This document shows positions 1 through 64,000 of a stretch of DNA of 64,000 nt, piece by piece; the stretch's first letter is position 1; the number at the start of each line of letters is the position of its first letter. This DNA comes from Acidobacteriota bacterium. Lineage in GTDB: Bacteria > Acidobacteriota > Polarisedimenticolia > Gp22-AA2. The notes beneath the pieces are model-generated. The model was not told the origin of the DNA. It made no database searches and saw only the letters and a list, made by a program, of their open reading frames with translations. Location: NCBI GenBank assembly GCA_003223135.1, contig QHXX01000026.1, positions 1 to 64,000 of the forward strand, written 5' to 3'. Made by a program: the position numbers and the translations under genes.

Positions 1-868
1 CCATCCTTTCCAGCAGGCGCACGAACTGCGCGTCCCCCTGGCGCGATCCGGGTTCGAGCCGTTCGACCTTCACCCGGCCGGCGGTGACGGCCGCGGCGGC
101 GAAGAAGTAGGACGCGGAGGAATAGTCCCCCTCGATCTCCAGGTCAGAGGCGCGGTACGGACGCCCGGGCGGCACGCGGAACCGCACCGGTTCCGGCCCG
201 TCGGGCGCGGTCTCGACGTCGACGCCGAAGCGGTGCATCACGTCGATCGTCAAATCCACGTAAGGACGCGACACGAGCGGCCCTTCGATCTCGACTTCAA
301 CGCCGTCGGGCGCCAGGGGGGCCGCCAGGAGAATCGCCGACAGGTACTGGCTGCTCGTGCCGCCGCGCAGTCGCGCCGGTCCGCCCCGAAGCCCCGGGCC
401 TCCCACACGCACCGGAGGGCATCCGTTGCCGCGCAACGATTCGGCTCGACCGCCCAGGGCGCGCAACGCCGCGAGCAGGTCTTCGATCGGTCGCTTTCGC
501 ATCCGCTCGTCGCCGTCGATGGTGTACTCTCCCCGACCGAGGGCCAGCATCGCCGTGAGGAAGCGCATCGCCGTGCCGGCGTTTCCGACGTACACCTCGG
601 CGCGCGCCGCCGGAATCTGCCCCCCGTGCCCCTCCACCTCGACCACGGGCGCCTCCTCCGGGCCCGAAAGGCGGGTCTGGATGCCGACCTCGTTCAGGCA
701 GGCGATCAGGTGACGCGAGTCGTCCGCCAGGAGCGGATGACAAAGTCGCGATCGTCCCGCGGCCAGGGCCGCCGCGATCAGGGACCTCTGTGTTGCGCTC
801 TTGGACGGCGGGGCCGGCAGGCTCCCCTGCACCTTCTTGACAGTCGGGATCGGGCGATCGGGCAACAC
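1..868 (-). CDS. aroA: 5-enolpyruvylshikimate-3-phosphate synthase (3' end cut by window edge)
   Basis: EPSP synthase joins shikimate-3-phosphate and phosphoenolpyruvate in the cytoplasmic chorismate pathway. The frame reads from a GTG at 868 leftward past base 1, so the C-terminal third is missing. Family motifs are visible: PPSKSATQRSL near the N-terminus (the substrate-binding Lys-Ser stretch), VGNAGTAMRFLTA around residue 95, and later GTSSQYLSAILLAAPL and EGDYSSASYFFAAAA. A GGGAG-type ribosome binding site lies about 8 bases upstream of the GTG, and a TTG directly follows it. The gene is divergent from the VWFA-like gene at 1033. No other shikimate gene is in the window. Confidence 0.93.
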   Translation of the reverse strand, partial: MLPDRPIPTVKKVQGSLPAPPSKSATQRSLIAAALAAGRSRLCHPLLADDSRHLIACLNEVGIQTRLSGPEEAPVVEVEGHGGQIPAARAEVYVGNAGTAMRFLTAMLALGRGEYTIDGDERMRKRPIEDLLAALRALGGRAESLRGNGCPPVRVGGPGLRGGPARLRGGTSSQYLSAILLAAPLAPDGVEVEIEGPLVSRPYVDLTIDVMHRFGVDVETAPDGPEPVRFRVPPGRPYRASDLEIEGDYSSASYFFAAAAVTAGRVKVERLEPGSRQGDAQFVRLLERM

Positions 869-964
869 GGTCGAGTCTCCCGGAGCAAGGCGGCGGGGCG
901 GGTCGCGGCCTGCGGGTGGCGCGCAAACGCCCGACCTGCGCATCGTACACGAGATCGCGATCAC

Positions 965-993
965 TTGACGCCATCGCGGCGCGCCTCTATCTT
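965..993 (+). promoter_or_regulatory. sigma70-type promoter for the VWFA-like gene
   Basis: TTGACG (965-970), a 17-base spacer, then TATCTT (988-993). It lies 40 bases upstream of the GTG start at 1033, in the divergent gap with aroA. Confidence 0.5.
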
Positions 994-1032
994 CTCCTTC
1001 CCGCTCGTGCGCGGACCATCGGGAGTCGTGGC

Positions 1033-2442
1033 GTGATCCTCCACAGAAGTCGCTTCGTGCTGGTCGCGGGGCTCGTCGCCCTCGCGGCGTTTCTCTTCGG
1101 CCTCTGCACCCTCCTGAGGGGGGCCCAGGCCGCCTCGCGCCCGCGTCCATCCAGCCGTCCGAGCACAGCCCAGCGCAGCGGCGACGACGGCGGCTTCTCG
1201 GTCGTCCTGACGGAGCCGAGCGAGTCGTACCTGGTCGGAATCAAGAGGATTGTCATCGAGCCGCGGGTTCCGCCCGGCGACTCCGTCGTCGGCGTGGATT
1301 TCTTCGTCGACGGACGCCTGGTGGCGACGGATCGTCGATCGCCTTACTCCACCGAGATCGATTTCGGGCAGGAGATCAGGAGGCACACCATCATCGTGAC
1401 CGCCCTCACGGCCGGTGGCCGGCGGGCCAAGGTCTCCTTCGTCTCCCGGGCGGCCGATCTCGCGGGCGGAGCCGCCGTGACTCTCGCCCTCGTCCCCGCC
1501 GTCGTACGTGACGCCGGCGGGCGATTCGTCGATGGCCTGTCGGTGGGCGACTTCGTCCTGCTGGAGAACGGGGCCCGCCTCCCAATCGTCCACTTCGACG
1601 ACGGTCCGGTGCCACAGTCAATCGCCGTGGCGATCCAGGCTGCAGCGCCGGAGGAGGCGCGCGGCGCCCTCCTGCGCGGCGCCGTCTCCTTCTCCGATTC
1701 GGTCCTGTCCTTCGATTCCCTCGGCCTCGTCCCCGTCGGCTCCGTGTCCCAGGGCGACGCCCCGGCGGGCACGCCTCCACCGCGCGCCGAGAAGAAACGC
1801 AAGGAGGCTCCCGGGGCGGCCGTCGTCACCCCTCTTCCCGTCGTCGAGTTCTCCTACGACCACGGGCTGTTTTCGCAACGGCTCGCGGACCTGGATAGCG
1901 GATCCGAGAGACCAGGCGGCGCCCCGCTCGCCGAGGCGTTCCAGATCGCCACACGCGGCCTGCAGGCCCGCCCGCGCGGACGCGTCCTGCTGGCCCTTCT
2001 GGCGGGCCGTGGCCCGCGGGAGACAGTGACCGCGGCCGACGCAGAGCCCAATCGGACGACCGGAGCCTTACAGGCCTCGCAGGACGGGAACGATCCGACC
2101 GCAGAGAAGGACCTCACGGCCGCCCTGGACGCCGTCAAGAAATCGGGGGCCACCCTGCACGTCGTGGTCTACGGCGGGGCGGAGGACTCCCCGTTCCCCG
2201 AGATCAGGAAGGTCGCCGAGGAGACCGGCGGCGAGTTCCTGGTGGCCGCCAGCGCGGAAGCGGTCGATGCGGCCTGCTGGCGCATCTCGGAATCGCTGCA
2301 GCACCAATACCTGGTCAGCTTCGCGCCGGTCTCCCCCGAGCGGGAGGGGTGGCGATCGATCGAGCTGCACCTGCGCCCGCCCGACCTGGCGGTGCAGGCG
2401 CGCAGGACCTACTTCGCCTCGCAGCCGCCGAAGCGGCCGTGA
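1033..2442 (+). CDS. exported VWFA-related Acidobacterial-domain protein
   Basis: This 469-residue protein starts with a hydrophobic signal/anchor (about residues 6-32), so it is probably periplasmic or membrane-anchored. Residues about 55-140 look like an Ig-like/PEGA-type fold (VDFFVDGRLVATDR). Then comes the segment typical of the VWFA-related Acidobacterial family: VRDAGGRFVDGLSVGDFVLLENG-like, followed by a VWA-like alpha/beta domain to the C-terminus (QHQYLVSFAP near the end). The expected MIDAS DxSxS is replaced by VAIQAAAPEEA, so metal-dependent ligand binding is doubtful. I chose the GTG at 1033 because GGGAG sits 7 bases upstream and the signal peptide follows at once. The stop overlaps the next gene (GTGA). 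Function unknown. Confidence 0.85.
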   Translation: MILHRSRFVLVAGLVALAAFLFGLCTLLRGAQAASRPRPSSRPSTAQRSGDDGGFSVVLTEPSESYLVGIKRIVIEPRVPPGDSVVGVDFFVDGRLVATDRRSPYSTEIDFGQEIRRHTIIVTALTAGGRRAKVSFVSRAADLAGGAAVTLALVPAVVRDAGGRFVDGLSVGDFVLLENGARLPIVHFDDGPVPQSIAVAIQAAAPEEARGALLRGAVSFSDSVLSFDSLGLVPVGSVSQGDAPAGTPPPRAEKKRKEAPGAAVVTPLPVVEFSYDHGLFSQRLADLDSGSERPGGAPLAEAFQIATRGLQARPRGRVLLALLAGRGPRETVTAADAEPNRTTGALQASQDGNDPTAEKDLTAALDAVKKSGATLHVVVYGGAEDSPFPEIRKVAEETGGEFLVAASAEAVDAACWRISESLQHQYLVSFAPVSPEREGWRSIELHLRPPDLAVQARRTYFASQPPKRP

Positions 2443-3026
2443 CCATCGCCGCCTCCGCCACCGCCCGGGCCCGCAGCGGTCCGTCCTGGCTCGCGGTTCC
2501 GCTCCTGGCTCTCCTTGCCTTCTGGACGGCGCGTCTTCTCTCCGATCCGGGCCGCGGCTGCTTTCTGGACCTGGTCAACCTGGCCTTCCACGAGGCCGGA
2601 CACATCTTCTTCACGCCCTTCGGCTCGACCCTGCATTACCTGGGAGGCACGCTCGGTCAGCTCGCCGTCCCCACTCTCCTCGCGGGCTACTTCCTCCTCG
2701 TCGGTCCCACCCGACCCCTGGGCGCCGCCGTTTGCGCCTGGTGGGTCGGCGAGAACCTGATGAACATCTCGGTCTACATGGCCGACGCGCGGGATCTGGC
2801 GCTGCCGCTCGTCGGCGGAGGCGACCATGATTGGAATGAGCTTTTCTATAGGTTCGGTCTTCTAGGCCAGGACAGCGTGCGGGCCGTCTCGAGCGGGACG
2901 CACGGAATGGGCGGCCTCTTGATGCTGCTCGGTCTGGCGTGGGTGACTCTTTTCGCTCTGCCCGACGCGTTCCGGGAGATGATCGTCAGGGCCATCGAGG
3001 AGCGGGCACCGGCGGTCGAAGACTAG
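2439..3026 (+). CDS. M50-like membrane metalloprotease homologue (HEAGH)
   Basis: This is a 195-residue polytopic membrane protein with about 4-5 hydrophobic segments. It carries NLAFHEAGHIFF near residue 50, a zinc-type HExxH inside a membrane segment, as in site-2-protease-like (M50) proteins. The second conserved half (WVGENLMNISVYMADARD and GGDHDWNELFYRFG) could supply further ligands; a canonical NPxxDG motif is not obvious. The GTG start overlaps the TGA of the VWFA-like gene, implying translational coupling and a shared role. Catalytic activity is inferred from the motif alone. Confidence 0.72.
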   Translation: MTIAASATARARSGPSWLAVPLLALLAFWTARLLSDPGRGCFLDLVNLAFHEAGHIFFTPFGSTLHYLGGTLGQLAVPTLLAGYFLLVGPTRPLGAAVCAWWVGENLMNISVYMADARDLALPLVGGGDHDWNELFYRFGLLGQDSVRAVSSGTHGMGGLLMLLGLAWVTLFALPDAFREMIVRAIEERAPAVED

Positions 3027-3039
3027 GACTGCGGGACCG

Positions 3040-3231
3040 TCAGGCGGGACTGCTGTTCGATGCGTCGCCGTTTTTCGGGGAGCGTCTCACGACAGCAGGC
3101 TTCTCCTCGGTCTCCTGGGCCTGCCAGTTGATCGCGCGGCATTCCGCCAGGAGCTCGCAGCGCACACACTCCTTCATCTTCTTCAGGCTGGCGATGACGG
3201 TTCCGAAACAGTCCTTGGTGATTCGGGTCAC
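3040..3231 (-). CDS. small cysteine-containing protein of unknown function
   Basis: This is a 63-residue protein with the cluster KECVRCELLAECRAINW and one earlier Cys (KDCFG), four Cys in all. The spacing could bind zinc or an Fe-S cluster. I chose GTG at 3231 because GGAGA lies 6 bases upstream. A consensus promoter (3294-3321) points at it, supporting a real gene rather than a chance frame. The C-terminus is polar and Ser/Asn-rich. It is convergent with the M50-like gene (13-base gap). I do not recognise the family. Confidence 0.6.
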   Translation of the reverse strand: MTRITKDCFGTVIASLKKMKECVRCELLAECRAINWQAQETEEKPAVVRRSPKNGDASNSSPA

Positions 3232-3293
3232 GCGCTCTCCGGGGAAGAAGTTCCGGCCGCCGGCCCTATTGGAACGCGGCGGCTTCCCTGCAT

Positions 3294-3321
3294 AATCTAT
3301 TGACTCCCCGCGGGTTGTCAA
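3294..3321 (-). promoter_or_regulatory. sigma70-type promoter for the small Cys protein
   Basis: Read on the minus strand: TTGACA (3321-3316), a 16-base spacer, then TAGATT (3299-3294), about 60 bases upstream of the GTG at 3231. It is divergent from the promoter at 3334-3362. Confidence 0.55.
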
Positions 3322-3333
3322 CCGGATGGCGCA

Positions 3334-3362
3334 TTGAAAATGCCCTATCCATGTTCTATACT
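3334..3362 (+). promoter_or_regulatory. sigma70-type promoter for the TPR/envelope gene set
   Basis: TTGAAA (3334-3339), a 17-base spacer, then TATACT (3357-3362). It lies 76 bases before the TPR gene start at 3439 and probably drives 3439-7650 as one transcript. Confidence 0.65.
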
Positions 3363-3438
3363 CCCGCGGTCTTTCCCCTTCCCGATCGCTCGGTCCGACC
3401 CGGGCCGGGAGTCCTTACGGAAGGCCCGGTGCTCGACG

Positions 3439-3900
3439 ATGGGATCGAAGGCCCTGCGTCTCGTCTGCATCATCGTTTTCACCGCGGCCTTTCCGGCGGC
3501 CGCCCGGCGTGATACGTTCAAGCAAGAAATGCGCTTCGGCGCCGAGGCGGCGCAGCGGGGGCTGTGGCGTGAAGCGGCGTTTCGCTGGGAAAAGATCCTC
3601 AAGAACGACCCCGACAACGCCCGTGCGCACAACAACCTGGCCGTGGCCTACGAGAGCCTCGGACAGTTCGATCGTGCCCGGAAAGAATACGAAATCGCCC
3701 GGCGCCTCGCCCCGGACAGCAAGGAGATTCGCAATAACTACGAGTCGTTCCTGGAGTTCTGCAAGCTCATCAAGGGCTGCGGCGCCGAGCCCGAGGCGAC
3801 GCCCGGGCCGGGTGCTCTCGCTCCCTCCCCGTCGCCGACACCGGGGAGTGCAGAGCCCTCGCCATCGGAGTCCCCGGGCGGGCCACCCTTCGGCGCCTAG
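3439..3900 (+). CDS. exported TPR-repeat protein
   Basis: This 153-residue protein has an N-terminal signal peptide (MGSKALRLVCIIVFTAAF, cleavage likely after the Ala-rich stretch near residue 20). About two tetratricopeptide repeats follow (WREAAFRWEKILKNDPDN, then NNLAVAYESLGQFDRARKEY). After LEFCKLIKGCG there is a Pro/Ser/Ala-rich disordered tail. TPRs mediate protein-protein contacts, so this is probably a periplasmic adaptor. I chose ATG 3439 over an upstream ATG at 3334 because the promoter -35 overlaps the latter. It overlaps the next gene's likely start and sits in a three-gene envelope module. Confidence 0.82.
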   Translation: MGSKALRLVCIIVFTAAFPAAARRDTFKQEMRFGAEAAQRGLWREAAFRWEKILKNDPDNARAHNNLAVAYESLGQFDRARKEYEIARRLAPDSKEIRNNYESFLEFCKLIKGCGAEPEATPGPGALAPSPSPTPGSAEPSPSESPGGPPFGA

Positions 3901-4588
3901 AGGCCTGGCCCGTCTCTTCTTCGTCGGTCCGGCCCTCGTCGCGGCCGTCCTGGGATGGCCGGGGGCGTCCCTGGCCGGCGATGTGGCCAGGGTCACGATC
4001 AACGCCCCGATGCCGGCGCGCCTCGACATGACCGGCCTGCGGAAGGTCCTGGTCACGCGTTTCATCGTGGACAAGGAACTGCCCGGAGTCGACCTCGACA
4101 AGGAGATCGTCGGGTTGTTGCGCAAGGAGCTGCGCAAGAAAACGAACCTCGACATCCTGGACGTCGAGCCGCCGCCGCTCCCGGAGCAGCCGCTCAAGGA
4201 CCTGCTGGCGAACAACGGATTCTGGCGCCGGCTGGGGGAGACGCACGGCGCGGACCTGATCATCTCGGGCAAGGCATCGTTCGAGGCGGCCGACCGCTCC
4301 GGATATGTGACGCAGGACGAGATCTCTCCCGTAACCGGCCAGCGCGTCAGACGCACGCGCTTCGTCGATCGCGAGGGGTTCACGCTCGACCTCAGTCTGT
4401 TCTTCTTGGATGGGGCGACGGGGAGGCTCCTGTATGAGGACCATTTCACCGGGGAGAACACGCTGCCGGGCCACGGCACCGATCGTCTGACCGTCCTCTA
4501 CACTCTGTTCGAGCAGTTCGAGGAGGACGTGATCGGGATCGTCGTCCCGAAGCCCAAGTCGGCGCAGCGCTATATCTTCACGGAATAG
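3848..4588 (+). CDS. exported protein of unknown function (CsgG/LpoB-like character)
   Basis: A signal peptide (LARLFFVGPALVAAVLGW) is followed by about 210 residues. The region with RKVLVTRFIVDKE and GADLIISGKASFEAADRSG is reminiscent of CsgG/LpoB-type proteins that assemble at the outer membrane, but I cannot assign a family. The start is uncertain: the only canonical in-frame start before the signal peptide is GTG 3848, which overlaps the TPR gene by 53 bases; a CTG near 3909 is another possibility. The stop is 8 bases before the large fusion gene at 4597, suggesting they act together at the envelope. Confidence 0.65.
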   Translation: MQSPRHRSPRAGHPSAPRGLARLFFVGPALVAAVLGWPGASLAGDVARVTINAPMPARLDMTGLRKVLVTRFIVDKELPGVDLDKEIVGLLRKELRKKTNLDILDVEPPPLPEQPLKDLLANNGFWRRLGETHGADLIISGKASFEAADRSGYVTQDEISPVTGQRVRRTRFVDREGFTLDLSLFFLDGATGRLLYEDHFTGENTLPGHGTDRLTVLYTLFEQFEEDVIGIVVPKPKSAQRYIFTE

Positions 4589-4596
4589 AGGCCTGC

Positions 4597-7500
4597 TTGA
4601 GACGTCTCCTCACGCCCATCCTCCTGACGCTTCTCGCCGCCGCGGCTCTCTGGCCCGCCCGCGCCCTCGCCTTCGGCAAGAACAAGGTCGCCTACCAGAA
4701 GTTCGACTGGCACATCTACCACTCGCCGCATTTCGACGTCTATTACTATCCGGAGGAAGAGTCGCTCCTCCAGGAAGTGATCTCCGACGCCGAGAGCCAG
4801 TACATGCGGCTGTCGCAGATCCTGGATCACGAGATCAAGTTCCGCATCCCGCTCATCTACTACAAGACGCACGTCGAGTTCGAGCAGAGCAACGTCGTCC
4901 TCGAGTTCCTCCCCGAGTTCGTGGGCGCCTTCGCCGAGCCGATCGAGAACCGCATGGTTCTGCCGATGGACGTGCCGCCCGACAAGAAGTACTCGCTCAT
5001 CGGTCACGAGCTGACGCACGTCTTCGAGTTCAGCATCCTGTACCAGGAGTCGCTGTCGCGCGCCTTCCGCTCCAACGTGCCCCCCTGGATCATGGAGGGC
5101 CTGGCCAGCCACCTGGGCCAGGACGAGGACAATTTCGACCGGATGATCATCCGGGACGCCGTGGTGAACGGCCTGATCCCGCCGATCCACCGCGTGCAGG
5201 GCGTGAATTTCCTCATCTACCGCTACGGCCAGGCCGCCTTCGACTTCATCGAGGAGCGCTACGGATCCGAGGGCATCCGGAACTTCCTGTGGGAATACCG
5301 CAAGAGCCTGCTGGTGAACAACGTCGCCAAGCCGCTCAAGGACGCCTTCGGGCTGGAGGCGGACGAGTTCGACCGCCAGTTCAAGAAGTTCCTGCAGAAG
5401 AAGTACCTGCCGGCGCTTCTCGACAAGAAAGAGGCGGAGGACTACGGCAAGGAGATCACCCCCAAGACAAATCGCGAGACCCAGGAGGAGTACGTCACCT
5501 TCTCGCCCGCACTGTCCCCCTCGGGAGAGCTGATCGCGGCGTTGACCACGCGCTACGAGGATCTCGACGTGGTCATTATCTCCGCCAAGGATGGCAAGGT
5601 CTTCCGCAACCTCACGAAGGGATTCACCAACAAGTTCGAGTACCCGGTGTATGGCGCCTTCAACGGCAAGAAGGACCTGACCTGGTCGCCCGAAGGAGAC
5701 AAGGTGGCCTTCTTCGCTCGGCGGGAGAACGAGCGGGCGCTCCTCATTTACGACGCCGTGCGCGGCGACCTCGAGCGCATCATCGGCATCCCGGGGGTCG
5801 ACGACGAGCTCTCTCCCGCCTGGAGCCCCGACGGCAAGACGATCGCCTTCGAGGGGAACAAGGGAGGGCAGGTCGATCTGTTCGCCTATGACCTCGACAC
5901 GGCCGAGGTCAAGAACGTGACGCAGGACGAGTTCTACGACGGCAATCCCGCCTGGTCGCCGGACGGCACGCAGATCCTCTACAACCGGAGGATCAACGCC
6001 TCCGAGAAGATCTTCATGGTGGACGCGAAGGACCCGTCCCGCAAGGTCCAAATCACGTTCGGCGACAGCCTTGACATCCAGCCGTCGTTCTCGCGCGACG
6101 GCAAGAAGGTCTGGTACGCGTCCGACGCCAACGGCGGCATCTTCAACCTGTATTCCCTCAGCCTGGAGTCCGGAGAGAGCCGGCGCTACACCGACGTCCT
6201 GGGCGGCGTGTTCACGCCCCTCGAGCTGCCGGACGAGGACGGCAAGACCTCGCTGGCCTACACCTATTACGGCGGCGGCCTCTTCAGGCTGTTCCGCGCG
6301 ACCCCGGGAGAGCCGGAAGCGATCGTCCGACCCGCCGATCAGGCGCGCGAGCCGGCCGAGCTCCTGCCGTTCCAGCCGCCTCTGCAGCTCAGTCTCGACG
6401 AGGACAAAAAGAAGAAATACGAAAAGCTCCGGTACCACGTCGAGAGCGCGCCCTCGGTGCTCGTCGGAGTGGCGAACGACGGCACGGTCCTGAGCAACGC
6501 GCAGATCCTGCTCTCCGACCTTCTGGGCGACCACCGGATGTTCTTCGACTTCCAGTCGGTCTCCACCTTCTCGAACTTCAACTACGCGTACTTGAATCTG
6601 AAGAACCGGTGGAACTGGAGCCTCTCCGCCACCGACTTCCGCGACTTCTACGTGGTCAGGTCACTGTCCACCGGCCAGTCGTTCCGGACGCGCCAGTTCA
6701 GCCGCTTCACCGGGGCCAGCGCCGAGATCAGCTACCCCTTCAGCCGCGCTTACCGAATCGGGGCCTCCGCCGGCTACTACGGCCGCAGCATCGACCGGCC
6801 GCTGGGTTTCAATATCCTGACCAACGAGACCGAGTTCGCGCAGCTCTCCGAGACCTTTCCGCTGCTGTCCTGGAGCTTCAGCGGCGACACCACCCGATTC
6901 AAGGAGTTCGGCCCCTATCACGGCCAGCGCTTCGAGCTGCACCAGGACTGGGCGCCGACGCTGAGCGCCAGCGGCGACACCGACCTGTTCCGGAGCGGCC
7001 CGTTCACGACCTCCTATCTCGATTACCGCCTGTACCGGCGCGCCACCTCGCGATCCCTGCTCGCCCTCCGCCTCGTCGGCATCGCGAGCAACGGCCGCGG
7101 CTTCAACATCTACTCGATGGGGGGCCTGAACCAGCTGCGCGGCTATGACTTCCGGGAGTTTTTCGGCAGCCGTCTGTCCTTCCTCAACCTCGAATACCGC
7201 TTCCCTCTGATCGACGCTCTCGCCTTTCCTATCGGCGTCATCCGCGATCTCAGGGGGTTCCTCTTCTTCGACCTCGGCAGCGCCTGGTTCGGCGGGCGCG
7301 AATTCTTCCACCCGGACCTCGGCTTACAACTGACCGGCGCCGTGAACGGTCAGCTGGCTCCGAACAGCTTCGTCAGGGACAGTTCCGGCAAACCGCTCAA
7401 CCGCCGTTTCGATTTCTGGGACTCGAAGAATGGCAAGCTCGGCGACGGGCGCGCCTCCTACGGCTTCGGCTGGGGTTTCTACCTCGGGCCGTTCGAGCTG

Positions 7501-7650
7501 ACCTGGTCCTTCGCGCACCGGCTCCCGAATACCGTCGAGGTGTGCGACGCACCGTCGATCCCCTCCCCCACGTGCACGATCAAGCGCATCGACGACCCCT
7601 TCCAGAAAGGGGGCACCGTCTCCCAGTTTTACATCTCGCGGGAGTTCTGA
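4597..7650 (+). CDS. gluzincin peptidase - TolB-like propeller - outer-membrane barrel fusion
   Basis: This is a 1017-residue secreted protein with a signal peptide (residues 1-25). Domain 1 (about 30-285) is a peptidase-MA-type metallopeptidase: HELTH at 137-141 and WIMEGLASH, with E167 as the probable third zinc ligand. Domain 2 (about 300-560) is a TolB/WD40-like beta propeller with repeats of the type LSPAWSPDGKTIAFEG and NPAWSPDGTQI. Domain 3 (about 600-1017) resembles an Omp85/surface-antigen barrel (NQLRGYDFREFFGSR; LNLEYRFPLIDAL) and ends in Phe, the outer-membrane signature. TTG 4597 follows AGAGG by about 6 bases. Likely role: outer-membrane anchored proteolysis or assembly; the substrate is unknown. 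Confidence 0.88.
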   Translation: MRRLLTPILLTLLAAAALWPARALAFGKNKVAYQKFDWHIYHSPHFDVYYYPEEESLLQEVISDAESQYMRLSQILDHEIKFRIPLIYYKTHVEFEQSNVVLEFLPEFVGAFAEPIENRMVLPMDVPPDKKYSLIGHELTHVFEFSILYQESLSRAFRSNVPPWIMEGLASHLGQDEDNFDRMIIRDAVVNGLIPPIHRVQGVNFLIYRYGQAAFDFIEERYGSEGIRNFLWEYRKSLLVNNVAKPLKDAFGLEADEFDRQFKKFLQKKYLPALLDKKEAEDYGKEITPKTNRETQEEYVTFSPALSPSGELIAALTTRYEDLDVVIISAKDGKVFRNLTKGFTNKFEYPVYGAFNGKKDLTWSPEGDKVAFFARRENERALLIYDAVRGDLERIIGIPGVDDELSPAWSPDGKTIAFEGNKGGQVDLFAYDLDTAEVKNVTQDEFYDGNPAWSPDGTQILYNRRINASEKIFMVDAKDPSRKVQITFGDSLDIQPSFSRDGKKVWYASDANGGIFNLYSLSLESGESRRYTDVLGGVFTPLELPDEDGKTSLAYTYYGGGLFRLFRATPGEPEAIVRPADQAREPAELLPFQPPLQLSLDEDKKKKYEKLRYHVESAPSVLVGVANDGTVLSNAQILLSDLLGDHRMFFDFQSVSTFSNFNYAYLNLKNRWNWSLSATDFRDFYVVRSLSTGQSFRTRQFSRFTGASAEISYPFSRAYRIGASAGYYGRSIDRPLGFNILTNETEFAQLSETFPLLSWSFSGDTTRFKEFGPYHGQRFELHQDWAPTLSASGDTDLFRSGPFTTSYLDYRLYRRATSRSLLALRLVGIASNGRGFNIYSMGGLNQLRGYDFREFFGSRLSFLNLEYRFPLIDALAFPIGVIRDLRGFLFFDLGSAWFGGREFFHPDLGLQLTGAVNGQLAPNSFVRDSSGKPLNRRFDFWDSKNGKLGDGRASYGFGWGFYLGPFELTWSFAHRLPNTVEVCDAPSIPSPTCTIKRIDDPFQKGGTVSQFYISREF

Positions 7651-7670
7651 GGCGCGACGCGGATGGACGA

Positions 7671-8069
7671 TTACCGCTTCGGGCAATCGAGAACGTCGAT
7701 CTCGACCAGCCGCACCGGCGTCGAGCCGCTGTTCGTGACCGAATGCTTCTCCGGCCCGCGCCAGACGATGTCGCCGTTCTTCAGCGACAGGGTGGATATC
7801 TTGCCGGATGCGTCGCGAATCTCGAGAGTCCCTCCCTCGACGACCACGACGACGCGCGGGGACTTGTGCTCGTGCTCGGGCGCGGACGTCCCGGCGGGGT
7901 AATAGTTCATCTGGGCGCGGACCCGGTCGTTCTGCAATACAATTTTCTGACTGTATTCCGTGCCCTCCGCGGCCGGTGCCCATCCTGCCAAGATCACGGC
8001 GAGCCCCAGCGCTGCCAGCGCGACGAGGGCGAGCGTGATGAGGCGTTCCGGTTTGATCCTTCGCGGCAT
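7671..8069 (-). CDS. membrane-anchored cupin-domain protein
   Basis: This 132-residue protein has one N-terminal hydrophobic segment (about residues 10-28, signal anchor) and then a cupin fold. Cupin motif 1 is seen as APEHEHKSPRVVVVVEGG and motif 2 as GDIVWRGPEKHSVTNSG, with the His residues that usually bind a metal. The ligand is unknown; single cupins serve as sensors or small enzymes. ATG 8069 has a very strong AAGGAGG site. It follows ftsX by 67 bases and may be cotranscribed with it. Confidence 0.82.
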   Translation of the reverse strand: MPRRIKPERLITLALVALAALGLAVILAGWAPAAEGTEYSQKIVLQNDRVRAQMNYYPAGTSAPEHEHKSPRVVVVVEGGTLEIRDASGKISTLSLKNGDIVWRGPEKHSVTNSGSTPVRLVEIDVLDCPKR

Positions 8070-8136
8070 CGATCCCTCCTTTTTACCGTGTCGTGCGTTC
8101 CGGATCCATAACCTCTGATCGGACGTTCTGCGCGTC

Positions 8137-9042
8137 TCACACGCTGCCGGCGCGGCGCAACGACAGGACGGCGGCGACGATGCCGAGCGCCGCGCCGACC
8201 GCCGTCAGCGCCAGCGCCGCATCGGAGGGCAGGAACCGGCCGGCCACGATCGACATGAACGGGTTGGCGCGGAAGATCTCCGTCCTCTCCACCAGGCGGT
8301 GTGTCACGCGGAGCCCGGCGACGGCGAGCGCCCCCCCGGCCAATCCCTGCGCGGCGGCGGCCAGCATGAAAGGGCCGCGGATGAAGCCGGCCGTGGCGCC
8401 GACCAGCTTCATGATCTCGATCTCCTCGCGGCGGGCGAGCACGGTCAGCCGGACCGTGGCGCCGACCGTCACCAGCGCCGCGAACGCCAGGAGGGCGCCG
8501 ATGCCGTACCCTCCTTTCTGGACCAGCCCGACCATCCCTGCCAGACGCTCGGTCCAGCCGCGGTCGTAGCGCACCTCCTCGACGCCCGGTGCCTTCTGAT
8601 ACGACTTCGCGATGCGGTCGAGTCCCTCGGGGTCGCGGGACGCATCGAGGACTTCGAGCTCGAAGGAGGCGGGGAACGGATTGCCGCCGACGCGCCCGGG
8701 CAGGTCGCGCAGGGTGGGGAAGTCACGCTGGAACCGCTGGCGTGCGTCGGTCTTCGAGACATAACGAGCCTCCGAGATTGCGGGGTCGGAGGCGAACTCG
8801 GCGCGCAGCGTCCTGAGCTGATCCGGTGTCGCGTCCTCCCGGAGGTAGACCTGGATCTGGGTCTCCCGCCCCAGCGCCTCGACGAATCGGTTCAGATTGA
8901 ACGCGAGGAGCAGGAACAGGCCCAGGACGTACAGCGAGATGCCGATCGCCGCGGCCGACAGGAGGCTCAGGGCCGGATTGCGCCACAGCCCGTCCCAAGT
9001 TTCCCGGATGCAGTGCCGCAGGGCGCGCAGGAGTCGTCCCAT
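8137..9042 (-). CDS. ftsX: cell-division protein FtsX (ABC permease)
   Basis: This 301-residue inner-membrane subunit pairs with FtsE and transmits ATP hydrolysis to periplasmic cell-wall hydrolases at the division site. A cytoplasmic N-terminus and TM1 (LLSAAAIGISLYVLGLFLL) are followed by the periplasmic extracellular loop (QIQVYLREDATPDQL, EVRYDRGW). Three more TM segments include the FtsX/MacB signature region VRLTVLARREEIEIMKLVGA. The length is typical. It begins 56 bases after ftsE. Confidence 0.95.
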   Translation of the reverse strand: MGRLLRALRHCIRETWDGLWRNPALSLLSAAAIGISLYVLGLFLLLAFNLNRFVEALGRETQIQVYLREDATPDQLRTLRAEFASDPAISEARYVSKTDARQRFQRDFPTLRDLPGRVGGNPFPASFELEVLDASRDPEGLDRIAKSYQKAPGVEEVRYDRGWTERLAGMVGLVQKGGYGIGALLAFAALVTVGATVRLTVLARREEIEIMKLVGATAGFIRGPFMLAAAAQGLAGGALAVAGLRVTHRLVERTEIFRANPFMSIVAGRFLPSDAALALTAVGAALGIVAAVLSLRRAGSV

Positions 9043-9098
9043 GGATCAGCGGGCCCCGGTGAGGCGGCGCGTCCCCTCGCGCGCGGGGTCGCGGCGCA

Positions 9099-9764
9099 TC
9101 AGGCGGCCCCCGCGGCGGAGATCCGGCCGTGATCGAGGGCAATGACACGGCGGCCCATGCGCCGGATCATGTCGCGGTCGTGCGTGGCGATGATGACCGT
9201 TGTGCCGTGCGAGTTGATGTCCCTGAACAGCCCCATGATCTCCTGCGCCAGGTCGGGGTCGAGGTTGCCGGTCGGCTCGTCCGCCAGCAGGATGAGGGGC
9301 CGGTTCACGAGCGCGCGCGCGATCGCCATGCGCTGCTGCTCCCCACCCGAGACCTGTTCGGGGAAGTTGTGCAGTCGGTGGTTGAGACCGAGCATTTCCA
9401 GCACCTGGAAGGTTCGGCTGCGCTGCTCGCGGCGCGGCAGGCCGATGACCTGCGTGGCGAAGGACACGTTCTCGAACACCGTCTTGCGCGGCAACAGCTT
9501 GAAGTCCTGGAACACCACGCCGATCTGCCGGCGCAGGTACGGGACACGGCGCGCCGGCATGGTGGCGACGTCCTGGTTGTTGACCACCACCTGGCCGGAG
9601 CTTGGGACCTCGTCGCGGAAGATCATCCTGAGAAACGTGGTCTTGCCCGCGCCGCTCGGCCCCGTGAGAAACACGAACTCTCCCTTCTCGACGTGCACGC
9701 TGACGTCGGTGAGCGCCACCGCTCCCTGGGTGTACTTCTTGGTGACATGAAAGAACTGGATCAT
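9099..9764 (-). CDS. ftsE: cell-division ATP-binding protein FtsE
   Basis: This is a 221-residue ABC ATPase. Walker A is GPSGAGKTTFLRM, the Q-loop is VVFQDFKLL, the signature is VSGGEQQRMAIARA, Walker B is ILLADEPTGNLD, and the switch His is in IIATHD. The FtsE-typical lysine-rich start MIQFFHVTKKY is present. It is the partner of FtsX immediately downstream. gatB lies just upstream on the same strand with a 61-base gap. Confidence 0.96.
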   Translation of the reverse strand: MIQFFHVTKKYTQGAVALTDVSVHVEKGEFVFLTGPSGAGKTTFLRMIFRDEVPSSGQVVVNNQDVATMPARRVPYLRRQIGVVFQDFKLLPRKTVFENVSFATQVIGLPRREQRSRTFQVLEMLGLNHRLHNFPEQVSGGEQQRMAIARALVNRPLILLADEPTGNLDPDLAQEIMGLFRDINSHGTTVIIATHDRDMIRRMGRRVIALDHGRISAAGAA

Positions 9765-9825
9765 GCCGGGGGCGTGTCCGCGCGGACCGCGCCGTTCCGA
9801 CCGCTGGGACCGGAGGGCGGGCGCC

Positions 9826-11268
9826 TCAAGGTCTGTCCAGGCGTTCTTTCAGGAGGCGGTTCACGAGCGAAGGGCTGGCCTTGCCGCCGGTCGCCTTGAG
9901 CACCTGCCCGACGAAGAAGCCCAGGAGCGCCGTCTTGCCGGCCTTGTACTGCGCGTACTGCGACTGGTTTTGCGCGATCACGTTCTCGATCGCCTCACGG
10001 ATCGCCCCCTCGTCGGTCACCTGGGACAATCCCTGCTCGCGCACCACGTCGGCGGGGTCTTTGCCCGTGGCGTAGATGGTCTCGAAGACCTCCTTGGCGA
10101 TCTTTCCAGAGATGGCGCCGTCGTCCACCAGGCGAATGAGCGCCGCAAGCCTCACGGGAGGCAGCGGCACCCGATCGACGTCGATCTTGTCTTCCTTCAC
10201 CTTGCGCAGGATCTCGGTCATCACCCAGTTGGCCGCGGCTTTCGCGTTTCGCGCGGCGCGCGCCGCCGCCTCGTAGTAGTCGGCGAGAGCGCGGTCGGAG
10301 GTCAACAGCGCCGCGTCCTGCTCCGGCAGACCGTACTCGGCGACGAAGCGCCGGCGGCGCGCGGCCGGCAGCTCGGGAAGCCAGCGCCGGACCTCCCCGA
10401 TCCATTCTTCGTTCACCTGGAGCGGCAGGAGGTCGGGCTCGGGGAAGTAGCGGTAGTCGTGCGCCTCTTCCTTCGAGCGCATCGGGGACGTCCGGTCCTC
10501 CGCCGGGTCGTACAGACGCGTCTCCTGCGTCACCCTCTCGCCCCGCACCAGCAGATCGGTCTGCCGGCGAATCTCGTACTCGAGGGCGTGCTGCACGAAT
10601 TTGAACGAGTTCAGGTTCTTGAGCTCGGCCTTGGTGCCGAATCCGCTCTGGCCGCGCGGTCGCAGCGATACGTTCGCGTCGCAGCGCAGCGATCCCTCCT
10701 CCATGTTGCCGTCGGTCACGCCGATGTAGACGAGGATGGTCCGCAGCGCGGAGTAGTAGGCATGGGCCTCCTCGGGCGAGCGCATGTCCGGCTCGCTGAC
10801 GATCTCGATGAGCGGCACGCCGGAGCGATTGTAATCGACATGCGAGGCTCGATCGGAATCGGGGAACCCTTCGTGCAAGAGCTTCCCGGCGTCCTCCTCC
10901 ATGTGGACCCGGGTGATGCCGACGTGCTTGGTCTCCCCCTTCGCCTCGACATCGAGGTGCCCCTGCACCGCGAGCGGCCGGTCGTACATCGAGATCTGGT
11001 AGCCCTTGGGGAGGTCCGGATAGAAATAGTTCTTGCGCGCGAAGATCGACACCGGCTCGATTCGGCAGCCCAGCGCCAGCGCGGCGCGCAGGGCGTATTC
11101 GACGGCGCGGCGGTTCAGGACCGGCAGAGTCCCCGGCATGCCAAGGCAGACGGGGCAGACGTTGGTGTTGGCGGGTGCGCCGAAGCGCGTGGAGCAGCCG
11201 CAGAAGATCTTCGAATCGGTCAGGAGCTGGCAGTGGACCTCGAGGCCGATGACCGGTTCGTATTCCAT
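9826..11268 (-). CDS. gatB: Asp-tRNA(Asn)/Glu-tRNA(Gln) amidotransferase subunit B
   Basis: GatB binds misacylated Asp-tRNA(Asn)/Glu-tRNA(Gln) and activates the acyl group for amidation with GatA and GatC, which are not in this window. At 480 residues it has normal length. Visible motifs: the start MEYEPVIGLEVHCQLLT, the zinc site CGCS...CPVCLGMPG, HMEEDAGKLLHEG, SGVPLIEIVSEPDMRSPEEA, and the C-terminal YqeY-like tail. I chose ATG 11268 because GGGAG precedes it and the family starts here; longer frames lack homology. Confidence 0.96.
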   Translation of the reverse strand: MEYEPVIGLEVHCQLLTDSKIFCGCSTRFGAPANTNVCPVCLGMPGTLPVLNRRAVEYALRAALALGCRIEPVSIFARKNYFYPDLPKGYQISMYDRPLAVQGHLDVEAKGETKHVGITRVHMEEDAGKLLHEGFPDSDRASHVDYNRSGVPLIEIVSEPDMRSPEEAHAYYSALRTILVYIGVTDGNMEEGSLRCDANVSLRPRGQSGFGTKAELKNLNSFKFVQHALEYEIRRQTDLLVRGERVTQETRLYDPAEDRTSPMRSKEEAHDYRYFPEPDLLPLQVNEEWIGEVRRWLPELPAARRRRFVAEYGLPEQDAALLTSDRALADYYEAAARAARNAKAAANWVMTEILRKVKEDKIDVDRVPLPPVRLAALIRLVDDGAISGKIAKEVFETIYATGKDPADVVREQGLSQVTDEGAIREAIENVIAQNQSQYAQYKAGKTALLGFFVGQVLKATGGKASPSLVNRLLKERLDRP

Positions 11269-11353
11269 GCCGCTCCCTGACAGGGCGACGCGATACGTGG
11301 CGGACCCGTACACCGGCGCCACTCGAGTGCGGTTCGCGCCGCGTCGCCGGCGG

Positions 11354-11362
11354 ATTATAGCA
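11354..11362 (-). promoter_or_regulatory. extended -10 promoter for gatB
   Basis: On the minus strand TGCTATAAT (11362-11354), a perfect TATAAT with the TGN extension and no clear -35. It is 86 bases before the gatB ATG. Confidence 0.5.
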
Positions 11363-11372
11363 TCCGCCCCTG

Positions 11373-11381
11373 TGCTAGAGT
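11373..11381 (+). promoter_or_regulatory. extended -10 promoter for gpsA
   Basis: TGCTAGAGT at 11373-11381 lies back to back with the gatB -10. If used, transcription would start about 11388, just before the GTG at 11400. Confidence 0.35.
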
Positions 11382-11399
11382 ACGCGCCGGTCGCGGGCC

Positions 11400-12482
11400 G
11401 TGACGGTGAGCGGCCATCGTGCGGAGTCGGGCTTGGCCAGCGTGAGAGTCGCGATCCTCGGCGCCGGAAACCTCGGGACCACCCTGGGAGTCGTCCTCAT
11501 CGGGGGCGTTCCGGGCCTCCGCGCCGGAAGAAGCCGCGAGGTCGTCCTGTGGACGATCGAGCCTGACGTCGCGCGCGAGATCCGCGACCAGCACCTCAAC
11601 ACCAAATACCTGCCGGGCGTGCCGCTGCCGCGGGCGCTCGTCGTGACGGGCGATCTCCACGAGGCGATCGCGGGCTCCGCCGTCGTCGTGTTCACCGTAC
11701 CCTCGAAAGTCGTGCGGGAGGTCGCGCGCCAGCTCGGAGAGGCGACGGGCGCGGCGCGCGGCCCGGCCCCGGACGGCCCGTCCGGTGGCGCGGTCCCGCT
11801 CGTCGTCAGCGCCTCGAAAGGGCTGGAGACCGGCAGCTATCTCCGCATGACGGAGGTCATCACCTCCGAGCTCCCAGCGTCGTTCGCCGGACGCGTGCTC
11901 GCCATGTCCGGCCCGTCGATCGCGCACGAGCTGAGCCGCGGCACACCGACGGCCGTCGCGCTGGCATGCCGCGAGCCGCGCCTGGCGCGCGACGCGCGAC
12001 GTATCCTGGCGACGCCGGTCCTGCGCTTCCAGGTCAGCCGCGACGTGGCGGGCGTCGAGCTGGGCGGCGTCCTGAAGAACGCCTACGCCCTCGCCTTCGG
12101 TCTGTGCGACGGCCTCGGTCTCGGCCTCAACACCAAGGCGGCGCTCCTGGCGCGTGCCCTCCCGGAGCTGTCCCGCCTGGGCGTGGCCCTCGGCGGCCGG
12201 CGCGCCACCTTCTACGGTCTCGCCGGCCTGGGTGACCTCGTGGGGACCGGCCTGAGCGATCACAGCCGCAACCGCCGAATGGGCGAGGAGCTGGCCCGCC
12301 GCCGCTCAGCCGACGACGCGCTGGTCTCAATCCCGGGCGTCGTCGAGGGGATCGGCTCGGTCCGCCTGGCGCGCGAGCTCGCCGCCCGACACCACCTCCG
12401 CCTGCCGCTCCTCGAGGGGATCGCCGCCGCCATCGACCAGACCGTCGATCCGCTGAAGATGATCATTCGGTTAATAGGGTAG
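11400..12482 (+). CDS. gpsA: glycerol-3-phosphate dehydrogenase [NAD(P)+]
   Basis: This enzyme reduces dihydroxyacetone phosphate to sn-glycerol-3-phosphate, the backbone of phospholipids. The Rossmann motif is VAILGAGNLGTTLG; later come SASKGLE, the GPSIAHEL segment, the catalytic lysine region GGVLKNAYALAFG, and GLAGLGDLVGTGLSDHSRNRRMG. The protein has about 360 residues from GTG 11400; a TTG at 11433 with GGAGTCGGG upstream is an equally good start, and the first 14 residues lack homology. It is divergent from gatB. Confidence 0.93.
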   Translation: MTVSGHRAESGLASVRVAILGAGNLGTTLGVVLIGGVPGLRAGRSREVVLWTIEPDVAREIRDQHLNTKYLPGVPLPRALVVTGDLHEAIAGSAVVVFTVPSKVVREVARQLGEATGAARGPAPDGPSGGAVPLVVSASKGLETGSYLRMTEVITSELPASFAGRVLAMSGPSIAHELSRGTPTAVALACREPRLARDARRILATPVLRFQVSRDVAGVELGGVLKNAYALAFGLCDGLGLGLNTKAALLARALPELSRLGVALGGRRATFYGLAGLGDLVGTGLSDHSRNRRMGEELARRRSADDALVSIPGVVEGIGSVRLARELAARHHLRLPLLEGIAAAIDQTVDPLKMIIRLIG

Positions 12483-12523
12483 AGGCGCGCCGGGACGGGC
12501 GCTCGTCGCCCTCGGCCTCCCGA

Positions 12524-12532
12524 TGCTAGAAT
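12524..12532 (+). promoter_or_regulatory. extended -10 promoter for the M1 peptidase
   Basis: TGCTAGAAT at 12524-12532, with no convincing -35, 68 bases upstream of the ATG at 12601. Confidence 0.4.
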
Positions 12533-12600
12533 GACGTACATCCGGCGGCATGGTGCCGCCCTTCGTGTACCCGCTCAATTGTGTTGTCGCGGAGGTTGAA

Positions 12601-14883
12601 ATGCGGACCTCTCTAAGGTCTTCTACGTGGCGCCGTCTGTTCGCCCTCACCCTTGGACTGATGGTCCTCGGATCGCCGGGGATGTCTTCTCGGGGAGGGT
12701 CGCCCGCCGCGCAGACGGCGTCCCCGCCCTCCGCGAACCCTGCGCCGATTGCGGCCGCTTCGCCGGCGCCCGCCGCGCCGGGCGGTTTCGACTTCGCCGG
12801 CAAGCGCGAGGAGGTCTTTGAGGCCTTCTATGCGACCGGCCTCGACACATCGACCGCCTACACTGTCAGCAACCTGGCGATCAAGAAGGACAGCATGACG
12901 TTGCTCCTGAAACAGGGGACGGTGTTCCTCATGAAGCCGATCGGAGGCGAGGTCACCGGCGGGGCCTTCATCGGTGACGGCGAGGCCTCCATGACGCCGC
13001 CCAACCGCACGCAGCGCTTCATGCTCAACAAGTACTCCGGCTCCGAAGTTCTGAAGGAGCCGTTCACCGAGGCGGTGTTCCGCTTCGGTGACGGCAGCGA
13101 CCGGTTGATTCGGGCTCTGAGCAAGAGCGGGCCGGGCGACGCGTCCGCGTCTGCGCGGGCCACGCAGATCTTCGGTGATCGGGACGGCTGGCTGGACGGG
13201 ACGCGCGAGCTCCACCTGGAGATGCAGTTCCTTGAAAACCGGATCTCGGGCCTGAAGGGCCAGGATTTCTTCGTCGCCGACTTCCACACGGCAAAGCACG
13301 ACTGGCTGAGTTACAAATACGACCCGCAGGACAACCCGTTGATGGAGAACCTGCGAGCTCTCCGCTTCGACCTGGACAATAATGCCGACTACGAGAAGCG
13401 CTGGTACGATGACTTCCGGTCGATCAAGGTCGTCGCGGTCACGGACGCCTCGGGCCAGGCCTTGCCTTTCACGCACAAAAAGGACCAGCTCCTTGTCATC
13501 CTGAATGAGCCGGCACGGGCCGGAACTCCTCTGACGCTCACGGTCGAAGGGAAGGCCGAGGTCATCTACCAGCTCACGGCCGAGTCCTTTGGGCTCTTGC
13601 CGTATGCCTGGTACCCCCAGTACGGATATATCAACGGACGCTCACCATTCCATTGGATTGTCCAGGTGCCGAAACCGTACTTGGTCACCGGCTCGGGGAA
13701 GATCGTTCGCGAGTTCGAGGCCAAGGACACCGGGCAGAACGGCATCGAGACAGGGTGCGACCAGCCCGTGCACCTCCCCTGGGTCATATTCGGCCGGTTC
13801 CAGAAAGCCACCAGCTCGTTCACCAGCGAGGAGACCAAGAAGACGGTGCCTATGACGATCCACTCCTTCCCTACCATGACGATCAGCATCACCGATCCCG
13901 ACACGCTGGAGGAGTTCGGGCTGGATCAGCCCGTGACCTTCGACCTGGCCGCTCCCGTCAAGAAGGTGGAGGGCATGCTGGAGGAAGGGAAGCAGATTCT
14001 GAAGCTGTTCGAGAAGATCTACGGCCCGTACCCCTACGACGAGCTGCACATCGCCCAGATGGCCCCGCAACTCGAGTTTGGCCAATCGCCCCAGGGTTTC
14101 GTCCAGCTCTCCGGCGCCGCCTTCCTCTCCCAGGCGACGACTCTAAGCGATTTCATCCACGGGTTCATGTCGCATGAATTCGCGCACCAATGGTGGGCGC
14201 ATCAAGTCGGCTGGGCATCCGGCGACGACGAATGGCTGAGCGAGTCGTTCGCCGAATACGCCTCGGGAATCTTTGTGAACGAGTACCAGGGTCCGAAGCG
14301 CTTTCAGCGAACGCTGGAAGAGTGGCGAAGGGACGCCAGGGTTGGGGAACCTGAGGCCCCGATCTCAGCCGCGAATATGCTCAGTGGCCCGAACGCCGGC
14401 CGTCAACGCTATGCCCTGCTTTACGACAAGGGACCGTATGTGCTGCACATGCTGCGAGTGCAGCTCGACGACGAGGCCTACACCAAGGTGATGCGCAGCG
14501 TCCAGGCCACCTACCGCAACCAGAACATCACGACTGAAATGCTCCTGCGCGAGGTCAATCGGGTGACCGGGCAGGACTACACATACTTCTTCGACCAGTG
14601 GTTCTGGGACGTGGGCATCCCGAAGTTCCGCTACTCCTGGCGATCGGAGCACCAGCCGGATGGCAAGTCTCTGGTCACCGTCCACGTCGCCCAGGAGGAC
14701 AAAAACCACCTCAAGCGGGTTCTGATGCCAATTCACCTCCACTTCAAGGACAAGACGATCCCGCAATACAGGCCGGTCGTGCAGCAGGAGCAGGACATCA
14801 GGATCATGGCCCCGGCTGCGCCCAAGGACGTGACGCTCGACGACGACCGCACCCTGCTGGCCGACATCGTCAAGGCGGGTTGA
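12601..14883 (+). CDS. exported M1-family metallopeptidase
   Basis: This 760-residue protein has a signal peptide (about residues 10-38) and an Ala/Pro-rich linker to about residue 60, then an all-beta N-domain. The catalytic site is HEFAHQWW at 525-529, and E548 (in ESFAEY) lies exactly 18 residues after the second His, the HEXXH-X18-E pattern of M1 gluzincins. The exopeptidase motif GAMEN is not present; the equivalent segment reads FGQSPQGFVQLSG, so aminopeptidase specificity is uncertain. A C-terminal helical domain follows (TYFFDQWFWDVGIPKF). ATG 12601 has GGAGG 5 bases upstream. The hydrolase gene follows after 6 bases. Confidence 0.92.
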   Translation: MRTSLRSSTWRRLFALTLGLMVLGSPGMSSRGGSPAAQTASPPSANPAPIAAASPAPAAPGGFDFAGKREEVFEAFYATGLDTSTAYTVSNLAIKKDSMTLLLKQGTVFLMKPIGGEVTGGAFIGDGEASMTPPNRTQRFMLNKYSGSEVLKEPFTEAVFRFGDGSDRLIRALSKSGPGDASASARATQIFGDRDGWLDGTRELHLEMQFLENRISGLKGQDFFVADFHTAKHDWLSYKYDPQDNPLMENLRALRFDLDNNADYEKRWYDDFRSIKVVAVTDASGQALPFTHKKDQLLVILNEPARAGTPLTLTVEGKAEVIYQLTAESFGLLPYAWYPQYGYINGRSPFHWIVQVPKPYLVTGSGKIVREFEAKDTGQNGIETGCDQPVHLPWVIFGRFQKATSSFTSEETKKTVPMTIHSFPTMTISITDPDTLEEFGLDQPVTFDLAAPVKKVEGMLEEGKQILKLFEKIYGPYPYDELHIAQMAPQLEFGQSPQGFVQLSGAAFLSQATTLSDFIHGFMSHEFAHQWWAHQVGWASGDDEWLSESFAEYASGIFVNEYQGPKRFQRTLEEWRRDARVGEPEAPISAANMLSGPNAGRQRYALLYDKGPYVLHMLRVQLDDEAYTKVMRSVQATYRNQNITTEMLLREVNRVTGQDYTYFFDQWFWDVGIPKFRYSWRSEHQPDGKSLVTVHVAQEDKNHLKRVLMPIHLHFKDKTIPQYRPVVQQEQDIRIMAPAAPKDVTLDDDRTLLADIVKAG

Positions 14884-14889
14884 AGGGCG

Positions 14890-15750
14890 GTGACCTGGGG
14901 CGCGGCCACCCTTCAGAGCGTGCGCGCGGTCCTGACGGTGGGTGGGATCGCCGTCGCCGCCGTCCTGGCGCTGAAGATCGCCGCACTTCTCCTCGAGCCG
15001 AGGCTCACCTTCTATCCCGTGCGGGAGCAAGCGGCGACTCCCTCGGCGCTCGGCATGCCGTTCGAGGACGTCTTCCTGGAGGCCGCGGACGGCGTCCGTC
15101 TGCACGGCTGGCTCGTCCCGGGCGTGGGAAAGGCGTCGCTGACCCTCCTGTTCTTCCACGGCAACGCCGAGAACATCGCCGGCTGCCTCGATCTCGCGAA
15201 GCTGACCCGCCCGGCGGGATACGACCTCCTGCTTGTCGATTACCGCGGCTACGGTCAGAGCGAGGGACGGCCGTCGGAGGCCGGCCTCTACCAGGACGGA
15301 CGCGCGGCCCTGGCCTATCTGAGGTCGCGGCAGGGCCGTGAACCGGGCCGGATCGTCGTGTGGGGGCGCTCGATCGGGGCGGCGGTCGCCGTGGAGGTGG
15401 CGGCGGCCGATCCTTCGGGCACGGCCGGCGTCATCCTCGAATCGTCGTTCACGTCGGTGCCGGACCTGCTGCGCTCGGACGGGCACTGGTTCATGTACGC
15501 GGTGTCGCGATTCGGGACGTACCGCTTCGACTCGGCGGCCCGCATCGGACGAGTGCGCGCCCCCGCGCTCGTCATCCATGGGACGGCGGACGACATCGCG
15601 CCCTTCAGCCTGGGCCGCCGGCTCTTCGATCTCGCGCCGGGAAGGAAGGACTTCGTCGCGATCGAGGGGGCCGGGCACAACGATCTGTTCCCCCTCCACG
15701 AAGATGAAGTGTGGGACGCCGTGCGGCGGTTCCTGACCACGCTGGAGTAG
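14890..15750 (+). CDS. membrane-anchored alpha/beta hydrolase (BEM46-like)
   Basis: This 286-residue protein has one N-terminal TM segment (about residues 12-35). The alpha/beta-hydrolase fold shows the oxyanion region FFHGNAENIAG, the nucleophile elbow VVWGRSIGAAVA (Ser in GRSIG), the acid in VIHGTADDIAPF, and the catalytic His in GAGHNDLFP. This pattern is that of the BEM46/YfhR-type serine hydrolases; the substrate is unknown. The GTG start lies 6 bases after the M1 peptidase, so the two are probably cotranscribed. Confidence 0.87.
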   Translation: MTWGAATLQSVRAVLTVGGIAVAAVLALKIAALLLEPRLTFYPVREQAATPSALGMPFEDVFLEAADGVRLHGWLVPGVGKASLTLLFFHGNAENIAGCLDLAKLTRPAGYDLLLVDYRGYGQSEGRPSEAGLYQDGRAALAYLRSRQGREPGRIVVWGRSIGAAVAVEVAAADPSGTAGVILESSFTSVPDLLRSDGHWFMYAVSRFGTYRFDSAARIGRVRAPALVIHGTADDIAPFSLGRRLFDLAPGRKDFVAIEGAGHNDLFPLHEDEVWDAVRRFLTTLE

Positions 15751-15796
15751 GGCTGACGCGTGCTTGCGAAGCGGCGCGCCGCCATCCCGACCCTGT

Positions 15797-16975
15797 CTAC
15801 GCGGGAAACGGCTCGGCGACGGCGACCGTCGTGCGGGCACCGCGGGCCTCGAGGTCGCGGAAGAAGGCGGCCGCGTCGACCGCCTGCTCGGGAGGCAGCA
15901 CGCCCGCCTGCCTGACCCGGCCGCGGGCCAGCCAGCGCGCCACGATGGCCGGTGGCGAGGCGACCAGCAGAGTCCCACCGGAGATCCTCCACGTCGTGTG
16001 CGGCCAGGCGGTCGTCTCGACCTTGCCGGAGACGGGCTTGCCGGCGCGCGTGCCGCGCACCTCCGTGACGATGTCCTTGAACCCGAGGCTCCCCTTCCGC
16101 TCGGTCTGAGGGGCGCGCTTCAGCACCTCGACCAGCACGTCGCGCGGACGCACGCCGGCGCCCCGCACCTCGATCGTCTCGGTCGACGCCATGCCGATCT
16201 GCGCCAGGAACTGCAGCTGCCGCAGCGCCTTCTCCGAGTAACCGAAAAACGAGATCTTGAAGAAGCAGTCCTTGATCCCCTTGGGGCCGTAGGTCAAAGG
16301 CAGCGTGGCCACCTCGGAGTGCAGCGACAGGTGCACCTTGGCGACGCCGATCGGGTCCTGGAAGCGGTATAGCTCTTCCTCACCGAGCGGCGCGGTCTCC
16401 TGGAATTTGCCGTCGCGGAACACCACCGGCGGCTGCGTGACCTCGTCGAAGATCGTCTGGATCGAATAGGCCCAGGCGAGCGAGTCGCCCATGTCGGGCG
16501 TCGCGCCGTTGTAGATATGGATCGATTCGACGGTCTCGAAAGCGTCGGCGACGGCGCGCGCCTGTACGTTGGCGATGCCGGGGCACGATCCGAGCCCCAG
16601 GACGGCCAGAAGACCCGCCTTCTTGAAGTCGTTGTGCAGCTCGAGCTGCTTGCGGGTCGTGTGGAACAATCCGCCCAGGTCGATGTAGTGCGTCCCGGCC
16701 TCGAGGCAGGCGCGCATGATCGGAACGTTGAAGTAGTACTGCACGGAGTTGATTACGGCGCCGGCCCCTTTGACGAGGTTGACCAGAGCGCCGTGATCGG
16801 TCACGTCGGCCTTCACGGCGACGACACCCGGCCGGCCCAGCCCCACGGCCACCTTTCTGGCCCCGTCGACGTCGAGGTCGGCGAGGACGATCTCCTCGAC
16901 CTCGCGGTCGTCGGCCAGGTCCCGGGCGATGGCGCGCCCGATGATCCCCGCACCCCCCAGAACCACGATGCGCAC
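15797..16975 (-). CDS. saccharopine dehydrogenase-family oxidoreductase
   Basis: This is a 392-residue protein with an N-terminal Rossmann domain (VRIVVLGGAGIIGRAIARDL, then ADLDVDGARKVA) and the saccharopine-dehydrogenase/homospermidine-synthase-like features VINSVQYYFNVPIM, AGTHYIDLGG and GLGSCPGIANV. Family members act in lysine or polyamine metabolism or as carboxynorspermidine-type enzymes; the substrate cannot be read from sequence. I chose GTG 16975 because GGAGG lies about 6 bases upstream; a GTG six codons earlier has no such site. It is monocistronic with its own promoter. Confidence 0.85.
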   Translation of the reverse strand: MRIVVLGGAGIIGRAIARDLADDREVEEIVLADLDVDGARKVAVGLGRPGVVAVKADVTDHGALVNLVKGAGAVINSVQYYFNVPIMRACLEAGTHYIDLGGLFHTTRKQLELHNDFKKAGLLAVLGLGSCPGIANVQARAVADAFETVESIHIYNGATPDMGDSLAWAYSIQTIFDEVTQPPVVFRDGKFQETAPLGEEELYRFQDPIGVAKVHLSLHSEVATLPLTYGPKGIKDCFFKISFFGYSEKALRQLQFLAQIGMASTETIEVRGAGVRPRDVLVEVLKRAPQTERKGSLGFKDIVTEVRGTRAGKPVSGKVETTAWPHTTWRISGGTLLVASPPAIVARWLARGRVRQAGVLPPEQAVDAAAFFRDLEARGARTTVAVAEPFPA

Positions 16976-17050
16976 GTGCGACCTCCGCGTCACGACGTCC
17001 AGGCTTGCATGCCGCGGCCTGAAACGCCTGTCAGCGCAACGGTGCGCCGC

Positions 17051-17080
17051 ATGCTAGCGTTTTCGGCAAATTCGAGTCAA
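17051..17080 (-). promoter_or_regulatory. sigma70-type promoter for the saccharopine-dehydrogenase-like gene
   Basis: On the minus strand: TTGACT (17080-17075), an 18-base spacer, then TAGCAT (17056-17051). It is 75 bases before the start at 16975. Confidence 0.6.
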
Positions 17081-17112
17081 TGACGGCACGGCGCAAGCGG
17101 CCGCGCGCCGCG

Positions 17113-17153
17113 AAAGACAAAGGTGCCCGGCGGCCTGTGACCCGCCGCCGGGC
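17113..17153 (-). terminator. hairpin terminator of the beta-oxidation operon
   Basis: A perfect 10-base-pair stem, GCCCGGCGGC (17125-17134) with GCCGCCGGGC (17144-17153) and a 9-base loop, is followed on the minus strand by the T-rich run CCTTTGTCTTTC. The rest of 17154-17348 shows no gene or motif. Confidence 0.6.
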
Positions 17154-17348
17154 GTTCGTCAGTTGGATGGGTGTTTCATGTGGCCCCGGTCGTGCGTCAC
17201 GAAGCACCTGCCGGGCCGGTCTGTTGAACGCCGGCCCTTGGGAACGGCAGGCCCAGGGCCACGCTGATCTCATTATGCCAGAGCACGGGGCTGGCGACCA
17301 GGAGGAGGCCTCCGATGCTTGGCGGCGGGCGCGCCGCGCCAGAGCACC

Positions 17349-19112
17349 TCAGGGCATCAGATCTTCCCCGTACCCGCCCTGCTCGTAAGCCAGGTTGCTG
17401 ACGCGCACCAGGTTGGCGTCCTGATTGTGGCTGACCTGATGCAGGCGGCGGCGGATCCGGCGCCAGGCCGCGTTCCCGAAGGTGCGCGTGAGGAGGACGT
17501 CCCGCTTGGCCTTGTCGGCCCCGTCCTCCCGGATGCGCGTATTGGCGCGCGACAGGCAGGCGATGAGGGCGTAGAGGTCTCCGGCCGATTCGGCGATGCG
17601 CTCCTGAATGAACTCGCGCTCGACGATGTCCTTGCCGTGCTCGCGCAGGGCGGCCTCGGCGGTGGTGGAGAGGGCTTCGGCGTAGTGCGCCGCCCGAACG
17701 GCGGTCCTCTGCAGCAGCGGGTCGATGTCCGGGAACTGCTCGTCGGTGACCGCCTGGCGGATCTTCTTCATGGCGAAATCGGACAGGACCCCGATCTGGG
17801 AGATCGGATCGCTCAGGGCGCGCCCGACCTTCTTCAGCTCCTCGCCCAGCCTCTGAACGCCGGCGAGGGTCACGAAGGCGCGCAGGATCTCGTTGGTGCC
17901 CTCGAAGATCATGTTGATGCGGCAGTCACGCAGGTAGCGCTCGTACGGGTACTCCTTGATGAACCCGTTGCCGCCGGCGATCTGCACGGCGTGATTGACG
18001 ACCCGCCAGGCGTTCTCCGAGGAGACGATCTTGCTGAGGGCCGACTCGATCGAGTAGTCGACGTCGCCGCGCTCGGCCAGGCCCGTGGTCAGATAGACCA
18101 TGCTCTCGGCGGCGTACGTGCCCGTCATCATCTCGGCGATCTTGTCGCGGATCATCTCGAACTCGGCGATGGGCCGGTCGAACTGACGGCGCTGCTTCGC
18201 GTAGTCGACGGCGCGGTCGATCATCTCCTTGGAGCCGCCGACGGCCCCGGCAGCGAGCGACACGCGGCCGTCGTTCAGGATCTCCATGGCGTATTTGAAG
18301 CCGCGCCCCGGCTCGCCGAGGAGGTTGTCCTTCGGCACCGGCACGTTCTCGAGGTACAGGTCGGTGGTGGACGACCCCTTCAGCCCGAGCTTGTCCTCCT
18401 CCTTGCCGGTCGAGACACCCGGGAGATCGCGGGTCACGACGAAGGCGCTGATCCTGTCCTCGCCGCCGATCTCGGTGCGCGCGAACACCGTGAACAGGCC
18501 GGCCTTCCCGCCGTTGGTGATGAAGCGCTTGCCGCCATTCATCACCCAGACACGGCGCGCCTCGTCCCACACCGCGCGGGTCTTGAGCGAGGCGGCGTCC
18601 GATCCCGAGGCGGGCTCGGTGAGGGCGTAGGCGGCCAACAGATCCCCTTTGGCGACGGCCGGGAGCCAGCGCTTCTTCTGCGCCTCGCTTCCGTAGAGGA
18701 GGATTCCCTTGCTGCCGATGCCGAGGTGCGCGCCGACGATGGTGCATGTGGAGGCGCAGTAGTGACAGATCTCCTCCATCAGGCGGCAGTAGGACGTGAT
18801 GGAAAGGCCCGCCCCGCCGTACTCCTCCGGGATGGTCAGGCCGAGGAGGCCCAGCTCCTTGAGCTCGCGCACCTGCGCTTCGGGGAATACGGCGGCCCGG
18901 TCGATGGCGCCGCCGTCCAGCCGCTCGCGCGCCCAGGAACGGAACGATTCGAGGACCAGGCGCAGCGTCTCGCGCGACTCGCCGTCCTGCCGGGGGTAGG
19001 GGAAGACCAAACCGGTCTCCAGCCGGCCGCTGAACAGCGATTTCATGAAGCTCGCGGGCGCCGCGGCGCCGGCGCGGGCTTTGCCTTTTGTCTCTGGCAT
19101 CGGTGTGGCCAC
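17349..19112 (-). CDS. acyl-CoA dehydrogenase (VLCAD/ACAD9-like, extended C-terminus)
   Basis: This FAD enzyme carries out the first step of beta-oxidation, forming trans-2-enoyl-CoA. At 587 residues it is longer than the usual 380, with the C-terminal extension seen in very-long-chain/ACAD9-type enzymes. Motifs: IPEEYGGAGLSITSY, YALTEPASGSDAAS (FAD/substrate), LGLKGSSTTDLYLENVPVP, RRQFDRPIAEFEMI, and FEGTNEILRAF with the catalytic Glu. GTG 19112 has GAGGAGG 7 bases upstream. It is third in an operon after the thiolase and FadJ-like genes and ends before a hairpin terminator. Confidence 0.93.
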   Translation of the reverse strand: MATPMPETKGKARAGAAAPASFMKSLFSGRLETGLVFPYPRQDGESRETLRLVLESFRSWARERLDGGAIDRAAVFPEAQVRELKELGLLGLTIPEEYGGAGLSITSYCRLMEEICHYCASTCTIVGAHLGIGSKGILLYGSEAQKKRWLPAVAKGDLLAAYALTEPASGSDAASLKTRAVWDEARRVWVMNGGKRFITNGGKAGLFTVFARTEIGGEDRISAFVVTRDLPGVSTGKEEDKLGLKGSSTTDLYLENVPVPKDNLLGEPGRGFKYAMEILNDGRVSLAAGAVGGSKEMIDRAVDYAKQRRQFDRPIAEFEMIRDKIAEMMTGTYAAESMVYLTTGLAERGDVDYSIESALSKIVSSENAWRVVNHAVQIAGGNGFIKEYPYERYLRDCRINMIFEGTNEILRAFVTLAGVQRLGEELKKVGRALSDPISQIGVLSDFAMKKIRQAVTDEQFPDIDPLLQRTAVRAAHYAEALSTTAEAALREHGKDIVEREFIQERIAESAGDLYALIACLSRANTRIREDGADKAKRDVLLTRTFGNAAWRRIRRRLHQVSHNQDANLVRVSNLAYEQGGYGEDLMP

Positions 19113-19162
19113 GTACGGCCTCCTCGCGGGGTCAGGCGCTCGGTGCGGCGCCTGTCAGCCCT

Positions 19163-21451
19163 TCAGTCTTTCTCGAAAAAGGCCCGCCCCTCGCGCGCCA
19201 TCTCCAGGAGCAGGCGGGTCGCCAGGAAGCGCGGACCGTGCCGTCCGGCCAGGGCCTCGAGCCCCTGCACGACCGCCGTCAGACCGAGGGCGTCGGCGTG
19301 CCGCAGAAGACCTCCCCGGAACGGCGGAAATCCCGTCCCCAGGACCATGGCCAGGTCGACGCGGGGTGGGTTGGCGACGATGCCGGTCTCCAGGCAGCGA
19401 GCGGCTTCGTTGATCATCGGCAGCACCAGGCGGGTCTCTGTCGGTCCGGCGTCGAGGTGATGGCGCGGGCGGGCGGAGATCAGGCCGTACACCGCCTCGT
19501 TCACGTCGCGCGGCGGTCCCTCGGAGCGCCGGGCGCGGCGGGGAGGGTGAGCGCGCGCACCGGGGCCGTCGCCACCGGCGACCGGCCCCGCGGCCCCGCC
19601 GTCGTCCGGGCCGTCCGGGTAGAGATAGAACCCCTGGCCGGTCTTCCGGCCGAGCCACCCTTTGTCCTTCAGGATCTGCAGCGCCGTGGAGCGCGGCGCG
19701 CGGTCGCGGAACGCCTCCGACAGAACGCCTGCGACGTGGTTGGCGACGTCGACGCCGATCTGGTCGAGGAGCGCCAGGGGGCCCATCGGCATGCCGAAGT
19801 CGAGCATGACGCGATCGATTTCCTCGATCATCGCCCCCTCCTCGAGCATGACGAGGGCTTCGCCGAGGTAGGTCATCAGGATGCGGTTCACCAGAAAGCC
19901 CGGGGCGTCGCCCACGACGACGGGGGTCTTGCCGATCCGCTTGGCCAGCGCCACGGCGGTGGCCACGGCCTCCTGCGAGGTGTGCGGGCCGCGGATCACC
20001 TCGACCAGAGGCATCTTGTGGACCGGGTTGAAGAAGTGCAGGCCGACGACGTCCTCGGGGCGGCGCGCTTCCTTGCCGACGGCGTCGATCGGCAGGGACG
20101 AGGTGTTGGTCGCGAAGATGAATCCCTCCGGAACGACCGCCTCGACCTCGCGCAGCACCTTGTGCTTGATGGCCAGCGACTCGACGACCGCCTCGATCAC
20201 GACGTCGCAGCGGCGCAGTCCGGTGTACTCGAGCGTCGGTTGGATGCGGGCGAGCATCTGGCTGCACTCGCGCCGGGTGAGACGGCCCTTGCGCGTCTCC
20301 TCCCGGTACACCTCGTGCGCGTGGCGCATGCCACGCGACAACGCGCCGGGGTCGATATCTTTCAAGCGCACAGGCAGGCCGCTGCGCGCCAGGGCCTGCG
20401 CGATGCCTCCGCCCATGACTCCGGCGCCGATCACCGCGGTGGCCCGCACCTCCCTCGGTCGGATGGCGGGGTCGTCGACTCCGGGATCGCGGCGCGCGGC
20501 GCGCTGCATCAGGAAGATCGACACGAGGTTTTTGCTGGTGCGGCCCGCGGCGAGCGGCCCCAGGAGCTCGGCCTCGCGCTGCAGCCCCGCGTCCATCCCG
20601 TGGCGCAGGCCGTGAATCACGGCCTCGAGCGCCCTGTACGGGGCCGGGTAATGGGTCTCGTTGACACGCGCCCGCAGATTGCGCCGGGCGATCTGCGACG
20701 CCACGGCGAGACGCACCTGGAAGATCGGGTTCACCCGCGCGAGGACGGAGTCCTGCAGCCTGCGGCGCGGCCGGCAGCGTCCCTCCGCCGCGTCCATCAC
20801 CAGCTTCTCGGCCGCCTCCAGGAGGGTCTCGGGTGGCGCCTTATCGTCCGCCAGACCGATCGTCACGGCCCGCTTCGCCGAGGCCGACCGGCCGGTCAGG
20901 ATCATGTCGAGCCCCGGACCAATCCCCACCAGGCGCGGCAGACGCTGCGTCCCACCCCAGCCGGGCATGATACCCAGCCGCACCTCCGGCAGGCCGATCT
21001 CCACGCGCGGATCGTCGGCCACGATCCGAAAGTGGCAGGAGAGGACCAGTTCGGTGCCGCCGCCGAGGCAGGTGCCGTTGATGGCCGCCACGACCGGGAA
21101 GGGCAGGCGCTCGATGGCGTTGAACAGCCTCTGCCCCTTGCGCGAAGCCTGCTCGGCCTCCTGGATCGATTGCAGGGCGCGGATCTCATTGACGTCGGCG
21201 CCGGCGATGAACGAGGCCGGCTTGGCGCTCATCACCACCAGTCCGCGCACGTTCTTGTCGTGCGCCGCCTGGTCGATGAGGATCTCGAGGACCGCCACGA
21301 CGGGTGTCGTGAGCAGGTTCACCTTGTCGTGCGGCCGGTCGAAGATCAGGAAGGCGAGGCCGTCACGGCGCGTCTCCAGAATGACGCCCGGACCCTCCAT
21401 CGACAGGGTCTTCTCCGCGGTCTCGGACGCGGTCGCGCGCCTGGGGTCCAT
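19163..21451 (-). CDS. fadJ: multifunctional enoyl-CoA hydratase / 3-hydroxyacyl-CoA dehydrogenase
   Basis: This is a fatty-oxidation alpha subunit. The N-terminal crotonase domain (about residues 15-210) has FIAGADVNEI and the GGGTELVLSCHFRIV and LPEVRLGIMPGWGGTQRL stretches carrying the two catalytic Glu. The Rossmann domain begins AVIGAGVMGGGIAQAL and has GLHFFNPVHKMPLVEVI with the catalytic His; a C-terminal helical domain follows. A Gly/Ala/Pro-rich linker of about 45 residues before the last domain (near 19500-19600) is unusual. I chose ATG 21451 because GGAGG sits 8-9 bases upstream; a TTG at 21493 lacks a site. It probably complexes with the thiolase upstream. Confidence 0.92.
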   Translation of the reverse strand: MDPRRATASETAEKTLSMEGPGVILETRRDGLAFLIFDRPHDKVNLLTTPVVAVLEILIDQAAHDKNVRGLVVMSAKPASFIAGADVNEIRALQSIQEAEQASRKGQRLFNAIERLPFPVVAAINGTCLGGGTELVLSCHFRIVADDPRVEIGLPEVRLGIMPGWGGTQRLPRLVGIGPGLDMILTGRSASAKRAVTIGLADDKAPPETLLEAAEKLVMDAAEGRCRPRRRLQDSVLARVNPIFQVRLAVASQIARRNLRARVNETHYPAPYRALEAVIHGLRHGMDAGLQREAELLGPLAAGRTSKNLVSIFLMQRAARRDPGVDDPAIRPREVRATAVIGAGVMGGGIAQALARSGLPVRLKDIDPGALSRGMRHAHEVYREETRKGRLTRRECSQMLARIQPTLEYTGLRRCDVVIEAVVESLAIKHKVLREVEAVVPEGFIFATNTSSLPIDAVGKEARRPEDVVGLHFFNPVHKMPLVEVIRGPHTSQEAVATAVALAKRIGKTPVVVGDAPGFLVNRILMTYLGEALVMLEEGAMIEEIDRVMLDFGMPMGPLALLDQIGVDVANHVAGVLSEAFRDRAPRSTALQILKDKGWLGRKTGQGFYLYPDGPDDGGAAGPVAGGDGPGARAHPPRRARRSEGPPRDVNEAVYGLISARPRHHLDAGPTETRLVLPMINEAARCLETGIVANPPRVDLAMVLGTGFPPFRGGLLRHADALGLTAVVQGLEALAGRHGPRFLATRLLLEMAREGRAFFEKD

Positions 21452-21499
21452 CCGCCTGCCCTCCGGTCCGTCGGCCGTCCTGCTGTCAGTCAAGATGCT

Positions 21500-22786
21500 T
21501 CACGACCGTTCCAAGATCAAGGCGGCGCCCTGCCCGCCGCCGATGCACAGCGTGGCCAGGCCGAGCATCAGGTCGCGACGCGCCATCTCCTTCAACAGGG
21601 TCAGCGCCAGCCGGGCGCCCGAGCATCCGACAGGGTGTCCCAGGGCGATGGCGCCGCCATTGACATTCGTGATGTTGAGATCGATCTCGCCCAACGCGGT
21701 CTTCAGCCCGAGCTCGTTCCTGGCGAACTCGGTTGAAGCGAACGCCTTGCACACCGCCAGCACCTGAGCCGCGAAGGCCTCGTTGATCTCGATGAGCTGC
21801 AGGTCGCGCAGCTGGGCACCCGCGCGCTCGAGGGCGATGGCGGTCGCGTACACCGGACCGAGACCCATCACCGTCGGGTCGAGCCCGGCGAAGCCGTAGC
21901 CGCGAATGCGCCCCAGGTACGGCAGACCCAGCTCGCGGGCGCGCGCCTCCGAGGCGACCACGAGGCACGCGGCGCCGTCGGTGAGCATGCAGGAGTTGCC
22001 GGCGGTCACCGTGCCGTGTCCTCTGTCGAAGGCGGGCTTCAGGTGCGCGAGCTGCTCGAGCGTCTGGTCCTCGCGCGGGCCGATGTCGTCCAGGATGGGC
22101 TGGAAGCGGGGCGGGGGGTACGCAGGGACGATCTCCTGCCGCAGTCGCTCGCGCGCCGCCACGGCGCGCCGGTGGCTCTCGAGAGCAAAGGTGTCCTGCT
22201 CCTGCCGGGTGATGTGGAAGCGGCGCGCCAGGACCTCGGCCGTCTCCCCCATATTCAAGCCGCAGATGGCGTCGCGCAGGCCGACCTCGAGCGCCGGGAT
22301 CGGGCGGAGGTCCTTGAGGCGGACGCGGGCAAGAGCGGCCAGACGCTGCGGCAGGGAGCGCGCCCGGCGATAGCGCATCACGTGGTCGGTGAACGCCTGC
22401 CCGAGCTGGAACGGGATACGCGACATCGACTCGACGCCTCCGGCCACGATGATCTCGGCGGCGCCCGCCTCGATGCGATGGTAGGCGCTGACGATCGCCT
22501 GAATCCCCGAACCGCAGTTCTGGTTGACGGCGTAGCCGGGCACACGCCGCGGCACGCCGGCTTTCAGGGCCGCCACGCGCGCGATGGTGGTGGACTCCGC
22601 CGGCTGCGCGATGTTGCCGACGATCACTTCGTCCACCACGCACGGGTCCAGCTCGACGCGGGAGATTACCTCACCGATGGCGATGCGGCACAGCTCGTCG
22701 GCCGGCACGTCATTGAGGGCGCCCCACGACTTGCAGAACGGCGTTCTCACGCCGTCCACGATGACCACGCCGCGGCGGGGGGTCAC
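21500..22786 (-). CDS. fadI: acetyl-CoA C-acyltransferase (3-ketoacyl-CoA thiolase)
   Basis: Thiolase carries out the last step of beta-oxidation, releasing acetyl-CoA. It has 428 residues from GTG 22786 (start VTPRRGVVIVDGVRTPF). The nucleophilic Cys is in NQNCGSGIQAIVSAY, the His in ALGHPVGCSGAR, and the second Cys in LCIGGGQGAALI. Length and insertions fit the trifunctional-beta/FadI type. It is the first gene of the fadI-fadJ-fadE operon and starts 28 bases after the NtrC-type regulator, so the regulator and operon may share a transcript. Confidence 0.93.
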   Translation of the reverse strand: MTPRRGVVIVDGVRTPFCKSWGALNDVPADELCRIAIGEVISRVELDPCVVDEVIVGNIAQPAESTTIARVAALKAGVPRRVPGYAVNQNCGSGIQAIVSAYHRIEAGAAEIIVAGGVESMSRIPFQLGQAFTDHVMRYRRARSLPQRLAALARVRLKDLRPIPALEVGLRDAICGLNMGETAEVLARRFHITRQEQDTFALESHRRAVAARERLRQEIVPAYPPPRFQPILDDIGPREDQTLEQLAHLKPAFDRGHGTVTAGNSCMLTDGAACLVVASEARARELGLPYLGRIRGYGFAGLDPTVMGLGPVYATAIALERAGAQLRDLQLIEINEAFAAQVLAVCKAFASTEFARNELGLKTALGEIDLNITNVNGGAIALGHPVGCSGARLALTLLKEMARRDLMLGLATLCIGGGQGAALILERS

Positions 22787-22814
22787 GGGCGGACCTGCGA
22801 CGCGCGGCGGTCTC

Positions 22815-24281
22815 TCATTCCTGGACCTGGTCCCTGGAGATGCCGTACTGCTCAAGCTTCTTGTAGAGATTGCTCCTGGGCGTGTCGATCGCCCGCGCGG
22901 TGCGCGAGATGTTCCAGCGGTTCTCCTTGAGCTTCCGCAGGATGAAGATCCTCTCCGTCTCGTCCTTGTAATCCTGCAGCGTGCGGAACGCCGTGGGATC
23001 GGGGACCTCGAGCGACTCCGTGGCGCGGCCTCCGCCCGCGGCCGGGCCCGGCGGCGCGGCCTGGGCTCGCGGAACGGAGGACGCGGCGTCCCGGTCGCTC
23101 CCGGCGGGCGACAACAGAGGCTCGCCCGCCAGGGCCTCGACGTCGTCCGCCTCGATCGCATCTCCCTCGACCATGATCAGGAGTCGCTCGACGGCGTTGC
23201 GCAGCTCGCGCACGTTGCCTCGCCAGGGGCAGGAGGCCAGGCGCTCGACCGCCCCGGGGGTGAACCGCTTCGGGCGGTAGCTGCTGTCTCCCGTGAAGGT
23301 CTCGACGAAGTACTCGATGAGCGGTGGAATATCCTCGCGACGCTCGCGCAGGGGCGGGCACACGATCGGCACGACGTTGAGCCGGAAGAATAGGTCCTCG
23401 CGGAAGGCGCCGGCTCCGATGCGCTCGCGGAGGTCCTTGTTGGTCGCGGCGATGACGCGGGTGTCGACACGGATCGTCTTCGCCATGCCGACCGGCTCGA
23501 CTTCGCCGTTCTCCAGCACGCGCAGGACCTTGGCCTGCGTGCGCGGGCTCATGTCTCCGACCTCGTCCAGGAAGATTGTGCCGCCGTCGGCCTGCACGAA
23601 CTTGCCGATCTGACGCGCGGTGGCGCCGGTGAATGCCCCTTTTTCGTGCCCGAACAGCTCCGACTCGATCAGATCCTCGGGGATGGCGGCGCAGTTGACT
23701 TTGACGAACGGCTTCTCGGCGCGCGCGCTCTTGCGGTGGATCTCCCAGGCGACGAGCTCCTTGCCGGTGCCGCTCTCCCCCGTGATCAGCACGGTGGCGT
23801 GCGTCGGCGCCGCCCGCGCGGTCGCCTCGCGCATCCCCTTCGTGGCCCGCGACTCGCCCACGAGACGCAGGCTGGCCTCGACCTGGTGGCGGAGGCGGAC
23901 ATTCTCCTCGCGAAGGCTCTTGCGTTCGATGGCGTTGCGCAGGGCGGTGAGGACGCGCTCGGACTCGAGAGGCTTCTCCAGGAGATCGTAGGCGCCTTTG
24001 TGAATCGCCTCGACGGCGGTCGGGATGTCGCCGTGCCCCGAGATCATGAGGACCGGGGTGTGGGCGTCCTTCGCGCGTATGGCCTCGAGCGCCTCCAGTC
24101 CGTCCATCCCCGGCATCTTGATGTCGAGAAGGACGGCGTCCGGCATCTCGCGGCGAGTCGCCTCGATCCCGTCCGGTCCCGTGGCGGCCTCCAGACACTC
24201 GTACCCCTCGTACTCCAGGACCATCCGCAACGACTTGCGGATCGCCTCTTCGTCGTCGATGACCAGGACCTTGTGTTTCAC
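22815..24281 (-). CDS. NtrC-family sigma54-dependent response regulator
   Basis: This 488-residue protein has a receiver domain (residues 1-120; acidic pocket VLVIDDEEAI, phosphoacceptor Asp in VLLDIKMPG, Lys in LLEKPL). The AAA+ domain (about 140-380) has Walker A GESGTGKELVA, the sigma54-contact loop GAFTGA, Walker B IFLDEVGD and the R-finger region FFRLNVVPI. After an Ala/Pro-rich linker comes a Fis-type helix-turn-helix (WNISRTARAIDTPRSNLYKKL). No kinase gene adjoins it. The position directly before the fad operon suggests it could regulate those genes, but no -24/-12 site was found. Confidence 0.95.
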   Translation of the reverse strand: MKHKVLVIDDEEAIRKSLRMVLEYEGYECLEAATGPDGIEATRREMPDAVLLDIKMPGMDGLEALEAIRAKDAHTPVLMISGHGDIPTAVEAIHKGAYDLLEKPLESERVLTALRNAIERKSLREENVRLRHQVEASLRLVGESRATKGMREATARAAPTHATVLITGESGTGKELVAWEIHRKSARAEKPFVKVNCAAIPEDLIESELFGHEKGAFTGATARQIGKFVQADGGTIFLDEVGDMSPRTQAKVLRVLENGEVEPVGMAKTIRVDTRVIAATNKDLRERIGAGAFREDLFFRLNVVPIVCPPLRERREDIPPLIEYFVETFTGDSSYRPKRFTPGAVERLASCPWRGNVRELRNAVERLLIMVEGDAIEADDVEALAGEPLLSPAGSDRDAASSVPRAQAAPPGPAAGGGRATESLEVPDPTAFRTLQDYKDETERIFILRKLKENRWNISRTARAIDTPRSNLYKKLEQYGISRDQVQE

Positions 24282-24329
24282 GGGACACCGGGCTTCACGA
24301 GACCATGGGCGTCATCGGGTCGCGCCGGA

Positions 24330-24357
24330 ATGATAGTCCGCCGGGAGGGAAAGTAAA
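24330..24357 (-). promoter_or_regulatory. sigma70-type promoter for the NtrC-type regulator
   Basis: On the minus strand: TTTACT (24357-24352), a 16-base spacer, then TATCAT (24335-24330), 48 bases before the ATG at 24281. Confidence 0.5.
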
Positions 24358-24366
24358 GACACCGAC

Positions 24367-24397
24367 AAAAAAAACGGGGCCCGCCGGGCGGGCCCCG
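24367..24397 (-). terminator. Rho-independent terminator of htrA
   Basis: A GC-rich perfect stem (24375-24397, CGGGGCCCGCC with its complement and a minimal loop) is followed on the minus strand by eight T residues (24374-24367). It separates htrA from the regulator gene. Confidence 0.88.
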
Positions 24398-24419
24398 CTG
24401 TCATCGTCCTGCTGCGCTC

Positions 24420-26012
24420 TTATTCACGCTCCTCCGCCGCCGGGCGAAGGCGGAGCGTGACGTAGCGCGAGATCGGATCGCCGCCGGTGCGGCCGGACGG
24501 GCTGATGACGTAGAGGACGACGAGGCCGCCTTCCTTGACCTTGCCCAGCTCGCGCCGGTATTCCGAAACGCTCTTCACGGGCGCGCGATTCACTTCGAGG
24601 ATGACGTCGCCCTCGCCGATGCCCTTCTCGAACGCCTCCGAGACGCGCGACACGCGCGTCACCAGGACACCCTTCGTGTCGTCCGGGAGGTCGAGCTTGT
24701 CCAGGACGTCCGGTGTGATGTCGTCCACCGAGATGCCGAGCCTGCGCTCGTTCGGCTCTTCGCTGCGCCCGCTGCGCTCGGGGGCCGCCGCCTCCTTGCC
24801 GATGTGCTCGCTGCGGTCGGCCAGCTTGGCGGTCAGCGTGACCTCCTTGCCGTTGCGCTGGACCGTCAGTCGGACGCTCGAGCCGGGTTCCTTCGCGGAA
24901 ACCAACTTCACGACTTCGTTGGTGCTCTCTACCGACTTGCCGTCGACGGCCACGATCACATCGCCGCGCTTCACGCCGGCCTCCTCCGCCGGCAGCCCCG
25001 GCCTGACGGAGTTGACCAAGGCGCCCTTGTCGGTCGTCAGCCCGAATGCCTCCTGCAGGTCCGGGGAGATCTCGGTGAGCTCGATGCCCAGATAGCCGCG
25101 GGACACCTTCCCCTTGGTCTTGAGCTGGTTCATGATGTCCTTGGCCACGTTGATCGGCACGGCGAAGCCGATTCCTTGCCCGACGCTGCTGATCGCCGTG
25201 TTCACGCCCACCACCTCGCCCTGCATGTTGACCAGCGGCCCGCCCGAGTTGCCGAAGTTGATGGCGGCATCGGTCTGGATGAAGTTGTCGAGCGAGAAAT
25301 CGCGAGACAGGTCGCGCAGCACGCGTCCCTTCGCGCTGACGACCCCGACGGTCACCGTGTGGTCGTAGTTCAGCGGGTTGCCGACCGCCATGACCCAGTC
25401 GCCGACACGCATGGTTTCGGAGTCGCCAAAGGCCAGGTACGGCAGTTTCTTGTCGCTCTTGATTTTGATGAGCGCGATGTCCGTCGAGGGGTCGGTGCCG
25501 ACCACGTCGGCGGTGTAGTCGTGGCGGTCACCGCTGAGGTTCACCTTGATCTTGGTGGCGTCCTCGACCACGTGGTAGTTGGTCAGAATATAGCCGTCGT
25601 CGTTGATCAGGAAGCCGGACCCGCCGCTGACCTCGAGGCGCGGCTCCTCCTGCTGCTCCGGCGCCAAGCGGCGTCTCTGCTCCGGACCGAAGAAGAACTC
25701 GAACGGGTCACCATGGAAGGGCGAGCGGCCGCCCCGCCCCTTCGGCTTCACGGTCTCGGTGGATGTAATACTGACCACCGCCGGGTTGACCCTTTCGGCG
25801 ATATCGGCGAAGGACACCGGGGCCCCTGCGATCGCCGCATGTCCGGCGGCCAGCTGCGCACGCGCCGCGGCGTGCAAGGGCCGATCATCCGATCCCTCGC
25901 CCGCGGCCCGCCCGGGGGTCGTGAGGTGGAGGCCACCGGCCACCACCATGCCGAAAATCATGGAGGCCGCCGCGATCAGTGCAAGCGTGACCGGTTGCCC
26001 GCTTCTCGTCAT
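24420..26012 (-). CDS. HtrA/DegP-type periplasmic serine protease
   Basis: This 530-residue trypsin-like protease with two PDZ domains acts in periplasmic protein quality control. It has a signal anchor (VTLALIAAASMIFGMVVAGG), then the catalytic His in ILTNYHVVEDA, Asp in GTDPSTDIALIKI, and Ser in NFGNSGGPLVN. PDZ1 begins RGYLGIELTEISPDL and PDZ2 RRLGISVDDITPDVL. I chose ATG 26012 (third of three clustered ATGs) because AGGAG lies 9 bases upstream. It has its own promoter and terminator, so it is monocistronic. Between the signal and the catalytic core the sequence is rich in Ala/Gly/Arg. Confidence 0.95.
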   Translation of the reverse strand: MTRSGQPVTLALIAAASMIFGMVVAGGLHLTTPGRAAGEGSDDRPLHAAARAQLAAGHAAIAGAPVSFADIAERVNPAVVSITSTETVKPKGRGGRSPFHGDPFEFFFGPEQRRRLAPEQQEEPRLEVSGGSGFLINDDGYILTNYHVVEDATKIKVNLSGDRHDYTADVVGTDPSTDIALIKIKSDKKLPYLAFGDSETMRVGDWVMAVGNPLNYDHTVTVGVVSAKGRVLRDLSRDFSLDNFIQTDAAINFGNSGGPLVNMQGEVVGVNTAISSVGQGIGFAVPINVAKDIMNQLKTKGKVSRGYLGIELTEISPDLQEAFGLTTDKGALVNSVRPGLPAEEAGVKRGDVIVAVDGKSVESTNEVVKLVSAKEPGSSVRLTVQRNGKEVTLTAKLADRSEHIGKEAAAPERSGRSEEPNERRLGISVDDITPDVLDKLDLPDDTKGVLVTRVSRVSEAFEKGIGEGDVILEVNRAPVKSVSEYRRELGKVKEGGLVVLYVISPSGRTGGDPISRYVTLRLRPAAEERE

Positions 26013-26037
26013 CGACATCATCTCCTCGAGAAAAGTC

Positions 26038-26066
26038 AGTATAGGCCCGCCCCGATCCTCCGTCAA
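26038..26066 (-). promoter_or_regulatory. strong sigma70-type promoter for htrA
   Basis: On the minus strand: TTGACG (26066-26061), a 17-base spacer, then TATACT (26043-26038), leaving a short leader of about 18-20 bases carrying AGGAG. Confidence 0.72.
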
Positions 26067-26095
26067 GGACGCGGGGCGTTCGCGTATGCCTCGCC

Positions 26096-26452
26096 TACGA
26101 GGCGGGCCGCGGCGGGGTGCGCCTCATGCTCGCGCCGCGGATTCGGCGGCCATCTGGCGCGCACGGCGCGGCCCCCCCGTCACCGCTGGTCACCTCAGCG
26201 GGGTACCCTGTTCCGGGTTCAAGCGCTGCACGTCCTGCGACCCGCGCAGGACGGTCGCGACCGGCCCTCGAGCTGACCCAGGCGTCGGAGAAGCCGCGGA
26301 ACGAGGCGCCGCGCCCTGCGTTCGCCGAGCCGTCTGAGACCGCGCGCCGAGGCCCCGCCGCGCGCATTCCAGCGCGGTGGGCGGCGCGTGGCGAAGCGAG
26401 GGGAGCGTCGCGCAGCGAAGCGGACCCGTGCCCGGCGGGAGCAGGGCCGGCG
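26096..26452. repeat. dispersed GC-rich repeat, copy 1
   Basis: This interval between htrA and the response regulator has a second copy at 51423-51723. The core 26329-26452 aligns without gaps to 51600-51723, 124 bases with 7 differences. A flanking block (26096-26147) aligns less closely to 51423-51478. A hairpin is formed around 26342-26388: outer CGCGCC with GGCGCG, inner GCCGCGC with GCGCGGT, and an 8-base loop that differs between copies. A second small stem is GCGTCGC/GCGAAGC (one mismatch here, perfect in copy 2). No gene is called here; a 136-codon minus-strand frame spans it (see findings). Confidence 0.75.
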
Positions 26453-26501
26453 CCTCGAGGCGGGGCCAACTCGACGTGCAGTAGCTCGGGAACCAAGTTC
26501 C

Positions 26502-26945
26502 TCATGGACGGGAAATCCGCGAATCCGCCGGGCGCGGGCAGACCGTGCCTTCCAGGGCCGCGCGCACCGAAGCCAGGAGGTGCCTCGTGTCGACCGGCTT
26601 CTCGATGACCTCGGCCACGCCGAGCCGGGCCGCCTCGTCCCTGAGCTCGTCGCTCGGGAGCGCACTGATCAAGATGACAGCCGGCACGACGCCCACGGGA
26701 GCGCCCTGATCCCCGCGGACCGCGGCCACGCGTCTGCGAAGACTGTCCAAGAGGGCGAGCCCGCTCGTGCGCGGCATGCGCTGGTCAAGAATCAACAGGT
26801 CGATGCCGCTCAGGCTGTCCGGATCGGTCCGCACCCTCTCGGAATCCTCCGACAGGAGCACGCGGTGTCCCAGCCGGCGGAGCAGGCGGCCGTACGACTC
26901 GAGGACGGCCGGGTCGTCGTCAACCACGAGGATGGTCTTGGCCAT
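26502..26945 (-). CDS. single-domain response regulator (CheY-like)
   Basis: This 147-residue receiver domain has no output domain: ILVVDDDPAVLESYG (acidic pocket), Asp in LLILDQRMPR, VILISALPSDEL (Ser switch) and VIEKPVDTRHL (Lys). ATG 26945 begins the receiver exactly; the frame extends 13 codons further but without homology. It probably takes phosphate from a kinase such as the one at 30702-32162, which lies just upstream on the same strand. It ends about 50 bases before the repeat. Confidence 0.9.
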   Translation of the reverse strand: MAKTILVVDDDPAVLESYGRLLRRLGHRVLLSEDSERVRTDPDSLSGIDLLILDQRMPRTSGLALLDSLRRRVAAVRGDQGAPVGVVPAVILISALPSDELRDEAARLGVAEVIEKPVDTRHLLASVRAALEGTVCPRPADSRISRP

Positions 26946-27093
26946 GACATCCGCTGGATCCAGCAAGAGGTGTGCCACGGCCATGACGGCGCCGGCCGGC
27001 CGTGTCCCGGAACGCCAACCTTCCGAAAATTTGGTGTTTAAGTTGAGGTTTCGGCCGGTCTCGATTCCGGCAGGAAGGCTCTAAGGTGTCATC

Positions 27094-27114
27094 GGCGGGC
27101 CCCCGGGGCCCGCC
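27094..27114. terminator. GC-rich palindrome, possible terminator
   Basis: An almost uninterrupted 21-base palindrome (GGCGGGCCC, then CC, then GGGGCCCGCC). It lacks a T run. It sits in the 262-base gap (26946-27207) after the NtrC-type gene at 27208 on the minus strand; the rest of the gap shows nothing recognisable. Confidence 0.35.
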
Positions 27115-27207
27115 ACGGGAGGTTTCGGCGTGCCAAATTGGCGCTACCCGCCGAGATGCGCCGCCGTACGTGCCGGGGCTGCGCGGTCAAACTCGGGGGC
27201 GGCTCCG

Positions 27208-28626
27208 TCAATCCCCCTGTGCCCGGTCCTCGTCCGTCCCCTGCGGCTCTCCCTGCGACTGCTCGTAATCTCTCAGCTTGCGCTGCAGGGTCCGCAGACC
27301 GATGCCCAGGATCTCGGCCGCGCGGGTGCGGTTGCCACCGGTCTGTTGCAGTGTCCGGAGGATCGCCTCCTTCTCGATGTCTTCCATGCGCCGGGCGCCG
27401 CCCGCGGGCGCCACGGACGAGGCCGCGGGCAACGCCTGCGAATATCTGAAGGTCTCCGGCAGATGCTCGAGGGTGATGACGCGGGTGCTGCTATCGGCGA
27501 GGACCACGAGACTCTCGAGCAAATTGCGCAGCTCGCGGACGTTTCCTTCCCAGCGCGCCTGGTTCAGTGCTTCGAGCACCTCGGGCGATAGCTCCAGGAA
27601 CGGCCGGTTGTTCTCCTTCTTGAACATCTCGAAGAAGCGGTGCGTCAGGAGGGGGATGTCTTCGCGCCTCTCGCGCAGGAGCGGCACGAGAATGGTCACG
27701 ACCTTCAGCCGGTAATACAGGTCGCCGCGGAATGCCCCGGCAGCCACCTTCGCGGCGAGGTCGGAATTGGTCGCCGCGATGATCCTGACGTCTACTGTGA
27801 TGGTCTCTGTGCCGCCGACGCGCATGAACGAGCGGTCCTCCAGAACGCGCAGGAGCTTGGCCTGCAGGTGGAGGGGCAGCTCGCCGATCTCGTCCAGAAA
27901 CAGCGTGCCCCGGTCGGCCAGCTCGAACTTCCCCTGCTTGCGCTGCACGGCGCCGGTGAAAGCGCCGCGCTCGTGGCCGAACAGCTCGCTCTCCAGAATG
28001 TCACTCGGGATGGCGGCGCAGTTGATCGGCAGAAAGCGGGACTCCTTGCGCGGCGAGTTCTGGTGCAGGGCGTTCGCGATCAGCTCTTTCCCGGTGCCGC
28101 TCTCGCCGACGATGAGGACGCTCGAGCGCGTCGGTGCGACGAGCGCGAGCTGGTGCAGCACCTGCTGCATCGCCTTCGACGCCCCGACGATCGTGCCAAA
28201 GGAGAACTTCTCCTCCAGCCGCTCCCTGAGCTGGCGCACCTCCTGGGCCAGCCGCCGCTTCTCGACGGCCGCCGCGACGCGCTTGCGCAGCTCGACGAGG
28301 TTGACCGGCTTCTGGAGATAATCGTCGGCCCCGTGCTTCATCGCGTCGACCGCGGATTCCACGGAGCCGAAACCGGTGATCACGAGCACGGCCAGGCCCG
28401 GGTCCATCGACTTGGCCAGCTTCAGGACCTCGAGGCCGTCCATGCCGGGCATTCTGAGGTCGGTCACCAGAAGGTCGCACCCGCTCCCCTTCAGGTAGTC
28501 GATCGCCTGAGGACCGGTGGGAAAAGCGACGACGCTGTACCCGTCCTTGCGGAGGGCCATTTCGATGCCCCGCCGGTTCCCTTCGTCGTCATCGATGACA
28601 ACGATGTGACCCTTGGTCTCCACCAT
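27208..28626 (-). CDS. NtrC-family sigma54-dependent response regulator (second)
   Basis: This 472-residue regulator has a receiver (IVVIDDDEGNRRGI; Asp in LLVTDLRMPG; Lys in YLQKPVNL). The AAA+ domain has Walker A GESGTGKELIA, the sigma54 loop GAFTGA, Walker B LFLDEIGELP and the arginine-containing region YYRLKVVTILVP. The C-terminal Fis-like HTH is NRTRAAEILGIGLRTLQRKL. GGGAGAAGC precedes ATG 28626. It is the third gene of an operon kinase - ligA - regulator, so the histidine kinase at 30702-32162 is its likely partner. Confidence 0.95.
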   Translation of the reverse strand: MVETKGHIVVIDDDEGNRRGIEMALRKDGYSVVAFPTGPQAIDYLKGSGCDLLVTDLRMPGMDGLEVLKLAKSMDPGLAVLVITGFGSVESAVDAMKHGADDYLQKPVNLVELRKRVAAAVEKRRLAQEVRQLRERLEEKFSFGTIVGASKAMQQVLHQLALVAPTRSSVLIVGESGTGKELIANALHQNSPRKESRFLPINCAAIPSDILESELFGHERGAFTGAVQRKQGKFELADRGTLFLDEIGELPLHLQAKLLRVLEDRSFMRVGGTETITVDVRIIAATNSDLAAKVAAGAFRGDLYYRLKVVTILVPLLRERREDIPLLTHRFFEMFKKENNRPFLELSPEVLEALNQARWEGNVRELRNLLESLVVLADSSTRVITLEHLPETFRYSQALPAASSVAPAGGARRMEDIEKEAILRTLQQTGGNRTRAAEILGIGLRTLQRKLRDYEQSQGEPQGTDEDRAQGD

Positions 28627-28645
28627 CAGCTTCTCCCGTTCGATC

Positions 28646-30688
28646 TCACTTCGAGTCCGCGGCCAGCGCGAGGAACTCCTCCGCCTCCATCACACGGACG
28701 CCGAGCGCGCGGGCCTTCAGAAGCTTCGATCCTGCGTCCTGGCCGCAGAGCACGATGTCGGTCTTCTTCGAGACCGACTCTACAACACGCGCCCCCTGGC
28801 GCCGCAGGATCGTCCTGATCTCGTCGCGCGACAGCCCCTCGATCGTCCCGGTGACGACGACGCTCTTCCCCGTGAACGGACCCTCCGCCGTCACCGCCGG
28901 CCGTCCCGCGGTTTGCATATTGACTCCAGCTGCCCCGAGCCTGGCGATCAGCGCCCTGTTCTGTTCCTGCTCGAAAAACTGGCGGATGGCGTCGGCGACC
29001 TTGGGTCCGACCTCGAACACCCTTTCCAGTTCTTCACGTGAGGCGCGCATGAGCGCATCGATGTCCGTGAAGGCCTCCGCCAGGAGCTCCGCGGTGCGCT
29101 CGCCGACAAACCGGATGCCGAGGGCATGGATGACCCGTTCGAACGGCGTCGACTTGCTCTTCTCGACCTCACGGATAAGATTGTCTGCCGATTTTTTCCC
29201 CATGCGTTCGAGACCGGCCAGGGTCGAGGTATCGAGCCCGTAGATGTCGGCGATGTCCTTGACCAGAGCGTGGTCCACGAGCTTTTGGACCAGGGCCTCG
29301 CCGAGCCCCTCGATGTTCATCGCCTCGCGCTGCGCGAAATGCCGGATCGACTCCTTCAGGCGCGCTGGACAGGAAGCGTTGACGCAACGGGCATACACCT
29401 CCCCCTCCGGGCGCGGCGCCGCGGCGCCACACACCGGGCAAACGCGCGGCATCCTGAATGTCTCCGTTCCGGGCGGACGCGCCTCGAGGATCACCTTGAC
29501 GATTTTCGGGATGACGTCGCCTCCCCTCTCGACGAGGACCCGGTCGCCGATGCGCACGTCCTTGCGTTCGAGCTCGTCCTCGTTGTGCAGCGTGCAGCGG
29601 GAGATTGTGGCGCCGCCGATGTCCACCGGTTCGAGAATCGCCACCGGCGTGAGCGCCCCGGAACGCGTGACGTTGATCTCGATGTCACGCACCGTGGTGG
29701 TCGCCTGACGCGGCGGGAACTTGTAGGCGACGGCCCAGCGTGGCGCGCGGCTCGTCGCGCCGGCCTGGACCTGGAGCGGAAGCTCGTCGACCTTGACGAC
29801 GCAGCCATCCGCCTCGAACGGCAGGGTGTCGCGCTTCTCCTGCCACTCGCGGTAGTAGGCGTCGATGTCCTCGAGCGTGGCGCAGCGCCGCGTCGGGTTC
29901 ACCCGGAAGCCGAGGTCGGCCAGGAGGTCAAGACAGTCGGAGTGCCTGCCGGGCGCTGGCGCTCCGGACAGACTCGTCAGTCCCCAAAGGAGCAGGTCGA
30001 GCGGGCGCCGGGCCGTGATCTTCGGATCGAGCATGCGGATCGTTCCGGCCGCGGCGTTGCGCGGATTGGCGAACGGCGGCTCCCCCGCCTCCTCGCGCCT
30101 GCGGTTCATCTCCTGGAAGGCGCCGATCGGGTAGTACACCTCGCCACGCGCCTCCAGGTAGGGGATCGGCTTCAGGAGGCGGAGTGGGACGGACGGAATG
30201 GTGCGGACGTTGACCGTCACGTCCTCCCCCGTCACACCATCGCCGCGGGTGACGGCACGCGCGAGCGACCCGTTCTCGTAGGTCAGGGAGAGCGAAACGC
30301 CGTCAATCTTCAGCTCGGCGGCGAGGGGCACTTCGTCCCGACCCAGGACGCGCAGGAGCCTGTCGTGCCAGTCGCGCAGATCTTCGGCGGAGCTGGCGTT
30401 GTCCAGGCTGAGCATCGGGACGAAGTGCCTGACCGTCGGCAGGTCACCCTTCACCTCCGCCCCGACGCGCTGCGTCGGCGAGTCGGATGTCGTGAGGTCC
30501 GGAAAATCCGCCTCGATGTCGAGGAGCTCGCGCTCCAGGAGATCGTATTCGGCGTCGGAGATGTCGGGGTCGCTGTCGACGTAGTACCGCTTGCGGTGGT
30601 GCCAGATCTGGCGCCGCAGCTCCTCGGCCCGCGCCACCGCCGCCTCGCGCGTCCGCGGCCGCTCCGCGCGCCGGGCTGCGTCCTTCAT
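28646..30688 (-). CDS. ligA: NAD+-dependent DNA ligase
   Basis: LigA seals nicks in duplex DNA in replication and repair with NAD+ as AMP donor. At 680 residues it has full length. The Ia domain has YYVDSDPDISDAEYD; the adenylated lysine is K127 in AELKIDG. An OB domain follows, then the Cys4 zinc finger (CPVCGAAAP...CVNASCPARL), helix-hairpin-helix repeats (GLERMGKKSADNL) and a C-terminal BRCT domain (GKSVVVTGTIEGLSRDEI). It lies between a sensor kinase (13-base gap) and an NtrC-type regulator (19-base gap) on one strand, an unusual setting for a housekeeping gene. Confidence 0.97.
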   Translation of the reverse strand: MKDAARRAERPRTREAAVARAEELRRQIWHHRKRYYVDSDPDISDAEYDLLERELLDIEADFPDLTTSDSPTQRVGAEVKGDLPTVRHFVPMLSLDNASSAEDLRDWHDRLLRVLGRDEVPLAAELKIDGVSLSLTYENGSLARAVTRGDGVTGEDVTVNVRTIPSVPLRLLKPIPYLEARGEVYYPIGAFQEMNRRREEAGEPPFANPRNAAAGTIRMLDPKITARRPLDLLLWGLTSLSGAPAPGRHSDCLDLLADLGFRVNPTRRCATLEDIDAYYREWQEKRDTLPFEADGCVVKVDELPLQVQAGATSRAPRWAVAYKFPPRQATTTVRDIEINVTRSGALTPVAILEPVDIGGATISRCTLHNEDELERKDVRIGDRVLVERGGDVIPKIVKVILEARPPGTETFRMPRVCPVCGAAAPRPEGEVYARCVNASCPARLKESIRHFAQREAMNIEGLGEALVQKLVDHALVKDIADIYGLDTSTLAGLERMGKKSADNLIREVEKSKSTPFERVIHALGIRFVGERTAELLAEAFTDIDALMRASREELERVFEVGPKVADAIRQFFEQEQNRALIARLGAAGVNMQTAGRPAVTAEGPFTGKSVVVTGTIEGLSRDEIRTILRRQGARVVESVSKKTDIVLCGQDAGSKLLKARALGVRVMEAEEFLALAADSK

Positions 30689-30701
30689 GGCACGGACGCC
30701 G

Positions 30702-32162
30702 TCATGAAACCTCCGTGACCTGGCCGCGGCCGGCCGCCACGGTCCCCGCGGCCGCCGACGCCGCCTGGCGTCGCGGCAGCGTCAGGATGAAGCGCGTTCC
30801 CTTCCCCACCTCGCTTTCGACCGCGATCGTGCCGCCGTGTGCCTGCATGATGCGCGCCGCGATCGGCAGGCCGAGACCCGTGCCGCCTCCTCGGTTCGAG
30901 AAGAAGACTTCGAAGATTCGTTCCCTGTCGGCCGGGGCGATCCCCGGGCCGTCGTCTTCGATGGTCACGATCGCCTCGCCTTGCGGCCCCACCCTGCTCG
31001 CGACGGTCACCGTGCCGCCCTCCTTCAGGACCTGCGTGGCGTTGATCAGAATGTTCATCACCGCCTGACGAATGAGACCCTCGTCCAGATCGACCGGGGG
31101 GAGATAGGGGGACAGATCCTGCTTCAGGTGGAGCTTGCGGTTCTCGAACTCCGGTCGCAGGAACACGCACAGGTCACGCAGGATGGCGTTCAGGTCCTTG
31201 TTCTCGAAGCGGGCCTGGTGCGGACGGGCGTAGGTCAGAAAGTTGTTGACCAGGTTGCTCAGTCGCCGGATCTCCCCCTGCAGGGCCGCCAGAAACAGCT
31301 TCGCGTCCCCCGGCTCTCCAGAGCTGCGGCCACCCAGCTCCTCCTCGAGCATCTGGAGGTTCATGCTGAGGACGTTCAGGGGGTTGCGGATCTCGTGCGC
31401 CAGGCCGGCCGCGAGGGCGCCGACGAACGCCAGACGGTCGTCCATCTGCGCCTGCGCCTCGAGCTGGCGCGTCCGGTGCAGGAGCCGCAGGACGTACAGG
31501 AACGCGGCCAGGAGGACGAGGACCGCAAAGACCGCCCCGATCCAGAGCTTCATCTGCAGGTCGTGCCGCAGTTGCGCGATCTCGTCCTCGATCAGCTCGC
31601 TGGGCACCCCGACCTCGCGGACGTTGGCGACATTCTGGTCGCCCGGATGTCCGAGGGCGATGACCTTCTGAGGCTTCCCGCCGACCTGCCACTCTTCCGC
31701 CACGGCCGGGTGGCCCGGAAGCGGCGAGAGCGGAGCGGTGCCGGTCACCCGGTGCTCTCCCTCCTCGATGTCGATGCGCATGACGCTCCCGTCCGGCCGG
31801 GTGAGAATCCTCTGCCAGTGGTAGCGGACCCCCCGGAAGATGCGCGGTCCGGCGTCTGGGACAGGAGGCTTCGCAGGGCAGGTGACGAGCGACGTCGACT
31901 GCGGCTCGCCCGGCGGGCACGGCTCGGACGGCGGCGGGGGCGGCTCGATCTGGTCGGCATCGGGGAGGACCGTCCCCGGGTAACGCGTCTCGAGGGCCTT
32001 GAGGGAGGCCCGCAGCGCCTGGTCGATGACCCGATGGCTGAGATCGGTGAACGCCAGGTGGCTGATGACGAAGAGATCGGTCACCAGGAGCGAAATAAAG
32101 AGGATGGAGGCGAACAGGAGCCGCCTGCGGAACGTGGGTTTGGATCTCGCGACTCCCCGCAA
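30702..32162 (-). CDS. membrane sensor histidine kinase (NtrB/ZraS-like)
   Basis: This 486-residue kinase has TM1 (LLFASILFISLLVTDLFVI), a periplasmic sensor of about 150 residues with a Pro/Cys-rich part, and TM2 (LWIGAVFAVLVLLAAFLYVL). The HisKA box is LAAGLAHEIRNPLNVLS (His is the phosphorylation site). The ATPase domain has an N box around LINATQVLKEGG, then EDDGPGI and GGGTGLGLPIA. I chose TTG 32162 because GGAGG lies 7 bases upstream; the frame is open seven codons further. It is first in an operon with ligA and an NtrC-type regulator, its probable partner. Confidence 0.93.
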   Translation of the reverse strand: MRGVARSKPTFRRRLLFASILFISLLVTDLFVISHLAFTDLSHRVIDQALRASLKALETRYPGTVLPDADQIEPPPPPSEPCPPGEPQSTSLVTCPAKPPVPDAGPRIFRGVRYHWQRILTRPDGSVMRIDIEEGEHRVTGTAPLSPLPGHPAVAEEWQVGGKPQKVIALGHPGDQNVANVREVGVPSELIEDEIAQLRHDLQMKLWIGAVFAVLVLLAAFLYVLRLLHRTRQLEAQAQMDDRLAFVGALAAGLAHEIRNPLNVLSMNLQMLEEELGGRSSGEPGDAKLFLAALQGEIRRLSNLVNNFLTYARPHQARFENKDLNAILRDLCVFLRPEFENRKLHLKQDLSPYLPPVDLDEGLIRQAVMNILINATQVLKEGGTVTVASRVGPQGEAIVTIEDDGPGIAPADRERIFEVFFSNRGGGTGLGLPIAARIMQAHGGTIAVESEVGKGTRFILTLPRRQAASAAAGTVAAGRGQVTEVS

Positions 32163-32211
32163 TGCCGCGCCTCCGTCGCGCAATCCTCATCGAAATAGGG
32201 TCGGCACGAAA

Positions 32212-32220
32212 AGAATAGCA
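32212..32220 (-). promoter_or_regulatory. extended -10 promoter for the kinase-ligA-regulator operon
   Basis: On the minus strand TGCTATTCT (32220-32212), 50 bases before the TTG at 32162, with no clear -35. Divergent from the ompA-like promoter. Confidence 0.4.
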
Positions 32221-32291
32221 CAACCGCCGTCCCACGACCGGCGCCGCTGCGCGTAACCCGCAGGAAAGGCCGATCTTCCGCGGCACGGACG

Positions 32292-32321
32292 TTGACAGCC
32301 CGAAAAACCGTGTGTTAGCAT
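32292..32321 (+). promoter_or_regulatory. sigma70-type promoter for the OmpA-family gene
   Basis: TTGACA (32292-32297), an 18-base spacer, then TAGCAT (32316-32321). It leaves a long leader of about 125 bases before ATG 32454; 32322-32453 has no further recognised element. Confidence 0.68.
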
Positions 32322-32453
32322 GCGCCGCCTTTTCGGTCGCCATCGTCTTCATAACGAACGTGCTTGGGCGTTCCCGATGCCGCGCGGGCGCGGCAGAGAA
32401 GCCGTGTCATACCGTGTCGGGCGTCCGGCTGTTCGCGACGGTCCGAGGTCGAA

Positions 32454-34229
32454 ATGAGAAAGTGTTTGAACATCGTTGCGTGCCTCGTCCTGGCTTCAGC
32501 GCCTCTCGCCTCCCCGGCGCGGGCGGAGGAGACGAAGGGCGCCTGGGAGGCGGGTTTCCTTTTCGGCAACACCTTCTACACGAACGAGCAGCGTCTCGCC
32601 AACGCGGACCAGTACGGCCTCCGCTTCGGCTGGTATTGGAAGCCATCGTATGAATGGGAATTCCAGATCCGGAGCGTCTCCGCGGCCAATCTGCAGATCG
32701 AAGAGAGCACGCTCATCGGCAGTCCGATTGTCTTCTTCGCCAACCCTGACCGCACCTTCACGTCGACTTCCTACGCCGTCCGTTTCATGATCAACCCGCG
32801 CAACGTCAAGCGCCGCCTGAAGCCGTACGCCGTATTCGGTTACAGCCTCCTGACCTACTCCCCCGACCCGAAGCTGCAGCACCAGGAGAATGGCGAGACG
32901 CGCGGAAGACCGATCGTCATCGGAGGTGGGATCCGCATGCGGCTCATGCCGCACATGGCATTCCGGGGCGAGTACACGACCGAGTATGAGCCGGTCAAGA
33001 TCTACCACAACGAGAGCCTCAACGTCGGACTGACCTGGGTGTGGGGCGGTGGAGGCGGCGCGGGCGGCTCGGCCGACAGCGACGGAGACGGCATCCTCGA
33101 TCTCAGGGACCGCTGCCCCGACACGCCCAAGGGCGCCCGCGTGAACAATATCGGCTGCCCGTCGGACACCGACCAGGACGGTGTCCTGGATGGGATCGAC
33201 CAATGCCCGGACACGCCGCGAGGCTGGCCGGTGGACGAGGCCGGCTGCCCGCTCGATACCGACAAGGACCTCGTGCCCGACGGCATGGACAAGTGCCCCG
33301 ACACCCCGAAAGGAGCGATCGTCAACGAGCAAGGCTGCCCGACCGACAGCGACGGGGACGGCATTCCTGACGGAATCGACAAGTGCCCGGACACCCCCAG
33401 CAAGGCCATCGTCGATCCGATCGACAGCCCGACGGCCGGCTGCCCGCACGACTCGGATAACGACGGGGTGTTCGACGGCGTGGACACCTGCCCGCTGACG
33501 CCGGCCGGGGCCACCGTGGACGAAAAGGGTTGCCCGCACGATTCCGACGGCGACAAGGTGCTCGACGGCATCGACCAGTGCCCCGACACGCCGAAGGGAC
33601 AGAAGATCGACAAGGAAGGATGCCCGCGCGTCCGCCTCGACAAGCCGGAGCCTCAGGTCCTGCAAAACGTCAAGTTCGTCGAGGGGATCAATCTGTGGCC
33701 CGGGACCGATGCCTGGCTGCAGCTCCTGGTCGACGCTCAGAACTACTGGAGCGACGTCAACATCGAGATCGGCGTCTATACCGACAACAAGGGAAGCGCC
33801 GCCGCCAAACGGCAGCTGTCCCAGCGCCGCGCCGAAGTGATCAGGGAATGGCTGGTGCAACACGGCATCGACAAGAGCCGTATCTCGATCAAGGGGTATG
33901 GCGCGACCAACTTCATCGCCGACAACGACACCGAGGAAGGGCGCGAGAAGAACAACCGAGTCGAGGTGAAACGCATCTCGGGCGACCTGCGCAGGCACCC
34001 GAGGCCGCTGCCCGAGGAGACCCCCGCTCCGACCCCGCCCGCGCCGCCCGGCCCCGCACCGGAGGCAGCCCCGCCTCCCGGCCAGCCGGCCCTGGCGCCT
34101 GCCCCCGAGCAGCCGACGCCTGCTCCCGCACCGGAGCCCGCGCCGACACCGGCGCCGCCCGAGCCGGGCCCTGCGCCTGCGCCGCCGGAGCCCGCGCCGT
34201 CACCCGTGCCCCCCGCACCGGGAATCTGA
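32454..34229 (+). CDS. OmpA-family outer-membrane protein with thrombospondin type-3 repeats
   Basis: This 591-residue protein has a signal peptide (to about residue 24, ending SPARAEE). An 8-strand-type N-terminal barrel follows to about residue 190 (GFLFGNTFYTNEQRL; MRLMPHMAFRGEY). Six calcium-binding TSP3 repeats of the form DSDGDGIPDGIDKCPDTP run from about 205 to 390. An OmpA/MotB peptidoglycan-binding domain (about 415-525; QLSQRRAEVIREWLVQHGI, GYGATNFIADNDTEEGREKNNRVEV) is next. Unusually the protein continues past it with about 60 residues of Pro/Ala/Glu-rich tail. It tethers the outer membrane to peptidoglycan. Promoter and terminator flank it. Confidence 0.93.
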   Translation: MRKCLNIVACLVLASAPLASPARAEETKGAWEAGFLFGNTFYTNEQRLANADQYGLRFGWYWKPSYEWEFQIRSVSAANLQIEESTLIGSPIVFFANPDRTFTSTSYAVRFMINPRNVKRRLKPYAVFGYSLLTYSPDPKLQHQENGETRGRPIVIGGGIRMRLMPHMAFRGEYTTEYEPVKIYHNESLNVGLTWVWGGGGGAGGSADSDGDGILDLRDRCPDTPKGARVNNIGCPSDTDQDGVLDGIDQCPDTPRGWPVDEAGCPLDTDKDLVPDGMDKCPDTPKGAIVNEQGCPTDSDGDGIPDGIDKCPDTPSKAIVDPIDSPTAGCPHDSDNDGVFDGVDTCPLTPAGATVDEKGCPHDSDGDKVLDGIDQCPDTPKGQKIDKEGCPRVRLDKPEPQVLQNVKFVEGINLWPGTDAWLQLLVDAQNYWSDVNIEIGVYTDNKGSAAAKRQLSQRRAEVIREWLVQHGIDKSRISIKGYGATNFIADNDTEEGREKNNRVEVKRISGDLRRHPRPLPEETPAPTPPAPPGPAPEAAPPPGQPALAPAPEQPTPAPAPEPAPTPAPPEPGPAPAPPEPAPSPVPPAPGI

Positions 34230-34241
34230 TCTCGCAGACCC

Positions 34242-34259
34242 CCGCAGGCGTTCCTGCGG
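34242..34259 (+). terminator. hairpin terminator after the OmpA-family gene
   Basis: A perfect 7-base-pair stem (CCGCAGG and CCTGCGG) with loop CGTT, 12 bases after the stop, followed by a weakly T-rich stretch. Confidence 0.55.
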
Positions 34260-34273
34260 AACACTTCATTTGC

Positions 34274-36913
34274 TCAGGGAGTGACGATCTCGCCCCTCAG
34301 GACCCCCATGGCGCAGTGGTCGGGGTCGATGTAGCGCCAGATGGCGTCATGCACGTCATCGAAGCCGACCGATGCGATGCGTTCCGGATAGACCTGCACC
34401 GCCTCCATGCCGATGCCGCGTACCTCGGCATCGGCGTAACGGTAGGCGCGCTGCGCGTTCCCCTGCAGGGAAATGGCATGGCTGCCGCGCACGTAGCGCA
34501 CCGCCCTTTCGACTTCCTCGGAGCGCGGACCCTCGTGACGGAGCCGGGCGATCTCCTGGAACAGGACACGGCGTGCCTCGGCTTCGTCCTTGGGAGAGGT
34601 GGCCAGGTACACCGCGAAGGCGCCGCCGGCGACCTTGTGGTAGTTGAAGGCGTGCACGGCGTAGGCCAACCCGCGCTTTCCGCGCACCTCCTCGAAGAAG
34701 CGCCCGCCCAGGCCCGAGGTGACCGCCTGGACGATGTCCAGCGAAAAACGCTCGGGCGTCTGCAGCCCCGGGGTCGGGAACCCGATCACTTGAGACGTCT
34801 GCTGCCGGCGGCGCGTCTCGACGACCTCGGAGGCGCCCCAGCCGATCAGCTGCCCGGGATCCTTCTCTCCGTGCCCCTCCTGCGCCCAGTCGACGATCGA
34901 CGACCCGATCATGTCGAGCGCCTCCTGCTCCTCGAGGTCCCCCACGATGGCGACGACCATGGTCGCCGGGCGCACCATCGCCCGGTGCCAGCGCACCAGG
35001 TTCTCGCGCTTCATCGATTGCACCGGAACCATGAGGCCGAACGACGGCAGCGCGTAGGGGTGGCTGCCGAAGGCCGCCTGACGAAAGAGCTGGAACGTAT
35101 AGGGCAGGGACTGATCCTTGATGCTCTCCTGGGCGGCGAGCTGCAGGGCCCTCTCCTTGTCGATCTCCTCGTGGCGGAAGGCCGGGCGGCGGATAAGGTC
35201 GGTGAGGATCTCGAGCCCGCGGCGGGCGTGCTTCGACAGGATGCTCAAGGCGAAACCGAAGTGATCCTCGTCGATCACTCTTTCGATCGACGATCCGAGC
35301 CCCTCGATCTCGAGCGCCACCTGGCGCGCGTCGCGCGTGGCGCTCCCCTTGATCATCGTCGACTGCATCAGCCGGGTGATGCCGGAGTTCTCCCTCCCTT
35401 CGCCCGAGCGTCCGCCGCGAAAGGTGATACAGAGCGTCAGGAGCGGCAGATCGCTGCGCCGCTCGTGCAATAGGACCGGGCCGGAGTCGAATCGGTGGCG
35501 CGACACACCCTGGCTCTCGGAAACGCGCGTGACGCGGGGGATGACCGGCCTGCCGGGCTCCTCGGCTGCGCGGGCGGAGGCCGGCTCCGCCAAGGCCGGC
35601 GCAGGGGCCATCTTCTTGAGATCGATCGCCAGACCTTCCGGCTCCGGGGCGGGGAGCCGCGCGTCTGCCGCCTCGGGGACGTACTCGAGGAGGGTGGCGT
35701 TCTCAATGGTCAGATGGGCGCGAGCCGCACGCACAACGTCGGCGGCGTTCACCCGGCGCAGCCTCTCGACCAGCTCCTCGGCCAGGAGATAGCCTCCGAG
35801 CGACTCGTAGTACGCCAGGATGGACGACTGCCCCAGGACTTCCGAGCGGCTTTGATGGTAGCGATACTCGATGGCGCTTCGGGCGCGTTCCATTTCGGCG
35901 TTCGTCGGCGGCTCCTGTCGCAGGAGCTCGATCTCGGCCTGGATGGCCCGCACCGCCGCCATGCCGTGCTTCGGATCGCCCTCGGCCATCACGGTCAGGA
36001 TGCCGATGTCCCGGAAGGAGTCGAGCGACGAGCCGATCGAGTCGACCAGACCCGCCCTTTCCTTCACCGAGTGGTACAGTCGCGACGCCTGCCCGCTGCC
36101 CAGCACGTACGCCACGATGCGGAGCGCCAGATCGTCGTCGGTCAGGACGGGCGGCGCGTGGTAACCGAGGACTAGGCAGGCCCGCTTGATGTCTCCTTTG
36201 AGCCGCCGGAACCTGAAGCGTTCCTGGGGCGGCTCGGGTGGCGAACCGAGCGCCGCCCCAGGCTGCGCCTGCATGCCGCCCAGGTAGACGTGCGCCGCTT
36301 CGAGCACCTCGGGGGCCCGGATGTCCCCGACCACCGACAGGATGATTCGCTCCGGCACGTAATGGCAACGGTAGTAGCCCAGGAGGTCGTCCCGGGTCAG
36401 CCCGCGCAGCGCCTGCTCTTCGCCGATGCGCCAGCGCCTCATGCGGTGGGTCTCGAAGGCCTCGCGGAACATCATCTCGAGGGCGTAGGCGCCGGGCGTG
36501 TCCATTTTGCGGCGCCCTTCCTGCAGGACCGCCTCGATCTCGCGCTTCAACTCGTCGGGGTCGAACAAGGGATGCATCAGGGCATCGGCTTCGATCTCGA
36601 GCCCCTTTCGGAAATTTTCGGAAGGCAGGACGATGTAATAGTTCGTCGAATCGTAGTACGTGCCGGCGTTGAGCTCGCCGCCGAGGGACTTGATCTCGGT
36701 CGCGATCTGGTCGGGCCGGGGCCGGTCGGGTGTTCCTTTGAAGAACATGTGCTCGATGACGTGCGAGATGCCGACTTCCCGGTCTTCTTCGTCGAAGTAG
36801 CCGGCGCGCACCCAGAGGTTGACGGCCGCGACCGGCGACGAATGGTCCTCGCCCACGAGCACGGTCAGGCCATTCGGCAGCACTTCCTTGACGACCTTGA
36901 TTCTCGGCGTCAC
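34274..36913 (-). CDS. M16-family zinc peptidase, two-lobe form
   Basis: This 879-residue insulinase-family peptidase contains two M16 modules in one chain. The N-terminal half holds the inverted zinc motif HVIEH at residues 51-55 and downstream Glu residues near 125-132 as third ligand; the C-terminal half lacks it and is the inactive partner (SGITRLMQSTMIKGSA in the equivalent place). No signal peptide is visible, so it is probably cytoplasmic or exported by another route. GTG 36913 has GAGG upstream. It is convergent with the OmpA-family gene. The gap 36914-37019 holds nothing recognisable. Confidence 0.92.
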   Translation of the reverse strand: MTPRIKVVKEVLPNGLTVLVGEDHSSPVAAVNLWVRAGYFDEEDREVGISHVIEHMFFKGTPDRPRPDQIATEIKSLGGELNAGTYYDSTNYYIVLPSENFRKGLEIEADALMHPLFDPDELKREIEAVLQEGRRKMDTPGAYALEMMFREAFETHRMRRWRIGEEQALRGLTRDDLLGYYRCHYVPERIILSVVGDIRAPEVLEAAHVYLGGMQAQPGAALGSPPEPPQERFRFRRLKGDIKRACLVLGYHAPPVLTDDDLALRIVAYVLGSGQASRLYHSVKERAGLVDSIGSSLDSFRDIGILTVMAEGDPKHGMAAVRAIQAEIELLRQEPPTNAEMERARSAIEYRYHQSRSEVLGQSSILAYYESLGGYLLAEELVERLRRVNAADVVRAARAHLTIENATLLEYVPEAADARLPAPEPEGLAIDLKKMAPAPALAEPASARAAEEPGRPVIPRVTRVSESQGVSRHRFDSGPVLLHERRSDLPLLTLCITFRGGRSGEGRENSGITRLMQSTMIKGSATRDARQVALEIEGLGSSIERVIDEDHFGFALSILSKHARRGLEILTDLIRRPAFRHEEIDKERALQLAAQESIKDQSLPYTFQLFRQAAFGSHPYALPSFGLMVPVQSMKRENLVRWHRAMVRPATMVVAIVGDLEEQEALDMIGSSIVDWAQEGHGEKDPGQLIGWGASEVVETRRRQQTSQVIGFPTPGLQTPERFSLDIVQAVTSGLGGRFFEEVRGKRGLAYAVHAFNYHKVAGGAFAVYLATSPKDEAEARRVLFQEIARLRHEGPRSEEVERAVRYVRGSHAISLQGNAQRAYRYADAEVRGIGMEAVQVYPERIASVGFDDVHDAIWRYIDPDHCAMGVLRGEIVTP

Positions 36914-37019
36914 CCCTTCACCTCGTGGTCATCGGAAACCGGCGCCCAGCCAGCGCCTTTCGGCTTCCCCCTCGCTCATGAACATATGTTCCCGCCGGTA
37001 CTGATGCACCTCGTCGGCG

Positions 37020-37802
37020 TCAGGTCGAATTCCGCGGTCTGCCGGGGGCCGGAGCAGCCGCGCCTGCCGGAGACACGCGCGGCGTGGGCGACGCCGCCCC
37101 CGGCGGGACCGTAACGCCGGGGTGCGGCGATGCGGAGGGCGCGGCGGGGACCGGTCGCGGGGTCGCTGTCCCGGCGGGGGCTGCGCTCGCCGCATGCGGA
37201 GTTGCCACCTCCGCGGGGGTCGATCCGCCGGGGTGGGCGGACGGGCTGCCCGCCGGGGGCGCACCGCCCACCGCAGCCTCCTGCCCGGCCAGAGCCGGCG
37301 GAACGGGAGAGTAGTGGGCGTGAACCAGCCTCCAATGTCCGCTTTCCTTGCGATAGATCGCCGTCGCCTGGCCACGGTCTTCCAGGGGGTACGACCCCAG
37401 ACGGCCGGTCATCGCCCAATCATACGTGGCATATCCGAGCGACCCCTGCGCCTCGGCCTGGACCGCGTCAATGGTCAGATGGATGTCGGTCACTCGATCA
37501 AAGAAATCCTTCCACAGGCGCCCGATCTGGTCCCATCCCTGGAACCGACCCGGGGGCGGCACGTCGAACATCAGGATGGTCTTGTCCTGCGACCAGATCT
37601 CCGACAGGGTGCGCAGATCTTTGCCGTTGATCGCCGCGACCTCCCGCGTCACGAGAGAGCGGATGGCGTCGGCGTCCGCCCCGGCGTCCCCGCATGCGGA
37701 AAGCGCCGCCGCGATCGCGAGGAGGAGCAGGCAGAAAGCGACCGTCAGCGAAAGGCAACGACGAGCGCGCGGAGGAGCGGGCGGGTCGAGGCGGGCGGCC
37801 AT
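37020..37802 (-). CDS. SnoaL-like lipoprotein with Pro/Ala-rich tail
   Basis: This 260-residue protein has a lipoprotein signal (LLLAIAAALSACGDAG; Cys about residue 37 would be lipidated). A SnoaL/NTF2-like fold (about 45-160) has AAINGKDLRTLSEIWSQD, FDVPPPGRFQGWDQI and WRLVHAHYSPVPP, the pattern of DUF4440/ketosteroid-isomerase-like proteins. The last 90 residues are low-complexity Ala/Pro/Gly/Ser, probably a disordered linker reaching into the periplasm. Function unknown. ATG 37802 is only about 11 bases from the promoter -10. Confidence 0.82.
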   Translation of the reverse strand: MAARLDPPAPPRARRCLSLTVAFCLLLLAIAAALSACGDAGADADAIRSLVTREVAAINGKDLRTLSEIWSQDKTILMFDVPPPGRFQGWDQIGRLWKDFFDRVTDIHLTIDAVQAEAQGSLGYATYDWAMTGRLGSYPLEDRGQATAIYRKESGHWRLVHAHYSPVPPALAGQEAAVGGAPPAGSPSAHPGGSTPAEVATPHAASAAPAGTATPRPVPAAPSASPHPGVTVPPGAASPTPRVSPAGAAAPAPGRPRNST

Positions 37803-37813
37803 CTCGGGGCGGT

Positions 37814-37842
37814 ACTCTAGACCACGCTCCGGACGGAGTCAA
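37814..37842 (-). promoter_or_regulatory. sigma70-type promoter for the SnoaL-like lipoprotein
   Basis: On the minus strand: TTGACT (37842-37837), a 17-base spacer, then TAGAGT (37819-37814). The predicted start of transcription is only a few bases from the ATG at 37802, so the leader is very short or absent. Confidence 0.62.
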
Positions 37843-37921
37843 TTGCCGGCGGCACCCTTGGAGCCGCCGCCCGTCCCGCCACTCCACGCAGTCCCGCGAC
37901 GCCCGGCGGATCAATGACGAT

Positions 37922-37950
37922 TTGCAGCCGGGGCGGCGGCGCGGTAGAGT
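37922..37950 (+). promoter_or_regulatory. sigma70-type promoter deciding the start of the 37971 gene
   Basis: TTGCAG (37922-37927), a 17-base spacer, then TAGAGT (37945-37950). Transcription would start near 37957, so ATGs at 37914 and 37953 are upstream of the mRNA and ATG 37971 is the likely start. Confidence 0.5.
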
Positions 37951-37970
37951 GGATGTTTGCGGATCGGCGC

Positions 37971-38924
37971 ATGATCTTCACTTACTACGACGAACGTCTA
38001 AACGCGGTCCCGTTCATCTGCGTGGACGGCGTGGTCGAGGGCGGGCTCAACGTCAGCCACTGGCCCGGCAATCGCACGCCCGCGCACCTGAAGGCCGACA
38101 CCTCGACCGAGATGGCGCTGAGGTTGGCGCGCGATCCCGGGCGGGACGACTGGCTGGGTGGGGTCTCGGTCGTCACCAATAACCACTTCGACACCGACGG
38201 ACTCCTGTCGGTCTTCGCCGTCCTGCGGCCGGAAGAGGCGTTGCGGCACGAGACGGCGATGATCCAGGCGGCGCGCACCGGGGATTTCGGAGAATGGACG
38301 ACGCCGGACGCGTTCAAATTCGACGCGGTGGTCACGGCCTACGACGACGCCCGGCGCTCGCCGATCGCCTCCGAGATCCGCGGTAAGAGCGAGCCCGAGC
38401 GCTACCAGATCATCTATGACCGGCTGTTGTCGTCGCTCCCCGATCTCCTGACCGGCGCGGCCGCCCGCAAGGAGCTCTGGGGTGATCGGCTGCAGGCCAC
38501 CATGCGATCGATGATGCGCATCGGGGATGTGGCCCGCGTGCGCGAGCACGACGCGGCGCGCCTGACGGTCATCGAAGCGACCGAGCCGCTCGACGAGATG
38601 GCTCGCTTCAACGTGGCGCGGCATCACCGCGTTCTCACCGCCACGCGGTCTGCGGGCGGATTCGTATACGAGATGGCGTTCCAGATCTTCTCCTGGTTCG
38701 AAACGGTCACGCCGCCGCGCGGCACGCGCTTCGACCTGACCGAGGTGGGCGCCCGGCTCGATCACATGGAGACCGCGGGTGGCGGGCGCTGGACCTACAC
38801 CGGCGACGACTCGCTCGAATCCCGCCTGTACCGCGCCGGCCCGGACGGGAGCCCCGTCGCGAGCACCCTCCCCCTCGAGAGCCTCGAGTCCCTTCTCATG
38901 GGGGTCTTCGAAGCGCGTCCCTGA
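37971..38924 (+). CDS. conserved-looking protein of unknown function (NHFDTDG motif)
   Basis: This 317-residue soluble protein starts MIFTYYDERLNAVPF. The striking segment is SVVTNNHFDTDGLLSVFAVL (about residues 65-84): a His followed by Asp-Thr-Asp-Gly, reminiscent of the DHH-type metal-binding motif, though the rest does not look like a DHH phosphoesterase. Other features are a long helical middle (PERYQIIYDRLLSSLPDLL) and a C-terminal MAFQIFSWFETVTPP region. I recall similar proteins as an uncharacterised family but cannot name it firmly. It is monocistronic, between the divergent lipoprotein gene and nadE. Confidence 0.75.
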   Translation: MIFTYYDERLNAVPFICVDGVVEGGLNVSHWPGNRTPAHLKADTSTEMALRLARDPGRDDWLGGVSVVTNNHFDTDGLLSVFAVLRPEEALRHETAMIQAARTGDFGEWTTPDAFKFDAVVTAYDDARRSPIASEIRGKSEPERYQIIYDRLLSSLPDLLTGAAARKELWGDRLQATMRSMMRIGDVARVREHDAARLTVIEATEPLDEMARFNVARHHRVLTATRSAGGFVYEMAFQIFSWFETVTPPRGTRFDLTEVGARLDHMETAGGGRWTYTGDDSLESRLYRAGPDGSPVASTLPLESLESLLMGVFEARP

Positions 38925-39048
38925 CCCACATCTCATTTCGAGCGGGGAATCCGGGCACGGCCCTCGAGTGACCCCCGGCGGCCGTTTTGCGTCGGCGGCT
39001 CATGTGTGACTACAATCTGCCCGCTTCCAGGAGCGGACGCGGGCGAGA

Positions 39049-41199
39049 ATGACTCAAACGGATCGCAGCTTTTTCGATCTCTACGCGCAAAATTTTGCTC
39101 GCCTGGCCGTCGCGATCCCGCGCGTAAAGCTGGCCGAGCCGGCCACCAACGCGCAGGAGATCGCGCGTCTTTACGACGCGGCCGCGCGGGACGGCGCCGC
39201 GATCGTCCTGTTCCCGGAGCTGGCGCTTTCGGGATATTCCCTCGAGGATCTGCACCAACAGGAAGCGCTGCTTCGGGCCGTTCAGGAGGGGCTGGCGTCG
39301 CTCGTCCAGGCCTCGAGCGCGCGGCCGGCGGTCCTGGTGGTGGGTGCGCCGCTGCGTCTGGAGGGGCGACTGTTCAACTGCGCCGTGGTCCTTTCCCGCG
39401 GGCGCATCCTCGGGATCGTTCCGAAGACCTATATCCCCAACTACCGGGAATTTTACGAGAAGCGCCAGTTCGCCTCGTCCCGCGATGCCCTGACCCGCGA
39501 GGTCGAGTGTCTCGATCAGACGGCGCCCCTGGGGGCCGACCTCCTGTTCCGCTGCGCCGAGAACCCCGACCTGACGCTGCACGTCGAGATTTGCGAGGAC
39601 GTCTGGGCGCCGATCCCGCCCTCGACCTACGCGGCGCTCCGGGGCGCGACGGTGCTCGCGAACCTGTCGGCGTCGAACATCACCATCGGCAAGACCGGCT
39701 ACCGGCACCTCCTCGCGGCCAGCCAGTCGGGACGGTGCATCGCGGCGTACCTGTACGCGGCCGCGGGGCAGGGGGAGTCGACCACGGACCTGGCGTGGGA
39801 CGGTCACGGGATGGTCTACGAGAACGCCGACCTTCTCGCGGAGTCCGAGCGCTTCCGCGACCAGAGCCAGGTGGTCACGGCCGACGTCGATCTCGACCGT
39901 CTGGCTCAGGAGCGGATGCGCCTAACGTCATTCGCCGACTGCGCCACGAGCCATGCGCCGGCCCTCGCGGCTCTGCGGGTCGTGAAATTCTCGTTCCCGC
40001 CGCCGGGCGGACCCGTCCTGCTGCGACGCCTCATCGAACCGCTTCCGTTCGTCCCCTCGGACCCCGCGAAACGGGACGAGCGCTGCTACGAGGCATACAA
40101 CATCCAGGTCTCCGCCCTGGCGCAGCGGCTGCGCGCCACCGGCATCCAGAAGGTCGTCCTCGGTGTGAGCGGCGGGCTCGACTCGACGCAGGCGTTGATC
40201 GTCGCGGCGCGCGCCATGGACGGGCTCGACTTGCCGCGCACGAACGTCCTGGCGTACTTCCTGCCGGGCTACGCCACATCCGACCGGACCCAACAGAGCG
40301 CCCTGCGCCTTCTGGAAGCCCTGGGTGTGACGGGGAAGGCGATCGACATCCGGCCGTCGTGCGACCAGATGCTCAAGGACATCGGCCACCCGTTTGCCGA
40401 AGGGGAAAAGATCTACGACGTCACGTTCGAGAACGTACAGGCGGGCGAGCGCACCAGCCACCTGTTCCGGCTGGCCAACCGCCACGGGGCGATGGTCGTC
40501 GGCACGAGCGATTTGAGCGAGCTGGCGCTCGGCTGGTGCACTTACGGGGTCGGCGACCAGATGGCGCACTACGACGTGAACGCTTCCGTGCCGAAAACGC
40601 TCATCCGGCACCTGATCCAGTGGGCCGCCGACCGGAATGAAGTGGGAGAGCCGGCGTCGGCAGTCCTGCGCGACGTCCTGGCGACCGCGATCAGCCCTGA
40701 ACTCGTCCCCGGTCACGATAATACGACACCGGCCCAGAGCACCGAGAAGACGATCGGCCCCTACGACCTGCATGACTTCAGCCTGTACTACCTCACGCGG
40801 CGCGGCTACCGGCCGGCGAAGGTGGCGTATCTCGAGGGCTGCGCCTTCGGGCGCGACGTTCCCGGAGGTCCTCCCGACGGGCGTTACACCGTGGATGAAA
40901 TCATGCACTGGCTGAAGGTCTTCCTCGATCGTTTCTTCCGCTTCAGCCAGTTCAAGCGCTCGGCGCTGCCGAACGCCCCGAAGGTCGGCTCGGGTGGCTC
41001 GCTTTCCCCGCGCAGCGACTGGCGCGCCCCCTCCGACAGCAGCGCCGCGCCGTGGCTCGCCGACCTGGAGGACGCGCGCGCCTGGGCCAGGAGGTCGCTC
41101 GCTCAGCGGAAGAGTGAGGCGCCGAAGCCGGCGGGGATCAGGAAGCGGATCGCCCGGCCGCCCCGGAAGAGCCGCGGGAGGCACGGGCGGCGGCCTTGA
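39049..41199 (+). CDS. nadE: glutamine-dependent NAD+ synthetase
   Basis: This enzyme makes NAD+ from deamido-NAD+ with ammonia from glutamine. The N-terminal nitrilase-type glutaminase has the catalytic triad E57 ([10 protein letters not shown]), K126 (VPKTYIPNY) and C182 (EICEDVWAP). The C-terminal synthetase has the PP-loop [16 protein letters not shown] and the [12 protein letters not shown] and [16 protein letters not shown] motifs. Its 716 residues fit the two-domain bacterial/eukaryotic long form. The last 60 residues are Arg/Lys-rich. A possible -10 TACAAT lies at 39011-39016. Confidence 0.96.
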
Positions 41200-41212
41200 T
41201 CGCAGGGCCACG

Positions 41213-41236
41213 GGGCCGGCCGCTTCTGGCCGGTCC
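41213..41236. terminator. bidirectional hairpin between nadE and the VOC gene
   Basis: A 9-base-pair stem (GGGCCGGCC with GGCCGGTCC, one G-T pair) and a 6-base loop lie between the convergent stops; its right end touches the VOC stop codon. Confidence 0.55.
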
Positions 41237-41604
41237 TAGCCCTTTGGGTCGTGGCAGACGGCCTCGATGTTGTTTCCCTCCGGATCGAGGACGAACGCTC
41301 CGTAGTAAGCGGGATGGTAGTCCTTCCGGATGCCGGGAGGCCCGTTGTCCTTCCCGCCCGCCTTCAGGGCGGCGGCGTGAAATGCGTCCACCGATTTGCG
41401 GTCGCGACTGGCGAATGCCAGGTGCACGCCCTTCGTGACCGCGTCGTCCTGGCCGATCCACACATCGGTCTTGTCACCCGCTCCCAGACCCACGAATCCG
41501 GGGAATTCCTTGAGCACCCGGTAACCCAGCGGCTGAAGCGCCGATTCGTAGAAGCGCCGGCTCTTCTTGAAGTCCTTCACCCGTACGACGGCGTGATCGA
41601 TCAT
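41236..41604 (-). CDS. VOC/glyoxalase-superfamily protein
   Basis: This 122-residue protein is a single vicinal-oxygen-chelate fold: MIDHAVVRVKDFKKSRRFYE at the N-terminus, with the usual first His, then GVHLAFASRDRKSVDAFHAA and YYGAFVLDPEGNNIEAVCH, the canonical C-terminal strand with the Glu ligand. The reaction cannot be inferred (lyase, dioxygenase or binding protein). The ATG overlaps the stop of the phosphoesterase gene as ATGA, with AGGAGG inside that gene, so the two are translationally coupled. Confidence 0.9.
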   Translation of the reverse strand: MIDHAVVRVKDFKKSRRFYESALQPLGYRVLKEFPGFVGLGAGDKTDVWIGQDDAVTKGVHLAFASRDRKSVDAFHAAALKAGGKDNGPPGIRKDYHPAYYGAFVLDPEGNNIEAVCHDPKG

Positions 41605-42122
41605 CTTTGCAGCCTCCTGTGACGCCGGTCGGCCCGCGGGTGACGGTTCGTAACCGGCAATTCACGGATCTCGGCGTAGAGCGCCGTCCCCCGGACGTGA
41701 AGCCGCGCCACGGTGATCGGCAGGGTGAATCGTCTGGGGCCGGCGCTGCCCGGGTTCAGGTAGAGCACCCCCCGGCGTTCTTCCAAAAGCGGCTGGTGCG
41801 AGTGGCCGCTGATGACCGCCCCGAAGCCGGCGGCGGCCGGATCGAGGTCGAGCGCGTGGATATCGTGCAGGACATAGACGACCGCGTCGCCGAGGCGGAC
41901 GACCTCCGTTTCCTTCAGGATCTTCGCCCAATCCTCACGGTCGTTGTTTCCGCGCACGGCCACGACCGGTGCCACCTCGCGCAGCGCCTGCAGCACCTCC
42001 GGGCCGCCGATGTCTCCGGCGTGGACGATCAGCTCCGAGCCGCGCAGCGCGTCGATCGCCTCGGGGCGCATCAGACCATGGGTGTCGGAGATCACCCCGA
42101 TGAGTCGATCGTATCCTGTCAA
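41601..42122 (-). CDS. metallophosphoesterase (YfcE/MJ0936-like)
   Basis: This 173-residue calcineurin-like phosphoesterase carries all metal-ligand motifs in order: GVISDTHG, VHAGDIGG, VAVRGNNDRE, LHDIHAL and ISGHSHQPL, with YLNPGSAG near the end. Small enzymes of this type are Mn/Ni/Zn phosphodiesterases active on artificial or cyclic nucleotide substrates; the natural substrate is unknown. TTG 42122 has GGGGGAA upstream. The C-terminus is Arg/His-rich, where it overlaps the downstream VOC gene. Confidence 0.92.
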   Translation of the reverse strand: MTGYDRLIGVISDTHGLMRPEAIDALRGSELIVHAGDIGGPEVLQALREVAPVVAVRGNNDREDWAKILKETEVVRLGDAVVYVLHDIHALDLDPAAAGFGAVISGHSHQPLLEERRGVLYLNPGSAGPRRFTLPITVARLHVRGTALYAEIRELPVTNRHPRADRRHRRLQR

Positions 42123-42189
42123 GCCGTTCCCCCGGCCGCCCGGCGTTCGCGACGACCCCCGGAACAGGCCTCCGGGTCGGTCTCCTGCA

Positions 42190-42819
42190 TCAGGCCTTCA
42201 GGCTGATGCTGACTCCGTCCCGAAGCGGCACGATGGTGGTGTCAAGCTCACGATCCGAGTACAGGAGCCGCGTCAGCTCGCGCACGCCGCGCGTGTCGTC
42301 GTCCTGGTGCTCCTCCGAGGCGACGCGCCCCGACCAGAGCATGTTGTCGCACAGGAACAGCCCCCCGGACCTGAGGCGCGGCTTCATGAGGGGGTAGACA
42401 CGCGGGTAGTCGCGCTTGTCGATATCGCAGAAGATGATATCGAACGGTCCCGGATAGCGCGGCAGGATCTCCAGGGCGTCCCCTTTCTCGATGACCGCCT
42501 TGCCCATCAGGGAAGCGCGACCCAGGAAACCGCGGGCGCTGGCGCAATTCTCCGCCGATCCTTCCGTCAGAATGACGCGTCCCTCCGCCGGCAGGGCCCG
42601 GGCGAACCAGTAGGCCGAGTAGCCGAAGCCGGAACCACACTCGAAGACGTCGCGCGCACCGATCGAGCGGGCCAGAACGTAGAGCAGCCGGCCGACCAGC
42701 GGTCCCACGATCGGGAAGCGCCGTCGGTCGGCGAGGCGCTCCATCTCCACGGGCACCTCCTCGCTCGGCGGCGCCACGCTGCGCAGATACTCCTCGATCG
42801 CCGGATTCACGATGTCCAC
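42190..42819 (-). CDS. O-methyltransferase (class I, CCoAOMT-like)
   Basis: This 209-residue SAM-dependent methyltransferase has motif I VFECGSGFGYSAYW, a SAM-ribose acidic residue in ILTEGSAENC, the metal/substrate Asp in DIIFCDIDKRDYPR and the FLCDNMLWSGRV motif typical of caffeoyl-CoA/catechol O-methyltransferases. The substrate is unknown. The GTG start at 42819 lies only about 6 bases from an extended -10 TGCTAAGAT (42834-42826), implying leaderless mRNA. Confidence 0.92.
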   Translation of the reverse strand: MDIVNPAIEEYLRSVAPPSEEVPVEMERLADRRRFPIVGPLVGRLLYVLARSIGARDVFECGSGFGYSAYWFARALPAEGRVILTEGSAENCASARGFLGRASLMGKAVIEKGDALEILPRYPGPFDIIFCDIDKRDYPRVYPLMKPRLRSGGLFLCDNMLWSGRVASEEHQDDDTRGVRELTRLLYSDRELDTTIVPLRDGVSISLKA

Positions 42820-42825
42820 GCGGGG

Positions 42826-42834
42826 ATCTTAGCA
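42826..42834 (-). promoter_or_regulatory. extended -10 promoter for the O-methyltransferase (leaderless)
   Basis: On the minus strand TGCTAAGAT (42834-42826). A start 6-8 bases downstream falls on the GTG at 42819, so translation would begin at the 5' end. Confidence 0.42.
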
Positions 42835-42923
42835 CGCCCGATCTGTTCCGCCCGGCAGGGCGCCCTCCCGCGCCGCCCCGGGTCGGGCCGGCGCTGATTT
42901 CGATCCGGAGGACCGGGGCAACT

Positions 42924-43271
42924 TCAGATGGGATCGCTGCCCCGACAGCGGCTGCGCGACTCGACCACGGACGCGACCGCCACCTCGTAGTGCCGCACGT
43001 GCGGTTCCATCTCCAGAAGAAACTCGCGGTCTTCGGGGAAATACACCGCCTTGTCGATGTCCGATCCGGCAAACGATTTGATTGCCTCGAACGATTCCCA
43101 GAGCGAAATGAACAGGAACTCGGCCCGGCCCTCATCGACCCGGCGGAGAACGTAGACCCCGCAATTGCCCGTCGTCGCCTCGCACTCCTTGACACCGGTC
43201 TCCTCGAGGTACGCCAGGTATCGGTCCGACTTCTTCTTGGGGGTGGCTCCCCTCCACACGCGGGCGATCAT
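42924..43271 (-). CDS. ABM-like (dimeric alpha/beta barrel) protein
   Basis: This 115-residue protein starts MIARVWRGATPKKKSDRYLA and contains LFISLWESFEAIKSFAG and FLLEMEPHVRHYEVA, the layout of small antibiotic-biosynthesis-monooxygenase/stress-responsive barrels. These act as cofactor-free oxygenases, heme-degrading proteins or binding proteins; nothing here tells which. GGAGG lies directly upstream of ATG 43271. It stands alone. Confidence 0.8.
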   Translation of the reverse strand: MIARVWRGATPKKKSDRYLAYLEETGVKECEATTGNCGVYVLRRVDEGRAEFLFISLWESFEAIKSFAGSDIDKAVYFPEDREFLLEMEPHVRHYEVAVASVVESRSRCRGSDPI

Positions 43272-43413
43272 CGACTTCCTCCTTGCCGATGCACGGCGGC
43301 TGTGATTCCCAGGCCGGTCGAATGCTTCGGTCCCGCACAGTCTATGACGCGCCGGGGGAACATTCGCCGTTGATCACAACCGCGTTGTAGGATGGTCTTG
43401 GGAGCGTGTGGCG

Positions 43414-43806
43414 ATGAAGCTGCGAATGATCGTCCTCCTGTCTCTTCCGGTGCTCTTTCTCGGATGCGCTCCCGGCCGGCTGGCCGGCCGGCCGCCCGAC
43501 GCGCCTATCGCCGCAGAACCCGCTCCCGACCCTGCACCCTCCCCGGCCGCCGTCCCGAGCCCTGCCCCTCAAGCCGCGCGGATCGACTTCGCGACACAGA
43601 TCCGGCCCCTCCTTCAGGAGAAGTGCTCCCCCTGCCACTTCGCCGGGGGGCGGATGTACGATCGGCTGCCGTTCGACCGCGAGGAGACGATCCGGACCCT
43701 CGGGAAGGCGCTCTTTACCCGCCTCAGGGACCCGGTGGATCAGGAGCTCATGCGCACCTTCCTGGAACCACCGGCAGACGGGCTGGGCGGCCCGGCCCGG
43801 CCGTGA
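43414..43806 (+). CDS. lipoprotein with a single CxxCH heme motif
   Basis: This 130-residue protein has a lipoprotein signal (IVLLSLPVLFLGCAPG, Cys about residue 18 lipidated), a Pro/Ala-rich linker (about 25-60) and a short domain starting IDFATQIRPLLQEKCSPCHFAGG. The CSPCH site would bind one c-type heme, as in planctomycete/acidobacterial cytochrome-like proteins (similar to the PSCyt1 start). The domain is short (about 65 residues) with no obvious distal Met ligand. ATG 43414 (GGGAG 10 bases upstream) is preferred to GTG 43408. Confidence 0.8.
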   Translation: MKLRMIVLLSLPVLFLGCAPGRLAGRPPDAPIAAEPAPDPAPSPAAVPSPAPQAARIDFATQIRPLLQEKCSPCHFAGGRMYDRLPFDREETIRTLGKALFTRLRDPVDQELMRTFLEPPADGLGGPARP

Positions 43807-43836
43807 AGAAGACGGCGATCATCCAGTGGAAGGAAC

Positions 43837-44403
43837 CTATTGGTCGTCGGGGATGTCCAGGACGACCGAGTGGGCCGGATAGCTGAACCAGGCCTCCACC
43901 GTCCGCCCGTTCTTATGGAAGATCATGCGATGCGGGGCGAGAATTTCGACGACCCAGTCGTTCGCCCTCCCTTGCTCGCGCAGATCGCACACGGCGTTGG
44001 CGGCCTCGCCGATGAAGCGGAAGCGAACGGTCAGGTTGCCGCTCCGGGCCCCTCCCGAGTTGCTCTCGAGACGGAAGGAACGGGGGATCGGAAAATCTCT
44101 CGGGAAGCGCGGATGGAGACGGAGGCTCGAGGAGAATCGCCCGGGGTCGAGGAGGGAGTGGGTCGTGGTTCCCACCTGGCCGACGGCCGCCTGCATGCCG
44201 GCGGCCCCCGGTTGCGCCGCGGCGCGGACCGGTGAGCCGAGGTACAGGAAGCATGCCGCGCAGCCGAGGATCCCCGTGACCGTGGCCCACAGCCAGCGCT
44301 TGTTCTCGCAGGCCCAGAGCGTCAAAGCGATCGAGACCAGGGCGAGGGGAAGCAGGGCGGGGTAAGCCCTCGCCCCCTGCTCGACGACTGCCAGAAACCC
44401 CAT
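43837..44403 (-). CDS. membrane protein of unknown function
   Basis: This 188-residue protein has two N-terminal hydrophobic helices (YPALLPLALVSIALTLWAC and LWATVTGILGCAACFLYL), followed by an extracytoplasmic, beta-rich domain of about 120 residues (GNLTVRFRFIGEAANAVCDL; VVEILAPHRMIFHKNG). The last domain contains one Cys. I do not recognise a family. It is convergent with the heme lipoprotein gene (30-base gap). Confidence 0.72.
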   Translation of the reverse strand: MGFLAVVEQGARAYPALLPLALVSIALTLWACENKRWLWATVTGILGCAACFLYLGSPVRAAAQPGAAGMQAAVGQVGTTTHSLLDPGRFSSSLRLHPRFPRDFPIPRSFRLESNSGGARSGNLTVRFRFIGEAANAVCDLREQGRANDWVVEILAPHRMIFHKNGRTVEAWFSYPAHSVVLDIPDDQ

Positions 44404-44820
44404 CGTGACCCTCCACCGGCCCCTGTACGTGTCGAACCCTGGAGCGGAGACGGGCCTTCCAAGTCAGGAATCTAGGGCCCGCCTTCGCGGACCGCAACTC
44501 GGATGACGCTTTCCTGACGTATGGATAGGACGATTCTGGGCGGTTTTGAGATGTGGCTCGAGGGCGACCTCCCCTGAGGTCGGGCCAACCGGGCCTCTCC
44601 TGCCGTTCTATTATTCGGATACTCCCCACTGAATCGGGCCGACGAGGCGCCAGCGGGCAGGAAAATTTCGGCCGTCGGCGTACGAGCCCTCGCGGGAGGT
44701 GACTCCTGGTCGATGCTGCGCCGCCATTGGCGCGATGGCCCTGACGGTGGGCGGATTAATCCTTGACGCCTTCTCCGGCTGCCTCTTTATGCTGTTTCGC
44801 TATCTGGCACCGGCCTCGAC
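44404..44820. other. intergenic region
   Basis: This is a 417-base gap without a supported gene. It holds a 10-base palindrome GGATTAATCC (44753-44762) directly followed by TTGACG (44763-44768) and, 17 bases on, TTTATG, a weak second promoter for the gene at 44914 with the palindrome as a possible operator. Nothing else is seen. Confidence 0.35.
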
Positions 44821-44849
44821 TTGAGTTTCGATTTGTGGTTTGGTAGCAT
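44821..44849 (+). promoter_or_regulatory. sigma70-type promoter for the 44914 gene
   Basis: TTGAGT (44821-44826), a 17-base spacer, then TAGCAT (44844-44849). It leaves a leader of about 57 bases with a strong AGGAGGT site at its end. Confidence 0.52.
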
Positions 44850-44913
44850 CCGCCCGTTCGGTTTCCTGCCGCTGTCCGGGTCACGGGAGAATGAATCGTC
44901 GACCGAGGAGGTC

Positions 44914-45501
44914 ATGGCTCCCGCCGGGAAGCGACGGAGGCTGCGGACTTTGATCGATCGTGGACTCGGTCTGCTCGAAGTAATCCTGCCGCGCGGCGGC
45001 CAGGACGAAATCGTCTCGACCCTGCCCTCCGGCCAGCGCGACACGGGCGGTTTCTGGTTCCCCTCCGGATATACCCAGCCGGGCGACATCTTCACGCCGA
45101 CGCAGAGAAAGCTCCAGGCCAAACAGCGACAGGTGCAGCGTTATCGACACAAGAGGCGCTGCGCGCCGCCGCCGATCGTTTCCGGATTGGGAGGGACAGC
45201 CGCGGCCGACACAACCTCGTCCCGACCGCATGCTCCTCCCGGCGCCCGGCTTGGCAGTCCGGCCGAGAAGAACGCGGCGGTCTCGTCCGGCCCCGTGGCC
45301 GCGGGACTGGCCGATAGACCCTTGCCCCTTCCCGCGCTGTCGCGGGAGGCGCCGGAGTCGGACGCCCCGGTCGATCGGATCCGATCGGGACATCGCGCGC
45401 CGCCGGCGGCCCTTGGCGTCCGACCTCCCCTGCACGATCCGGAGCGGACCCGGGCGGTCACCGTGCGACCCGTCGTTGACTCCCAAAAGGGTTCCGACTA
45501 A
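44914..45501 (+). CDS. basic low-complexity protein of unknown function
   Basis: This 195-residue protein starts MAPAGKRRRLRTLIDRGLGL. The first 90 residues contain a possible short helix and a patch of aromatic/Gly residues (GGFWFPSGYTQPGDIF), then a Lys/Arg-rich run (KLQAKQRQVQRYRHKRRC). The rest is Ala/Pro/Ser-rich and probably disordered. The gene is supported by AGGAGGTC 2-3 bases from the ATG and a good promoter. A minus-strand frame over the same bases has no such signals. Family unknown; the basic patch could bind nucleic acid. Confidence 0.55.
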   Translation: MAPAGKRRRLRTLIDRGLGLLEVILPRGGQDEIVSTLPSGQRDTGGFWFPSGYTQPGDIFTPTQRKLQAKQRQVQRYRHKRRCAPPPIVSGLGGTAAADTTSSRPHAPPGARLGSPAEKNAAVSSGPVAAGLADRPLPLPALSREAPESDAPVDRIRSGHRAPPAALGVRPPLHDPERTRAVTVRPVVDSQKGSD

Positions 45502-45504
45502 CAT
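45476..45504 (+). promoter_or_regulatory. sigma70-type promoter for the ALDH catabolic operon (near-leaderless)
   Basis: TTGACT (45476-45481), a 17-base spacer, then TAACAT (45499-45504). The ATG at 45513 is 8 bases from the -10, so the mRNA would begin at or just before the start codon. Confidence 0.62.
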
Positions 45505-45512
45505 CCGCGGCC

Positions 45513-46967
45513 ATGCCAGCCGTACAAAAAATCGCGCCCGGCCGGCTGTACATCGGCGGTCAGTGGGTGGATGCTCTCGCCGGCGGCACCTTCCCGACGA
45601 TCAATCCGGCCACTGAAGAGACCCTCACGCGCGCCGCCGAGGGGCGCGCCGAGGACATCGATCGCGCCGCGGTTGCTGCCCGCAAGGCCTTCGAGGAAGG
45701 ACCGTGGGCGAAGTTGTCCGGGTCCGACCGCGGTCGCATCCTGTGGAAGATCGGCGATCTCCTCGAAGCGCGCGTCGCCGAGGTCGCCGAGATCGAGACG
45801 CTCGACTCTGGGAAGACGATCACCGAGTCATTGCGAGTGGACGTCCCGATGGCGGCCGACTGCTTCCGGTACTTCGCCGGATGGGCGTCCAAGATCGAGG
45901 GCGAGACGGTCCCGGTTCGCGCCCCCTTCTTCAACTACACCCTGCGCGAGCCCCTGGGCGTCGTCGGTCAGATCATCCCGTGGAACTTCCCGATCTTGCT
46001 GGCCGCCTGGAAGGTGGCGCCGGCTCTCGCGGCGGGCAACACCATCGTTCTCAAGCCGGCGGAGCAGACGCCGCTCAGCGCCCTGCGTCTGGCGCAGATC
46101 GCCGAGGAGGCCGGCCTGCCCCCGGGCGTCCTGAACGTGGTCACCGGGTTCGGCCCGACCGCCGGGGGAGCGCTCGTGGATCATCCGGGTGTGGACAAGA
46201 TCGCGTTCACCGGCTCGACCTCGGTCGGCCAGGAGATCATGCGCCGGGCCAGCGGCACGCTGAAACGCCTGACGCTCGAGCTGGGCGGCAAGTCGCCGAA
46301 CATCGTGTTCGCCGACGCCGATCTCGACGCAGCGGTGCGGGGCGCCGGCAACGCCATCTTCTACAACAAGGGCGAGGTCTGCACCGCCGGCTCGCGACTA
46401 TTCGTGGAAGACGCCCTGCACGACACGTTTCTCGACAAGCTCTCGGCGTTCACAGCGAAGCTGCAGCAGGGCGACCCGCTCGACCCCAAGACGCGACTCG
46501 GACCTCAAGTCAGCGAAGCCCAGATGGCGCGCGTTCTGTCTTTCGTGGACAAGGGGAAGGGCGAGGGAGCCCGGCTGGTCCTGGGAGGCGAGCGCGCCCC
46601 CGGCAAGGGATACTTCGTGCGGCCGACGATCTTCGACGGGGTCCGCAATGACATGACCATCGCGCGCGAGGAAATCTTCGGCCCGGTCCTGTCGGTGCTG
46701 CGCTTCCGGGAGATCGACGAGGTGGTCCGCCTGGCCAACGACACGCCGTACGGGCTGGCCGCGGCCGTCTGGACGAAGGACATCAAGAAGGCGCACCGCG
46801 CGGCGCGTCTCCTGCGGGCCGGCACCGTCTGGATCAACACCTATGGCCTCTACGACAGCGCCATGCCGTTCGGCGGCTACAAGATGAGCGGCTTCGGCCG
46901 CGAGCTGGGACACCACGGCCTGATGGAATACACCCAGACCAAGTCGGTCTGGGTCGATCTCTCCTGA
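45513..46967 (+). CDS. NAD(P)-dependent aldehyde dehydrogenase
   Basis: This 484-residue enzyme oxidises an aldehyde to a carboxylate. Catalytic Glu in LTLELGGKSPNIV, nucleophile Cys in GEVCTAGSR, cofactor motif IPWNFPILLAAWK and GSTSVGQ; EEIFGPVLSVLRF and AMPFGGYKMSGFGRELG close the fold. It most resembles ALDH1/betaine-aldehyde-type enzymes; the substrate is not clear. It is first of five consecutive plus-strand genes (ALDH, hydratase, alcohol dehydrogenase, hydratase, amidohydrolase) that look like one catabolic operon. Confidence 0.94.
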   Translation: MPAVQKIAPGRLYIGGQWVDALAGGTFPTINPATEETLTRAAEGRAEDIDRAAVAARKAFEEGPWAKLSGSDRGRILWKIGDLLEARVAEVAEIETLDSGKTITESLRVDVPMAADCFRYFAGWASKIEGETVPVRAPFFNYTLREPLGVVGQIIPWNFPILLAAWKVAPALAAGNTIVLKPAEQTPLSALRLAQIAEEAGLPPGVLNVVTGFGPTAGGALVDHPGVDKIAFTGSTSVGQEIMRRASGTLKRLTLELGGKSPNIVFADADLDAAVRGAGNAIFYNKGEVCTAGSRLFVEDALHDTFLDKLSAFTAKLQQGDPLDPKTRLGPQVSEAQMARVLSFVDKGKGEGARLVLGGERAPGKGYFVRPTIFDGVRNDMTIAREEIFGPVLSVLRFREIDEVVRLANDTPYGLAAAVWTKDIKKAHRAARLLRAGTVWINTYGLYDSAMPFGGYKMSGFGRELGHHGLMEYTQTKSVWVDLS

Positions 46968-46992
46968 ACGTTCCCCGGGGAGTGCTTCCGCC

Positions 46993-47781
46993 ATGCCCGA
47001 CGCTCTCGTTTCCTTCAGAGCCTCGAACGGGATCGCCATCCTGGAGCTGAACGCTCCCCCCGCCAACACCTACTCCTACGAAATGATGCAGCAGCTCGAC
47101 GCCGCCATCCTCAGGGCGCGGATGGACGACGAGGTGCACGTTCTCGTGATGCGCGGCGCCGGCGAGAAGTTTTTCTGCGCCGGCGCCGACATCCGGATGC
47201 TCGCGAGTGTCTCCCCGCGGTACAAGTACTATTTCTGCCTGCACGCCAACGAGACGCTGAACCGCCTGGAGCAGACGCCGAAGCTGGTGATCGCGGCGCT
47301 CAACGGCCACGCCGTCGGCGGCGGCCTGGAAATCGCGATGGCGGCCGACATCCGCATCGCCCGGAGGGACGGCGGCAAGATCGGGCTGCCTGAGGCGACG
47401 CTCGGTGTCCTGCCCGGCACCGGCGGGACGCAGCGCCTGGCCCGCCTGGTCGGCCGGGCGACGGCGATCGAGCTGATGGCGACCGCCCGGACGTTTTCCT
47501 TCGACGAGGGGCTGACCCTCGGCCTCGTGACGCACGTCTTCGAGCCGCAGCGCTTTTGGGACGAGGTGCTGGACTACGCGCGCCGGTTCTGCCCGCCGAA
47601 CGCGGCGAGCCGTGCGGTCGGCATGATCAAGCGCAGCGTCGTCACGGGAAGCGAAATGGCGTTCACCGAGGCCCTGGCCCTTGAGCGCGAGCTGCAGCAG
47701 CAGCTCTTCGAATCGGAGGACGCGAAGGAGGGCCTGAGCGCGTACACCGAGAAGCGCCCTCCCCGGTTCAAGGGCGCCTGA
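46993..47781 (+). CDS. enoyl-CoA hydratase/isomerase
   Basis: This 262-residue crotonase-fold protein has the oxyanion-hole motif EKFFCAGADIRML, the two catalytic Glu in GHAVGGGLEIAMAADIRIA and LPEATLGVLPGTGGTQRL, and the C-terminal helix with EKRPPRFKGA. It hydrates a 2-enoyl-CoA or performs a related CoA-ester reaction. It starts 25 bases after the aldehyde dehydrogenase and is followed after 14 bases by an alcohol dehydrogenase. Confidence 0.92.
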   Translation: MPDALVSFRASNGIAILELNAPPANTYSYEMMQQLDAAILRARMDDEVHVLVMRGAGEKFFCAGADIRMLASVSPRYKYYFCLHANETLNRLEQTPKLVIAALNGHAVGGGLEIAMAADIRIARRDGGKIGLPEATLGVLPGTGGTQRLARLVGRATAIELMATARTFSFDEGLTLGLVTHVFEPQRFWDEVLDYARRFCPPNAASRAVGMIKRSVVTGSEMAFTEALALERELQQQLFESEDAKEGLSAYTEKRPPRFKGA

Positions 47782-47795
47782 CGAGTGACCTCGCC

Positions 47796-48824
47796 ATGAA
47801 GGCGGTCCTCATCCGCAAGCACGGCGGTCCCGAGGTCCTGGAGATCGCGGACCTGCCGAAGCCGAAGGCGGACGTCGGGCAGGTGCTGCTCCGCGTGATG
47901 GCCGCGGGCATGAACCACCTCGATACCTGGGTCCGGCGCGGCATGCCCGGCGTGACGCTTCCACTTCCGATGATCCTGGGCTCGGACGCGGCGGGTGTGA
48001 TCGAGGCGGCCGGCCCGGGGGTCGCGGGCGTCAAGCCGGGCGATCGGGTCTTCGTGTCGCCAGGCCTGTCCTGCATGCGCTGTATCGAGTGCTGCTCAGG
48101 ACGGGAACCGCTGTGCAGGGACTACGGCATGCTCGGCGAGCACACCAACGGCGTGCAGGCGGAGTTCGTCGCGCTGCCGGCCGCGAACGTCATGCCGCTT
48201 CCGGACGGTCTGTCGTTCGAGGAGGGGGCGGCCTTCCCGCTCGTCTTCCTCACCGCCTGGCACATGCTGGTGGCCCGGGCGCGGGTGCGCGTGGGTGACG
48301 ACGTCCTGGTGCACGCGGGCGGCAGCGGCGTCGGCACCGCCGCCATCCAGATCGCCCGGCTGCACGGCGCGCGCGTCATCACCACGGTGGGCTCGGACGA
48401 CAAGGTCAAGAGGGTGAAGGCGCTGGGGGCCGACGAGGCGATCAACTACCGCACGAGCGACTTTCTCGACGAGACCCGCCGGATCACCCGCAAGCGCGGT
48501 GTCGACGTGGTGATCGACAGCATCGGACAGGAGACCTGGGACAGGAGCCTGAGGGCCCTGGCCAGAGGTGGGCGCCTGGTGACCTGCGGCGCCACCAGCG
48601 GCTATCAGGGATCGACCGACATCCGCCACGTCTTCGCCAAGGGGTTGTCGATCCTGGGCTCGACCATGGGCAGCCGGGCCGAGCTGCTGCGCATCGCGAG
48701 GCTTCTGGGCGAGCGGAAGCTGAAGCCGGTCATCGATCGCGTCCTGCCGCTCGAGAAGGTCGCCGAAGGGCATCGCGCCATGGCCGAGCGCGCGTTGTTC
48801 GGCAAGATCGTCCTCACGCCATGA
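47796..48824 (+). CDS. zinc-type alcohol dehydrogenase / quinone-oxidoreductase-like (MDR)
   Basis: This 342-residue medium-chain dehydrogenase has a GroES-like N-domain with GMNHLDTWVRRGMPG, a cysteine-rich lobe (LSCMRCIECCSGREPLC) that probably binds structural zinc, and a Rossmann motif VHAGGSGVGTAAIQIAR. The two-Gly-rich SGVGTAA pattern is that of the quinone-oxidoreductase branch with zinc retained. It probably reduces or oxidises an aldehyde or 2-enoyl intermediate for the same pathway. The stop overlaps the next start as ATGA. Confidence 0.9.
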   Translation: MKAVLIRKHGGPEVLEIADLPKPKADVGQVLLRVMAAGMNHLDTWVRRGMPGVTLPLPMILGSDAAGVIEAAGPGVAGVKPGDRVFVSPGLSCMRCIECCSGREPLCRDYGMLGEHTNGVQAEFVALPAANVMPLPDGLSFEEGAAFPLVFLTAWHMLVARARVRVGDDVLVHAGGSGVGTAAIQIARLHGARVITTVGSDDKVKRVKALGADEAINYRTSDFLDETRRITRKRGVDVVIDSIGQETWDRSLRALARGGRLVTCGATSGYQGSTDIRHVFAKGLSILGSTMGSRAELLRIARLLGERKLKPVIDRVLPLEKVAEGHRAMAERALFGKIVLTP

Positions 48825-49696
48825 AGCGCGCGGGCGGAAGGGCCGGCGGTGGGAGGTCGCGCGGGCGGGCGGGCCGCGCGTTCCGGCGTCCGCGCGCGGG
48901 CGCCTCCCGGCGGACCGCTCTTCCCCGCTTCCTCAGCATCGGGCTTTCGACCGCCGAAGGGATCGCCGTCGTCACGCTGAGCCGGCCGGAAGCGCGCAAC
49001 GCCATCAACCTCGAGGTCGTCAACGAGCTGCACATAGCACTCGAGGCGCTCGGGCGGGAGGGGTCGACGCGCGTCCTGATCCTGACCGGCGCCGGAAAAG
49101 CGGCGTTCGCCTCTGGAGCGGACATTCGCGAGCTGCGGGAAAGACGCGCCGCAGACGCGCTGCGCGGCATCAACTCGAGCCTGTTCCTCGCCGTCGAGCG
49201 GTTCCCGCTGCCGACCATCGCCGCAGTGAACGGATACGCCCTGGGAGGCGGATGCGAGCTGGCGCTGGCGTGCGACCTGCGCATCGCCTCGGAGTCGTCC
49301 CGCTTCGGGCAGCCGGAGGTCGGGCTCGGGATCATTCCCGCCGCCGGCGCCACCTACCGCCTGCCGCGCCTCGTCGGCGCCGGGCGGGCGCGCGAGCTGA
49401 TCCTGACCGGTCGCATCATCGACGCCGACGAGGCGCTCGCCATCGGCCTGGTCAACCGCGTGGTGCCGGACGATCGCCTGCTCGAAGAGGCTCGCTCAAC
49501 GGCTCTCCTGATCGCCCGCAAGGGGCCGCTGGCACTGCGCGCCGCGAAGCTGACCCTGCAGGCCTCCGCCTACGGTCCGGACGCCGGGCATGCGGCCGAG
49601 CGGCTGGCACAGGCGATCCTGTTCGAATCAGACGACAAACGCGAGGGGATGGCCGCCTTCCTGGAGGGGCGGCCGCCACGGTTCACCGGTCGTTAG
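48821..49696 (+). CDS. enoyl-CoA hydratase/isomerase (second)
   Basis: This crotonase-fold enzyme has FASGADIREL, GYALGGGCELALACDLRIA and QPEVGLGIIPAAGATYRLPRL, with both catalytic Glu. The first 36 residues are an Arg/Gly-rich extension with about 11 Arg (MKRAGGRAGGGRSRG...) outside the fold. The only canonical start in frame is the ATG overlapping the preceding stop, so either the extension is real or an unusual start is used near 48930. The 291-residue length is otherwise about 255, normal for the family. Confidence 0.88.
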   Translation: MKRAGGRAGGGRSRGRAGRAFRRPRAGASRRTALPRFLSIGLSTAEGIAVVTLSRPEARNAINLEVVNELHIALEALGREGSTRVLILTGAGKAAFASGADIRELRERRAADALRGINSSLFLAVERFPLPTIAAVNGYALGGGCELALACDLRIASESSRFGQPEVGLGIIPAAGATYRLPRLVGAGRARELILTGRIIDADEALAIGLVNRVVPDDRLLEEARSTALLIARKGPLALRAAKLTLQASAYGPDAGHAAERLAQAILFESDDKREGMAAFLEGRPPRFTGR

Positions 49697-49734
49697 GGAG
49701 CCACGGCCACGGGATCCCCAGGGAGCTTCCACGC

Positions 49735-50592
49735 ATGGTGATCGACGCGCACATCCACGTCCAGCCCTGGCGCCAGCTCAGGCCGGGAGCCCTCGATCGG
49801 ATCTCGAGCGGCCGCAGCGACCTCGACCTGATCCGCCGTCTGTTCGACGACCCGGCGGCGTTCCTGCGCTTCCTGGACGAGCAGGGCATCGACCGCGCGG
49901 TCCTGGTCAACTACGTCAGCCCCGACGTGATCGGCTTCACCGACGAGGTGAATGAGTGGATCGGCAATTACTGTCGCGGGCACGAGGATCGGCTGGTGGC
50001 GGTCGGTGGCGTTCATCCGCGGCTCACGCCCGATCCGGCCGGGGCGATCCAGCACATCGTGGAGCGGCACCGCATTCGGGTCCTCAAGCTCCACCCGCCG
50101 CATCAGCACTTCTTCGCCAACGCCTACCGCGACGGCGGCAACCTGCCGGGCCTCGCCGCGCTGTACGAGAGGGCCCAGTCGCTCGGCGTTCCGGTCATCG
50201 TCCACACCGGCACGTCGATCTTCCCGGACGCGCGCAACAAGTACGGCGACCCGATGACCCTCGACGACGTGGCGGTCGACTTCCCGCGACTGACGATCAT
50301 CGCAGCCCATGGCGGGCGGCCGCTGTGGATGGAGCCCTGCTTCTTCCTGCTGCGGCGGCATCCGAACGTGCACATGGACATTTCCGGGATCCCCCCGCGG
50401 GCGCTCCTGCGCTACTTCCCTCGTCTCGCCGAGGTGGCCCACAAGACGCTCTTCGGCACCGACTGGCCGAGCCCGGGCGTCGACAGCCCCCGCCGAAATC
50501 TCGAGGAGTTCCGCGCCCTGCCGCTGCCGCCGGAGGCGAAAGAGGCCATTCTCGGCGGGACCGCGGAGAGAATTTTCGCGAGGCGTTCCTGA
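49735..50592 (+). CDS. amidohydrolase (COG2159-type metal-dependent hydrolase)
   Basis: This 285-residue TIM-barrel hydrolase/decarboxylase starts MVIDAHIHVQPW, with the metal HxH, then KLHPPHQHF, VPVIVHTG and FGTDWPSPGVD, giving the His and Asp ligands. The ACMSD-like branch removes carboxyl groups or hydrolyses amides or lactones. ATG 49735 has GGGAG 9 bases upstream. It is the last gene of the operon; its stop abuts that of the convergent PilZ gene without a gap (TGATCA). Confidence 0.86.
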   Translation: MVIDAHIHVQPWRQLRPGALDRISSGRSDLDLIRRLFDDPAAFLRFLDEQGIDRAVLVNYVSPDVIGFTDEVNEWIGNYCRGHEDRLVAVGGVHPRLTPDPAGAIQHIVERHRIRVLKLHPPHQHFFANAYRDGGNLPGLAALYERAQSLGVPVIVHTGTSIFPDARNKYGDPMTLDDVAVDFPRLTIIAAHGGRPLWMEPCFFLLRRHPNVHMDISGIPPRALLRYFPRLAEVAHKTLFGTDWPSPGVDSPRRNLEEFRALPLPPEAKEAILGGTAERIFARRS

Positions 50593-51342
50593 TCAGGCGC
50601 TGGGGATCTTGCGCCCGTCAGGCGCGCGGCCGGAGTCGGGGTCGCCGCTCCAGATGACGCTGGGATCGTGCGGAAACAGCTCGAGCAGGCGCTGCCGGTC
50701 CATGTCGGCCAACTCCAGGAACTCCACTCCGACGGCGTAGCCGATACCGGTGTCGATGTTCGCCCGGACCGAGGCGACCTTGCCGGCGACGGCGATCGGC
50801 TTCTCCTCGGTGTTGCGGTAGATCCGGAGGGCCAGGTGCTCACCGCCCCTGATGCGGGCGAGCGTGTCGAAGCCCATCCCTCCCTCGCTCACCGCGTTCG
50901 AGTACCCGAGAAACTCGCGGATGAAGCGGCCGCGGGCGACCGGCAGGACGACCGGGTAGCGCGGGTACTTGCGAAGACGCATGCCCAGGAGGCTCGCGAT
51001 CTTCTCCTGCAGGAGCTCGGCCGGGATCGCCGCGCTTACGACCTCCGTGCAGCCGGCTTCGCGGAACATGAACTCCTGGGTGTCGTCCGACGCCAGCGCG
51101 AGGATGGGGATGTCGCGCGTACGGTCGTCCTGGCGGATCCGCCGGCACAGCTCCGGCGCTCCCATGTCGGTCGCTTCGGGGGACAGGATGATCAGGTCGG
51201 GGCGGTCGGTCGCGGCCACGTCGAGCAGGACAGAGGCGCTCCCGGCCGACAAGGCTTTCAGGCTGGCCCTCGCCAGAAAGTGGGGTTTGCCGCTGTCGAT
51301 CCGGTCCCGGATCGATTCGCTCCACAGCACCTGCTTGACCAA
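50593..51342 (-). CDS. receiver-like + PilZ domain protein
   Basis: This 249-residue protein has a response-regulator-like fold (about 1-115: DLIILSPEATDMG at the usual Asp position, then LALASDDTQEFMF), lacking a normal acidic pocket, so probably not phosphorylated. A PilZ domain follows (about 120-235). PilZ motif 1 RKYPR is present; the second motif [D/N]xSxxG reads AVSEGG, with Ala for Asn/Asp, so c-di-GMP affinity may be reduced. It is monocistronic. Confidence 0.82.
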   Translation of the reverse strand: MVKQVLWSESIRDRIDSGKPHFLARASLKALSAGSASVLLDVAATDRPDLIILSPEATDMGAPELCRRIRQDDRTRDIPILALASDDTQEFMFREAGCTEVVSAAIPAELLQEKIASLLGMRLRKYPRYPVVLPVARGRFIREFLGYSNAVSEGGMGFDTLARIRGGEHLALRIYRNTEEKPIAVAGKVASVRANIDTGIGYAVGVEFLELADMDRQRLLELFPHDPSVIWSGDPDSGRAPDGRKIPSA

Positions 51343-51395
51343 CGGGCTCCCTCGCCCCGGCGCGGGTCACCCCGGCACGCGCGCCATGTGGACAG

Positions 51396-51404
51396 AGCGT
51401 AGCA
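51396..51404 (-). promoter_or_regulatory. extended -10 promoter for the PilZ gene
   Basis: On the minus strand TGCTACGCT (51404-51396), no -35 found, 54 bases before the start at 51342. Confidence 0.3.
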
Positions 51405-51422
51405 CAAGAGGAACTTCGCCCG

Positions 51423-51723
51423 CGAGGCGGCGGACGCAGCGCGGTGCGGCTCATGCTCGCTCGCGCCGCGTATCCGGCACGTGCCAGACGAACGAGCGGA
51501 GCTTTCCCTGATGTGCGCGGCATGGTCGCGGCAGGTCCTGCAGCAGGCCGGAATGACGGAGTCGGCGAGGATCGAGGCGCCGCCCGCTGCGCCCGCCGGG
51601 CCGTCTGAGACCGCGCGCCGGGGCCCCGCCGCGCGCTTCACAGCGCGGTGGGCGGCGCGTGGCGAGGCGAGGGGAGCGTCGCGCAGCGACGCGGACCCGT
51701 GCCCGGCGGGCGCAGGGCCGGCG
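51423..51723. repeat. dispersed GC-rich repeat, copy 2
   Basis: This is the partner of the repeat at 26096-26452. The core 51600-51723 matches 26329-26452 with 7 differences over 124 bases; 51423-51478 matches 26096-26147 more loosely, with a 4-base insertion (tandem GCTC). The hairpin CGCGCC...GGCGCG / GCCGCGC...GCGCGGT is conserved with a different loop, and GCGTCGC-GCA-GCGACGC is a perfect 7-bp stem here. The repeat ends 12 bases before the start of a MetE-like gene lacking its N-terminus and is open in frame with it. Confidence 0.75.
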
Positions 51724-51735
51724 GCGGAGGACGAG

Positions 51736-52647
51736 ATGACCCGCCTGGCCCTGCGCGAGCAGGCGGAGGCCGGTCTCGACATCATGACCGACGGGCAGAT
51801 CCGGTGGCACGACCCGGTGTCGCACGTGGCGCGCGGCCTGACCGGCTTCCGGATCGAAGGTCTCCTGCGCTACTTCGACACCAACACCTACTACCGGCAG
51901 CCAGCCGCAGTCGGACCGATCGGTCGCGAGCGGCCTGTTCTCGTCGAGGCGTTCCGCTTCGCCGCGGGCGAAGCCGCGCCCCGTCCCGTCAAGGCGATCG
52001 TCACCGGCCCCCTCACGCTCTCCCGCCTGTCCCGCGATGCGCGCGGTCGCGGAAGGCATCACCTGACGCTCGAGGTCGCGTCGGCGCTGAACCGCGAGCT
52101 GAAGGATCTCGAGGCCGCCGGTGCCGATCTCATCCAGGTCGATGAGCCGGCGCCGGCGTGGCTTCCGGCGGATGCGGATCTCCTGCGGCTGGCGATGCGG
52201 CGCCTGGTCGCCGGCCTGACGTCCGCCCGGGTCATTCTCTCGATCACCTTTGGCGACGCGACACCGCTTCTGGCGGAGCTGGCGACGCTGCCCGTGGCGT
52301 TGGTCGGCCTGGACGTGCTGGCCGCACTGGGCCGGATGGGCGCGGCGGGCGCCACCTGCGACGGGGCCGCTGATCTCGGCACCCGTCTGGCGTCCGTGAT
52401 CCCGCCCGGCACGGGTCTGCTCCTCGGTGTGATCGACGGCCGGAATACGCGACTGGAGGAACCGAACGCAACCTACGAGAGCCGCGTGCGGCCGATCCTG
52501 GCGGCCCTGCGCAAAGGCTCGGAGCCTGTGCCCGAGGTGCACCTCGCCCCGAACCACGGCCTCGAGTTCCTGCCACGCGACGCCGCGCGCGCCAAGATGA
52601 CGGCGCTGGCCGCCCTGCGCGACCGGGCGAGGCAGGAGTTCGCATGA
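51736..52647 (+). CDS. MetE-like protein, N-terminally truncated and lacking zinc ligands
   Basis: This 303-residue protein resembles the C-terminal catalytic TIM barrel of cobalamin-independent methionine synthase: RLALREQAEAGLDIMTDGQ, KAIVTGPLTLSRL, LIQVDEPAPAWLP and NTRLEEPNATYESRVRP. Two features are missing. The first strand (the GSFPK region of its neighbour) is replaced by the repeat, and the zinc ligands are absent: HxC becomes SIT in VILSITFGD, and the last Cys becomes His in APNHGLEF. I chose ATG 51736 because GGAGG lies 5 bases upstream; the frame is open back to GTG 51481 through the repeat. Probably not a normal methyltransferase; it may be a partner subunit or a decaying gene. 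Confidence 0.72.
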   Translation: MTRLALREQAEAGLDIMTDGQIRWHDPVSHVARGLTGFRIEGLLRYFDTNTYYRQPAAVGPIGRERPVLVEAFRFAAGEAAPRPVKAIVTGPLTLSRLSRDARGRGRHHLTLEVASALNRELKDLEAAGADLIQVDEPAPAWLPADADLLRLAMRRLVAGLTSARVILSITFGDATPLLAELATLPVALVGLDVLAALGRMGAAGATCDGAADLGTRLASVIPPGTGLLLGVIDGRNTRLEEPNATYESRVRPILAALRKGSEPVPEVHLAPNHGLEFLPRDAARAKMTALAALRDRARQEFA

Positions 52648-53666
52648 ACGATACGGGCCCTCATACCCGCCCCGACGCGCCGGAGGAGCGCGCGCTGCCG
52701 CCCGGTCTCCTCCTGCCGCTCAGCACCATCGGCTCGTTCCCCAAGCCGGAGCGGCTGAAGCGGGCGCGCGCCGGCTTCGCCCGCGGCGAGCTGGACGCGG
52801 AGTCGTTGCGCGGCATCGAGCGGGAGGAAACGGCCGCCTGCATCCGACTTCAAGAAGACCTCGGCCTGGAGCTCCTGGTGGACGGCGAGATGTACCGCGG
52901 TGACATGACGACGTACTTCGCCGAAAACCTCGAGGGGTTCCGGATCTCCGGCCTGGTGCGTTCGTACGGCAACCGTTACTACCGCAAGCCGGTGGTGGTC
53001 GGCGAGGTGCGCTGGAGCCGCCCGGTGACCGTGGAATGGTTCCGCTTCGCGCGCGACCAGACGGCCCTGCCGGTCAAGGCAATCCTGACCGGGCCGTACA
53101 CCATGATGGATTGGGCATTCGACGAGCACTACGGCTCGAGGGAGTCTCTGGCCCTGGCGCTGGCCGACGTCATCCGCCGGGAGGCGGAGGCGCTGGTCGA
53201 GGCGGGGGCGCGCTACGTCCAGATCGACGAGCCGGCGATCTCGGTGCGGCCGGACGAGATCGATCTCGCCATCCGCGCCATGCACCGCGTGACCGAAGGT
53301 CTGCGCGCCCGAACGATCACCCACATCTGCTACGGAGACTTCGCGGCGATCTACCCCCGCCTGCTCGACCTGCCGGTCGAGCAATTCACCCTGGAGATGT
53401 CGAACTCCGACCTCGGCCTCCTCGATCTCTTCAAGACGTCCCCCTTTACGAAGGAGCTGGGCGCCGGGGTTCTCGACGTCCACAGCCATGCGATCGAGAC
53501 GGTCGAGGTGGTGAAGAATCGCATCCTGGCGGCGCTGAAAGTCGTCCCGGTGTCCCGCCTGTACATCAACCCCGACTGCGGCCTCAAGACGCGCACCCCG
53601 GAGGAGGCGGAGGCCAAGCTCAGGAACATGGTCGCGGCGACGCGCGAGGTGCGGCAGACACTGTGA
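52644..53666 (+). CDS. MetE-like methyltransferase (core, zinc ligands kept)
   Basis: This 340-residue protein carries the complete catalytic barrel: LPLSTIGSFPKPERLKRAR at the N-terminus, LLVDGEMYRGDM, KAILTGPYTMMDWAF, YVQIDEPAISVRPDE, then zinc ligands in THICYGDF (HxC) and NPDCGLKTR (Cys). It lacks the folate-binding N-terminal half of full MetE, so the methyl donor is probably not methyltetrahydrofolate but a corrinoid or other methyl compound, as in short core-MetE proteins. The start overlaps the stop of the paralogue (ATGA), implying coupled translation and possibly a heterodimer. Confidence 0.86.
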   Translation: MNDTGPHTRPDAPEERALPPGLLLPLSTIGSFPKPERLKRARAGFARGELDAESLRGIEREETAACIRLQEDLGLELLVDGEMYRGDMTTYFAENLEGFRISGLVRSYGNRYYRKPVVVGEVRWSRPVTVEWFRFARDQTALPVKAILTGPYTMMDWAFDEHYGSRESLALALADVIRREAEALVEAGARYVQIDEPAISVRPDEIDLAIRAMHRVTEGLRARTITHICYGDFAAIYPRLLDLPVEQFTLEMSNSDLGLLDLFKTSPFTKELGAGVLDVHSHAIETVEVVKNRILAALKVVPVSRLYINPDCGLKTRTPEEAEAKLRNMVAATREVRQTL

Positions 53667-53671
53667 AGCGC

Positions 53672-53695
53672 CGCTCCGCCGCACTCCGCGGAGCG
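53672..53695. terminator. hairpin between the MetE-like gene and queF
   Basis: A perfect 8-bp stem (CGCTCCGC with GCGGAGCG) and an 8-base loop lie in the gap between two convergent genes. No strong T run. Confidence 0.5.
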
Positions 53696-53700
53696 AAGCG

Positions 53701-54060
53701 TCAGACTTTCGGGGGGTGGGTGGCGGTCACCACGGTGTGGATGCCGCCTCGGATATTGAAGTCGCCGACCACGGTCATCTCTTTCGGCTCGAGAAGCCCG
53801 ACCAGATCGTCCAGGATCCGGTTGGTGACGTCCTCGTGAAAGTGCCCCTCGTCGCGGAACGACCAGACGTACAGCTTCAGCGATTTCAGCTCGACGCAGT
53901 GCCGGTCAGGAACGTACCTGATTCGCAACGTGGCGAAGTCGGGTTGACCGGTCTTCGGACAGAGGCAGGTGAATTCGGGGATCTCGAACGAGATCTCGTA
54001 ATCGCGTCCCGGCCGGGGGTTGGGGAAGGTCTCGAGCTGCCTTGAGGGCTTCGCGGGCAT
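53701..54060 (-). CDS. queF: NADPH-dependent preQ0 (7-cyano-7-deazaguanine) reductase
   Basis: QueF reduces preQ0 to preQ1 in queuosine biosynthesis. At 119 residues it is the short tunnelling-fold type I form. The catalytic Cys is C34 in [13 protein letters not shown], with Asp41 following; the substrate-binding Glu is in [14 protein letters not shown], and the HEDV and [10 protein letters not shown] segments are typical. No other queuosine gene is here. It begins 3 bases after the dienelactone-hydrolase-like gene, so the two share a transcript. Confidence 0.95.
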
Positions 54061-54063
54061 CGG

Positions 54064-54867
54064 CTACTGTTCGGCGGGCGCCGGCTCCTCGGGCACGCCC
54101 GGCATCAGCTTGGCGCCCAGCCATTTCCGCAGCCGGATCCAGGAGTCTTTGCTGAACTCGGGCTCGAAGTCGGCGCGCTCTTCGTTCATGAAACCGTGGC
54201 CCAGCCCCTCGTTGAGGACGATCAAGGCGTCTTTGCCGCTCGCCTTCAGCGCCGCCTCGAACTTGTTGACATCGTCCTTGGGGATGACGGCGTCTCTCCC
54301 GGCGAAGATCCCCAGGATGGGCGCCTTGATCGGCGCGAGCGCCTCGCGGGTCGTCTCGACCTTGCCGTAAAAAATGACCGTCGCCTGCACGTTGGCTCCC
54401 TGGAGGGCGGTCGCCAGGGAGATCCGGCCGCCCATGCCGAAGCCGACCGTTCCCACCGGCCGGCCGGAGGCGTTATCGAGCCTGCGGAGGTAGTCGATCG
54501 CCCCCTTGGCGATCGACACCGCCCGGTCCTCGTTCAAGGCTCGCATCATGTCCTGCGCCAGACCCGGGTCGGCCCCCAGCCTTCCCCGGTACATGTCCGG
54601 GGCGATCGCCACGTAGCCGAGACGCGACAGTCGATCCGCCACACCCATGATCTGGTCGTTCAGCCCCCACATCTCATGCAGGACGACGAGGCCGGGAACA
54701 TCGGCCGGGGCCAGGGATGCGGACGAGCCGGTGGCTTTGGACGGCCTCGCGAGGTAGGCCCGCACCGTTTCGCGGCCGACCTCGTAGCTCACGGTGTCGC
54801 CGGCGGTCGTGGCGCGCCAGGGCAGGAGAGCGAGGAGAACGAACGCGACAGCCGCCCATGATCGCAC
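54064..54867 (-). CDS. exported dienelactone-hydrolase-family protein with altered nucleophile
   Basis: This 267-residue protein has a signal peptide (VRSWAAVAFVLLALLPWRATTAGD). The alpha/beta fold shows VVLHEMWGLNDQIM (oxyanion Glu), an acid in GRDAVIPKDD and a His in GLGHGFMN. The nucleophile elbow, GxCxGG in the family, reads GFGMGG: the codon is GGC, so Cys is Gly. Ordinary hydrolysis is therefore doubtful. I chose GTG 54867 because GGAGG lies 8 bases upstream and an extended -10 at 54894 excludes starts further up. Cotranscribed with queF. Confidence 0.82.
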   Translation of the reverse strand: MRSWAAVAFVLLALLPWRATTAGDTVSYEVGRETVRAYLARPSKATGSSASLAPADVPGLVVLHEMWGLNDQIMGVADRLSRLGYVAIAPDMYRGRLGADPGLAQDMMRALNEDRAVSIAKGAIDYLRRLDNASGRPVGTVGFGMGGRISLATALQGANVQATVIFYGKVETTREALAPIKAPILGIFAGRDAVIPKDDVNKFEAALKASGKDALIVLNEGLGHGFMNEERADFEPEFSKDSWIRLRKWLGAKLMPGVPEEPAPAEQ

Positions 54868-54893
54868 GAACCGAGCCTCCGGAGGGACCCGAG

Positions 54894-54902
54894 ATCTTAG
54901 CA
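54894..54902 (-). promoter_or_regulatory. extended -10 promoter for the hydrolase-queF pair
   Basis: On the minus strand TGCTAAGAT (54902-54894), just after the ALDH stop (54915) and 27 bases before GTG 54867. Confidence 0.42.
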
Positions 54903-54914
54903 TACGATCCGGAT

Positions 54915-56375
54915 CTACTCCGGAAGCGGGTACCACCACGGCTTGATCGACGCCTCGATGTCCCAGTGGACATGCTTGGTCTGCTGGAACTCCTCCAGGC
55001 CTTCCTCGCCCAGCTCACGCCCCAGGCCCGACATCTTCATGCCCCCGAACGGCCCGGCAGGATTGTCGACCAGGGGGTCGTTCACCCAAACGTTGCCGGC
55101 CTCGATCTCCTCGAAATAGCGCCGCACCTTCTTCGCGTCGCTCGAGAAGAGCGTCGCACCGAGCCCGTAGGGTGAATCGTTCGCCAGGTGGAGCGCCTCG
55201 TCGAACGTCGTGAAGGGCATGATCGGGGCCACCGGGCCGAAGATCTCCTCCTCGAGCAGGCTCATGCCGTGGCGCGCGTCGGCCAGGACGGTCGGCTCGT
55301 AGAACCATCCCTTCGACAGCTGCGGCGGACGGCGGCCGCCTGCCACGACCCTGGCCCCTTCCTTCTGCGCCTGGGCCACGCGCGCTTCGACCTGGTCCCG
55401 CTCCTTCCTGCCGATGAGCGGCGTGACCTCGGTCCTCTCGTCCATGCCGGCGCCGACGACGAGCTTCTGCGTCAGGTCGGCGAAGCGCTCCAGGAAGCGG
55501 CGGTACACCGACTGCTCGACGTACACCCTCTCGGCGCTCGTGCAGACCTGCCCGGCGTTGAGAAACGCCGTCCAGGCGACGGCGCGCGCCGCCGCCTCGA
55601 GGTCGCAGTCGGCGCAGATAATCGCCGCGTCGCTCCCCCCCAGCTCGAGGTGCAGCTTCTTGATCCCGTCGGCAGCGAGACGGTAGATATGCTGGCCGGT
55701 GGACGTGCTGCCCGTGAAGGCGATGCACGGGACGTCCGGATGCTTGACGAGAGCGTCGCCGACCTCCCCACCCGATCCCGTGATGATGTTGACGACCCCC
55801 TTCGGCAGGTGGTCGAAGACACGATGCAGGTCGAGCGTGAGCAGAGGTGTCGCCGACGCGGGCTTGATGACCACGGTGTTTCCGGCGGCCAGCGCCGGGG
55901 CGACCTTCCAGGCGAGGAGCATCAGCGGGTAGTTGAACGGGACGATGCAGCCGACGATACCCAGAGGCTCCTTGAGCACTAGGTTGAGCTGCCCCGGCGC
56001 GGCTGAGGGGATGACGCGCCCGCGCCTGTCGCGGATGAGGCCGGCGTAGTAGTCGAAGCACGTGGCCGACCAGTCAACGTACCCTCGGTTCTTGCGGAGG
56101 GTGCGCCCGGTCTCGCGGGTCAGCGTGACCGCGAACTCCTCTTTGTTCTGGCGCAGGCGCCGGGCCGATTCCACCAGCATCTCGGCGCGCGCCAGGGCCG
56201 GTGTGCGCTTCCATCCCGGGAAGGCCCGTTTCGCCGCGGCCACTGCCCGGTCCACATCGAGAGGGCCGCCCTTCGGGACCACGTCCACCACCTCCTCGGT
56301 CGCGGGGTCGACGACCTGGAGGGTCTGGCCGGTCGCACCGTCCGTGAACTCACGATCGATCCAGAGTTTTCTCAA
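54915..56375 (-). CDS. NAD(P)-dependent aldehyde dehydrogenase (succinate-semialdehyde-type)
   Basis: This 486-residue ALDH has VPFNYPLMLLAWKVAPALAA, the catalytic Glu in LHLELGGSDAAI, Cys in GQVCTSAERVYV, EEEIFGPVAPIMPF and GGMKMSGLGREL. The NAPG-type start MRKLWIDREFTDGATG is intact. Substrates of this branch include succinate semialdehyde and similar aldehydes; the exact one is unknown. A -10-like TAAAAT lies near 56409-56414 on the minus strand. Confidence 0.93.
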   Translation of the reverse strand: MRKLWIDREFTDGATGQTLQVVDPATEEVVDVVPKGGPLDVDRAVAAAKRAFPGWKRTPALARAEMLVESARRLRQNKEEFAVTLTRETGRTLRKNRGYVDWSATCFDYYAGLIRDRRGRVIPSAAPGQLNLVLKEPLGIVGCIVPFNYPLMLLAWKVAPALAAGNTVVIKPASATPLLTLDLHRVFDHLPKGVVNIITGSGGEVGDALVKHPDVPCIAFTGSTSTGQHIYRLAADGIKKLHLELGGSDAAIICADCDLEAAARAVAWTAFLNAGQVCTSAERVYVEQSVYRRFLERFADLTQKLVVGAGMDERTEVTPLIGRKERDQVEARVAQAQKEGARVVAGGRRPPQLSKGWFYEPTVLADARHGMSLLEEEIFGPVAPIMPFTTFDEALHLANDSPYGLGATLFSSDAKKVRRYFEEIEAGNVWVNDPLVDNPAGPFGGMKMSGLGRELGEEGLEEFQQTKHVHWDIEASIKPWWYPLPE

Positions 56376-56481
56376 GACGCGTCGCCTCCGCCGGTCACGC
56401 GAGCCTTCATTTTACCCGAGGCTCCGCCTGGCAACGCCCCCGGTCAGGTCGAGTAGGATGGAGCCCCCCACAGGAGCCGAC

Positions 56482-57180
56482 ATGCCACAAACGCCCCACG
56501 TCGAGAAGCACTTCACCGCCGGCAGCACCGTCCGGGACATCGTCATCGGAATGTCGGACGGCCTGACCGTGCCGTTCGCCCTCGCGGCGGGGCTCTCCGG
56601 CGCCGTCGCCACGACGGCCGTCATCGTCACCGCCGGTCTGGCTGAGATTGCGGCCGGCTCGATCGCCATGGGCCTCGGCGGTTACCTGGCGGCGAAGAGC
56701 GACGCGGAACATTACGCTCGCGAGCGGGCCCGCGAGCGCGCCGAGATCAGGGAGAAGCCGCTCGAGGAGGAGGCGGAGATCTACGAGGTCTTTCACAAGT
56801 ACGGCCTGACGCCGGAGGAGTCGGAGCCGGTGGTGACCGCCCTGCGCAACCGTCCGGAGGCCTGGATCGACTTCATGATGCGCTTCGAGCTCGGTCTCGA
56901 GAGGCCCGACCGGGGGCGCGCACTCCGAAGCGCCCTGACCATTGCCTCGTCGTACGTCGCCGGAGGCTTCATCCCCCTCGCGCCCTACTTCTTCACGTCG
57001 GCCCCGAAGGCCGGTCTCTGGATGTCGGTCATGACGACGCTTCTGGCGCTGCTCGCCTTCGGCAATGTCAAGGGACGCTTCACCGGCACCCCGCCCGCGC
57101 GCAGCGCGCTGCAGACGACGCTCATCGGCGGCCTGGCGGCTGCCGCGGCCTTTCTCATCGCGCGGCTGGTCAGCACGTGA
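56482..57180 (+). CDS. VIT1/CCC1-family metal (iron/manganese) transporter
   Basis: This 232-residue integral membrane protein has five hydrophobic segments. It starts with VEKHFTAGSTVRDIVIGMSDGLTVPFALAAGL, the family signature of VIT1/CCC1 transporters, which move Fe2+/Mn2+ into storage compartments or out of the cytoplasm. The cytoplasmic metal-binding loop (about residues 75-130) is rich in Glu (PLEEEAEIYEVFHKYGL). ATG 56482 has AGGAG 6 bases upstream. It is followed by a small gene and an oxidase gene on the same strand. Confidence 0.93.
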   Translation: MPQTPHVEKHFTAGSTVRDIVIGMSDGLTVPFALAAGLSGAVATTAVIVTAGLAEIAAGSIAMGLGGYLAAKSDAEHYARERARERAEIREKPLEEEAEIYEVFHKYGLTPEESEPVVTALRNRPEAWIDFMMRFELGLERPDRGRALRSALTIASSYVAGGFIPLAPYFFTSAPKAGLWMSVMTTLLALLAFGNVKGRFTGTPPARSALQTTLIGGLAAAAAFLIARLVST

Positions 57181-57227
57181 AACGAGGCATGGCGATGAGG
57201 CACGCGAGCCGATTCACGGGAGGCGTC

Positions 57228-57419
57228 ATGGAGATCGACGAGACGAGTCTCGAGGAGCTCAGGAGCCTCAGTCCGCGCGGGGCCTACGAAGCCGTCCGCA
57301 GGGCGGTGTTGCAGAACCCCTGGGGCGCCTCGTCCGAGGACCTGCGATCGGCCCTGGAGCAGATGGTCGCCGCCGGGATCTTGACCTGGGACGAAGTGGA
57401 GCGATTCGAGGTGTCCTGA
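57228..57419 (+). CDS. small helical protein of unknown function
   Basis: This 63-residue protein, MEIDETSLEELRSLSPRG to the end VERFEVS, is acidic and mostly helical (AYEAVRRAVLQNPWG; LRSALEQMVAAGILTWDEV). I chose ATG 57228 because GGGAGGCGTC lies just upstream; a GTG at 57177 overlaps the transporter stop but has no such site. It ends 3 bases before the oxidase gene. A regulatory or partner role is possible, but nothing specific can be read. Confidence 0.62.
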   Translation: MEIDETSLEELRSLSPRGAYEAVRRAVLQNPWGASSEDLRSALEQMVAAGILTWDEVERFEVS

Positions 57420-57422
57420 GCG

Positions 57423-58658
57423 ATGCATCCCCGAGGGGTGTCGCGGCGATCGCTCCTGAAGGGCGGGGCCGCGCTCGTCGTTCTGCACGCCTCGCGCATC
57501 CTGTCCCCCCTGGTCGCGGCCACGTCCGGCGCGAAGCCGCGCGTGGCCGTCGTCGGCGCCGGGGCGTTCGGCGGCTGGACGGCCCTGCACCTTCTGCGCC
57601 GCGGGGCCCGCGTCGTGCTCCTCGACGCCTGGGGTCCCGGGAACTCGCGCGCGAGCTCCGGTGGCGAGACCCGGGTCATCCGCGCCACGTACGGCCCCGA
57701 CCGGATCTACGTCGAGATGGTCGCCCGGTCGCTTCGCCTGTGGCGCGACAGCGAGAGACGCTTCGGCCGTCCGCTGTTCAGGAAGACCGGCGTCATCTGG
57801 ATGGCGGGACGCGACGACCGGTACGAGAAGGCGGCGTTGCCGTTGCTGCGCGCCCTGGGTCTCCCCGTCGAAGAGGTGGGCGCCACCGAGGCGGCGGTGC
57901 TTTACCCCCAGGTCAACTTCGAGGGGGTCAGCTGGGTCCTGCACGAGAAGGAGGCCGGGTATCTTCTGGCGCGCCGGGCCTGCCAGGCCGTCCTCGAGCG
58001 CTTCCAGGCGGAGGGAGGCGAGTATCGCCTGGCGGCGGCGACCCCCGGGACAGTCGACCGGGGCAGGATGGGGCCGCTGCGGCTGTCGGACGGGACGGCG
58101 CTCGCGGCCGACCGGTATGTGTTCGCCTGCGGCCCCTGGCTGGGAAAGATCTTCCCGGATATCATCGGTGATCGCATCCGGCCGACCCGGCAGGAGGTGT
58201 TCTTCTTCGGAACGCCCCCCGGGGACCCGACCTTCACGGAAGACCGGCTGCCCGTCTGGATCGACAATGGCGCGCGGATCTTCTACGGAATCCCCGGCAG
58301 CGACTGGCGTGGATTCAAGGTCGCCGACGACACGCATGGGCCCGAGTTCGACCCGACGGCGGGTGAAAGGGTGCCCACTTCGAAGGGGCTGCGGGCGGCG
58401 CGCGACTACCTGGCCTTCCGCTTTCCCGGCCTGAAAGATGCCCCGCTCCTCGAGGCGCGTGTCTGTCAGTACGAGAACTCTCCCGATTCCCGCTTCATCA
58501 TCGACCGCCACCCGCAGGCGCGCAACTCCTTTTTCGCGGGCGGAGGCTCGGGTCACGGCTTCAAGCACGGTCCCGCCGTGGGAGAGCGCGTTGCCGATCT
58601 CGTCCTGGGGACGGGCAGACCCGATCCCTTCTTCGCCCTGTCGAGGTTCCCGTCGTGA
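57423..58658 (+). CDS. Tat-exported FAD oxidase (sarcosine oxidase/MSOX-like)
   Basis: This 411-residue amine-oxidase-type flavoprotein has an N-terminal twin-arginine signal (VSRRSLLKGGAALVV). The Rossmann FAD motif is VAVVGAGAFGGWTALHLL. SSGGETRVIRATYG is the substrate-side motif of monomeric sarcosine oxidase and N-methyltryptophan oxidase. Near the C-terminus VCQYENSPDSRFIID contains a Cys at the place that binds FAD covalently in MSOX. Members oxidise N-methyl amino acids and produce H2O2; export by Tat places this one in the periplasm, which is unusual. It starts 3 bases after the small gene. Confidence 0.88.
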   Translation: MHPRGVSRRSLLKGGAALVVLHASRILSPLVAATSGAKPRVAVVGAGAFGGWTALHLLRRGARVVLLDAWGPGNSRASSGGETRVIRATYGPDRIYVEMVARSLRLWRDSERRFGRPLFRKTGVIWMAGRDDRYEKAALPLLRALGLPVEEVGATEAAVLYPQVNFEGVSWVLHEKEAGYLLARRACQAVLERFQAEGGEYRLAAATPGTVDRGRMGPLRLSDGTALAADRYVFACGPWLGKIFPDIIGDRIRPTRQEVFFFGTPPGDPTFTEDRLPVWIDNGARIFYGIPGSDWRGFKVADDTHGPEFDPTAGERVPTSKGLRAARDYLAFRFPGLKDAPLLEARVCQYENSPDSRFIIDRHPQARNSFFAGGGSGHGFKHGPAVGERVADLVLGTGRPDPFFALSRFPS

Positions 58659-58785
58659 GCCGCTGCGTACCGCGGTTTACCTGCAGCCTTTTCGACGTCG
58701 AACCACGCGCCGCGAGTGGTCGAACCGTCCGGCCCGCCTTAGATTGGCTCTGCCGGCGCGACGAACCGCGCCATCTCTCGAAGAG

Positions 58786-58793
58786 GTCGAACC
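58786..58793 (+). promoter_or_regulatory. repeated GTCGAACC elements before the PAP2-like gene
   Basis: GTCGAACC occurs at 58697-58704, 58719-58726 and 58786-58793 in the 135-base gap; the first is part of the palindrome TTCGACGTCGAA (58691-58702). They could be operator sites, but no regulator is adjacent. The last copy overlaps the ribosome binding region (AGAGG). Confidence 0.25.
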
Positions 58794-59732
58794 TTGCCGA
58801 AGTTCAGACGTGCCCTGACGATCGCCGTGGCGATGGCCCTGACGGCCTTCTCCGCCACCCCGGCGACCTGCGCGCAGCCCCCGGGGGACGTGGCGGCCCC
58901 GCAAGCGGACCGCGTCCCCGATTCCGCAGTCGATCTCCCCGGCTACCTCGAACACTACTCCAGGCCCTTCCGGATCGACCCCGATGAATTCAAGTTCACG
59001 CAGAAGTATTACTGGCACCGGCTGTTCCACCCGACCCTCTCCGACAAGGTGTGGGGCGCCGGGGTCTTGATAGCGTCCTTCACCCTCGCCACGCAGAAAA
59101 ACCGCATCCAGGCGGACGTGGCCGAGGACGACTCCCCCTCCCGCGAGCGGTTCTTCCGCCGGGCGCAGGATCTCGGAGGCCGGGGCATCGTGCCCGCCAT
59201 CGCGGCCTTGTTTTATCTGGGCGGCTCGGCGTTCCATGACTACCGCGCCAAGGAGACCGGATTCATGCTGGCCGAATCCGGCATCCTCACGGGCATCCTC
59301 ACGGTGAGCGGGATGTGGGTCCTCAGCGAAGACCGGCCCAGAGAGGGCGGCCGTCTGCATCCATTCAAGGGCATCGGACACGGCGTGTCCGGACACGCGG
59401 CGACCGCGGCCTCGATCTCTGGTGTCCTGTCCCGCATGTATTTTCAGGTGGAGCCGGACGACGGCCGCGTGGCCCGCACTTTCAAATGGATCGGCAAGGG
59501 GTTCGTGTACGCCGCACCCGTGGCGGTCTCGTTCGGCCGCGTCAACGAGCAGGAGCACTTCGTGTACAGCACCATCCTCGGTATGGCGATCGGCTTCTGG
59601 ACCAGCAACGCCGTGGCCGATGCCCATGGCCTGTACCTCCAGGCCCCGGGCTCCCGCCTGAAGCCGTCGGGCGTCGCACCCATCGTCGGCGATCGCGGCG
59701 GAGCGGGGGCCGTCGTGCGGTGGGAGTTTTGA
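58794..59732 (+). CDS. PAP2-like phosphatase homologue A
   Basis: This 312-residue protein has a signal peptide (about 1-26) and a PAP2-type helical core. C1: the RP is present (LSEDRPREGG) but the Lys seven residues before is Met. C2: GVSGHAATAAS with the usual Ser-Gly-His. C3: GRVNEQEHFVYSTILG keeps Arg and His, but the Asp three residues after the His is Ser. It ends RWEF, aromatic at the C-terminus as in outer-membrane proteins. TTG 58794 has AGAGG 8 bases upstream. Convergent with paralogue B with a 2-base gap. Phosphatase activity is uncertain. Confidence 0.78.
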   Translation: MPKFRRALTIAVAMALTAFSATPATCAQPPGDVAAPQADRVPDSAVDLPGYLEHYSRPFRIDPDEFKFTQKYYWHRLFHPTLSDKVWGAGVLIASFTLATQKNRIQADVAEDDSPSRERFFRRAQDLGGRGIVPAIAALFYLGGSAFHDYRAKETGFMLAESGILTGILTVSGMWVLSEDRPREGGRLHPFKGIGHGVSGHAATAASISGVLSRMYFQVEPDDGRVARTFKWIGKGFVYAAPVAVSFGRVNEQEHFVYSTILGMAIGFWTSNAVADAHGLYLQAPGSRLKPSGVAPIVGDRGGAGAVVRWEF

Positions 59733-59734
59733 GG

Positions 59735-60670
59735 TCAGAAGACCCAGCGCGCCCCGATGCCGGGCGCGCCCCGGTCGTTCGTGATCGGACCGACGGCCGA
59801 GGGCCTGAGGCGTGACGAAGCCCGCGCGATGTACAGTCCGTGGGCATCGGCCACGACGTGACCGCTCCAGAACCCGATCGAGAGCCCCAGGACGGTGTTG
59901 TAGAGATAGTGCTGCTGATCGTTGATCCGGCCGAAGGCGACGAGGACCGGCAGCCCGTATGCGAACCCCTTCCCGACGCGCTTCCACATGACGGTAGCAC
60001 CACTGTCTTCCGGAGCGGCCTGCAGGTACATGCGCGACAGGACGCCCGAGATCGAGGCCGCCGTGGCGCTGTGCCCGGAGATGCCGCCGCCGACTCCGTG
60101 AAAGGGATGCAGGCTGCCTCCATACTTCGGGCGATCCTCGGCGAGCGCCCAGCGACCCGCCAGCGTCACCAGATCGGTCAGGAGCAGGGAGTGGGCGAGC
60201 ATGACGCCGGTCTGCTTCGCCCGATAGTCGCGAAACGCCGAGCCGCCGACGTACATGAGCAGCGCCGTCGCCGGCACGACCGCGCCGCCGCCGAGCTTTT
60301 CGATCGTCTTCAGGGCGGCCTGGTGCTCGACCGGCGTGTCGCGCTGCGCCATGTCCCTCTGGATCTCGTCCTTGCCCGACCAGAGGGCGAACGCGACGGC
60401 CAGAACGGCGCCGCCCAGCCGCCTATCGTCGGCGGTGGGGTGCGACAGACGCCGCCAGTAGTATGTCTCCGTGAACCTGAACTCGCGGGTGTCGATGCGG
60501 AACGGGCGCGAGTACTTCTCGAGATAGTCCGCGGCGGGCGCGGTACCTGCCTCGCCTTCCGTGACGTCCGCGCTTGCGGTCGCCTCGGGCACGGCGCCCC
60601 GGATCGGCGTCACGATCTGCAGGGCGCCGACGATCGTGACGAGGGCAAGGGGCACTCGGGTCCATCGCAT
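59735..60670 (-). CDS. PAP2-like phosphatase homologue B
   Basis: This 311-residue protein is a close paralogue of 58794-59732 (shared YSRPFRIDxxEFxFT near residue 60 and FHG/FKGxGxGxSGH later). Signal peptide at 1-25. C1: LAEDRPKYGG with Arg for Lys. C2: GISGHSATAAS complete. C3: GRINDQQHYLYNTVLG, Asp replaced by Asn. Ends RWVF. ATG 60670 has GGGGAG upstream. The inverted arrangement with paralogue A suggests a duplication. Confidence 0.78.
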   Translation of the reverse strand: MRWTRVPLALVTIVGALQIVTPIRGAVPEATASADVTEGEAGTAPAADYLEKYSRPFRIDTREFRFTETYYWRRLSHPTADDRRLGGAVLAVAFALWSGKDEIQRDMAQRDTPVEHQAALKTIEKLGGGAVVPATALLMYVGGSAFRDYRAKQTGVMLAHSLLLTDLVTLAGRWALAEDRPKYGGSLHPFHGVGGGISGHSATAASISGVLSRMYLQAAPEDSGATVMWKRVGKGFAYGLPVLVAFGRINDQQHYLYNTVLGLSIGFWSGHVVADAHGLYIARASSRLRPSAVGPITNDRGAPGIGARWVF

Positions 60671-60751
60671 GAAGCTCCCCCTAGATAATGTCAATATGAG
60701 CTTCGAAGGGGCGCGATGCCGCCCAAGTTCGATATCAATTTTGTCAGGGCG

Positions 60752-61588
60752 TCAGAAGACGAATTTGAGCGCGGCTCCATGGGGGCCGAAGTCCAGGCTC
60801 AGACGATCCCGCAATTGCGCCCTGGCTTTGTCGTGGGAGTCGCACAGGGTTTCGCCCACGGTGAAGCCGGTGACCAGACCGAGGAAGGCGTCGGGCGCCC
60901 AGTGCTTGTCATTGTTGATCCGCTGATAGGCGGTGAGGCCGGCTCCGGCATAAAGAAGGCCGGTCGCAGTGCGCTTCCAGACCCGCAGGACCCTGCCATC
61001 CTGAGGCTTCGCCAGAAGGTACTGCCGCCGCAGGATCGGGACGACCGACGCGGCCAGCCCGGCGTCCCCGGAGACTCCATGCCCGCCCCAGCGGAAAAAG
61101 TGCACCTCCTTGCCGATCTCCGGACGCTGTGAAGAGAGAACGAACTGCCCCAGACCCACGCCGATTCCGGTGAACGCCATCGATTCGAGGAGCAGGACCG
61201 AGGTCTCCTTCTCCCGGTCATCGTGCGTCAGGAACGAGGCTCCGTACGTCAGGAGCGACAGGGACGGGGCGAACGCGCCCTTGCCCATCGTCCGCGGCTT
61301 CTGCAGGAACCGATCGCGCGCCTCGGAACGATGCTCCTGGGCATAGTCGCGGATCCGGTTGCGCAGCAGGAACAGCGTCCCCGCCGTCCCCGCGGTCACC
61401 GCGACCTTGATCTTGCCCCGGCGATCGAGGTGCCATGGACGGGTCGCCAGGTATTGGGCGTCGAGCCCGATCTGGTGGAACCCGTACAGGCGTTGCGGCG
61501 GTGTGGCCGGGGGCGGGGGCGATTCCCCGGCCCGGAGGGGACCGACGTCGATGCAGGACAGAAGAGCCAGCAGAAGGAACGCGGACAC
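60752..61588 (-). CDS. PAP2-like phosphatase homologue C (SGD variant)
   Basis: This 278-residue protein is the most diverged of the three paralogues. Signal peptide at 1-20. C1: SSQRPEIG with Gln for Lys. C2: HGVSGDAGLAAS, with His replaced by Asp (codon GAC). C3: QRINNDKHWAPDAFLG, where Arg, His and Asp are all kept. It ends KFVF. It lies 27 bases downstream of tldE on the same strand, so it may be cotranscribed with tldD and tldE. Confidence 0.75.
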   Translation of the reverse strand: MSAFLLLALLSCIDVGPLRAGESPPPPATPPQRLYGFHQIGLDAQYLATRPWHLDRRGKIKVAVTAGTAGTLFLLRNRIRDYAQEHRSEARDRFLQKPRTMGKGAFAPSLSLLTYGASFLTHDDREKETSVLLLESMAFTGIGVGLGQFVLSSQRPEIGKEVHFFRWGGHGVSGDAGLAASVVPILRRQYLLAKPQDGRVLRVWKRTATGLLYAGAGLTAYQRINNDKHWAPDAFLGLVTGFTVGETLCDSHDKARAQLRDRLSLDFGPHGAALKFVF

Positions 61589-61615
61589 GACACGCGCGCC
61601 GCTCAGGACATCACC

Positions 61616-62950
61616 TTACACCGCGTCCGATTTGCTGGTGAACGTGAACTCGCGCGACTTGATGGCCGGCACGAGCATGCGGCCGGCCGGAACGGCGGGG
61701 GTCATCCCCTCGATGTTCTGCAGCATGACCACCGGGCTCTCGTTGAAGCGCAGGTTGACGGCCGGGGCCGTGATCTTTCCCTTCTCGATCAGGAACAACC
61801 CGTCGCGCGTGAGCCCCGTGAGCTGCCAGGTCTGCGGGTTGACGGTGCGGATGTACCAGAAGCGCGTCACGAGAAGGCCGCGGTCGGTCCCGGCGATCAG
61901 AGCGTCGAGCGTCTCCCTGCCTCCCTCGAGGACGAGGCTGGCGGGGAACGGCGTCGGCTCGACACCGGTCTTCCCGGCCCAGTAGCGATCCGCGAACATC
62001 GTTTTCAGCACGCCCTTCTCGATCCAGGCGACCCTGCGGTTGGGCAGGCCCGACGCGGTCCCCCCGAAGGGTCCCGGCGCGCTCCAGGGCATGGCCGGTA
62101 CGCGCGGCTCCATCGGGTCCGTGCGCAGCGTCACCGCCTCGTGCGCCACCTTCTCGCCGATGCGGTTGCCGCCCCCTTCCTTCGAGAAGACGCTCCGGCC
62201 CTCATCGGCGGCCCGCTTCGACAGGGCGCCGAACTGCAGCGTCTGCACGAGCGCCGCCACGGCGTCCGGCTCGAGGATCACGGTGTAGTCGCCGGGCGGG
62301 ACCTCCCGCGGCTTCGCGGACTCAACACCTTTGTCGGCCGCGCGCCGGGCCAGCGATTTCGGATCGACCTCGGAGAAGCGCGGCGAGTACGCGGAGGCCC
62401 AGCCCGATCCCGTGCCGTCGGAGGTGCGCATGGTAACGGAGAACTCGACGTCGCTCGACTCGTGGAAACCGAAATTGCCTTTGCTGTTGGCAATCCCCCG
62501 ACGCTCGACGCTGTTTTCGAAGAAGCCGGCGGCGGTCAGCTTCCTGCGATCGGCGAGGGTCAGGGCGGCCTTGACGCCCGGCGCCCGGTCGCCCGCGCGC
62601 GCGCGCTCCGCCTCCCGGTCGTATTTCTCGAGGGTCGGGTACTTCTGGGGCGGCAGGGTCTCGACCCACTCGGGGTCGACCGGCATGAGGTCGCGCAGCT
62701 CGACCGCCCGCGTCACCGCCTGTTTCAGTCCCTCGCTCGAGAGGTCATTGGTGCTGACGGCGCCGCTCCTTCCTTCGCGCCGGGCGGCGACCGTCAGGGC
62801 GACGTCCTCGACGAAGCCGGAGGTCGTGATCTCGTTGCGCGCGAAGCGGGTGTGCGAGGAGGTCCGCGCCACGAGCTCGACCTCGAGGTCCCCGTCCTTG
62901 CGCAGCGACAGGACGCGCTCGATCGTCTGTTTCGCCCCGTCGCGGTCCAT
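61616..62950 (-). CDS. TldE/PmbA-family protein (metalloprotease inactive partner)
   Basis: This is a 444-residue TldD/PmbA-fold protein with the PmbA-type N-domain (RFARNEITTSGFVEDVALTV) and the C-terminal segments IEKGVLKTMFADRYWA and RTVNPQTWQLTGLTRDG. It has no HExxxH, as expected for the TldE/PmbA subunit of the TldD/E heterodimer, which degrades unfolded peptides and matures some ribosomally made peptides. ATG 62950 is preferred to a TTG two codons earlier. It follows tldD after 13 bases. Confidence 0.9.
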   Translation of the reverse strand: MDRDGAKQTIERVLSLRKDGDLEVELVARTSSHTRFARNEITTSGFVEDVALTVAARREGRSGAVSTNDLSSEGLKQAVTRAVELRDLMPVDPEWVETLPPQKYPTLEKYDREAERARAGDRAPGVKAALTLADRRKLTAAGFFENSVERRGIANSKGNFGFHESSDVEFSVTMRTSDGTGSGWASAYSPRFSEVDPKSLARRAADKGVESAKPREVPPGDYTVILEPDAVAALVQTLQFGALSKRAADEGRSVFSKEGGGNRIGEKVAHEAVTLRTDPMEPRVPAMPWSAPGPFGGTASGLPNRRVAWIEKGVLKTMFADRYWAGKTGVEPTPFPASLVLEGGRETLDALIAGTDRGLLVTRFWYIRTVNPQTWQLTGLTRDGLFLIEKGKITAPAVNLRFNESPVVMLQNIEGMTPAVPAGRMLVPAIKSREFTFTSKSDAV

Positions 62951-62963
62951 GCCCAAGGCGTCC

Positions 62964-64000
62964 CTACTCCGTCCGGATCACGGTGATGCCGCGGAAGCGG
63001 CTGGCGGGGCAGCCGTGGCTCATGGCGTTGATCTGCCCGGGTTCCCCCTTGCCATCCCGGTTCAAGCCGACGTTTTGCCAGGTCGTCTGATCGCCGAGGA
63101 GGTCGCAGGCCTGCCAGAAGTCGGGCGTGCGGCTCTGGTAGGCGACGTCGGCGATCATTGCGCCGACCTTTCCGCCCTTGATCTCCCTAAAGGCGTCGCC
63201 GCCGAACTGGAAGTTATAGCGCTGGTGGTCGATCGAGTAGGAGCCGCGACCCTCGATCAGGATACCGTCATCCACGCCGGACACGAGATCGTCGAGCGAA
63301 GCCGCCTTCTCGCCCGCGGCCAGCCAGACGTTCGGCATTCTCTGGAACGGCACGGAAGCGTACGAATCGGCGTAGCAGCAGGCCGTCGATTCGTCCTGTC
63401 CGATAAAGTGCGCCTGCTCGCGGATCGTCTGGTATCCGACGAAGAGGCCGCTCTTGAGGATCGGAAAGCGCTTCGTCTTGACGCCGTCGTCGTCATAGCC
63501 GCACGTCGAGAGCGCCTGCGGCAGGACGCGGTCACCGAAGACGTTGACGATGTCCGAGCCGACGCGGAACTTGCCCAGCTTGTCGGGCGTCAGGAACGAC
63601 GTGCCCGCGAAATTGGCCTCGTACCCCATGGCCCGGTCGAGCTCGGTGGAATGACCGATCGACTCGTGGATCGTCAGCGCCAGATGGGTCGGAAGCAGCA
63701 CGAGGTCCTTCGTCCCCGGCGACACCGATGGCGCCTTCAGGTGATTCACCGCCTCCTCGCCGACACGGCGGGCGTTTTCGACCAGGCCTCCCTTCTCGAT
63801 GAATTCGTAACCGCCGCAGACCGCGTCCGGGCGATAGGTGCGCGTCTTCGCCTTGCGCGTCTTGAGATCCCGCGCCGTCGCGGTGTATTCGGGCGCGACC
63901 TGAACGATCCTCTGGCGGATCACGCTGCCGTCGGTGGACATGAAGAAGCGCTCTTCGAGGCGCTGCTCCATGAACCCGGCCACCGAGAACACGCCCGTGA
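62964..64000 (-). CDS. tldD: TldD metalloprotease (5' end cut by window edge)
   Basis: The catalytic subunit of the TldD/TldE peptidase. The visible frame covers about 345 C-terminal residues and runs off the right edge. The zinc motif HESIGH is seen in LALTIHESIGHSTE; other landmarks are the GKFRVGSDIVNVFGD and GYDDDGVKTKRFPIL segments and the Cys-containing ACCYADSYASVPFQRMPN. Pairing with tldE and a PAP2-like gene downstream makes a tldD-tldE-PAP2 cluster. No peptide-substrate gene is seen nearby. Confidence 0.92.
   Translation of the reverse strand, partial: TGVFSVAGFMEQRLEERFFMSTDGSVIRQRIVQVAPEYTATARDLKTRKAKTRTYRPDAVCGGYEFIEKGGLVENARRVGEEAVNHLKAPSVSPGTKDLVLLPTHLALTIHESIGHSTELDRAMGYEANFAGTSFLTPDKLGKFRVGSDIVNVFGDRVLPQALSTCGYDDDGVKTKRFPILKSGLFVGYQTIREQAHFIGQDESTACCYADSYASVPFQRMPNVWLAAGEKAASLDDLVSGVDDGILIEGRGSYSIDHQRYNFQFGGDAFREIKGGKVGAMIADVAYQSRTPDFWQACDLLGDQTTWQNVGLNRDGKGEPGQINAMSHGCPASRFRGITVIRTE

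What the first reader, a model, noticed from the sequence alone, without database searches (positions are those of the whole stretch)
26096..26452. A GC-rich dispersed repeat with conserved hairpins occurs twice in one window
26329-26452 matches 51600-51723 over 124 ungapped bases with 7 differences (94% identity), and flanking blocks extend the likeness to about 300-350 bp. The strongest hairpin (outer CGCGCC/GGCGCG, inner GCCGCGC/GCGCGGT) keeps its stem in both copies while 3 of the 7 differences fall in the 8-base loop. A second stem is perfect in copy 2. Two copies in 64 kb imply many in the genome. There is no transposase, terminal-repeat or CRISPR character. This could be a new palindromic/REP-like family or a structured RNA.
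Basis: partly seen in the sequence, partly recalled or inferred. Interest (0 to 1): 0.75.

Follow-up and report, generated by a model that had tools for sequence, protein, structure and literature searches.

The report
Promoter-homing mini-transposon with folded ends
The repeat is the folded end of a small non-coding jumping element, found in one family of soil and groundwater Acidobacteriota, that lands 12 letters upstream of the core promoter of housekeeping genes; its two ends fold into hairpins that evolution has kept paired.

Summary
In detail: the two copies are 94% identical over 124 bp, and the genome holds about 13. But they are not free-standing REPs or an RNA gene.

Each is one end ("module A", about 150-200 nt) of a non-autonomous transposon (MITE), typically 190-540 bp. 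The other end is another A, a second hairpin family (B), or a remnant. Both ends finish in the same inverted repeat, CTGAGNNATCCCCRG. Insertions duplicate 9 bp, and relatives have empty sites.

Insertion is tied to promoters. In 11 of 14 TSD-bearing elements one end (never both) lies exactly 12 nt from a sigma70 -35 hexamer (9-bp TSD + 3 nt). An unbiased pattern scan of 396 Acidobacteriota genomes gives gap 12 in 11/16 matches in this family and 1/42 elsewhere.

Such targeting is known for Mutator-type ISLre2/TnGBS and ISKra4 elements (PMC3942029), so the mobiliser is probably ISKra4-like. I could not find or search for it.

What has no match in Rfam is the end structure: 61 pairs, 40 with double compensatory changes, score 0.31 versus 0.10 shuffled, and G-U far exceeding A-C on the outward strand. 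Its role is unknown; I favour insulation against passing transcription, at low confidence.

The parts
26079..26473 (+). MITE copy 1 (whole element, ends decayed)
   Evidence: Left end placed by the 12-nt rule and a degenerate terminal repeat (TTCGCGTATGCC vs CTGAGGTATCCC); right end by the degenerate terminal motif after module A. The relative G002 has an empty site: 18 bp instead of 424 bp, flanks 85%/79% identical.
26105..26172 (-). Module B (second hairpin family), partial, outward-facing
   Evidence: nhmmer profile hit; about 106 BLAST matches in the five genomes of the genus.
26299..26443 (+).
   Evidence: nhmmer profile hit; covariance-model hit 26306-26453, 115.9 bits.
26061..26066 (-). 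-35 hexamer (TTGACG) of the degP-like gene, exactly 12 nt from the element's left end
   Evidence: Sequence; module B to -35 distance 38 as in the other B copies.
26038..26043 (-). -10 hexamer (TATACT), 17-nt spacer
   Evidence: Sequence; promoter also present in relatives with the empty site.
26067..26078 (.). 12-nt gap; 26070-26078 is the presumed target-site copy. No matching copy is left at the right end.
   Evidence: Inferred from the 12-nt rule; the right flank ACGTGCAGT does not match, so the duplication is decayed or was lost.
51407..51715 (+). MITE copy 2 (remnant), replacing the promoter and the first codons of a MetE-like gene
   Evidence: Relatives G002 and G004 keep 267 and 190 bp there, including a start region (VILASILNSYPRIGDRPAEQ in G002).
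51433..51478 (-). Module B remnant of copy 2
   Evidence: nhmmer profile hit.
51570..51714 (+). Module A core of copy 2
   Evidence: nhmmer profile hit; covariance-model hit 51587-51715, 111.5 bits.
51733..52647 (+). 5'-truncated MetE-like gene left by the insertion
   Evidence: Pfam Meth_synt_2 from profile position 42 on and Meth_synt_1; relatives keep the missing N-terminus.

Best explanation
The repeat is the end module of a family of MITEs in one family of Acidobacteriota. A typical intact element is: terminal inverted repeat plus outward-facing hairpin module (A, B or a relic), a short centre, and a second such end. A DDE transposase supplied in trans moves it, probably of the Mutator-like ISKra4 type. 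It inserts with a 9-bp duplication covering about -47 to -39 of an existing sigma70 promoter, either end facing the promoter, so the core promoter stays intact (a safe-harbour strategy). Shown here: mobility (empty sites, TSDs), fixed promoter spacing, structure-preserving evolution of the hairpins. Inferred: the identity of the transposase, guidance by promoter-bound RNA polymerase, and the role of the hairpins. For the hairpins I favour a structure that forms in outward-running transcripts, or in single strands, and insulates the element end and neighbouring promoter from passing transcription.
For: Presence/absence with conserved flanks: degP locus 18 vs 424 bp in G002, HU locus 0 vs 373 bp, rplU and tRNA loci likewise, with the promoters already present in the empty sites. 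Terminal motif shared by A and B. 14 elements with 9-bp TSD at 7/9 or better, three of them perfect (L060 TGCGTCTCG, L212 CCCCGCCGC, L238 CTTTGCCGG); 11 have the -35 at exactly 12 nt on one side only, expected 0.015 from the background promoter frequency. 26 of 56 terminal-motif ends face a promoter, 16 of these at exactly 12 nt, versus 4 on the reverse strand. Independent B loci fetched after the rule was noted cluster at the same distance, 37-39 nt from the profile end. Unbiased pattern scan: gap 12 in 11/16 in the family, 1/42 in 388 other genomes, Fisher 2e-7. The same promoters are hit in different genera: rplU in three genera, degP in two. Covariation: 396 double-change cells vs 101 shuffled (0/500), score 0.312 vs 0.066 or less when slid.
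Against: No autonomous copy or transposase was found. DDE_Tnp_1 is absent from six of the eight genomes, and the Mutator-type families were not searched. The two window copies are decayed: no TSD, poor terminal repeats. Roughly half of the terminal-motif ends have no detected promoter; part of that is expected, since only one end faces it. Covariation can also arise from DNA-level correction of long palindromes.
Confidence: 0.88

Rival explanations
1. A structured non-coding RNA gene or cis-regulator, vertically inherited and functional where it sits upstream of promoters.
For: Strong covariation with conserved unpaired motifs (UGAGA/CGAA, GAGGGGAG, GGACCCG); some copies are shared at the same site by two species (L082/L074, L101/L096).
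Against: TSDs, terminal repeats, empty sites and gene disruption show insertion. Elements lacking both modules occur (L238). Orientation and module type differ at the same promoter in different genera.
Confidence: 0.06
2. REP/BIME (REPIN) repeats mobilised by a RAYT (Y1) transposase.
For: Outward-facing hairpin pairs and mosaic modules resemble BIMEs.
Against: No PF01797 in 8 genomes with working controls; modules are 105-200 nt, not 20-40; there are 9-bp TSDs and terminal inverted repeats.
Confidence: 0.02
3. The MITE belongs to the IS4/IS10 group rather than to ISKra4; its promoter preference is an independent invention.
For: The terminal repeat CTGAGNNATCCCC resembles the IS10/ISVsa5 end CTGAGAGATCCCC, checked in plasmids; IS10 also makes 9-bp duplications (PMC10359306).
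Against: IS10 is not known for promoter targeting; no DDE_Tnp_1 in six of the eight genomes. ISKra4/ISLre2-type elements also have 8-9 bp repeats, a terminal C, and a 13-17 bp promoter distance (PMC3942029).
Confidence: 0.25
4. The stem covariation is not RNA selection but a product of DNA-level palindrome correction (template switching between arms).
For: Outer-stem arms differ freely between copies yet are often perfectly complementary, e.g. the G002 copies of the tRNA locus.
Against: G-U exceeds A-C on the outward strand in P1 (50/20), P2 (21/5), P3 (42/0) and B (22/7); short helices P1b and P4 covary too.
Confidence: 0.3

Closest known systems
ISKra4 group (p-MULT 4) and ISLre2/TnGBS (p-MULT 3), Mutator-superfamily elements (PMC3942029)
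   Same: 8-9 bp direct repeats; inverted repeats with terminal C; insertion at a fixed 13-17 bp upstream of sigmaA -35 boxes; symmetrical repeats give both orientations.
   Different: Here non-autonomous, 190-540 bp, no transposase found; large covarying hairpin modules at the ends; restricted to one Acidobacteriota family.
IS10/ISVsa5 (IS4 family)
   Same: End begins CTGAGNNATCCCC; 9-bp duplication.
   Different: Known IS10 targets are not promoter-positioned; no IS4-type transposase in most of these genomes.
REP/BIME/REPIN elements with RAYT
   Same: Extragenic, palindromic, outward pairs, mosaic modules.
   Different: Much larger, TSD-forming, no Y1 transposase.
Correia and other bacterial MITEs (review PMC10969869)
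   Same: Short intergenic elements near promoters, no coding capacity.
   Different: Correia elements carry their own promoters; here the promoter pre-exists and the spacing is fixed.
HEARO / IscB-associated RNAs
   Same: Dispersed structured elements.
   Different: No RRXRR (PF14239) found (no positive control rang) and no HEARO or other Rfam hit.

Membership tests
MITE (non-autonomous DNA transposon) | Terminal inverted repeats | tested here: met
   CTGAGNNATCCCCRG at both ends, 10-14 of the first 15 bases identical between ends.
MITE (non-autonomous DNA transposon) | Target-site duplication | tested here: met
   9 bp, 14 elements at 7/9 or better, three at 9/9.
MITE (non-autonomous DNA transposon) | Presence/absence polymorphism | tested here: met
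   Empty sites at five loci in up to five relatives.
MITE (non-autonomous DNA transposon) | No transposase inside; mobilised by an autonomous relative | tested here: inconclusive
   No ORF inside, but no autonomous partner found.
ISKra4-group (p-MULT 4) element | Mutator-type DDE transposase | not tested
ISKra4-group (p-MULT 4) element | 8-9 bp direct repeats, inverted repeats with terminal C | tested here: met
   9 bp; outermost base C in most ends.
ISKra4-group (p-MULT 4) element | Fixed distance (13-17 bp) upstream of the -35 | tested here: met
   12 intervening nt, so the -35 starts at base 13.
IS4/IS10-group element | IS10-like end sequence and 9-bp duplication | tested here: met
IS4/IS10-group element | DDE_Tnp_1 transposase in the genome | tested here: not met
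   Absent in G000-G003, G005, G007; the single G006 copy has different ends and no terminal repeat of this kind was found for the G004 one.
REP/RAYT | Y1 (PF01797) transposase | tested here: not met
Known Rfam RNA family | Covariance-model match | tested here: not met
HEARO/IscB element | RRXRR protein | tested here: inconclusive
   None found, but no control genome rang.

The most novel reading that the evidence does not exclude
Modules A and B are a new class of structured RNA (or single-strand) carried by a promoter-homing MITE and needed for its life cycle, for example by binding promoter-bound RNA polymerase or the transposase so that the fold itself helps choose the promoter target.
Probability: 0.1. 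Interest if true: 0.85.

Novelty: new variant of a known kind. Interest (0 to 1): 0.55.

Why it matters
Exact promoter-relative insertion is a rare property among bacterial transposons, reported for two Mutator-type lineages. Here it appears in a short non-coding element whose insertions can be read directly from genomes and which hits housekeeping promoters (rplU, rplM, HU, tRNA, degP) in several genera. That makes the question of how such transposases read a promoter testable with a minimal substrate. It also offers a family of palindromic ends in which structure-keeping evolution can be studied, and a sequence rule (end + 12 nt + TTGACA) for finding active promoters in uncultured bacteria.

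Tried and rejected
Rfam at the gathering threshold and at E<=10: nothing. RAYT/Y1 and IscB RRXRR: none. Coding function: the ORFs across the repeat are GC-rich read-throughs. Viral and mobile origin: the core pattern is absent from viral contigs, and a looser 5' pattern gave six unexplored hits; no match in phages or plasmids. A functional upstream element selected for its place: rejected as the main reading, because empty sites carry the same promoters and because either module in either orientation is found. 'The element carries its own -35': rejected, because the 12 nt between end and -35 is target sequence (9 bp of it duplicated) and the promoter pre-exists. Autonomous copy: terminal-repeat pairs more than 1 kb apart had no TSD, the G006 and G004 DDE_Tnp_1 genes lack these ends, and the centre of L238 leads only to other MITEs. 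Terminal-repeat search in plasmids: chance hits only. Multiple alignment at the HU locus failed because the reference was too short; redone pairwise.

Full report
OBSERVATION. The two window copies are as described: 26329-26452 and 51600-51723 are 94% identical over 124 bases, inside a 209-bp block at 84%. The 3.7-Mb genome (G000) holds 14 BLAST hits, 13 by covariance model. Six of the other seven genomes of its family also hold copies (3 to 43 by model); G006 has none. Among all 41 genomes held for the class, the only hit outside the family is one weak one in a sister family. A pattern scan of 84,980 GTDB genomes hits only Acidobacteria MAGs, labelled gp22 or NC_groundwater. Rfam has nothing.

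STRUCTURE. In 64 copies the module has five helices: an outer stem P1 of 25 bp or more; P1b, with an invariant bulged U and a conserved UGAGA/CGAA internal loop (possible tandem G-A pairs); P2; P3; and P4. RNAalifold finds 30 of 48 pairs with double compensatory changes. On a structure I wrote by hand, 40 of 61 pairs show them: 396 double-change cells against 101 in shuffles (0 of 500 reach it), score 0.312 against 0.10 shuffled and 0.066 or less when slid. The structure was partly derived from these sequences and the copies are related, so the shuffle figure is not a p-value; but P1, P1b and P4 each show several pair types. G-U mismatches exceed A-C mismatches on the outward strand in P1 (50/20), P2 (21/5) and P3 (42/0), and in module B (22/7; 7/11 on its reverse strand). 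That points to folding of that strand, as RNA or ssDNA.

THE UNIT IS LARGER. In G005 most copies come as inverted, outward-facing pairs 107-231 bp apart. Beyond both A and B lies the same terminal motif, C[CT]GGGGAT[AG][CG]CTCAG, at fixed register: the outer stem of each module runs into the terminal inverted repeat CTGAGNNATCCCCRG (ends compared). Pairing left and right motifs gave 98 candidate pairs, of which 14 have a 9-bp duplication at 7/9 or better (null rate 4%); three are perfect: L060 TGCGTCTCG, L212 CCCCGCCGC, L238 CTTTGCCGG. L238 has the ends and centre of L212 but neither hairpin module, so the modules can be lost (or were gained) without erasing the record of movement.

MOBILITY. 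Flanks of the G000 copies were located in seven relatives and compared. At degP (window copy 1) G002 has 18 bp where G000 has 424; at the HU gene 0 against 373; rplU, tRNA and TetR-type loci also have empty relatives. At window copy 2 the element replaced the promoter and first codons of a MetE-like gene that G002 and G004 still keep, leaving a 5'-truncated gene. It is therefore a mobile element that has also done damage.

PROMOTER SPACING. I first saw that outward flanks of A and B often hold a sigma70 promoter reading away: 33 of 72 A and 8 of 17 B, against 6 and 1 on the reverse strand, with a clustered distance. Twenty further loci chosen for B behaved alike. Anchored on the terminal motif, the distance is exactly 12 nt in 16 of 26. 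Among the 14 TSD-bearing elements, 11 have the -35 exactly 12 nt from one end, never from both; expected 0.015 from the background frequency of such promoters in these loci (the background in intergenic DNA is higher, but would need to be hundreds of times higher). The layout is terminal repeat | 9-bp duplication | 3 nt | TTGACA, i.e. the duplication covers about -47 to -39, roughly the proximal UP/alpha-CTD subsite (position from my own knowledge). An unbiased scan with end motif, gap of 4-28 and TTGAC in 396 Acidobacteriota genomes gave 16 matches in this family, 11 with gap 12 and four more at 11-14; 42 matches elsewhere are spread, one at 12. The promoters pre-exist in the empty sites, and the 12 nt is target sequence. 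Downstream genes include rplU, rplM, HU, a cold-shock protein, a tRNA and degP (the tRNA read from sequence). rplU was hit in three genera and degP in two, with differing modules and orientations. In the window, copy 1 obeys the rule at the degP-like gene: -35 at 26061-26066, element from 26079, although its own ends and duplication have decayed.

MECHANISM. Fixed spacing could come from targeting or from selection. Selection explains why insertions closer than 12 nt are missing, not why they are rare farther away. So I infer targeting, most simply by a transposase that reads the promoter or promoter-bound RNA polymerase. The direct precedent is Guerillot et al. 2014 (PMC3942029): TnGBS/ISLre2 and the ISKra4 group insert 13-17 bp upstream of sigmaA -35 boxes, make 8-9 bp repeats, have a terminal C, and with symmetrical ends insert in both orientations; they too proposed contact with RNA polymerase. 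All features tested here fit ISKra4-type ends. The end sequence also resembles IS10, which makes 9-bp repeats, but IS4-type transposases are absent from most of these genomes.

THE HAIRPINS. Their role is open. They sit between the element's interior and the promoter it adjoins, fold on the outward strand, and are kept paired while their outer arms change letters. I favour insulation against passing transcription, at low confidence; palindrome correction at the DNA level may explain part of the outer-stem pattern.

VERDICT. A real, family-restricted, promoter-homing MITE of probable ISKra4 type, with unusual covarying end hairpins: a new variant of a known kind.

Noticed in passing
window 51481-52647: An open frame runs from the remnant of MITE copy 2 into the truncated MetE-like gene; a second, full-length MetE-like gene follows at 52644-53666. 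The truncated one may be a pseudogene or may have gained a start inside the element.
   Followed up: partly
L193 (G002, tRNA locus): Two B-type modules whose outer stems have completely different but perfect arm sequences (e.g. GGTGGCGTGGGAGTCAGGGGCG/CGCCCCTGACTCCCACGCCACC): arms turn over fast while staying paired.
   Followed up: partly
G005:C148:19713-19767, C1:17134-17188, C127:287-341: About 55-nt derivatives matching both ends of the covariance model, i.e. apparently the outer stem with the core deleted.
   Followed up: no
G007 elements, e.g. the L060 end away from module A: A third end module (CTGAGATATCCCCAGTTTGGGGCGCAGGCCCCGCCGCG...) that is neither A nor B; the element family is wider than these two modules.
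   Followed up: no
L258 (G006) and L259 (G004): The only DDE_Tnp_1 transposases in the eight genomes; L258 is flanked by 24-bp inverted repeats GCTAGGCTCAATGCCGGTTAGTTA, unlike the MITE ends.
   Followed up: partly
G003 and G007, e.g. G007:C93, C123, C235: Further ends of the pattern with gap 12 to TTGAC but no A or B module seen, i.e. more promoter-adjacent insertions to map.
   Followed up: no
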